A DNA stretch of 29,475 nucleotides from a virus. Each line of letters starts with the position of its first letter. Within the stretch, counting starts at the first letter, position 1. The notes under the pieces were generated by a model, which was not told the origin of the DNA, did no database searches, and was given only the letters and a program-made list of their open reading frames with translations. Positions 1 to 29,475 of the stretch are shown here, piece after piece. The stretch covers positions 1 through 29,475 of IMG/VR virus record IMGVR_UViG_3300042892_001290; one strand, written 5' to 3'. The translations under genes were made by a program, and so were the position numbers.

Positions 1-750
1 GTCTTTGGTGACACCAAAGACAACGCTTTTGGGTGCTTTCTTGCAGGACTTGCCGGTGAAGATGACGCACTCGTCGCACCAGGGGGTAAGTGGACGAACG
101 CAGGTTGTGTGTTTGGCCCCAAAAGAGCAGTCGCGTGGCGAGTTCTCGACGCCCAATACTTCGGAGTGGCCCAACGCCGCCGCCGCGTGTTCGTTGTCGC
201 AAGTGCTAGAGAGGGATTCAACCCCGCAGAAGTTCTTTTTGAGTTCGACGGCGTGCGCCGGGATACTGCGCAGGCTGGGGGCGAAGGGTCAGCAACCGAA
301 GTTGAGGGAAACGATTGCGGCGATGAACCGGGTGCAGGAGTCTGGTGGGATGGGCGACGAGTAAGCCAAACGCTAGACGCTGTACTCTACAAAAAACAGG
401 CCATGCCTGAGAAAAACAGGTTCCCCGCGGTAATGGTCCCCGCGTGGCAAAAGTGCGAGTGTTGCGGGGACTACCTGTGCAACGTCCACCCCGGCCAACA
501 CACCCATGACTGTGATTGCCCTTCGATAGACGCATGGGCCGAGGAAAACATATACCCATACGCGCCGTGCGTACTGCGATTTATAACCCCCCGCGAATGC
601 GAACGTCTGCAAGGCTTCCCCGACGACTACACGCTGGTGCCGCACCGCGGCAAGCTGGCCGCCGACGGCCCACGCTACAAGGCGCTCGGCAATAGCTGGG
701 CGGTGCCAAACGTGCGCTGGATTGGCGAACGCATTAAGGCGGCGCTATGA
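1..750 (+). CDS. C5-cytosine DNA methyltransferase, C-terminal part (5' end outside window)
   Basis: This is the C-terminal portion of a Dcm-type DNA (cytosine-5) methyltransferase. The reading frame is open from base 1, so the start and the catalytic PC motif lie upstream of the window. Visible family motifs are AQRRRRVFVVA (motif VIII, about codons 53-63), a Cys/His-rich segment (CECCGDYLC...HTHDCDC) in the region before the C-terminal block, TPRECERLQGFPDDY (motif IX), and RYKALGNSWAVP (motif X). The Cys-rich segment is a recognised feature of phage methylases of this type. The product would methylate phage or host DNA, probably as protection against host restriction. The stop overlaps the ATG of the helicase gene (ATGA), so the two are translationally coupled. 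Specificity cannot be read from this fragment. Confidence 0.93.
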   Translation, partial: VFGDTKDNAFGCFLAGLAGEDDALVAPGGKWTNAGCVFGPKRAVAWRVLDAQYFGVAQRRRRVFVVASAREGFNPAEVLFEFDGVRRDTAQAGGEGSATEVEGNDCGDEPGAGVWWDGRRVSQTLDAVLYKKQAMPEKNRFPAVMVPAWQKCECCGDYLCNVHPGQHTHDCDCPSIDAWAEENIYPYAPCVLRFITPRECERLQGFPDDYTLVPHRGKLAADGPRYKALGNSWAVPNVRWIGERIKAAL

Positions 751-2123
751 GCAAACCCTTTAAGCCTCACGGCTACCAGCTCCAAATGATTGACCATATC
801 GTGGCGCGTGCGCGCTGCGCGTTGTGGGTGTTCATGGGTGGCGGCAAGTCGGTGGCCACCCTCACGGCGCTCGATGCGTTGAGCATGGCCGAGGACGACG
901 TGTACCCGGCCCTGGTGCTGGCCCCGTTGCGGGTGGCCAAGACCACATGGCCCGAGGAAGTCCTGAAATGGGACCACCTGGCCCGGGTCCGCGTGGTGCC
1001 TATCGTGGGTAGCGCGTCGGAGCGCGTAGCCGCGCTGCGCACGGCGGCCGACGTGTACACATGCAACTATGAGAATTTGCCCTGGCTCACCGAGTATTGG
1101 GGTGACCGGTGGCCGTACAAAACCATCGTCTTGGACGAGGCCACGAAGGTTAAGAGCTTTCGGCTGCGCCAGGGCGGCAAGCGCTCGCAGGCGTTGGGCA
1201 AAGTGGCCCACCGCAAAGCGAAGCGTTTGATCGAGCTATCCGGCACGCCAGCCCCCAACGGGTTGAAAGACCTATGGGGCCAGATTTGGTTTTTGGACAT
1301 CGGGGAGCGGCTGGGCCGCACCTACGACGCATTCAAGCAGCGGTGGTTTCAGCGCTCGTTTGACGGCCACGGCATCGACCCCTTAGACCACGCGCAGGCC
1401 GAGATTCAAGACAAGCTGCGCGACGTGTGCTTGACGGTGAAAGCCGAGGATTGGTTCGATCTGAAAGCCCCCATCACGCAAACGATTTACGTGGACCTAC
1501 CCATGAAAGCCCGCAAGCACTACGCGGAGCTGGAAAAGGATATGTTCACCCAGCTCGCCGAGCATGCGGTGGAGGCGTTCGGCGCCGCGGAGCGCACCAT
1601 GAAATGCTTGCAATTGGCAAGCGGTGCGCTGTACACGGCGAAAGACGAATGGGAAGTGTTGCACGACGGCAAGATAGAGGCGCTAGAGTCGATTGTCGAG
1701 GAATGGAACGGCGAGCCCGTGCTGGTGGCCTACCACTTCAAGAGCGACCTCGCGCGGCTCAAGAAAGCGTTTCCAAAAGCGCGCCACCTGGACAGCAACC
1801 CCAAGACCATCGCACAGTGGAACGCGGGCGAGATACCGCTGTTGCTGGCCCACCCGCAGAGCGCAGGGCATGGCCTGAACCTGCAATACGGTGGGCGGGT
1901 GCTGGTGTACTTCTCGCACTGGTGGGCGCTTGAGGACCGATTGCAAATCGCGGAGCGCATCGGCCCGGTGCGCCAGCTCCAAGCCGGGCTAGACCGCTCG
2001 GTGTTTATTTACAACATCGTCGCCCGCGATACGGTGGACGAGCTGGTGATTGCGCGCAACGACGAGAAGTTTAGTGTGCAAGAGGTTTTGCTGAATGCAA
2101 TGAAACTTCGCAAAATACAATAA
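747..2123 (+). CDS. SNF2/DEAD-like superfamily 2 helicase
   Basis: A 458-residue superfamily 2 helicase of the SNF2-like type common in phage early regions. Motif I is MGGGKS (residues 30-35), motif Ia is VLAPLRVAKTTW, motif II is DEAT (130-133), and motif III is SGTPAPN (165-171). The C-terminal half holds a second RecA-like lobe with an AHPQSAGHGLNLQ segment and a motif VI region (ERIGPVRQ) that departs from the usual RxxRxGQ. The likely role is ATP-driven remodelling of DNA or protein-DNA complexes in phage replication or recombination. The start ATG overlaps the stop of the upstream methyltransferase, which suggests a shared early operon. The exact substrate is unknown. Confidence 0.9.
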   Translation: MSKPFKPHGYQLQMIDHIVARARCALWVFMGGGKSVATLTALDALSMAEDDVYPALVLAPLRVAKTTWPEEVLKWDHLARVRVVPIVGSASERVAALRTAADVYTCNYENLPWLTEYWGDRWPYKTIVLDEATKVKSFRLRQGGKRSQALGKVAHRKAKRLIELSGTPAPNGLKDLWGQIWFLDIGERLGRTYDAFKQRWFQRSFDGHGIDPLDHAQAEIQDKLRDVCLTVKAEDWFDLKAPITQTIYVDLPMKARKHYAELEKDMFTQLAEHAVEAFGAAERTMKCLQLASGALYTAKDEWEVLHDGKIEALESIVEEWNGEPVLVAYHFKSDLARLKKAFPKARHLDSNPKTIAQWNAGEIPLLLAHPQSAGHGLNLQYGGRVLVYFSHWWALEDRLQIAERIGPVRQLQAGLDRSVFIYNIVARDTVDELVIARNDEKFSVQEVLLNAMKLRKIQ

Positions 2124-2139
2124 ATTCGTAGTACAATAC

Positions 2140-2152
2140 ATTTACTGTAAAT
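2140..2152. promoter_or_regulatory. AT-rich spacer with a 13-bp palindrome (candidate operator/promoter)
   Basis: The 39-bp gap after the helicase gene is strikingly AT-rich against its GC-rich surroundings. It contains the perfect inverted repeat ATTTAC-T-GTAAAT. Two TACAAT boxes (2116-2121 and 2132-2137) resemble a -10 element, but no convincing -35 is spaced correctly. It could be an operator or a promoter for the small-ORF cluster that follows; this is inference. Confidence 0.3.
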
Positions 2153-2162
2153 AGGACGCAAA

Positions 2163-2324
2163 ATGCCGAACACCGAAACCCCACCCACACCAGCCCCCGA
2201 GCCGGTGAAGGTGCCGCCTAACACCCGCAGCCTGTGGGCGCGGCCTGAGTACGTGCCCCCGCCCAGCACTCCCGTGCGCCCCGGGGAGAACGACCACCAC
2301 GCCATTAAGTCGAGGGGCGAATGA
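2163..2324 (+). CDS. small proline-rich protein, unknown function
   Basis: A 53-residue ORF starting at ATG 2163 after an AGGA Shine-Dalgarno-like sequence. The N-terminal half is rich in proline (TPPTPAPEP and VPPPSTP) and the C-terminus is polar. No domain is recognised, and the composition suggests a disordered protein. The stop overlaps the next ATG (ATGA at 2321-2324), which supports it being a real gene in a coupled string of small accessory ORFs. Confidence 0.6.
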   Translation: MPNTETPPTPAPEPVKVPPNTRSLWARPEYVPPPSTPVRPGENDHHAIKSRGE

Positions 2325-2497
2325 GTAAAAAAGATACGCCCAACTTCGGCGCGTGGAAGCTAGAAACCTTAGCTGACTGCGCCAGGCAAATGTACATACG
2401 GCTACAAGAGCTGAACGACGCGAACGAGCAATTGCGTCTTGATTTGAAAGACGCAATGAAATTAGTTAGACAACAACACAACAAGGAAGCCACATGA
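2321..2497 (+). CDS. small coiled-coil-like protein, unknown function
   Basis: A 58-residue ORF whose start codon overlaps the preceding stop and whose stop overlaps the next start (ATGA on both sides). The stretch from about residue 14 to 55 has a hydrophobic periodicity (IRLQELNDANEQLRLDL) typical of a short coiled coil or amphipathic helix. No family is recognised. The coupled spacing on both sides is the main support for expression. Confidence 0.6.
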   Translation: MSKKDTPNFGAWKLETLADCARQMYIRLQELNDANEQLRLDLKDAMKLVRQQHNKEAT

Positions 2498-2634
2498 ACC
2501 GCGAAGAATTTGACGACGAAGTAAACAACATCACAAGCCGCGACGAGGTGCTGCGTTTTGTACATAACGCCGTGCTGGCCCTGTTTATTTTGGCAATCTT
2601 AGCCATGCTGTGGTGCTGCAATGGGGGCTATTAA
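2494..2634 (+). CDS. small single-pass membrane protein, unknown function
   Basis: A 46-residue ORF with an acidic N-terminal half (MNREEFDDEVNN) and a C-terminal transmembrane segment (about residues 27-41, AVLALFILAILAMLW) followed by CC. It starts in an ATGA overlap with the previous ORF. It probably sits in the inner membrane with the N-terminus in the cytoplasm. Function is unknown; superinfection exclusion is one common role for such early membrane peptides, but nothing in the sequence shows it. Confidence 0.55.
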   Translation: MNREEFDDEVNNITSRDEVLRFVHNAVLALFILAILAMLWCCNGGY

Positions 2635-2908
2635 AACGATATGGCTCCGCGAGTTCTACGACCCCAGCACTCCGCCACAGCCAGCAGTAGCAGCACCGCA
2701 GACAGACAAACCCCTAAGCAAGAACGCGAAATCAGTCTTAGGTGCAGCGCAAAAAGGCTACTTGAGCACACGACAAGCTCAGAACTATCTTTGCATTGCT
2801 CGGATTAGCGTAGAGCGAGCACACAAAGAACTGCAAGAAGCTGGCTTGCTGATTGGCATCGGCAAAGGAACAGCGCGGCGGTATCTTGTGGATAGAGCCA
2901 TTGGATAA
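2621..2908 (+). CDS. putative winged-helix/HTH DNA-binding protein
   Basis: A 95-residue protein. Residues about 35-90 form a pattern of helices ending in a basic Gly-rich turn and strand (ISVERAHKELQEAGLL, then GKGTARRYLV), which resembles a winged helix-turn-helix DNA-binding fold. The first 30 residues are proline-rich and probably a linker. It overlaps the membrane-peptide ORF by 14 bp and has no clear Shine-Dalgarno sequence, so it may depend on coupling. It is followed by two hairpins in the intergenic gap that could be its own or another protein's target. The fold assignment is by eye and the function is inferred. Confidence 0.55.
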   Translation: MGAIKTIWLREFYDPSTPPQPAVAAPQTDKPLSKNAKSVLGAAQKGYLSTRQAQNYLCIARISVERAHKELQEAGLLIGIGKGTARRYLVDRAIG

Positions 2909-2910
2909 CG

Positions 2911-2959
2911 CCGAGTTGAGCGCCCCAACGGGTGCGACTCGGACGCCCGGTTATCGGGC
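2911..2959 (+). other. two tandem stem-loops between the HTH and zinc-ribbon genes
   Basis: The gap 2909-2979 is almost filled by two hairpins. The first (2911-2942) pairs CCGAGTTG with CGACTCGG and continues, after an AG bulge, with CGCCC/GGGTG around a CAAC loop. The second (2945-2959) pairs GCCCG with CGGGC around GTTAT. No U-run follows, so these do not look like intrinsic terminators. They end about 12 bp before the Shine-Dalgarno sequence of the next gene and could be an RNA regulatory structure or an operator. Confidence 0.45.
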
Positions 2960-2979
2960 TGGAACAACAGGAGAGACGC

Positions 2980-3378
2980 ATGATTGATACCGACGCGCCA
3001 AAGGGCTACGACTGCCAGTGCTGCAAGAAAAACCATAAGTACCCGGCCTACGTCTTTGCGCATTGGGATGTAACCCTTACGCATAAATGTGACGAATGCG
3101 GCGCTACCCATGACATTTTGCGAGGTGTGGCCGGTATGAAAAGCCTCCCGCAAGAACTGCCAGATAACGCAGACCCGAAAGAATCCATAGGCCCGAACGC
3201 AAAACCACTCTACCTCTCCCCCGGCGCTCAGTCGCAAGATGCGCGGGATGCGGCACGTTGGAGCGCCCACGTACAACATGAGGCACAACTTCGATTGAGG
3301 CGTTTTGGTGGGGATATTGAACGCCACAAACTAGAAGTAGTTGCTGAAGCAGTGCTCAAGAAAGCGAGGGGGGAATAA
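2980..3378 (+). CDS. zinc-ribbon protein, unknown function
   Basis: A 132-residue protein with an N-terminal zinc-ribbon-like pattern: CQCC near residue 11 and CDECG near residue 38, separated by a His/aromatic-rich stretch. The rest is polar and charged, with a C-terminal amphipathic helix. The ATG at 2980 was chosen because CAGGAGA lies at good spacing; an upstream GTG in the same frame (2932) would fall inside the preceding hairpin. The stop overlaps the next ATG (TAATG). A nucleic-acid-binding or adaptor role is plausible, but the family is not recognised. Confidence 0.65.
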   Translation: MIDTDAPKGYDCQCCKKNHKYPAYVFAHWDVTLTHKCDECGATHDILRGVAGMKSLPQELPDNADPKESIGPNAKPLYLSPGAQSQDARDAARWSAHVQHEAQLRLRRFGGDIERHKLEVVAEAVLKKARGE

Positions 3379-3920
3379 TGTTCTTAACCGAGCAAGAATT
3401 GATCGACCTAACAGGGTTCCGCCAGCCATCCAAGCAAGTCGCGCACCTGAAAGCCCAGCGCATACCGTTCCATGTGAACCGCGCTGGCCACCCAAGGGTC
3501 GTGCGCGCAGTGTTGGAAAACAATGTAAAGGCAGTAGAGAGAATCCAGTCAGCCGCAGAGTTGTGGGTTGAATTTGAACTAAAAAAGCGTGCAGTTAAGC
3601 AGGCAAAAGCAGATCGAAAAGCCGCCAAGAAACAGGCGACTCTTGACGCCTTGCCTGCATTGAAGCGTCATCACTGCGCCAAGCGCAGGGCATCGTTCGC
3701 TAGACAACTCCCCGCGTGGGCTGACTTAGCCGCAATCAAGGTGATCTACCAACAGGCGCGAGACATGACAAAAAATACAGGGATACCTCACCACGTTGAC
3801 CACATCATCCCGCTAACAGGGAAGAAGGTCAGCGGGCTGCATGTCCACAATAACCTGCAAGTGATTAAGGCGCGTGAGAACCTTAGCAAGCACAACAGTT
3901 TTGAGATACAGAATGGCTGA
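3378..3920 (+). CDS. DUF4224-HNH endonuclease fusion
   Basis: A 180-residue two-domain protein. Residues 1-45 (FLTEQELIDLTGF, then a KQ..LK..IP pattern) match the small DUF4224 protein encoded next to it. Residues 60-110 are a very basic helical linker. Residues 137-173 form an HNH nuclease: DHIIPL (D141, H142), GLHVHNNLQ and ENLSKHN supply the DH, N and N/H positions. HNH proteins of this type cut DNA with a metal-bound beta-beta-alpha fold. The N-terminal domain probably targets the nuclease. The gene overlaps the following DUF4224 gene by 8 bp and the upstream one by 1 bp. It could be a free-standing homing endonuclease or an integration/excision accessory; which one is not visible. Confidence 0.82.
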   Translation: MFLTEQELIDLTGFRQPSKQVAHLKAQRIPFHVNRAGHPRVVRAVLENNVKAVERIQSAAELWVEFELKKRAVKQAKADRKAAKKQATLDALPALKRHHCAKRRASFARQLPAWADLAAIKVIYQQARDMTKNTGIPHHVDHIIPLTGKKVSGLHVHNNLQVIKARENLSKHNSFEIQNG

Positions 3921-4119
3921 ATTTCTCACACAAATAGACCTGCATCAGTTGACTGGATTTGCGCGTCCAGGCAAGCAAGCAGACTGGCTAAAGCAGAACG
4001 GAATTCCGTATCGTGTTGATGGGTCAAGGGTGATTGCTTCTAATAAGCATGTGCAGTCTTGGCTTGAAGGTCGTACAGTAGTCAGCGCAGCAGGGCCTAA
4101 CTGGAGTGCAGTTAAATGA
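3913..4119 (+). CDS. DUF4224 protein, probable excisionase/recombination accessory factor
   Basis: A 68-residue protein consisting of a single DUF4224 domain (FLTQIDLHQLTGF, a KQ..LK pattern, IPYRVDGSRV). Such proteins are habitually encoded directly upstream of phage tyrosine integrases and look like compact HTH DNA binders. This one fits exactly: its stop overlaps the integrase ATG. A role as recombination directionality factor or integrase cofactor is inference from context. The ATG at 3913 is preferred over an upstream in-frame start that would extend into the HNH domain-coding region. It is a paralogue of the N-terminus of the HNH fusion just upstream. Confidence 0.82.
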   Translation: MAEFLTQIDLHQLTGFARPGKQADWLKQNGIPYRVDGSRVIASNKHVQSWLEGRTVVSAAGPNWSAVK

Positions 4120-5108
4120 ATAAGTATCCACGCCTAAGAACCCACACCCGCAAAGGTAAAGGCGGGCAGGTGTGGACTTGGTGGACGTATGACCAGCGAC
4201 CACATGGGCCTGAGATTAGCCTTGGAAGTGACTACGCCAAGGCCCTAGAACAGTGGAACATGATTCACAACAAGAAGCCGCTAACGATTGGCAGAGTTCA
4301 AGAAGCCATCAACCGCTGGCGCGAGGAATGCCTGCCCGGGTATGACAACAAAGACACCCGAGCCTCATACACCCGCCAGCTTGCAAACATAGAGGCGTGG
4401 TGCGGTGGGATGGCGTGGCACGAAATAACCCTCCCGCTGTTGCGCCGGTATCTGGACCAGCGCAGCGCAAAGACGCAGGGCAATCGAGAGTTGGCTGTTC
4501 TGTCAATTGTCTGGGGTAAGGCTCGCATGTGGGGCATGACTGAGCTGCACTGGCCTGCCGCTGGCGTCAAGAATTGGAAAAACCCCGAACAGGCACGGGA
4601 GTTTGAAGTGACCGACGCACTGTTCAATGCCGTGTATGAGCAGGGCGACCAGGTTCTAAAAGACTGCATGGACATCGCCACCACCACTGGTATGCGCCTG
4701 ACAGACGCACGGACCTGTCGTATGCCCGTAGATGGAAAGCTGCGGTTCAAGAGCACCAAGACCGGAAAGATGGATTACTTCGTCGTGGAGAAGTCGCCAG
4801 TTTTGACCGCGCTGCTGGCACGCCGTGGCAATGTGGATTGCGTCATGCTTCTGACTACCAGCACCGGGCGTCAGGTCAGCCAGCGGATGCTGCGCGACAG
4901 ATACGACGATGCCCGGGCCAAGGCTGCAAAGGCGAACCCAGAACTGGCAGAGCAGATCAAGGCGATGTTTCTGCGCGACTCTCGCAAGCGGGCCGCTGAT
5001 CTGGCCGAGGATGATGCCAGCGCCAGCAAGCTATTGCAGCACTCCAGCGTCAAGCTGACAACCACGCATTACAGGCGAAAAGGCACTGAATTGAAGGCCG
5101 TCAGATGA
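4116..5108 (+). CDS. int: tyrosine integrase (site-specific recombinase)
   Basis: A 330-residue tyrosine recombinase that integrates the phage at the attP just downstream. An N-terminal arm-binding-like region (residues 1-50) and a core-binding domain (about 55-155) precede the catalytic domain. Candidate catalytic residues are R194 (TTGMRLTDA), K215 (KSTKTGKM), R290 (FLRDSRKRAAD), H309 (LLQHSS) and the nucleophile Y319 (THYRRK). The His usually found in the HxxR box is Arg here (R287), a deviation worth noting. The start overlaps the DUF4224 stop. The stop lies directly on the first attP arm site, as expected for an int-attP pair. Confidence 0.93.
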   Translation: MNKYPRLRTHTRKGKGGQVWTWWTYDQRPHGPEISLGSDYAKALEQWNMIHNKKPLTIGRVQEAINRWREECLPGYDNKDTRASYTRQLANIEAWCGGMAWHEITLPLLRRYLDQRSAKTQGNRELAVLSIVWGKARMWGMTELHWPAAGVKNWKNPEQAREFEVTDALFNAVYEQGDQVLKDCMDIATTTGMRLTDARTCRMPVDGKLRFKSTKTGKMDYFVVEKSPVLTALLARRGNVDCVMLLTTSTGRQVSQRMLRDRYDDARAKAAKANPELAEQIKAMFLRDSRKRAADLAEDDASASKLLQHSSVKLTTTHYRRKGTELKAVR

Positions 5109-5162
5109 TGTCTGCATTGCCTTCCGGCCAGAGTGAAGCAACCGACGATTAAATGCAGACGT
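5108..5162. repeat. left arm-type integrase sites (2 copies, inverted)
   Basis: ATGTCTGCATT at 5108-5118 and its inverted near-copy AATGCAGACGT at 5152-5162. Together with the three right-arm copies they define an 8-bp TGTCTGCA consensus. The first copy begins inside the integrase stop-codon region. Confidence 0.7.
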
Positions 5163-5201
5163 GATCGGGCTGTAAGCCGCGCCCAGCCTCATTTATGTAC
5201 C

Positions 5202-5257
5202 GGACTCAAAATCCCGCGCCGCAAGGCGTGCCGGTTCGATTCCGGCCCCGGGCACCA
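5202..5257 (+). other. tRNA-Leu(CAA) 3' fragment forming the att core
   Basis: The segment carries the 3' side of a tRNA-Leu: GGACT-CAA-AATCC anticodon loop, a long class II variable arm, a GCCGGTTCGATTCCGGC T-arm and a CCCGGGCACCA acceptor end. Upstream bases do not form a D-arm or a 5' acceptor strand, and even the 5' anticodon stem (CCGGA) does not fully match its partner. It is therefore not a functional tRNA gene but the crossover core. Confidence 0.85.
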
Positions 5258-5283
5258 TGCTTTCTAGCTACAGAATAGATAGC

Positions 5284-5315
5284 ATGTCTGCATTCATGTC
5301 TGCACCGTGTCTGCA
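5284..5315 (+). repeat. right arm-type integrase sites (3 direct copies)
   Basis: Three head-to-tail copies, ATGTCTGCATT (5284), ATGTCTGCACC (5296) and GTGTCTGCAAA (5307), lie 12 and 11 bp apart, about one helical turn. The spacing fits side-by-side binding of integrase N-terminal domains on one DNA face. Confidence 0.72.
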
Positions 5316-5341
5316 AAAGCTGGTTTTTCCCGCAAAACTAC

Positions 5342-5896
5342 TCACCCCTTGTTCGTAGTCGCCACGTTCGGGTCGGCCTGCGCCTTACCCCTAAACCACG
5401 ATGCGATGCCCAATATGGGTGCAACAACACCGACCAGCGCGGCCATCGCACCGATCATGGCTGGCAGGTAATTCAACACCTCTGCCCTGCGGTCCAAGAA
5501 AATCACAGTGACATACGCCAGGGCGACGGTGATAGAAGTCATCCCGACATTTGCAGCCACTGCGAAGCCAATGGCTGGACGCCAGGAATAGGTCGGCCAG
5601 TGTTCGCTTGCCGCTTCTGATTGCATCGTCTTGTTGACGTTTGCAGCGGCTTCCACGGCAACGCGCTCCAGGTCAACCCCGGCGTCTATGGCATGGGTTC
5701 GCAGCGCGGCGTCAATCTCGGCCAACTTAATTCTGCCCTCGGGGGTTTCGTTCAAGTTGGACATGGCAGCATTTACCGCGTCAACAGTCTCTGCGGGTGC
5801 ACCTAGCTTGTCTGCCAGGAACTTAACTGCGAGGCCAGCCAGGGGTCCACCCAGCAACGTGGCCGCTGTCGGTGCGAGTGATTTAAGCCAATCCAT
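5342..5896 (-). CDS. holin, 3TM family (gene-transfer-agent type)
   Basis: A 184-residue protein resembling the 3TM holin family (Holin_3TM, described for gene transfer agents). A hydrophobic N-terminal segment (residues 8-30) is followed by an amphipathic middle with the family-typical SEHWPTYSWRPAIGF, then two transmembrane segments near 108-132 and 142-166. Holins permeabilise the inner membrane to release the endolysin. It has a good Shine-Dalgarno sequence (AAGGGAG) and is the last gene of the late operon, ending just before attP. It is separated from the endolysin by two genes. Confidence 0.78.
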   Translation of the reverse strand: MDWLKSLAPTAATLLGGPLAGLAVKFLADKLGAPAETVDAVNAAMSNLNETPEGRIKLAEIDAALRTHAIDAGVDLERVAVEAAANVNKTMQSEAASEHWPTYSWRPAIGFAVAANVGMTSITVALAYVTVIFLDRRAEVLNYLPAMIGAMAALVGVVAPILGIASWFRGKAQADPNVATTNKG

Positions 5897-5897
5897 A

Positions 5898-6536
5898 TCA
5901 GACTCCCTTCGTGCAAATAGTCACCAGGCCAGGCTGGCCAAATTCCGCCCTCACATCGCCGCCCGTCGCGGGTGCCGTTGGCCTGTTGACATCGCACACA
6001 GCGCCAACCGGTGCGCGGCCCGCTTCCTTTGTGCCGACAACCCCGTTGGCCAGGGCGTAGGCTGGCCGGGTGGTGCTGGTGCCGTTCGGCTTAACTTTCC
6101 AAATTGGTGCGGGGAACCACACCGCCGCATGGGCCGCCGCGATGTTCAATCTCTCAAAGCACAACCGCCCGTCGTCGCTGTTTTCCTGCGCCTTGTCGGG
6201 CGTGCAAACCCATGTGACATTTGCGTCCCATAAACCACCCACCCCAGCGTCAAAATTGGACGCCATGAAGCGCGCCGCGCCGAGAGCGCACCCACCATAC
6301 TTGCCGCACGACAACCCGTTTTCTAGCGGCTTGCCTTGGGCGTCGGGGCACCACCAGTAGACGTGCAGCCCGTTCGCGCCGTTCACGAACCGGGCCGGGT
6401 GTTCGGTTGTTGGGCCTTTGAATCCGGGTATGCAGGCGGGCGCAGCCTGGGCGATACCTGCGGTGCAAAGTACGGCAAGCGCGCACACGGCGAGCCACGC
6501 GAACAGGCTAATTGATAGGCGGGTAAGGTAATTCAC
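5898..6536 (-). CDS. secreted cysteine-rich protein, unknown function
   Basis: A 212-residue protein with a clear signal peptide: a basic N-terminus, hydrophobic stretch 8-25 and a cleavage-like AQA-AP around residue 31. No lipobox is seen. The mature part has eight cysteines, an even number compatible with four disulfides in the periplasm, and several Trp. The family is not recognised. It starts with GTG overlapping the preceding stop (GTGA), so it is coupled to the small zinc protein. Its place between endolysin and holin suggests a periplasmic role at lysis or in host-envelope modification, but this is inference. Confidence 0.7.
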   Translation of the reverse strand: MNYLTRLSISLFAWLAVCALAVLCTAGIAQAAPACIPGFKGPTTEHPARFVNGANGLHVYWWCPDAQGKPLENGLSCGKYGGCALGAARFMASNFDAGVGGLWDANVTWVCTPDKAQENSDDGRLCFERLNIAAAHAAVWFPAPIWKVKPNGTSTTRPAYALANGVVGTKEAGRAPVGAVCDVNRPTAPATGGDVRAEFGQPGLVTICTKGV

Positions 6537-6661
6537 AATCTATCCTTCACTTCTTTGACAAAAATCAAACTGGGTTTTTGGCAGCGTGGGCACGGGCCGC
6601 AGCCAGGGTCCGCGCGTACCAACTCTTTGCGGCAAAACGCGCAGCGCAACAGGTATCTCAT
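6533..6661 (-). CDS. Com-like small zinc-ribbon protein
   Basis: A 42-residue protein with CAFC near the N-terminus and a CGPCPRC cluster 11 residues later, the pattern of the phage Mu Com zinc-finger family (RCxxCxK/RL...CPRC). Mu Com binds mRNA and activates translation of mom. No mom-like gene is visible here. The start overlaps the endolysin stop (ATGA) and the stop overlaps the GTG of the secreted protein, so it is placed to act as a coupled regulator or is just a passenger. Assignment to Com is by motif only. Confidence 0.6.
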   Translation of the reverse strand: MRYLLRCAFCRKELVRADPGCGPCPRCQKPSLIFVKEVKDRL

Positions 6662-7095
6662 GGATAGACAAACCACGGCAATTGAAAATGCGGGCCGTCT
6701 TTGAGCGTGGCCCAATCGCCGCCCCATTCGATGTGAACCCCCAACTCGGTAGCCGCTGACTTCACAGTGGCGGCGAGGGTTTTGTAGTACGGGAATTTCC
6801 ACGACAACTCGTCGGCATCGACAACGCGATCTGCGTCCCGATCTTCCCAAATCGCCAGGTCAACCGCGCAACTCATGCCGCACTCGTTTGACTCCCGCAA
6901 GTGGCGCGAGCGTAGGGTTTGCGTCTTGCCTAGCGCCAGTAGTTCGCTTTGCCGCTTGGGGGTGCGGACGCCTTCGATGACGATAAACAGCAACGGGGCC
7001 TGCGCCGCCGCACGCTCGACCACCCGCACGAGGTCAGGGTGGACGCCGGATAGGCGGGTCAAGTCCCGTGCGGATAGCTTAAAACCTCTAATCAT
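6658..7095 (-). CDS. endolysin, M15-family peptidase
   Basis: A 145-residue zinc peptidase of the M15 type (L-alanyl-D-glutamate or D-Ala-D-Ala carboxypeptidase-like), which cleaves peptidoglycan cross-link peptides at lysis. Motifs are RTPKRQSELLALGKTQTLRSRH (H65), CAVDL (D79), IEWGGDW and DGPHFQL (H136); H65, D79 and H136 are the likely zinc ligands. The spacing between the first two ligands is longer than the usual SRHxxGxAVD, with an insert containing CGMSC. There is no signal peptide, so holin-dependent export is expected. ATG 7095 is preferred (AGAGGTGGGAG upstream) over a GTG three codons earlier. Confidence 0.88.
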   Translation of the reverse strand: MIRGFKLSARDLTRLSGVHPDLVRVVERAAAQAPLLFIVIEGVRTPKRQSELLALGKTQTLRSRHLRESNECGMSCAVDLAIWEDRDADRVVDADELSWKFPYYKTLAATVKSAATELGVHIEWGGDWATLKDGPHFQLPWFVYP

Positions 7096-7186
7096 TTCTC
7101 CCACCTCTCGGTTTCAAAACTACGAGCCATAGCACGAGCAAAAGCGCGGCGATAAACACAGCGAGCATGGAGTCAACTACTAGCAT
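7088..7186 (-). CDS. 32-residue transmembrane micro-protein
   Basis: A short ORF with GAGG six bases before its ATG. Almost the whole product is one transmembrane helix (residues 8-24, LAVFIAALLLVLWLVVL) with a basic tail (KPRGGR). It overlaps the upstream polar ORF by 14 bp and the endolysin start by 8 bp. Such a peptide next to an endolysin could be a pinholin or antiholin, but no family is recognised. A longer in-frame reading from 7297 has no better start signal. Confidence 0.5.
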   Translation of the reverse strand: MLVVDSMLAVFIAALLLVLWLVVLKPRGGRND

Positions 7187-7343
7187 TCCGAGCCTCGATA
7201 GCCGCTGCTTGGTCGCGTAAAGTGCGCGCCTCATTTGCGAGATATTCAGCATGAACTGGGTCGCCTCTGCCCTCTGCGAACTTGGCCGCAACGTCAAGCT
7301 CCGACGCTTGCTCGCGCAATGTCGGGTAGGGCTCGGGCGTCAC
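7173..7343 (-). CDS. small polar helical protein, unknown function
   Basis: A 56-residue ORF starting with GTG that overlaps the stop of the upstream membrane protein (GTGA). The product is polar and alanine/glutamate-rich with a helical look (LREQASELDVAAKF, then ARTLRDQAAAIEAR). It fills what would otherwise be a hole in the tightly packed lysis cassette. The Shine-Dalgarno sequence is weak and coupling is the likely route of initiation. No family is recognised. Confidence 0.55.
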   Translation of the reverse strand: MTPEPYPTLREQASELDVAAKFAEGRGDPVHAEYLANEARTLRDQAAAIEARNASS

Positions 7344-7651
7344 GGCTTGAATCCATGGTTAACGGCCCACTCACGCGCCATGTAAAAGAGAGCCAAAATT
7401 CCGGCCCACACAAGCCCTTGCAAGGTGTGCCCAATGATTGCGCGGCGTAGGGCAATGCTCTGCGATTCGCGCTCAATTGCGAGCTTCACCCAGCGGCTTT
7501 CGTCAGCCGAAAGTTGATGCTCAAGAGCGTGCTTGATTTCCTCCAGGCTGGTGGCCATGCGCCCGACTTTGTGGGCGATGATTGTGTAATCAACATCGGC
7601 CTGTCGGCGCGCTGGCGTTTCAGGTTCGTACTCGGGGAATGCTTCGCTCAT
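7340..7651 (-). CDS. membrane-anchored coiled-coil protein, possible lysis accessory/antiholin
   Basis: A 103-residue protein with a charged, coiled-coil-like N-terminal region (about 20-65) and a single C-terminal transmembrane helix (about 75-92, HTLQGLVWAGILALFYMA). The topology resembles phage XhlA/haemolysin-type lysis accessories that bind the membrane and act with a holin, but sequence identity to that family is not claimed. It has a strong Shine-Dalgarno sequence (AGGAG) and lies in the lysis cassette upstream of the endolysin. Confidence 0.6.
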   Translation of the reverse strand: MSEAFPEYEPETPARRQADVDYTIIAHKVGRMATSLEEIKHALEHQLSADESRWVKLAIERESQSIALRRAIIGHTLQGLVWAGILALFYMAREWAVNHGFKP

Positions 7652-7659
7652 GCCAACTC

Positions 7660-8010
7660 CTACGGAATCAATGACAAGTTACTACCCGCCACCGCACAGG
7701 TGACGACATTGGCCACGCCTGTGGCCCACGGGTTGTTTAATTCCCGTATCCAGAAGTACAGGCCAACGCTGACCGCAATCAGCGGGACGTAGCCGCCGAC
7801 ACTCATAGACCAGGCAACAATGGGATTGGCCTCTACGCCTAGGCCGCTGTTAATCAGGTACATGGTGGACAGCACATCCACTGTTTTGCACACCGCAAAG
7901 GTGGTGGGCGATGTAATGACATCCTCTATCGTCAGCGTCGGCACAGGTGCCACCGTGCCCAGTGCCAGGATGGCGGCCACTATCGCAAGCCAGGCGCGCA
8001 ATGTTTTCAT
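7660..8010 (-). CDS. multi-pass membrane protein (DUF5658-like), unknown function
   Basis: A 116-residue protein with about three hydrophobic segments: an N-terminal one (5-25), one near 68-88 (YVPLIAVSVGLYFWI), and a C-terminal one (96-115). Between them lies VDVLSTMYLI...GVEANPIV, which recalls the small DUF5658 membrane family. The ATG at 8010 was chosen because GAGG lies upstream and because it follows the preceding micro-ORF stop by two bases. It could be a second holin or a membrane moron; the sequence does not decide. Confidence 0.6.
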   Translation of the reverse strand: MKTLRAWLAIVAAILALGTVAPVPTLTIEDVITSPTTFAVCKTVDVLSTMYLINSGLGVEANPIVAWSMSVGGYVPLIAVSVGLYFWIRELNNPWATGVANVVTCAVAGSNLSLIP

Positions 8011-8012
8011 GG

Positions 8013-8093
8013 TTAGAGCCTCGCAAATTTGATGATGCCCAGCGCCATGCCGTACAGACAGACACATAGAACTAACCACTCAAACCAGCTCAT
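8013..8093 (-). CDS. 26-residue transmembrane micro-protein
   Basis: A very short ORF with a strong Shine-Dalgarno sequence (GGAGG, seven bases before ATG) and an ATGA overlap with the upstream tail-region gene. The product is almost entirely one transmembrane helix (MSWFEWLVLCVCLYGMALGI) ending KFARL. The start signals and exact fit between two genes argue that it is real. It opens the lysis/membrane cassette; its role is unknown. Confidence 0.5.
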   Translation of the reverse strand: MSWFEWLVLCVCLYGMALGIIKFARL

Positions 8094-8584
8094 GGCAAAT
8101 CCTCCACCGGCTCTGGTGGCGGCGGGTTGCGCAGCGCGTATAGGTCTAGCGCCTCTTGTGTGGCACCGTCTATCAACGCTTGTGCAGCGGAGCGGGCCTG
8201 CGCATCGTCCTCGATAGCCGGGTTGTCGATCACGCTGGCCACGCCTTGGGCGCTGTACACCGTCACCGTGGCGGGCTGGGTGACGGGTGGCAGGGTTAAG
8301 CGCCAATGGGCTAACTCCAAGGCCCTCGCGTCAAACAAAAGCGCCATGTCGGCACGCGCTGCGGCGTTGGTCACGGCGGTGGCCTCGGTGGCATCCTTCA
8401 CCATGGTTATCTCGGCCAGTTCCTCGGCGGTGGCGGTACGCATGCCAGCCAGGTGACCCAGCAGGATGGTGCGCAGTTCGTTTTGCCGAACTTCACTCAC
8501 TTGGGACGCCACCAGCGCGCGGCCCCGGTTTTGAATGTCGGCCTCGGTCCAGACATCGTTAGCCATCAAATTGACGTAGCTCAT
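8090..8584 (-). CDS. tail-region protein, possible tail fibre accessory/chaperone
   Basis: A 164-residue protein encoded directly after the large lectin-like tail protein. ATG 8584 follows AAGGAG and overlaps the upstream stop (TAATG), so an 11-residue upstream extension is rejected. It is mostly helical and alanine-rich, with an acidic proline-rich C-terminus (PPPPEPVEDLP). Small proteins in this position commonly assist tail fibre assembly, but no family match is claimed. Confidence 0.6.
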   Translation of the reverse strand: MSYVNLMANDVWTEADIQNRGRALVASQVSEVRQNELRTILLGHLAGMRTATAEELAEITMVKDATEATAVTNAAARADMALLFDARALELAHWRLTLPPVTQPATVTVYSAQGVASVIDNPAIEDDAQARSAAQALIDGATQEALDLYALRNPPPPEPVEDLP

Positions 8585-11385
8585 TAGTTGCTCCTTACGG
8601 CCATGACGGACACCCACACCGTGCTACCGGGCGCCACGGCAAAGGTGACGGTTTCGGCAAAGCCATCGGTGTTGACGGTGTAGTCTTTGGATGCGCCCAG
8701 GCGCTTGAGCGTGCCCGCGCTGTAGACCGCTTTGGTGGTGTAGCCCTTGGGCAGGACAAAGGCCACCTGACTGGTCACCGCGTCAAAGTCAAAGAACACC
8801 GGGGTTTTGCCCAGCGCTTTGCGTGCGATGTCTTTTCGGCGCAGTTCGTCGCGCAGGTACATGGCCGGTGCGTAAACCTTGCCACTACTTGCACCACCCG
8901 TGATTACCACACCCTCATTGGCTGATAGGCTTGTGAGCGCGCCCGTGGTGGTGGCTTCGCTGTCAACGCGCAACAGGTCACGGAAGCCACTGCGGCCCCA
9001 GCTAGTACCTACGTGCAGCACATCGGCTACATCGTCATAGGCCAGGGCGGTGACTGCGGTAGAGCTGCCCGCAATCGTGCACTGGGCATTGGTTTGAAAC
9101 AGGGGCAACTCGGTGCGGTAAATATGCGCGATCTGGTCGGCGCTGGGTGCGGTGGCGGTGATGCGAACCAGGCTAAACAGTGTGCCTGGGTTGGCGCTAT
9201 TGCCGATTTGCAGCGCATCGCCCGTGCCCACACTACCCGCCAGCGCGGCGGAATGCTTTTGCACGCCGTTGACGTATACCAATAACACACCGGCCACCCG
9301 CACCACGGCGACATGATTCCAAGCGCTCACATTGACCACGCCAGCGATGCTGGTGCTAGTTGACGCAACAGATACCTGCACCGTACCTACGTCACCGGCT
9401 ATGTACACATACAGTTTTGATGCGCCACCGCGATTGGCCAAATACTGCGCACCCCCTAGATTGGCGGGGTTCACCCAGCCCATGATGCAAAAGTCGCCGG
9501 TCCCAAAATTCAGGTCAGTGTTGTAAGGCTGCTCCAGGTAGTTGGCCACGCTCCAACCGGAGTAAGCCACCAGGGCCGCGCCCGAAGCCACGGCGGTTTT
9601 GGTCAGCGAGCCATTAACCACCAGGCCTTTGTTTTTGACGCTGCGGTCTGCGTCGGCCAGCTTGACGCTGATGTCATCCAGGCTGACAGTGCCCGTAGAG
9701 TAGCAACTCACCAAGAGTACATGGCTAGTGGCCGTGGCAACAAACGTGGCAACGGTAATGCCAGATGCAATGGGGTAAATATCCAAGACACTACCGCCAC
9801 CTACGGCCACTTCCACGTTGGCCGACCCCGCCACCTTGTTGATGGTTAGTGCGTAGCTGCGACCCACCACCAGGCCGCTCAGTGTTTGACTGCGCCCGCC
9901 GCGATTGCTGACGTCTACCCCCGTTAAATTGAGGTAGCCCGACGCATTCCAGGCGCTAGAGCCCGTGCCGGTGTTGGCTGCCGTCCAGCTTGATATGTCC
10001 GTGGCAAACGTCCCGTTGGCCACCAGCTCACCGCTGGCGGTAATCGTCCCCGCCGTGGTGTCGGCAAGGTAGGCCCCGCGTATGTCGCCCAGGAGCCAGC
10101 CGCTGTTGTAGGCGTTGGTGATGTAGGCCACCATGCCTTTGGTGGGGGTGGCTGGGTTTTCTTTGAGAATGGTTAGGCCGGATGCGCCACGCCCAACAAC
10201 ATGATTTTTTGTAGCCGCAGGGGCAGCCGTGGCGTTTTCCGCAGGGACGGTGTTGATTGAGTAATAGTTACCGGCAAACGCAGCCGCTAGGCCCACCAAA
10301 GATACCGAATACCACCCAGTAGCAACCCCAAGAAAGTGCCCATACGCCATTTGCTGGCCAAACATGCTGACACCTAAAACACCAACGGTAGTGCTGCTAT
10401 TCACCACCGTGCCGTCATCCTTAATCACACTCACGCCGCCTGCGGTGGCTACCGCGACGGTGGGCACGGGCATGCCTGTGGCGGGGTCGATGGGGGCGGT
10501 GTCTAGGACGGTGATAGCCACATCGTTTACAAACTGGTTGACAATCAATCGCCCCGTGACCATGGATGCGGTGGAGTAAACGTTTCTACTGGCGATGCCT
10601 CGCGGGTTGAATGTGTATTCCGTGCGGTCGAAGAAGCGGGAGCCGCCGTCCGCCACAAAGTTGACGATAGACAAAACGCCATATGCACCGCTGGAGCCGC
10701 CGACAAGCAATGCGCCATCCCTTGCGGCCACGCTAGTTACCAAAGATGACCCGTAGCTGATGGTTGTCCACCCGGCTAGTTGCCCTGTAAACACCATCCA
10801 CATCGGGCACCCGGTTTGCGTCAGGTCATAAATAACCACCCGCGCCGTTTCCGCCACCACCGCCACCTGCGCCGGAAACTCGCGCACGTTGCCCCGGAAA
10901 ATCTCGGTCTGTGTACTGGCACTGGTGGGCGCGTAAAACTTGCCGTCTGCCGTGCTTTGGTACGCACCGCCTGTGACGCTGCCACACGCCGCCCAGCCTG
11001 CCGCGTTGCTTGCGGCTTGCCCACCCCAAGTGCCGGTAAATCCCAGCGCCTCGGTGTACCAGCTCTTATCGGCACAGCGCTTGCGCCAGGCGCCGCCGTC
11101 GCTGTCTTTGGATGTGTCGTAAATGATGGCCTTCACGACTGCACCAAAATGGATAGACCGGGACATGGCCGCAAGCTGCTCGGCGGGCGCAGTGCTCGCG
11201 GCCCACGCGGCAATGGCGGCGTCTCGCGCGGCGGTGGCCTCGGCGCCTTGCGTCAGGTTGGCCACTTCCAGGGCGTTGGCCTCGGTAACGAAACCTGGCA
11301 GGGCCGCCATAAAGGCATCGGCGCGGCTTGCGAAATTAACCGAGTCCGACCGGCTGGGTGGGGTGGGGAGTTGGGAGAGTGCCAT
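8584..11385 (-). CDS. large receptor-binding tail protein with lectin-like domains
   Basis: A 933-residue protein, probably the host-recognition tail fibre or tip protein. Residues 1-165 form a helical, alanine-rich attachment region. About 170-445 is beta-rich with propeller-like repeats. About 452-577 looks like a carbohydrate-binding module of the CBM4/9 type (GELVANGTF...SSW...SLDDISVKL). About 600-758 is a LamG/concanavalin-like domain (FGTGDFCIMGWVNP, WNHVAVVRVAG, VYVNGVQK). The last 160 residues are again beta-rich. It starts in a TAATG overlap with the baseplate gene. Binding of surface polysaccharide is inferred from the two lectin-like modules; no endosialidase chaperone or protease motif is seen. 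Confidence 0.75.
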   Translation of the reverse strand: MALSQLPTPPSRSDSVNFASRADAFMAALPGFVTEANALEVANLTQGAEATAARDAAIAAWAASTAPAEQLAAMSRSIHFGAVVKAIIYDTSKDSDGGAWRKRCADKSWYTEALGFTGTWGGQAASNAAGWAACGSVTGGAYQSTADGKFYAPTSASTQTEIFRGNVREFPAQVAVVAETARVVIYDLTQTGCPMWMVFTGQLAGWTTISYGSSLVTSVAARDGALLVGGSSGAYGVLSIVNFVADGGSRFFDRTEYTFNPRGIASRNVYSTASMVTGRLIVNQFVNDVAITVLDTAPIDPATGMPVPTVAVATAGGVSVIKDDGTVVNSSTTVGVLGVSMFGQQMAYGHFLGVATGWYSVSLVGLAAAFAGNYYSINTVPAENATAAPAATKNHVVGRGASGLTILKENPATPTKGMVAYITNAYNSGWLLGDIRGAYLADTTAGTITASGELVANGTFATDISSWTAANTGTGSSAWNASGYLNLTGVDVSNRGGRSQTLSGLVVGRSYALTINKVAGSANVEVAVGGGSVLDIYPIASGITVATFVATATSHVLLVSCYSTGTVSLDDISVKLADADRSVKNKGLVVNGSLTKTAVASGAALVAYSGWSVANYLEQPYNTDLNFGTGDFCIMGWVNPANLGGAQYLANRGGASKLYVYIAGDVGTVQVSVASTSTSIAGVVNVSAWNHVAVVRVAGVLLVYVNGVQKHSAALAGSVGTGDALQIGNSANPGTLFSLVRITATAPSADQIAHIYRTELPLFQTNAQCTIAGSSTAVTALAYDDVADVLHVGTSWGRSGFRDLLRVDSEATTTGALTSLSANEGVVITGGASSGKVYAPAMYLRDELRRKDIARKALGKTPVFFDFDAVTSQVAFVLPKGYTTKAVYSAGTLKRLGASKDYTVNTDGFAETVTFAVAPGSTVWVSVMAVRSN

Positions 11386-12275
11386 TAGGTGAGTCCTTCA
11401 ATTTCAAGGCTGCAAAAAGACGTATCGGGGTAAGCGACATCAATAGAAAAGTCGCGGTAATAGCCGAACATCGTCAAGGGCTCGAAGCCAGCGGTTTCGG
11501 TTGCAAGCCAAGCGCATGGGGTGGCCCGTAGGTCGGCAAGCACCCGCTGCACTTTGTTGAGCTGGGCGCGTGCCAGCATGAGCCGTGCGGTCATGCGTTT
11601 GCTGTACGCGCGCCGGGTAAAGGTGGTGACGCCGAACGCGTCGGTGTCTTTGCGGCTGTAGTCCACGATGCCCGCGGTGGGGCCTGGCAGGGTGTCGCCC
11701 AGCACGTAGACCCCGCCCGCAATGAGCGTGCCGCATTTCGCGTTGCCGCTGCCTGTGACGGTGACTGTGATATGGGCATCAGCGTAGGGCGGTAGGTCCG
11801 TGTAAACCACCTCGGCCAATTGCACACTGGCCTCGAAAAAGTATTGATACCAGTCGGCAATGATCGTGCCGTCCAACACCTTGGTGGCGCTGTAGACAAT
11901 CGCCCCAGCGAGCGCATCGCGCACGGTGATGGCCAGGCTTGAACCCTCTAACCCGAACAGGGCCAGGCCGTTGCACAGGCCGGGTTTGACGACGGTGGTG
12001 AGCGTAGTGGCCGCACTCGTTTGTGTGCTGTTCTCGTTGTCGAACATGGCCCATTTGTTCGAGGGGGCCACGTCCGCCCAGTTCGCCACGTCGGACTCGG
12101 GAATGGTTGCGGTGGTGCCCGCAATGAGGCGCTGGTAGATGCGCTGCGTTGTTGTGCGCAACACCTTGTCGCCCACGATGTAGGCCGTGCCCGCATTCCA
12201 TGCGGTGTAGGTTTCCGCGGCGGTGGTACTCACCAGCATGGCGCTGGTTATGGTGATTGGTTTGATTACTTTCAT
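11385..12275 (-). CDS. distal tail/baseplate protein with N-terminal carbohydrate-binding motif
   Basis: A 296-residue protein that starts in an ATGA overlap with the end of the tape measure gene, the place of the distal tail or tail-tip proteins. Residues 21-68 (YTAWNAGTAYIVGDKV...YQRLIA...W) carry the pattern of a CBM5/12-like chitin/carbohydrate-binding module often found in phage baseplates. The middle is a beta-sandwich-like region, and the C-terminus (YYRDFSIDVAYP...CSLEIEGLT) is reminiscent of a tail-hub protein ending. The exact counterpart in lambda (M/L/I) is not clear. Confidence 0.65.
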   Translation of the reverse strand: MKVIKPITITSAMLVSTTAAETYTAWNAGTAYIVGDKVLRTTTQRIYQRLIAGTTATIPESDVANWADVAPSNKWAMFDNENSTQTSAATTLTTVVKPGLCNGLALFGLEGSSLAITVRDALAGAIVYSATKVLDGTIIADWYQYFFEASVQLAEVVYTDLPPYADAHITVTVTGSGNAKCGTLIAGGVYVLGDTLPGPTAGIVDYSRKDTDAFGVTTFTRRAYSKRMTARLMLARAQLNKVQRVLADLRATPCAWLATETAGFEPLTMFGYYRDFSIDVAYPDTSFCSLEIEGLT

Positions 12276-15200
12276 GCAGCCACCATTTGCAAACTGTTGC
12301 CGTCGGGCGTTACGCGCTCGAGAATCTTGGCGGTTTTGTTTGTGTTAGAGGCGGTGGCGCGCGCCTCGATGCGCAGGTTGGACACCTCGGCTGTCAAACG
12401 CTCCACCAGGGCCTCCAAGCGGGAGCTGTCACTTGAGAACATGCCGCGTGTTTGGCTGGCGTTGTAGATGCGGCTGGGGCCGGTCACTTCCAGCTCGGGG
12501 CCGTTCTCACCCACCAAGCGCATGCCGCCTGCGTGGAAGCCGCCCGCGGCGAACGCTGGCGTTCCGCCCAGTGCGGTTACCACGGCGCGCAGGCCCGCAG
12601 CGGTCAGGCCGCCGCTCGATTCGATAGCGCGGGTAATGGCGCGGGTGCTGTCGTCCAACAACACCAGGGAGGCGTCGATGCCGTCCAACAGGGCCAGGCT
12701 GTCGGCTTGGTAGTTGGCCGGTGCACTGGATTCGAGCTGGTCCGCGATGGTGCCGCTCTGCGCGAACAGCGTCGAGGTGGCCACTGCCCAATCCGCCCGA
12801 CTGCTTGCGGTGTTCTGCAACGCGCTGGTGAGGCCCGGTAGCGCCGCGGTGAGCTTGTCTGCGTAGTTGGCTTTATCGGAGCCGCTGGTGGCCAGCGCAA
12901 GCGCGTAGTTCTTAGCGAAATCGCGCTGTTGCAGGTCGGTGCTTTGCGCAGCATCGAGCTGGCCACCACGCGCGGCGCGCACCGCTTCGCGCAAGCTGTT
13001 TGCGCTGGCGGACATTTGCTGCGCGAGCGCCTTCTGCGACTCGTAGTATTTAACAGTTTCCTCGCGCAGCTTTTGCAGCGCGGGCACGCTCTTGCTGGCT
13101 TGGGCGGCCCACCGGTCCACGGCACCGGCGTAGTCCAACGCGGCGCGGGCGGCGGCCTGGTCGGACGCAATCTTGGTGGTGGTGGCCTGCGCCGCTGCGT
13201 TCTGCGCTGCGGTGAGTGCGGCTTGCGCGGTGACTACGGCCTGCGCGGCACTGGCCAGCGCGGCGTCGCCACCCGACAGCGTAGTGTTCAGTGCGCGGTA
13301 GCGCGGGTCGGCTTTCAGGCCCGCCACGTCGGGGCTGTATGTGGTAGAGGCCCAGCCCAAAGTGTTGGTGTAGCTGGTGTACCCGATGCTGTTGAACGGG
13401 TTGAGCCGGTTGGTCGCGGGGTTGTAGTTGTAGGCGGCGTTGTCTTCACCGCTGGAGTTGAGGCGGATAGAGGTGCCGTGTGGGCTGTAGGCACCAGCCA
13501 AGCCCCGCAGCTCTGCGTTTTTGTTCTGGTAGAACGCAACGGTGCTCTCCCGCGCGGTCTGCGCCGTACCTAGCTGTGTGGAGTTCGCGGCAACCACCGC
13601 GGCGGCTGCGACGGCGGCGGCGCTGTTCCCGGTTGCCGTAGCGTTTGCCGAGTCGAGCGCGGCGCTGCTTGGGGCGCCCGCCGTGGCGTTGATGATGTCC
13701 AGCGCTGCGCGAATGCTGGCCGCGGACATGACACCCGACGGGCTTATGTTGGCTTTGTCACCAATGATGTCGGTGCGCGCAGCGGCAATGCTGTCCACCA
13801 GCTTTTTGATGCCCCCGGCCGTGCTGGTGAGCACCGCTTGCAAGGTGTCCACGTCGGCGGCGATGGTGGCGAACGCGCCGGACAAGTTAATAAGGGTGGC
13901 GTATGTCTTGCGGCCCGCCTCGGTGCTTACGTCCTGCGCGTTGACTAAATCCCGATACCCTTCGATAGACTCGGGCAGCGCGATGTTCATAGCGCCGAAT
14001 TGCTTTTGCAGCGATTGCAGGGTGTTGGCGTGGCGTTCTTCCTCGGTGTAGAACGCCTCGTAGTAGGCGGCCATCGAGGTTTGGTATTTCTCCAAACCGC
14101 CCAGCGCGTCCACTATCTGGCTGGCTACATCGCCACCGGCTTGGCTCACGCCCAGCAACGATTTGCCCATCACATCGAACATGCCATTCACCACGGCGAT
14201 GCTGCCCGATAAGCGCAGAAGGGTGTCGGCGGCGCCTTCACCTTCGCGCACGTATTGGAGGTTGACCACCGTAGCGGCTGCGCCGTCAGCGATGCTCTTG
14301 AACATCGCCTCGATGGCTTTCTTGTTGGCTTCGGCGTCGGCACCTAGCGCCAGGCGCACGTCTTGCGAGTACCCGGTTATGGCGTCCGTGCTGGCGCCCA
14401 GTGACTCGGCGAGCTGCGCGGTCTGCTTCTGGATGGCGTTAAACGTCTTGCCCAGCGCGTTGGATTGTTTGCTGTCGAGGTCGCTGTAGTTGGTGCCGCT
14501 GCTCTTACCGCTGGCGCCAATGCCGAACAAACCTTTGCTACCGTCGTTCTGCCAATCTTGGAAGTTGCGGCCGGAGAAGCCGTCGCTGTTGAACTTGCCG
14601 GTTAAGCCCTGGCCCGTGGTGTACTCTTTACCACCACCGAAGTCACCCAGCGCTGCGGCGCCGAGCAAGGCCCAACCCCACACAGGGATAGCGGCCAGCG
14701 CGGAGCCCACCGCGGAGCCTGCGGACAAGCCGGTGGCGACACCGGTTTGCCCTGCGGCGGTGTAGGCGGCGGCTGCGGCCGAGGTTTCGATGCCCGCGAA
14801 GCCTGCGGATATGCCGGTGCTGAAACTCCCGCCGATAGCGGATAGCGACGAGCCTGCAATCTCCACGGTGCCCAGGTAGCTACCTACTTTGCCGAGCAAC
14901 CCGCTGCCCTCCACCGCTTTGGAGCCCAACGAACCGAAAGACCCGAACGAGCCAATCGCGCCGGACACGCCTTCGGTGACAGGCCGAATTAGCGCCTGCA
15001 CCACAATGGAAATAGGTTTCTTGAGTTCTGCGATTATGACTTCGCGCAGCGCTTTCGCGCCCACTTCCCCGCCCTCCACGAGGCCCGTGGTGATGGCGTC
15101 GGCCACTGATTTATTCAGGGTGGCTAGGTTGTCTTTTGCCAGCTTGTCCACGGCACGCGCACCGGCTGCGGCTGCGGAGTCGTACACCTTGCTTGCCAGG

Positions 15201-17617
15201 TCGTCGCGCAGCTTGATGCGGGCGGCCAGCACGTCGTTGACGCCTTTTTCAAGAGCGGCCTCGGCCTCGGTACGCGGGCCCACGACGTTGGCGTACGCCT
15301 CGGCGCTTTTGGACAGTAGCTCGATAGCGTGGTCGTGCTCAAGCACGAACCCGGTCAAGCGTTCGGTTTCTGCGGCTGTGGCGGCGAGGTCGGCGCGGGC
15401 TTCGGGGGAGGCATAACGCATCGCGTCGTCCACACCGGTTTGCCGCGCAATGCGGGCCAGGTTCTCGGACTCTGAGCGCCAGAAGTCGTCGGACGCTTTT
15501 TGCGTCTTGGCGATTTCACCGCGCAGAGATACGAGCTGCAATTCGCGCAGCGTTTCAGCGCCATTCTTAACCTTGGTGGCGTTGTCGGCCAGCACCAGGC
15601 CGCGGGTGACTTCGGCTTGCGTGAGGTTGATAACCTCGGAGCGGTATTTGGCGAGCGCCTTGGTGTTGGCCTCAGTCTCACCCACTTTGCCCTTGTTAGA
15701 TGCGAGCGCGTCGTCGTAGGAGGATTTGAGGGCGGCCAGGCGTTTGTAGTAGGCGTCGCTCTCGGCGGTGCCAGCACTGGCCAACAGCGCGAGCTTTTCA
15801 CGCTCACCTTGCTCGATAGACGCCAGCTCGCGCTTTTGGAATTCGCCCTGCGTGATAAGCAAGCCCGAAGCGCGGGCCGCGGTCAGGCGCATTTCGTCGG
15901 CTTGCGACTGCGACAGCACGCTCAATCGGGAGGCCGCGCGCTGGCGCTCTTGCGCTATGAGGTTGTCGGACTCCACCTTGAACGAGCCAGCGCGGGGGCC
16001 CGCGGGCGGGTTGTACTTCTCGCGGATACCCGCGATGATTTCCGCGTGGCGCTTCTCGTTTTTGTTGGCGGGGCTTTCGCTGGCGTAGCGCAGGTTTTCT
16101 TTGTTGATTTCCCGCTGTAACAGCAACGCTTTGCCGAGGTACTTGTCGTGCTCTTTGTCCGCGTTTATCTCGGCTTCCACGTCTTTGGCTCTGCGCGCAG
16201 CGTAAGCCGCGGCCCGGCCTTTGGAGCTTTCGATATTCTGGTTGTACTCGACTTGCTTTTTCAGCGCGTTCACCACGCCTTGCTCGTAATCCACGTCGCG
16301 GTCACGGCCGCGGCGATCTGCACCGGTTGTGCCTTCGCGGTCTTTTATCACCTGGGCCAAACGAGCCTGCGCCACCTCCAGCGCGGATTTCACTTCGGCC
16401 ACGGGGTCGGCGGTGCGCCCTACCCCTTTGAATTGGTCCCAGGCTGCGGCGGCGGCGGCGCCCAGCGATTTCCAAGCCTTCTCTGCGTAGCCGAGGTTTT
16501 CCACCTCGGCGGGCATTCGCTGCTCGATGGCGCTGGCCCATGCGTTTTGCGCGAGGGCGCCCGCCTCCAGCAGCTTGCCTTGCTCGGTGAGCGCTTTGAT
16601 TTGCGCGTACACCGACTGCGTGAGGAAGTGGGTAGATTCGTTCAACCGCAGGCTCGCGGCGAGCGGGTCTTTGCCCAGCTCTGAGAACTGCTTGACGGTT
16701 TCGGCCACGGCGGTGCCGGTGGCCTTCTCGAAACGGATGGCTGCGGCGGATAGGCGCGTGAACTGGTCAGCGGCGACGTTGCCGGTGCTGGCGAATGCTG
16801 CGAGTGCTTGGGCGGCCGCGCCGATAGTGCTGCCCGACGCCTTGCTCACCTCGGCGGCCATGCCCTGCAAGCGGCCCACGGTGGTGCCAGCCATGTTGCC
16901 GGTGAGTATCAGCGACTTGTTGAATTCTTGCGCTTCCTGCGCGCCCTGGTAGTACGCAACCGCTAGGGTGCCGATGGCGGCGGCCGCTGCGGTGAATGGC
17001 GTAATGAGCCCCACCACGTAGGTGCCCATGGCCTTGGCGGCGTTGCCCACCCCACCGAACATATCTTTGAGCTGCCCGCCTTGTTGCAACAGCACGGTGA
17101 GCGGTTGCTGGCCCGATTGGAGCGATACGAAAATATCGGTGAACTGCGCCGGGACGTTGCGCAAGGCGTTAGATAACTGCCCCGCGGTGAGCCCCATTTC
17201 GTTGAGGCGCGGGGTGATCTTGCGCGCGGCGGCTTCGGTAGCGCCTGCGGCGGCTACGGCTGCGCTGGCTTGCCGCGCTTGTGCCACCTCGACAGCGCGG
17301 AGCTGGTCGAGGTATGGCTTGTATATGGACGGGTCGAGGCCCTTAGAGTTCGCTTTTAGCTCGAACTTTTCAGATAGCGCTTTGCCCGTCGCTTGGATGT
17401 CGATGGTGGCGTTTTTGAGCTGCGCCACCAGGGCTTTGGTCGCCCGGTCTGCGCCTTTCAACCCGGCTTCGGCGTTGGCGCCGATGCCGTTCATGGCCGC
17501 GCTCGCGCCGGACGCAGCTCCACCCAGGTCGTTGAGTGAGCGCTTTACCGCGTTGACACCAGTGGTGACCCCGCTTGCGTCTACGTCAACGACGATGGTG
17601 GATTTAATATCTGACAT
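12272..17617 (-). CDS. tail length tape measure protein
   Basis: A 1781-residue tape measure protein that sets tail length and is threaded through the tube. Residues about 140-330 match the lambda gpH-type domain (TMP_2: QFTDIFVSLQSGQQPLTVLLQQGG, then a hydrophobic segment 199-222). The centre is alanine-rich, long helical coiled coil with a glycine-rich hydrophobic block roughly half-way. The C-terminus carries the typical AAGGFHAGGMRLVGENGPE motif. The gene lies directly after the chaperone frameshift product, two bases from its stop. It is much longer than lambda gpH (853 residues), which predicts a long tail. Confidence 0.95.
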   Translation of the reverse strand: MSDIKSTIVVDVDASGVTTGVNAVKRSLNDLGGAASGASAAMNGIGANAEAGLKGADRATKALVAQLKNATIDIQATGKALSEKFELKANSKGLDPSIYKPYLDQLRAVEVAQARQASAAVAAAGATEAAARKITPRLNEMGLTAGQLSNALRNVPAQFTDIFVSLQSGQQPLTVLLQQGGQLKDMFGGVGNAAKAMGTYVVGLITPFTAAAAAIGTLAVAYYQGAQEAQEFNKSLILTGNMAGTTVGRLQGMAAEVSKASGSTIGAAAQALAAFASTGNVAADQFTRLSAAAIRFEKATGTAVAETVKQFSELGKDPLAASLRLNESTHFLTQSVYAQIKALTEQGKLLEAGALAQNAWASAIEQRMPAEVENLGYAEKAWKSLGAAAAAAWDQFKGVGRTADPVAEVKSALEVAQARLAQVIKDREGTTGADRRGRDRDVDYEQGVVNALKKQVEYNQNIESSKGRAAAYAARRAKDVEAEINADKEHDKYLGKALLLQREINKENLRYASESPANKNEKRHAEIIAGIREKYNPPAGPRAGSFKVESDNLIAQERQRAASRLSVLSQSQADEMRLTAARASGLLITQGEFQKRELASIEQGEREKLALLASAGTAESDAYYKRLAALKSSYDDALASNKGKVGETEANTKALAKYRSEVINLTQAEVTRGLVLADNATKVKNGAETLRELQLVSLRGEIAKTQKASDDFWRSESENLARIARQTGVDDAMRYASPEARADLAATAAETERLTGFVLEHDHAIELLSKSAEAYANVVGPRTEAEAALEKGVNDVLAARIKLRDDLASKVYDSAAAAGARAVDKLAKDNLATLNKSVADAITTGLVEGGEVGAKALREVIIAELKKPISIVVQALIRPVTEGVSGAIGSFGSFGSLGSKAVEGSGLLGKVGSYLGTVEIAGSSLSAIGGSFSTGISAGFAGIETSAAAAAYTAAGQTGVATGLSAGSAVGSALAAIPVWGWALLGAAALGDFGGGKEYTTGQGLTGKFNSDGFSGRNFQDWQNDGSKGLFGIGASGKSSGTNYSDLDSKQSNALGKTFNAIQKQTAQLAESLGASTDAITGYSQDVRLALGADAEANKKAIEAMFKSIADGAAATVVNLQYVREGEGAADTLLRLSGSIAVVNGMFDVMGKSLLGVSQAGGDVASQIVDALGGLEKYQTSMAAYYEAFYTEEERHANTLQSLQKQFGAMNIALPESIEGYRDLVNAQDVSTEAGRKTYATLINLSGAFATIAADVDTLQAVLTSTAGGIKKLVDSIAAARTDIIGDKANISPSGVMSAASIRAALDIINATAGAPSSAALDSANATATGNSAAAVAAAAVVAANSTQLGTAQTARESTVAFYQNKNAELRGLAGAYSPHGTSIRLNSSGEDNAAYNYNPATNRLNPFNSIGYTSYTNTLGWASTTYSPDVAGLKADPRYRALNTTLSGGDAALASAAQAVVTAQAALTAAQNAAAQATTTKIASDQAAARAALDYAGAVDRWAAQASKSVPALQKLREETVKYYESQKALAQQMSASANSLREAVRAARGGQLDAAQSTDLQQRDFAKNYALALATSGSDKANYADKLTAALPGLTSALQNTASSRADWAVATSTLFAQSGTIADQLESSAPANYQADSLALLDGIDASLVLLDDSTRAITRAIESSGGLTAAGLRAVVTALGGTPAFAAGGFHAGGMRLVGENGPELEVTGPSRIYNASQTRGMFSSDSSRLEALVERLTAEVSNLRIEARATASNTNKTAKILERVTPDGNSLQMVAA

Positions 17618-17619
17618 GC

Positions 17620-18248
17620 TCAGTCTTTTTTATTCAAAATGGCTAGGGCTTCGGACTCGATAACGCGAACGTCCTCGAACAGTTGCTCGTATTCGGCGTC
17701 AGTCAGATTTAGGCGGTCTAACCGGTGAAAAACTACGTTGTAGTCAATCCCGGTGGGACCACCCATTCCAATGCGCCATTGTGTGGAAACACTAGAAAAA
17801 AGAGCAATCGCTTTTTCGTTCTCGGGCCATATCTCTACGATTTCGTCGGCGTAGTCAGAAAGCGCGAAGCCGAAGGCGGATAGCTCTTTTTCGTCGTCGG
17901 GGGCCGCGTACAGAGCGCACGCAGCCTCTTTTAGTTTCCCAGGCGGGCGGCTGTCAGCTCGGACAGGTATTTCTCGATGATTGCGCGTGCGGCACCGAGG
18001 TAGTTTTCGGTCAGCTTTTCGACATTCGCTTTCTCGAATGCTTCCTCCAAATCCCAGCCCGAGGCGATGTCCATGAGCACATCGGTATCTTCGCGGCTGG
18101 TGAGCCCGTCCACGAACGCTTTGAACGCTTCGCGGGTGCGGCCTTTGAATGTGAACTCCACGTCAACGGCCTTGTCGCCGGGTACGGGAATCGCCACCTT
18201 GCACTTGAATGTGGGGTTTGCGGTGAGGGATAACTTTGGCTTTGCCAT
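17620..18248 (-). CDS. tail assembly chaperone frameshift product (gpG-GT-like, -1 PRF)
   Basis: A -1 ribosomal frameshift near the end of the chaperone gene fuses its 105 residues to a further 104-codon open frame (CTA at 17934 down to the stop at 17620-17622), giving about 209 residues. The extension has no start codon of its own and contains YADEIVEIWPEN and STQWRIGMGGPTG, the hallmark of DUF1799, the usual 'T' partner of such chaperones. It ends two bases before the tape measure ATG. In lambda-type phages the minor frameshifted form bridges the tape measure to the tail tube protein during assembly. Both the canonical slippery heptamer and the family match are visible. Confidence 0.88.
17931..18248 (-). 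CDS. tail assembly chaperone, unshifted form (gpG-like)
   Basis: A 105-residue acidic/helical protein of the phage tail assembly chaperone type (Phage_TAC). It has an N-terminal beta region (LSLTANPTFKCKVAIPVPG, then VEFTFKGRT) and C-terminal helices ending LTAARLGN. It is the major product of the frameshift gene and coats the tape measure before tube assembly. It sits between the major tail protein and the tape measure, the canonical position. The Shine-Dalgarno sequence is weak. Confidence 0.87.
   Translation of the reverse strand: MAKPKLSLTANPTFKCKVAIPVPGDKAVDVEFTFKGRTREAFKAFVDGLTSREDTDVLMDIASGWDLEEAFEKANVEKLTENYLGAARAIIEKYLSELTAARLGN
17934..17940 (-). promoter_or_regulatory. -1 programmed ribosomal frameshift site G GGA AAC
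   Basis: On the minus strand the last sense codons of the chaperone frame read CTG GGA AAC TAA. The heptamer G GGA AAC is an X XXY YYZ slippery sequence in the correct phase, and the zero-frame stop follows immediately. After slippage the ribosome reads GGG AAA CTA AAA GAG and stays open for 104 codons. The same kind of heptamer is used by tail chaperone genes in lambda and relatives. Confidence 0.9.
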
Positions 18249-18271
18249 GATTTTGCTTTCTTATCGACAGG

Positions 18272-18302
18272 AAAAAGACCCGACAAGGTGCGACCAAGCG
18301 GG
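18272..18302 (-). terminator. possible weak second terminator hairpin
   Basis: On the minus strand, CCCG...CGGG with an inner GGT/ACC pairing around CGC is followed by TCTTTTT. The stem is interrupted and the case is weaker than for the hairpin just upstream at 18307-18329. Confidence 0.3.
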
Positions 18303-18306
18303 CATG

Positions 18307-18329
18307 AAAAAGCCCACCGAAGTGGGCTT
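18307..18329 (-). terminator. terminator-like hairpin with UUCG loop after the major tail gene
   Basis: On the minus strand AGCCCAC-TTCG-GTGGGCT is followed by TTTTC. The UUCG tetraloop with a C-G closing pair is exceptionally stable. It begins 11 bp after the major tail protein stop. Confidence 0.8.
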
Positions 18330-18340
18330 GCGGCAACGTC

Positions 18341-18988
18341 TTAGGAGGCGTAGCGAACAGGGCGCGATTGCAGAGAGAACGTAGCGCTCACCTGCATCAC
18401 TTGACCCTTGGACACGGACGGTGTTTCGTTCAAGGAAACGTACCCTTGGTACAGAATGAACGAGCCGTCAGGCATGGCGATCTTCAAAGCGCGAACAGCG
18501 CGGGCATCGCTCGCAGCTTTCAACGCGATGTAACCAGCCAGGGTTGGGTCATCGGCAATGTCAATCTTGATAGATTGCGCTGAGAAGATGGTCGGGATTT
18601 GCGTTTCGTAGTTCTGCTCCAAAAAGCTGAACGTAGCGAATTGCTGGTCACCGCCCGACGTCGAGAAGCCCATGATCTGGCTGATTTGCTGAAACGCCGT
18701 GATTTCCTGCGCAGTGCCGGTGCCTGAACCCGACGGGTACAGGGCGACGCTGGCGGTGTCGATACCGTCCAGGTTGAACGCATTGGTTACCGAACCCGCG
18801 ACGCGAACGACACGGTTGTTCAGGTTGGACCAACCGGACACCATGCTCACGAGCGCGCCGTTGGCGAGGCCGTGCGCTGTGGAGGTTGCTACGCCGGGGT
18901 TGGCGTTGGTCAGTGCGGAAATGGTCTTGAGGGCACCATAGGTAGTTGCGAGAGAAACAATCGCGCCATCGGGTAAACGTGCTGCCAT
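18341..18988 (-). CDS. major tail tube protein
   Basis: A 215-residue protein with beta-rich composition, lying between the DUF3168 tail terminator and the chaperone gene, the canonical place of the tube subunit. Residues 20-65 (NPGVATSTAHGLANGALV...SGWSNLNNRVVRVAG) look like a small inserted beta domain displayed on the tube. The C-terminal half (EQNYETQIP...QGYVSLNETPSVSKGQVMQVSATFSL) matches the usual tube-protein ending. The start has a strong AAGGAG. The gene is bracketed by terminator-like hairpins on both sides, as is the major capsid gene. Confidence 0.85.
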   Translation of the reverse strand: MAARLPDGAIVSLATTYGALKTISALTNANPGVATSTAHGLANGALVSMVSGWSNLNNRVVRVAGSVTNAFNLDGIDTASVALYPSGSGTGTAQEITAFQQISQIMGFSTSGGDQQFATFSFLEQNYETQIPTIFSAQSIKIDIADDPTLAGYIALKAASDARAVRALKIAMPDGSFILYQGYVSLNETPSVSKGQVMQVSATFSLQSRPVRYAS

Positions 18989-19006
18989 GAGAGGCTCCTT
19001 TTAAGT

Positions 19007-19029
19007 AAAAAAGCCCACTTGACGCGGGC
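19007..19029 (-). terminator. terminator-like hairpin just upstream of the major tail gene
   Basis: On the minus strand GCCCGC-GTCAA-GTGGGC (one G-U pair) is followed by six T. It lies immediately before the Shine-Dalgarno sequence of the major tail gene and directly after a second hairpin (19033-19064). Confidence 0.7.
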
Positions 19030-19032
19030 ATG

Positions 19033-19064
19033 AAAAAAGCCGCCCTGATTGCTCAAGGCGGCTT
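19033..19064 (-). terminator. terminator after the DUF3168 gene
   Basis: On the minus strand an 8-bp stem AAGCCGCC/GGCGGCTT with loop TTGAGCAATCAG is followed by TTTT. It is tandem with the hairpin at 19007-19029, and its loop shares TGAGCAATC with the hairpin after the capsid gene. Confidence 0.8.
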
Positions 19065-19097
19065 GCTTGTGTGGGCCGCTAGGCCCGAATTAGTCGG

Positions 19098-19454
19098 CTA
19101 TCTGGTTGACCAGACAGAGAAATCTTGCAAGCTGGTGTAGACCAGCATGTCGTTGTCGTAGCCTGTGCTCGGCGCGCTCTGCGGCCGCGCTTGGAACGCG
19201 GTGGCCGACACCATGGCGCTCTCCACCAGCAACATGGTTGCGCTGGCGCTGGCGCGGGTGTTGGCCCACACGTTGATCTGGAACCGCCCGTTCTGCTTAG
19301 AGGGAACTGCGTTCTCCAAGTAGGTGAGCGCACGCCCGCCGATCTGGCTGTAAGTGATGTACGGCCGCGCCGTGGCAATGGGGGCCACGTCAGGGAAAAC
19401 GCGGTTCGCCACCAGCCCACCGAGCGCAGTAAAAATATCGGCTTCGACGGTCAT
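19098..19454 (-). CDS. tail terminator/completion protein (DUF3168)
   Basis: A 118-residue DUF3168 protein (HK97 gp11/lambda U-like). Such proteins cap the tail tube and set the joint to the head. Typical features are MTVEADIFTALGGLV at the N-terminus, the RPYITYSQIGG segment and a QINVWA strand. The start overlaps the stop of the gp10-like gene (ATGA). Confidence 0.83.
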   Translation of the reverse strand: MTVEADIFTALGGLVANRVFPDVAPIATARPYITYSQIGGRALTYLENAVPSKQNGRFQINVWANTRASASATMLLVESAMVSATAFQARPQSAPSTGYDNDMLVYTSLQDFSVWSTR

Positions 19455-20008
19455 ATGAACGCTTTCAGAATTCGCTCTTGCAGTTCTTTTTCCGCAGCCT
19501 TTACGGCTTCGGTGTTCTTGGCCTCATATGTGGCGCGCAGGAATGACCGGGGCGCGTGTTGTATGGGCCCGCCTTTGCGCAGCACGTAATAGGCGTCTTT
19601 AACCGCTTGCGACGCATTGCGTTTGGGCCTAGGCTTGCCGCGCATTTCGGGGCGTACCGCGGTCCACCACTGGCCTTTCTTGTCCAGGTAGCTCGCGTAG
19701 CGTTGCAACCACCCATACTCAAGTAGCTGCCCATGGAACGCCACCGGTGTGGCGCGGCCTTTGCCCTTGTTCCACGAAATGTGATACCGGGCGCTGTAGC
19801 CGTCAAGGCTTCGCTCTTTGACGTACTTCTGGAATATGGATTGACTCAGTATTCCGCTGTCTTTGATTGCGCCCGCGCGCAACCGCATTTCGTCGTAGTA
19901 CACCTGTGCCGCGGCTTGCGCGGCCGGGCGAACAGAGTCCGCTATTGTTTGCCGTAACTTGTCCACCTGCGAGGTCAGCCCCGAGGTGTCGAAATCAAGT
20001 CGCAACAT
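19451..20008 (-). CDS. HK97 gp10-like tail completion protein
   Basis: A 185-residue protein in the position of HK97 gp10, between head-tail adaptor and tail terminator. The N-terminus (LRLDFDTSGLTSQVDKLRQ) and the C-terminal helix match the family's look; the middle is basic (RPEMRGKPRPKRNASQ). It overlaps the adaptor gene by 14 bp. It is somewhat longer than the average family member. The probable role is in tail completion or joining to the connector. Confidence 0.78.
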   Translation of the reverse strand: MLRLDFDTSGLTSQVDKLRQTIADSVRPAAQAAAQVYYDEMRLRAGAIKDSGILSQSIFQKYVKERSLDGYSARYHISWNKGKGRATPVAFHGQLLEYGWLQRYASYLDKKGQWWTAVRPEMRGKPRPKRNASQAVKDAYYVLRKGGPIQHAPRSFLRATYEAKNTEAVKAAEKELQERILKAFI

Positions 20009-20318
20009 TGATGGCCTCGCACACCAAATCCACCGACACCTTGCGGGGGTCGGGTATCACCGCGTTGACCGCGAATACCTGCGTACCGAACACCACCCGC
20101 ATGCCCGCGTTAAGGCCGGTGCGGTAGCGCAACCGGACACTGGCGCGCACCACAGAGGTGTCGGCACCTGATTTGATGGCGCTAATGCCGCTCTCGTGGC
20201 GCACGTCGGCCCACGTTGTTGTGGTGTCAAGCCATGACGTAGACGGCTGGCCTAGCGCGTCCTGCGTGGCCACAGGGGCTTGCAGGGTGACGCGGTGGCG
20301 TAGCTGCCCGGGGCTCAT
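19995..20318 (-). CDS. head-tail adaptor (Phage_H_T_join family)
   Basis: A 107-residue beta-barrel-type protein with the family signature at its start (SPGQLRHRVTLQAPVATQDALGQ), a W.DVRHESG segment, and RYRTGLNAGMRVVFG in the C-terminal half. It forms the ring that closes the head-tail interface. The start codon lies in an ATGA overlap with the connector gene. Confidence 0.87.
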   Translation of the reverse strand: MSPGQLRHRVTLQAPVATQDALGQPSTSWLDTTTTWADVRHESGISAIKSGADTSVVRASVRLRYRTGLNAGMRVVFGTQVFAVNAVIPDPRKVSVDLVCEAINVAT

Positions 20319-20899
20319 ATCGCGCGCACCACATAGCGGTCCAGAAGTGCGTCCACGAAACTCATTTTCACGGTGGTGGACACGGCCCGCGCTGAGTAGG
20401 ATTCCGCTTCGCGGTTCTCGAACAGCGCGCTGACTTGCAATTTAATCCACGCTTTGATTGACTCTGGCACGGCTGCGGCGTTGGCGTAACCGGCAACGTA
20501 GCGAACCGACACGGCGTTTACCTGGTCGCGGGTGGCGGGCCATTCACTGCCGTAAGCGGGGGTGATGTGGGCGTAGTCGTCGCCGTCAGCTGCGTCGAGC
20601 ACGTAACCCGGGGCTGCGAGCGTTTGCAGCGCACCCGCTGTGTCGTAGTAGGTGACGCTGGTGATTGTCTGCACCGGGGTGCGGGTCAGCTCCAGTGCGT
20701 CGGGGAACTTGTCTAGCGTCATGTCCCACGTTTGCGTCATGAGCGCACGCCCGGTGTGTTGCTCGGCCATTTCCGTGGCGGCCACGATAAACGCGGTAAT
20801 CAGGGCGTCCTCGTCCGTCGTGTCCACCCGCAGGTGTGCCTTGGCCTCGGCCAGGGTCACCGGTTGGGTGCCCGCAGCGGCGAATAGTTTGAGTGCCAT
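20315..20899 (-). CDS. head-tail connector (gp6/phiE125 gp8-like)
   Basis: A 194-residue helical connector protein. LAEAKAHLRVDTTDEDALITAF and the following helix AATEMAEQHTGRALM are the typical N-terminal signature of the gp6-like connector family. The middle has VTYYDTAGALQTL and the C-terminus a helix ending in the overlap with the adaptor gene. It docks under the portal. The Shine-Dalgarno sequence AGGA precedes the ATG. Confidence 0.86.
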   Translation of the reverse strand: MALKLFAAAGTQPVTLAEAKAHLRVDTTDEDALITAFIVAATEMAEQHTGRALMTQTWDMTLDKFPDALELTRTPVQTITSVTYYDTAGALQTLAAPGYVLDAADGDDYAHITPAYGSEWPATRDQVNAVSVRYVAGYANAAAVPESIKAWIKLQVSALFENREAESYSARAVSTTVKMSFVDALLDRYVVRAI

Positions 20900-20918
20900 G
20901 TGCTATTCCTAATGGGGT

Positions 20919-22601
20919 CTAGGCCGTCCAGCCATTACCGACGAGGGTTGCCACAGAGCCGCCAGCAGCCGATGTGTTGAACGTGATAGCGGCCCAGAGG
21001 TCGCCTGTGTACGTCGCCGCAAAGGTATGAATTGTTGTGAACGTGGTTGGTGTTGCTGTCCTGGCTACTTGACACAACACAGTCCCCGACGAACGGATAA
21101 ACCGGATAACGTCGCCGTCTGCTGGTGCCAATGCCGTGTCTGGGTCTTGAGAACTACCGCCGCCCTCGTAGATCATTCGGTATGTGTCTGAGTTGTGGTT
21201 CAGAACTCCATACTTGTAGCCGCTTGCGCCGTCGTTGTATGCCGGGTTGGTCTGCGATGTGACAAGACCCACCATCCGAGTCGATGCTAGATCGTCCAGC
21301 GTGTAGATGCATCGCAGGCTACCGTCAACACCGCTTGGCATTTTGAGGTTAGACGTGCCGCAATGGTCCACGGTGTACGCCGCGCCCGTGTCGCATGTGT
21401 AGGTCCAGCCAACACCCGCGCTTCCTGATTCTGTAATCAAGCTGCCAGCAAACGCTGTCATTCTGACAAATGCGTCCGATAGCCCCGCGCTTGTAGACGC
21501 TGTTGCAGTTGAAGAATACGCGCCCGCTGTTGCGTTGTAGTTGGTGGCTCTAACCCGGAAATCGTAGCTGGTGCCTGCTGTCAACCCTGTCGCTGTGCCG
21601 CTTGCTGTTGTTGAAACCCCATCTGATACGGTGGTCCAGGTGCCAGCGCCCGCTGGTGAATACTGGATTTGATAATCCCGCACGGTGCCCGTTGCTGGTG
21701 CCGCCCAGGTTAGCGGCATGGATGTGTTGGTTGCCGTTCCAGTGGTTAGCCCTGTGACTTGCCCAGGTGCGGCCTCTCCCGCGTTGGCCTGCGCCGTGGC
21801 GATGCCGTTGGCCATGGTGGTACCCATTAGGCGCGCACCAGCGGCGTTGTAATGGAGCTGGTCCCCGCTGTCGTAGCCGGTGCCGATGGCCACTTTTGTG
21901 GCAAATGGGTAATTTGTGCCAATGGCGGTATGGGCTGCGTCGATGGCAGGATAACCACCCCGCGAAGATATGGCCTCTGGCATCATTTGACCCATAACGA
22001 ACCATGCGCTAGACGCGCCTGTAATGCCTGCTTTCATGCCAGCGATTAACGCCGCCAATGCTGTCTGATACGTGGCTTGTGGCACGGTGTTTTCTCCGTC
22101 GCCCTCACCCTGTAACCAGCAAATACCCTTGAATGTAGACCCCGGAAAAGCCGCCACCGCCGCCGATATGGCCCGGTTGGCTTGGTCTATCGCGCTTAGG
22201 TAGTCGGCATCGTTGGAGCCGTAGGGGCTCCATGTTGTAGAGCCCGTTACAAGCGATGTGCCACCCCTTGCGAATGGGACTAAAAGCACTTTTCGGTTGT
22301 ATAGGGCGTTATACCGTTTGGCGAAAAACATACCCGGTCCCACACCGTTGGGGGCCGCTACCGTATCCGGCATCGTCAACGGGTCGCTGCCTGCAAAGAT
22401 GGTGCGGTAGGTGCCTGCGCCGGAGTAGCACCCGAACTGGTACACGTCGGCGTCTGTGGTGTCTATTCCCGCGCTGTACGTGCCACGGCCGGACATGTTC
22501 GATTGACCGGCCAACAACACAATGTCGTAGTAGTCTGGCATGACTGTTGCGCCGCTACCCGCTATCAACATGCGCAGGTAGTCGTTAAAAGTAAGCGGCA
22601 T
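20919..22601 (-). CDS. SGNH/SASA-type carbohydrate esterase with Fn3 domain, in head module
   Basis: A 560-residue protein. Residues 25-265 form an SGNH hydrolase of the sialate O-acetylesterase type: nucleophile S34 in AGQSNM, WLQGEGD (162-168) and a D-x-x-H dyad (D247, H250) with HYNAAG. Residues about 278-370 are a fibronectin type III domain (VTGLT...YQIQYSPAGAGTW...GTSYDFRVRA). The C-terminal 190 residues are beta-rich, lectin-like. It would remove O-acetyl groups from surface sugars. The location is odd: inside the head region between the capsid and connector genes rather than among the tail fibre genes. It has a GGGAG Shine-Dalgarno sequence. Confidence 0.78.
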   Translation of the reverse strand: MPLTFNDYLRMLIAGSGATVMPDYYDIVLLAGQSNMSGRGTYSAGIDTTDADVYQFGCYSGAGTYRTIFAGSDPLTMPDTVAAPNGVGPGMFFAKRYNALYNRKVLLVPFARGGTSLVTGSTTWSPYGSNDADYLSAIDQANRAISAAVAAFPGSTFKGICWLQGEGDGENTVPQATYQTALAALIAGMKAGITGASSAWFVMGQMMPEAISSRGGYPAIDAAHTAIGTNYPFATKVAIGTGYDSGDQLHYNAAGARLMGTTMANGIATAQANAGEAAPGQVTGLTTGTATNTSMPLTWAAPATGTVRDYQIQYSPAGAGTWTTVSDGVSTTASGTATGLTAGTSYDFRVRATNYNATAGAYSSTATASTSAGLSDAFVRMTAFAGSLITESGSAGVGWTYTCDTGAAYTVDHCGTSNLKMPSGVDGSLRCIYTLDDLASTRMVGLVTSQTNPAYNDGASGYKYGVLNHNSDTYRMIYEGGGSSQDPDTALAPADGDVIRFIRSSGTVLCQVARTATPTTFTTIHTFAATYTGDLWAAITFNTSAAGGSVATLVGNGWTA

Positions 22602-22603
22602 GG

Positions 22604-23047
22604 CTAGCTCCCGCTCACACCATAACCATCACCCTCGGTGTAGGGTGTCAAAGCGACTCCTGCCGGGTTAGCGCTGCGCGCCCGGGTGAGTGTGGTGGCG
22701 GCACCGTTGATGTTTGCGCCACCGCTTACCGCAATGGATAGGTTGCCCGATGCAGGCGGAATGAACGCCACACGGGGGCGCGGCGACAAGCCTGCGGGGA
22801 TGGTTACCGTAAGCGCTGCGGTGCAAGCAAACACAGTGCCATCATCGGATGCCTTCAACGTGAAGCCCGCGTCCACCCGCGTCTGCCCGCTGTACGTGGT
22901 TTTGTCGATAGGCGGCGTGTACGTCGCTCCGCCTGTCAAAACGGTGTCGGCCAGCTTCGCGGCGACTAAGCCAGCCTCATTCGCGGCGTCAGTTACGAGG
23001 GCGTTGGCGGGGAATCCGTTCCACGCGGCTAAGAGTCGTACGGTCAT
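22604..23047 (-). CDS. putative capsid-region beta-domain protein
   Basis: A 147-residue protein with two parts. Residues 1-40 (LLAAWNGFPANALVT...AGLVAAKLAD) resemble the short domain of the neighbouring 64-residue protein and of small capsid-associated phage proteins. Residues 60-147 (LKASDDGTVFACTAALTVTIP and onward) are a beta-repeat domain common in phage surface proteins and fibres. It is tightly placed between that small gene and the esterase gene, with GGAG before the ATG. A decoration or display role on the head is inferred from position and composition. Confidence 0.6.
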   Translation of the reverse strand: MTVRLLAAWNGFPANALVTDAANEAGLVAAKLADTVLTGGATYTPPIDKTTYSGQTRVDAGFTLKASDDGTVFACTAALTVTIPAGLSPRPRVAFIPPASGNLSIAVSGGANINGAATTLTRARSANPAGVALTPYTEGDGYGVSGS

Positions 23048-23050
23048 AGC

Positions 23051-23245
23051 TTACTCCGGTGTGGTGGTGGGTGCCTGCGACAGCGCGTAGGCGACGGCTG
23101 CGGGGTCTGCGTCGAGCATTCCGTGGGCCACGCCGACTTCTACGTCGGCGGCGGGCAGTGTCACTACTTCACCGGCTTGGCCGAATCCGCAGTCACGTAA
23201 TACGGCGGCTTTCACGTCGCCAGTTGTTGGTTTCTTTGTTGCCAT
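23051..23245 (-). CDS. small capsid-region protein
   Basis: A 64-residue protein immediately downstream of the major capsid gene, a position occupied in many HK97-like phages by a short conserved protein of this look (VLRDCGFGQAGEVVTLPAAD...VAYA). It has a strong AGGAGA before the ATG. The function is unknown; a connector- or capsid-associated role is likely. Confidence 0.65.
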   Translation of the reverse strand: MATKKPTTGDVKAAVLRDCGFGQAGEVVTLPAADVEVGVAHGMLDADPAAVAYALSQAPTTTPE

Positions 23246-23267
23246 TTGGGTTCTCCTAGTACACAGT

Positions 23268-23296
23268 AAAAAGCCCCCGGATTGCTCAGGGGGCTT
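23268..23296 (-). terminator. terminator after the major capsid gene
   Basis: On the minus strand AGCCCCC and GGGGGCT pair around TGAGCAATCC, followed by TTTTA. It starts 17 bp after the capsid stop. The loop shares nine bases with the hairpin at 19033-19064. Confidence 0.85.
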
Positions 23297-23313
23297 GAAC
23301 TGGGTGCTATGTT

Positions 23314-24522
23314 TTATGTAGCAGAGTTGATGTAGACCTTGACTGCCGCGGTGTCCAGCAAGTTGCCGCCCGAACGTGTCCAGCCGCAGAAGCCGACTTG
23401 GTTGCTCAGTGCGAACGCGGAGTCATCGAAGCGGCGCAGCACGGTGGTGTTGGCCACGTCACGGATGGTGTACTTGGAGAAGTCACCGAAGGCGATGGAG
23501 CGAGCGTTCGCCGCCATTACTGCAACGTCGTCGTTGATAGCCACGGGGAAACCGCACAAGGTGTCAGGTGCGCCAGCGATCACCGATGGCACCCAGATTG
23601 GGCGGCCTGTGGTGTCTTTCAGCTTGGACACGACAGCGACGGACAAGTCATTCATCATGTACTTGGCGCCAGCGCGGTAAGCGCGGTTTACGCTGTGCTT
23701 CAAGTCGATCAAGTCGTCGTAAATCACAGTCAGGGTTTGGCCGGTGATACCGGTCTTGCCTGTGCCGGAGCGGGGAATCACGCCGTCGGGCAGCGTGGTG
23801 CCTGCGCCGGTTGTGAAGTGCGTATTCTGGATACGCGCAATGCGGGTAGCCAAACGGTTGACCACGTAAGCCACCACGTCGATAGCGCTGTCCTGAATCA
23901 GTTCCAGGGGCAGTGCGATCTTGTTGGAGGTGTAGTAGAACGGGTTCAACGCGACGGTGCCGAACGTGATGTCCGCTGCGCCTGAGGCGGCGTTCTGGCC
24001 GACGATTGCGCCCACGTCAGCGGTGCCGTCAGAGGTTGGCCAGTTCATCGCCACACCGGTGGAGGTGGACAGGATGGTAGCCACGTCGCGCATGCCGCCG
24101 AAAGCCTTGAGCTTGTCGATGACCATGGCCGCGATTTCGGCCGGAACGGTAAAGCCGCCTTCGGTGGTGGTCGTGGTGGACATCGCGTTGCGGATTTGCA
24201 AGGCTTGTTCGGGGGTCACGTTGTTACCAAAGCGCAGGTACAGGGCCATTGCGGCGTTGGCTGTCATGTCCTCGATGTCGGCTGCGGCACCTTGCTTGCC
24301 GACGGATTGGGCTGCGTTCTCAAAGAACTTGTCAGCGTCCAGCTCGCGCATCTTCTCGATGTTCGTAATGGCGGCCTTGGCGGACGCAATTTCGGACGTG
24401 AAATTGTCGAACTTGGTTTGCTCCTCGGGCGACCAGTGCGCCGAACCTTTTTCGGCCAGGAGGGCGTTGGCTTGGATGGAGAAGTGAGCAATCTTCTCGC
24501 GGAGAGCTTGAATAGTTTTCAT
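23314..24522 (-). CDS. major capsid protein, HK97 gp5 family
   Basis: A 402-residue HK97-fold capsid protein. The first 100 residues are a charged helical delta domain (MKTIQALREKIAHFSIQANA...) that acts as internal scaffold and is probably removed by the adjacent protease. The typical segment TTTTTEGGFTVPAEIAAMVIDKL opens the mature domain, and FGDFSKYTIRDVANTTVLR lies near the C-terminus. The ATG at 24522 is preferred over an upstream start at 24549, which would begin inside a hairpin and lacks the family N-terminus. It is bracketed by terminator-like hairpins. Confidence 0.94.
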   Translation of the reverse strand: MKTIQALREKIAHFSIQANALLAEKGSAHWSPEEQTKFDNFTSEIASAKAAITNIEKMRELDADKFFENAAQSVGKQGAAADIEDMTANAAMALYLRFGNNVTPEQALQIRNAMSTTTTTEGGFTVPAEIAAMVIDKLKAFGGMRDVATILSTSTGVAMNWPTSDGTADVGAIVGQNAASGAADITFGTVALNPFYYTSNKIALPLELIQDSAIDVVAYVVNRLATRIARIQNTHFTTGAGTTLPDGVIPRSGTGKTGITGQTLTVIYDDLIDLKHSVNRAYRAGAKYMMNDLSVAVVSKLKDTTGRPIWVPSVIAGAPDTLCGFPVAINDDVAVMAANARSIAFGDFSKYTIRDVANTTVLRRFDDSAFALSNQVGFCGWTRSGGNLLDTAAVKVYINSAT

Positions 24523-24534
24523 GGGGGTTCCAAT

Positions 24535-24559
24535 AAAAAAGGGACTCAAAATGAGTCCC
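24535..24559 (-). terminator. terminator-like hairpin just upstream of the major capsid gene
   Basis: On the minus strand a perfect 8-bp stem GGGACTCA/TGAGTCCC with a TTT loop is followed by six T. It ends about 12 bp before the capsid ATG, so it is both a terminator candidate after the protease gene and a potential 5' leader stem-loop for the capsid mRNA. Confidence 0.8.
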
Positions 24560-24609
24560 CGTTTGGGTTAGCAGTGACCGACTGCCAGCGGTTTCCTACC
24601 GCGAGAGCG

Positions 24610-25323
24610 CTAGAGAAGGGTGAGCCGCAAACGGTTGACGTTCGCGGTTGTCATAGAGGGTTGTTCAGGTTCCGGCTCGGGCTTCGGGGCCTGCTGTGGG
24701 GCCTTGGCGAATGCCGACAGGTTCCATGTGTTGGCGGCCTTGCCTTTGGACTCGGTGATGCTGTCAATGAAACCGTGGGCCAGGGCCTCGTCGGCTGTCA
24801 TCCACGTTTCAGCGTCCATGAGCGCGGTGATTTCCGCGTCGGGCTTGCCGGTCTTGCCGGTGTAGTCGCCCACAATGGACAACTCGATTTTTTGCAGGAG
24901 GTCGGCGGTGTCGCGCATCGCGGTCTTGTCGCCCCACACCATGGTGCTGGCGTTGTGCACCATGAACAGCGCGCCTTGGGCCATGCGCACCTCTTTGCAG
25001 GACAGGGCGATGCTGGTGGCCGCGCTGGCGCACAGGGAGTCGATGTGCGCAACGGTGTTGCCTGCGAAGCGGTCAATGGCGGCCATGATGGCGCGGGACT
25101 CGAACACATCACCACCGGGGGAGTTGATGTAGACGTTCAGGGTCTTGGCGTTCCCGGCCTGCGCGATGGCGTCAACCACCTGGGCGGCGCTGACCCCCCA
25201 ATCTGCGGAAATCATGTCGTAGATATAGAGGCTGGCCGAGCCTTCGGCTTTGTTGTGCGAGCCGACGACGGACGGCTTTGCGCGCGCCAGGTTGTCGATG
25301 TGGAGTTTGATGAGGGGGTTCAT
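24610..25323 (-). CDS. ClpP-like head maturation protease
   Basis: A 237-residue prohead protease of the S14 ClpP-like type. Visible motifs are INSPGGDVFESRAI (67-79), the nucleophile region HIDSLCASAATSIAL with S100, H123 in FMVHNAS, and the Asp region MDAETWMTADEALAHGFIDS. It probably cleaves the capsid delta domain during maturation. The C-terminal 40 residues are proline/glutamate-rich. The start overlaps the portal stop. Confidence 0.93.
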   Translation of the reverse strand: MNPLIKLHIDNLARAKPSVVGSHNKAEGSASLYIYDMISADWGVSAAQVVDAIAQAGNAKTLNVYINSPGGDVFESRAIMAAIDRFAGNTVAHIDSLCASAATSIALSCKEVRMAQGALFMVHNASTMVWGDKTAMRDTADLLQKIELSIVGDYTGKTGKPDAEITALMDAETWMTADEALAHGFIDSITESKGKAANTWNLSAFAKAPQQAPKPEPEPEQPSMTTANVNRLRLTLL

Positions 25324-26576
25324 GGGGCTGGTGCCTCCTGTTTTTTGGCGGGGGCTGGCGCTGCGACGAGCGCAGCCTTGAATACCTCGTCGCCGCCCTC
25401 CACGGGGGCCATGCGTTTGATCTTGCGAATTTCGTTCACGGACATATAGCCGTCACCGGAGCCGGGCCCGCCGAGCGCGAGGCGGAATGCGTCACCTTGG
25501 GCTTTGGAGTCGCCTTCGATAAGGGCATCGCGGTAGAACTCAATGAACTTGCCGCTGTCCCGTGGGAACAGTTTGCGGTTCAGCTCTTGCTCGATCTTGC
25601 GCAGCCACGGTTGCAGGGTGTACTGCACGAAAGCGCGGCCGATTGACTCGATACCCGAGCCCCAGCTTGTGGCGCCGGTGGACTCGTTGATAAGGAAGCC
25701 GGGCACCCCGAAGGCGCGGGCGACGTCGAGCACCTGGAACTTGCGGGCCTCCAAGAGCTGGGCGTCGTCCGCGCTCAGACTCACCTCTTTGGCAGTCAAG
25801 CCTTCGGTGAGAACGAGCGGGATTCGGTGGGCGTTTTCAAGGCCCGCGTATTTGTTTTTGAATGCGGCTTGCAGAGTTTCGATCTGCTCTTTGGTCATCT
25901 TGCCTGGCGCGTTCAGGATGATCGAGGGGTGTGCCCCGTTTTCAAAGAACTTGCCGGAGTAGTTGTCCATGGCGATGGCGTTGCCAATCGCGTTGCGCGC
26001 GCCGTACTGGATGACCGACATGGAGCGCATCGTGGCGTCGTCAAAACCCAGGCCGGGGAAATGCAGGATGTCGGCTGGCTCGAACCAGGTCGCAATGCCG
26101 TGGGTGGGCATGTTGACGTAGTAGCGCACGCCCTCGGGTGTGCGTACAGGGCTCACGCAGCCCCACGGGAGGGGTAACAGCTCGCGTATCGCGCCACTCA
26201 TGGCCCGACGTATCAAAACGAAGGCATCGCCCCGTAGGAGCTGCGCCATGCTGACACCCTCCCACATGGAGGCGCTGGTGTACATGCCCGAGCACTGCTC
26301 GTTGAGCAAATACCAAAGGGGGTCGCGGGGTTGGCGTTCTGGAATGTCGCCGTCGAGCCGGTAGACGTGCAGGGGCATCGAAATAATGGCCCCGCTGATT
26401 TTGGCAACGCATGCGGCCACCGCTGACACGCGCATAGCACTGGTTGCGCTCACCACGGCACCGCTTGCCGAGGCCCCGAATGCGTCCATGACGGCTTCGG
26501 AGTAGGTTACGTTTTGAGGGCGCACCTCTCCCTTGCCGATACCAAAGGCGTCGGCAATTCGGGTAAAAATGCTCAT
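25320..26576 (-). CDS. portal protein, HK97 family
   Basis: A 418-residue portal that forms the DNA-entry ring at the capsid vertex. Family features are the helical N-terminus with SAVAACVAKISGAIISMPLHVYR, HPLWYLLN-type (here DPLWYLLNEQ) segment, AFVLIRR, and the C-terminal GIESIGRAFVQYTLQPWLRKIEQELNRKLFP stretch. The extreme C-terminus is alanine/proline-rich and probably disordered. The start overlaps the large terminase stop (ATGA), giving a coupled packaging-portal-protease string. Confidence 0.94.
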   Translation of the reverse strand: MSIFTRIADAFGIGKGEVRPQNVTYSEAVMDAFGASASGAVVSATSAMRVSAVAACVAKISGAIISMPLHVYRLDGDIPERQPRDPLWYLLNEQCSGMYTSASMWEGVSMAQLLRGDAFVLIRRAMSGAIRELLPLPWGCVSPVRTPEGVRYYVNMPTHGIATWFEPADILHFPGLGFDDATMRSMSVIQYGARNAIGNAIAMDNYSGKFFENGAHPSIILNAPGKMTKEQIETLQAAFKNKYAGLENAHRIPLVLTEGLTAKEVSLSADDAQLLEARKFQVLDVARAFGVPGFLINESTGATSWGSGIESIGRAFVQYTLQPWLRKIEQELNRKLFPRDSGKFIEFYRDALIEGDSKAQGDAFRLALGGPGSGDGYMSVNEIRKIKRMAPVEGGDEVFKAALVAAPAPAKKQEAPAP

Positions 26577-28099
26577 ATCTCTACGAAACCTTGCGTAATG
26601 ATTGTGTCGTCAATTTCAATCGGCATGACGCCTATCGCCATCGCTAAAGCCACCATACCGTCGATACGGCTGGATGCTTGAGCCTTGGCGAACTTGCGGG
26701 TGCCGGTTGTCGGCCCCTCTACCGCTATTGCGTTTTTGGCGCACATTTCAGTTATCGGGTGGTTCCCGTGCTTTAGTTGCCTAGCCAACAGCCGGGACTC
26801 CAGTTCGCGGAGAGCGGGGCTCATACTTACGAACCCCTGCCCGAAATCCTCGAACTTCTCTAATTCTTCTTCCGTGAAGCCGACGCGGACGAGCCACGGG
26901 GTTAGAAACCGCATGTTGTAGCGATCAAATGCCAGCTTCACGATGTCCACTCGGTCGAATAAACCGCGTAGATACTCCGCTATGTATTCGTACTCAATGG
27001 CGCGCCCGGGGGTGACATTTAAATACCCTTGGGTGTGCCACAAGTCGTAAGGCACGCGGTCGTGTTTCGACTTCTCCACCAGCCCGTCGCCTGGCAACCA
27101 ATAAGCTGAGTGCACGTCACCGTCCTCGCTTACCAGCATGAGCGAGGTGAGGTCACTGACGGAGGACAAATCGAGTCCGCCGTACACCTTCTTACCTTCA
27201 AGGCTCGCAGGAGTTGCGCCGTTCTCAAGCCACACCGCCCTTGATACATAAGGGTTCTTTGACTCCACGCGCTGGTTGGCCACGAGGTTTCTAAAACTGT
27301 TCTCACGCGAGGGCATACGCTTTGCGTCGCTCGCCATTTTCAGAACCTCGTCGTGGTTCATTAAATGCCAATTGGGCTGCGCCTTCGCCAGCACCTCGGG
27401 GTCGAACGGGTCGTCATCCATGGGCACCGCGTACAGAATGCACTTGGTGCGCGGGTCGGCTTTCGTCATCGCGTCGTCAATGAGCGTTGACAGCAAATCG
27501 TTGGCACCGGGTGCCTGCGTGCTGATAACGATTGACAACGGCGATTCCTGCGCCGCGCTTGCGGTTTCTAGCGCCTCGAACAAATCCGACCTCGGCCCAC
27601 GTACCGCCCCTAGCTCGTCGTGTATCACCAGGCTGGGGGATAGCCCCAGCGCGGTGGATGCGTCCGCCGACAGTGCCCGGTAAACCGTACCTAAGTCAGC
27701 GCACACAAGCTGCTTTCCGCTTTCCTTGATGCTTACGTACTGAGACAGCTCGGCGGACATTCGCACCATCTTTGCGGCCAACGCAAACAAAATAGCCGCT
27801 TGGTCCCGGCTCTGTGCCGCGGAGTAGAGCTGGCCGTTAGGCTTCGCTTCTGGCCCCACCAAGTGCAACAGCAACAGCATCGCCGAGAAACTTGTTTTGC
27901 CGTTCTTACGCGGCAAACTGCACAGGAACATACGGGTCGGCGATCCGTATATAAGCTCCATCCAGTGCAATTGCGCAGGACTCAGCTTTACCGGCTTTCC
28001 GACTAACCTACCTTCGGGCACACGCAAGTGCGCGTGTATCCAATCTACATTCCGCTTGGCCCGCGCCGAGAGCTTTACGCTTCTAGTGCTATTTCCCAC
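26573..28099 (-). CDS. terL: terminase large subunit
   Basis: A 508-residue two-domain terminase. The ATPase has Walker A LPRKNGKT (62-69), Walker B SLVIHDE (156-162) and a coupling motif STQA (193-196). The RNase H-like nuclease has acidic residues D310 (GGLDLSS), D392 (AFDRYN) and D480 (RIDGMVALA). The type is the HK97 gp2/YmfN group, which cuts at cos. It starts with GTG and overlaps the small subunit by 25 bp. It works with the small subunit, the HNH protein upstream and the portal downstream. Confidence 0.95.
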   Translation of the reverse strand: MGNSTRSVKLSARAKRNVDWIHAHLRVPEGRLVGKPVKLSPAQLHWMELIYGSPTRMFLCSLPRKNGKTSFSAMLLLLHLVGPEAKPNGQLYSAAQSRDQAAILFALAAKMVRMSAELSQYVSIKESGKQLVCADLGTVYRALSADASTALGLSPSLVIHDELGAVRGPRSDLFEALETASAAQESPLSIVISTQAPGANDLLSTLIDDAMTKADPRTKCILYAVPMDDDPFDPEVLAKAQPNWHLMNHDEVLKMASDAKRMPSRENSFRNLVANQRVESKNPYVSRAVWLENGATPASLEGKKVYGGLDLSSVSDLTSLMLVSEDGDVHSAYWLPGDGLVEKSKHDRVPYDLWHTQGYLNVTPGRAIEYEYIAEYLRGLFDRVDIVKLAFDRYNMRFLTPWLVRVGFTEEELEKFEDFGQGFVSMSPALRELESRLLARQLKHGNHPITEMCAKNAIAVEGPTTGTRKFAKAQASSRIDGMVALAMAIGVMPIEIDDTIITQGFVEI

Positions 28100-28524
28100 G
28101 GCTTGCGGCCCTTGGGTGAGTTGACCTGCGACCGGGCTACGGTCTGTTGGTCAATAGCCTGGCGCGTGATGCGCAAGCGGGTAGCTAAACTTGATGCGGC
28201 CCGACTCTCGCGCTCGGACATACCGAGCAATTTGTCGTACCGCTTTAATCCCTCGTCGTCCGCCATCCAGGCCCGGTCGAAATTAGCCAACTCGTCGGCC
28301 AGAATTCGGGCGTGCACGATGTGCCTGCAATACAGCTCCAGCAGCGGGGCATGCGTGGCAGTGAACGCGCTCGCGGGCTGGTCATTGACCACCTCGCACC
28401 ACACGGACTGCTCCGCGTCGCTCATGTGGCGCGGGGCGTTGAGCCGGTGTACGGCACTTACGGGCGCACCTAGGGCTACTGCGGCTAACTGTGCAGCAGA
28501 TTTTCTACCCCTTGAGGTTGCCAT
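28075..28524 (-). CDS. terS: terminase small subunit (P27/HK97 gp1-like)
   Basis: A 149-residue DNA-recognition subunit. Family-typical features are the basic N-terminus (MATSRGRKSAAQ), the helical FTATHAPLLELYCRHIVHARILADELANF segment, and the RLRITRQA helix near the end, just before a basic SPKGRKPWE tail. It binds near cos and recruits the large subunit. It overlaps the HNH gene by 40 bp and has no good Shine-Dalgarno sequence, so coupling is likely. Confidence 0.86.
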   Translation of the reverse strand: MATSRGRKSAAQLAAVALGAPVSAVHRLNAPRHMSDAEQSVWCEVVNDQPASAFTATHAPLLELYCRHIVHARILADELANFDRAWMADDEGLKRYDKLLGMSERESRAASSLATRLRITRQAIDQQTVARSQVNSPKGRKPWEIALEA

Positions 28525-29432
28525 GTGTCTGATTTTTCGCTGTTACAACGCCTACATAGGCATTGTGTGTTTTCATAACTGTGCGCACCGCCTTTAGAGA
28601 GCGGCTTTACGTGGTCTAGTTCCGGCGCGTCATCGTCGTAGGTGCCACGTTTCGATTTCGGTGTGGGGCTGCCACACTCTTTGCAGCACCACCCATCCCG
28701 GTCGAACACCACGAAGGGGTCTAGCTTGTTTGCGGCGTATATCGCTTTCCGTTTGTCGCGGCGGATAGCCCGGTACGCGCGGGCGGCTGACTCGAAACAC
28801 GGCGCGCAGCACTTGCTATTCCGCGACCCGAACATCGGGCAGAACTTGCCCTCGCACCCCGCACACTTAACTTCGCGCGCAGCTTTCGCGTGGGCTTCGC
28901 GCGCCCTTTCCGGGTACGCCTGTTTCGCTGCGGCGTTGCTACATGCCACGCTACAAAAAGTGCCGTTCGCTTTCCGCGCCGTCCACAGCTTTGCGCAGTT
29001 GGCGCAGGTCTTGAAATACACCGCCGATTGCGGTAAGTAGTTTTCTTTCTGCGCCTTGTGCTTGGCGTCGAAGGTGCACGCCCTGGAACAGTAAGTGCTT
29101 CTGTTTGCAGCTTTTGCGCGGTACTCAACCCCGCAGTTTTTGCACGTCGGATTCGGCACTCGGCGCGCCATGTTCCGGCAAGCGTCGCCGCAGTGTTTTT
29201 GGCCTGAACGGGGCGTAAAAAAGCCGCTACAAAAGCGGCATCTGATTTGTTCTTTTTCGGCACGCGGTTTAGGTTTGTACCTTGACGCGTAGTAGTGCGG
29301 TTGACATAATGCCTTGCACTTCACCACCCTCTCACACCCAACCACCGAGCATGCCTGCTTCACGCCGTCTACGAGGTGGACGAAACTACCCCCTCCGCTG
29401 CCACATGACAGCCGAAAGTAGCTTTTCTCCAC
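28485..29432 (-). CDS. packaging-type HNH endonuclease with zinc-ribbon array
   Basis: A 315-residue protein. Residues 244-302 form an HNH nuclease (CKECG, LDHVKPLSKGG with H274, N288, and CLCRRCNSEKSD), closely like those encoded beside terminases in HK97-type phages (HK97 gp74), which help the terminase cut cos. Before it lie a Cys/His finger (C28, C33, C43, H46) and four CxxC...CxxxC-type ribbons (C65/68/81/85, C97/100/115/119, C143/146/160/164, C190/193/208-212). That N-terminal array is unusually long. The GTG at 29432 is uncertain; a GTG 23 codons later, just before the first finger, is an alternative. Confidence 0.85.
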   Translation of the reverse strand: MEKSYFRLSCGSGGGSFVHLVDGVKQACSVVGCERVVKCKALCQPHYYASRYKPKPRAEKEQIRCRFCSGFFTPRSGQKHCGDACRNMARRVPNPTCKNCGVEYRAKAANRSTYCSRACTFDAKHKAQKENYLPQSAVYFKTCANCAKLWTARKANGTFCSVACSNAAAKQAYPERAREAHAKAAREVKCAGCEGKFCPMFGSRNSKCCAPCFESAARAYRAIRRDKRKAIYAANKLDPFVVFDRDGWCCKECGSPTPKSKRGTYDDDAPELDHVKPLSKGGAHSYENTQCLCRRCNSEKSDTWQPQGVENLLHS

Positions 29433-29475
29433 AAGTCGAATTTACCTTTTCTGGTTAGCTTTAGCTGCTAAGTGG
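29433..29475. other. end of window upstream of the HNH gene; no gene seen
   Basis: The last 43 bp are the upstream region of the late operon. In HK97-like phages cos lies near here, but no cos sequence or promoter can be identified from so short a stretch. Confidence 0.3.

Follow-up and report, generated by a model that had tools for sequence, protein, structure and literature searches.

A very probable lambda G/GT-type programmed -1 frameshift cassette that pairs a Phage_TAC_4 tail chaperone with a DUF1799 extension and sets the stop codon beside the slippery heptamer

Our analysis of a 29,475-base IMG/VR virus record, the whole of which is called the window here, indicates that the locus between its tail tube and tape measure genes is, with little room for doubt, a lambda G/GT-type programmed -1 ribosomal frameshift cassette of the Phage_TAC_4 plus DUF1799 class. 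Most ribosomes would read G GGA AAC and terminate at the UAA that follows, yielding a 105-aa chaperone. A minority would slip back by one base, the tRNAs on GGA and AAC re-pairing with GGG and AAA, and go on through CUA AAA GAG... to give a 209-aa chaperone-DUF1799 fusion. A hairpin that starts 7 nt downstream would probably assist the slip, and slow reading of the stop next to the heptamer might do so as well. Cassettes of this kind are already known, and the window adds one more member; selection at the synonymous level for the adjacent stop is less documented than the cassette itself.

Table 1. Features of the frameshift cassette and its flanking genes, in positions of the window.
Feature	Position	Strand	Evidence or remark
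Tail tube protein, 215 aa	18341..18988	-	Pfam PF08813, E=1.1e-56; phrog_584, E=4.9e-72; upstream of chaperone
Tail assembly chaperone, zero-frame product, 105 aa, Phage_TAC_4, gpG equivalent	17931..18248	-	PF08748; phrog_569
-1 slippery heptamer G GGA AAC	17934..17940	-	phase read directly
Zero-frame stop TAA, directly 3′ of the heptamer	17931..17933	-	
Candidate stimulator hairpin GGCUGCGUGC-GCUCU-GUACGCGGCC, predicted 10 bp	17902..17926	-	RNA folding; starts 7 nt past the heptamer
-1 frame extension, 104 codons plus TGA, DUF1799, gpT equivalent	17620..17934	-	PF08809; phrog_680
Tape measure protein, 1781 aa	12272..17617	-	phrog_25966, E=6.7e-120; phrog_24, E=1.5e-107

The chaperone ORF opens with an ATG at 18248, and its 3′ end reads ...GCC CGC CTG GGA AAC TAA, which puts GGGAAAC (17940..17934) in the X XXY YYZ phase that tandem -1 slippage requires. 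Open from 18162 down to 17620, the -1 frame also extends upstream of the slip site, so that the heptamer lies in the overlap of the zero and -1 frames, as in cassettes of the lambda G/GT type; the placement after the tail tube gene and before the tape measure gene is likewise that of lambda G/GT. Past the slip, the extension begins with CTA (17934), encodes the 104 residues LKEAACALYAAPDDEKELSAFGFALSDYADEIVEIWPENEKAIALFSSVSTQWRIGMGGPTGIDYNVVFHRLDRLNLTDAEYEQLFEDVRVIESEALAILNKKD and ends with TGA at 17622..17620, two nucleotides before the tape measure ATG at 17617. A sequence-only reading of the window had described an in-phase heptamer directly before the stop, an open -1 frame of 104 codons ending two bases before the tape measure ATG, a gap devoid of start codons and a 209-residue product. 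The open frame was confirmed base for base, the heptamer and TAA are where they were said to be, no ATG, GTG or TTG precedes extension codon 57, and the sequence gives the same length for the fusion.

Both halves belong to recognized families. In a Pfam profile search the chaperone matched PF08748 (Phage_TAC_4) with E=4e-31 and 108.2 bits against a gathering cut-off of 21.1, its residues 1-105 aligning to positions 1-124 of the 124-position profile. The extension, which the earlier reading had called DUF1799-like, matched PF08809 (DUF1799) with E=6.9e-28 and 97.1 bits against a cut-off of 26, covering profile positions 2-78 of 80; the motifs that had been put forward as its hallmark, IWPEN and STQWRIGMGGPTG, are both in the extension. 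Since both halves score far above curated Pfam cut-offs, the cassette is not a chance arrangement. PHROGs assigns chaperone and extension to tail families (phrog_569, E=1.1e-28; phrog_680, E=6.5e-30), and a further family of 213 positions, phrog_17368, aligns to the chaperone over 1-105 and to the extension over 110-211 as a single chain, which means that relatives have been recorded as one chain. An AlphaFold model of the extension had middling confidence (pLDDT 78). Foldseek with this model retrieved viral tape measure chaperones in BFVD, including fusion-size entries of 210, 236 and 268 residues, and some BFVD entries carry both domains on one chain; against the PDB it retrieved no match, hence no fold class or partner is named. 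A sequence search for solved structures found none, a DNA-level search of phage records for near relatives gave no match, an Rfam search gave no family, and an NCBIfam search with both halves gave nothing except one sub-threshold, unrelated match.

The DNA between the chaperone stop and the tape measure gene behaves as coding sequence in the -1 frame. In all 42 relatives compared with the window, pN was lower than pS over extension codons 1-20. The same held in 42 of 42 over codons 1-56, versus 17 of 42 and 1 of 42 when this DNA was read in its two remaining frames; we give counts of direction rather than pN/pS ratios because synonymous sites are near saturation at such distances. By these sequence comparisons, purifying selection acts on the -1 frame starting at its first codon, and the leucine at that codon is invariant in an alignment of 15 sequences. 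What looks like a gap ahead of the tape measure gene is coding sequence. This selection, together with the recurrence of the same split in more than 80 distinct records, makes it highly improbable that the 105-aa chaperone is the only real product, with the extension a leftover that has lost its activity or an artefact of assembly.

Alternatively, termination-reinitiation or internal initiation close behind the chaperone stop might yield DUF1799 as a protein in its own right, as would suit the ATG found near extension codon 8 or 18-28 in many relatives and the several records that annotate a gene of its own beginning near those ATGs. The extension in the window, however, offers no ATG, GTG or TTG until codon 57, which already lies within the DUF1799 core, so an ordinary start cannot yield the whole domain; a variant of this explanation may have initiation at the CTG of extension codon 8. 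Seven of 82 junctions lack a start in the first 36 codons, and no Shine-Dalgarno-like column is conserved there. Separate synthesis also leaves unexplained the near-invariant XXXAAAC, the bias towards GGA at the slip site, the invariant leucine and the purifying selection on codons 1-20, and we consider it very unlikely.

The heptamer was examined in relatives gathered by means of the extension protein sequence, not the motif, from sets of 24 and 80 viral contigs, 1,090 phage records (19 of them opened for the junction test) and one genome contig. Among 82 junctions, each less than 90% identical to the others and each entered on the finding of a heptamer, GGGAAAC occurred 50 times, AAAAAAC 31 times and GGGAAAT once, that is, XXXAAAC in 81 of 82. 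The heptamer step failed for three of 113 loci entered (L112, L121 and L125). One of them, Klebsiella phage KLB26 (L125), has the usual A AAA AAC TAA junction, which the step missed through an offset. The other two keep the -1 frame next to the sites GCA AAA GTT TAA (L112, Klebsiella Webervirus Trimon) and T AAA AAC TAA (L121, Salmonella STSR3), possibly variant signals or sequencing differences. At about a dozen loci the automatic junction pick gave spurious longer ORFs; most have the heptamer, as read by eye. A second sample, drawn by Pfam-profile search of 398 genomes of one phylum, gave 30 DUF1799 loci, including one shared with the first set, with a phased XXXAAAC in 29 and AAAAAAG in one. 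Heptamer, phase and -1 relation persist in relatives down to about 30-40% identity and occur in Acidovorax and Variovorax phages, T1-like phages, phages of Vibrio and Stenotrophomonas, and cyanophage S-LBS1. As background, 2,223 ORFs of at least 100 codons from the window and the fetched loci included 113 that end in XXXAAAC-stop, by inference the chaperones, and eight that end in any other XXXYYYZ-stop. The sequence-only reading had proposed conservation of the heptamer in related phages as a check and relatives that keep the frame and lack the heptamer as the contrary case; conservation was found in both samples, in strong support of programmed frameshifting, and the contrary case is confined to the enterobacterial phages L112 and L121, where a changed A-rich site lies beside the stop.

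The same counts bear on whether the extension could arise from slippage of RNA polymerase on the A run rather than of the ribosome. The six consecutive A of AAAAAAC, present in about 40% of relatives, might permit this, but the window and 50 other distinct junctions have just three (GGGAAAC or GGGAAAT), and RNA polymerase slippage usually needs longer runs than that. The motif is, moreover, fixed in codon phase, and transcriptional slippage has in our estimate hardly any chance of being the explanation.

The stop follows directly in 78 of 82 junctions (TGA 38, TAA 31, TAG 9) and in 25 of the 30 Pfam-sampled loci; at the other four junctions it comes one to three codons later. Codon choice at the junction is strongly skewed, a mark of selection on the DNA sequence itself. 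All 51 glycines at the slip site are encoded by GGA, which accounts for 5% of glycine codons in these chaperones (p about 4e-67) and 4% in the large genes of the window, and extension codon 1 is CTA in 40 of 82 versus 5.7% among other leucine codons (p about 6e-28). Because of kinship among the rows, both p-values assume more independence than there is, but the effect sizes are large. When extension codon 2 encodes arginine, it is AGA or AGG in 12 of 14, against a background of 11%. Given that rare synonymous codons (CTA, AGA/AGG) keep the stop adjacent, selection places the stop, which is not a mere by-product of the protein sequence. Such selection could serve the frameshift or just the exact end of the short chaperone.

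We entertain, tentatively, a stronger reading in which, within the TAC_4-DUF1799 class, the stop itself contributes to the slip signal: the -1 shift would occur at least partly with the stop in the A site and tRNA-Asn on AAC in the P site, and the speed of the host release factors would set the ratio of chaperone to fusion. It is suggested by the near-universal adjacency, by the use of any of TAA, TGA and TAG, and by the rare synonymous codons that keep it. When the HIV-1 site was altered so that the next codon was a stop, release factor could act before slippage (PMC4373837). A selected stop adjacency makes this question about the mechanism of bacterial -1 frameshifting directly testable.

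Over the 82 junctions, the 40 nt of RNA 3′ of the heptamer fold better than synonymous-codon shuffles that leave codon usage and the -1 protein unchanged (mean z about -1.1, t about -6.8), and the excess of structure peaks just 3′ of the heptamer and fades by about 40 nt. For the window alone, z was about -2.6 against such shuffles in the 40-nt window at the heptamer, and an ordinary -0.5 against dinucleotide shuffles over 81 nt. A strong hairpin is missing in some relatives, including the close relative L029. On these predictions the hairpin in the window is likely, but not proven, to be a stimulator of the frameshift.

Two tail chaperone cassettes from an HK97-like phage cluster gave 6-7% frameshifting in E. 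coli (PMC3711429), where an AAC-ending heptamer is reported to be far less shift-prone than an AAG-ending one (A AAA AAC against A AAA AAG; PMC5009743). The rate at G GGA AAC is therefore uncertain; low shift-proneness would agree with a signal of low yield, or with one that depends on assistance from the hairpin or the stop. In lambda, the tape measure protein is bound by the short form and joined to the tail tube by the rare long form, at a ratio of about 30:1 (review PMC5009743). By analogy, the chaperone would coat the tape measure protein and the rare fusion would recruit the tail tube protein, so that the former is the expected client of the chaperone and the latter the expected partner of the extension. 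We infer that ribosomes slip here, how often they do so and what the fusion does when tails are assembled.

Comparison with known systems places the window among several relatives in arrangement. The lambda gpG/gpGT gene likewise lies between tail tube and tape measure genes and yields a short chaperone and a longer -1 form from a slippery G GGA AA(Z), but its site is GGGAAAG with five sense codons before the stop, and its families are Phage_TAC_2 and Phage_tail_T. The window proteins had no match to these two families, those of lambda gpG and gpT proper, in the Pfam search; they match TAC_4 and DUF1799, and the cassette is therefore lambda G/GT-like in working and outside those sequence families. 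For HK97 gp13/gp14, too, a -1 frameshift is annotated in a tail chaperone ahead of the tape measure gene, but the system belongs to Phage_TAC_1, has no in-phase XXXYYYZ beside the stop and has a moron gene before the tape measure gene. In Burkholderia phage KL1 (gp18/gp19; L159, 3450-3459), a GGGAAAC immediately upstream of TGA was predicted (PMC3483164). Its extension, however, is Phage_TAC_18 (PF23812), its chaperone has no Pfam match and another gene precedes the tape measure gene, which shows that the stop-adjacent arrangement is wider than DUF1799. Acinetobacter phage Loki gp12/gp13 has AAAAAAC touching the chaperone stop and a predicted fusion (PMC5313236), a likeness that concerns the site. 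AAAAAAC and GGGAAAC have also been given for phiCbK and Colossus. Relatives of the extension itself are the pre-tape measure frameshift protein of Serratia phage Smarc2, recorded as a two-piece joined CDS, and Hafnia phage Pocis76 ORF42, recorded in the same way, whose extension matches DUF1799 and whose site is AAAAAAC-TAA; their extensions are 43% and about 32% identical to that of the window, respectively.

The earlier reading had treated the heptamer directly before the stop as special and had supposed that standard gene callers would miss the extension. The site is present, but it is a rule for the family and was already published for single phages (KL1, Loki). The rule itself, XXXAAAC with an adjacent stop, was not found in the literature searched, which excluded the survey of Xu et al. 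(2004), where it may be described. As for gene calling, the extension is unannotated in the HK639 and ChibiTotoro records and is begun downstream at an internal codon in those of VarioGold, Aval, YMC11/02/R656 and ADB-2, whereas the Pocis76 and Smarc2 records join it. With XXXAAAC, a stop and a DUF1799 frame as the rule, annotation pipelines could recover a tail assembly protein that many of the examined records omit or cut short. In the KLB26 record, the flag 'unable to determine intron boundaries' is set on the region of the chaperone, where the sequence is instead the usual frameshift junction AAAAAAC-TAA.

Several other features of the window were recorded. A terminator-like hairpin, AAGCCCAC-TTCG-GTGGGCTT followed by T's, lies on the minus strand at 18305-18328, between the tail tube and chaperone genes; it was absent from the list of a pattern scanner, and annotated terminators flank the matching genes in HK639. 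At 20919-22601 on the minus strand, a 560-aa protein has fibronectin type III behind a SASA carbohydrate esterase domain (PF03629, E=2e-25); capsid and head-tail connector genes flank its gene, a location in which a sugar esterase is unusual. On the plus strand, a SNF2-type helicase (PF00176, E=1.3e-15) is encoded at 747-2123, adjoined at 1-750 by a putative C5 DNA methylase recognized by eye only.
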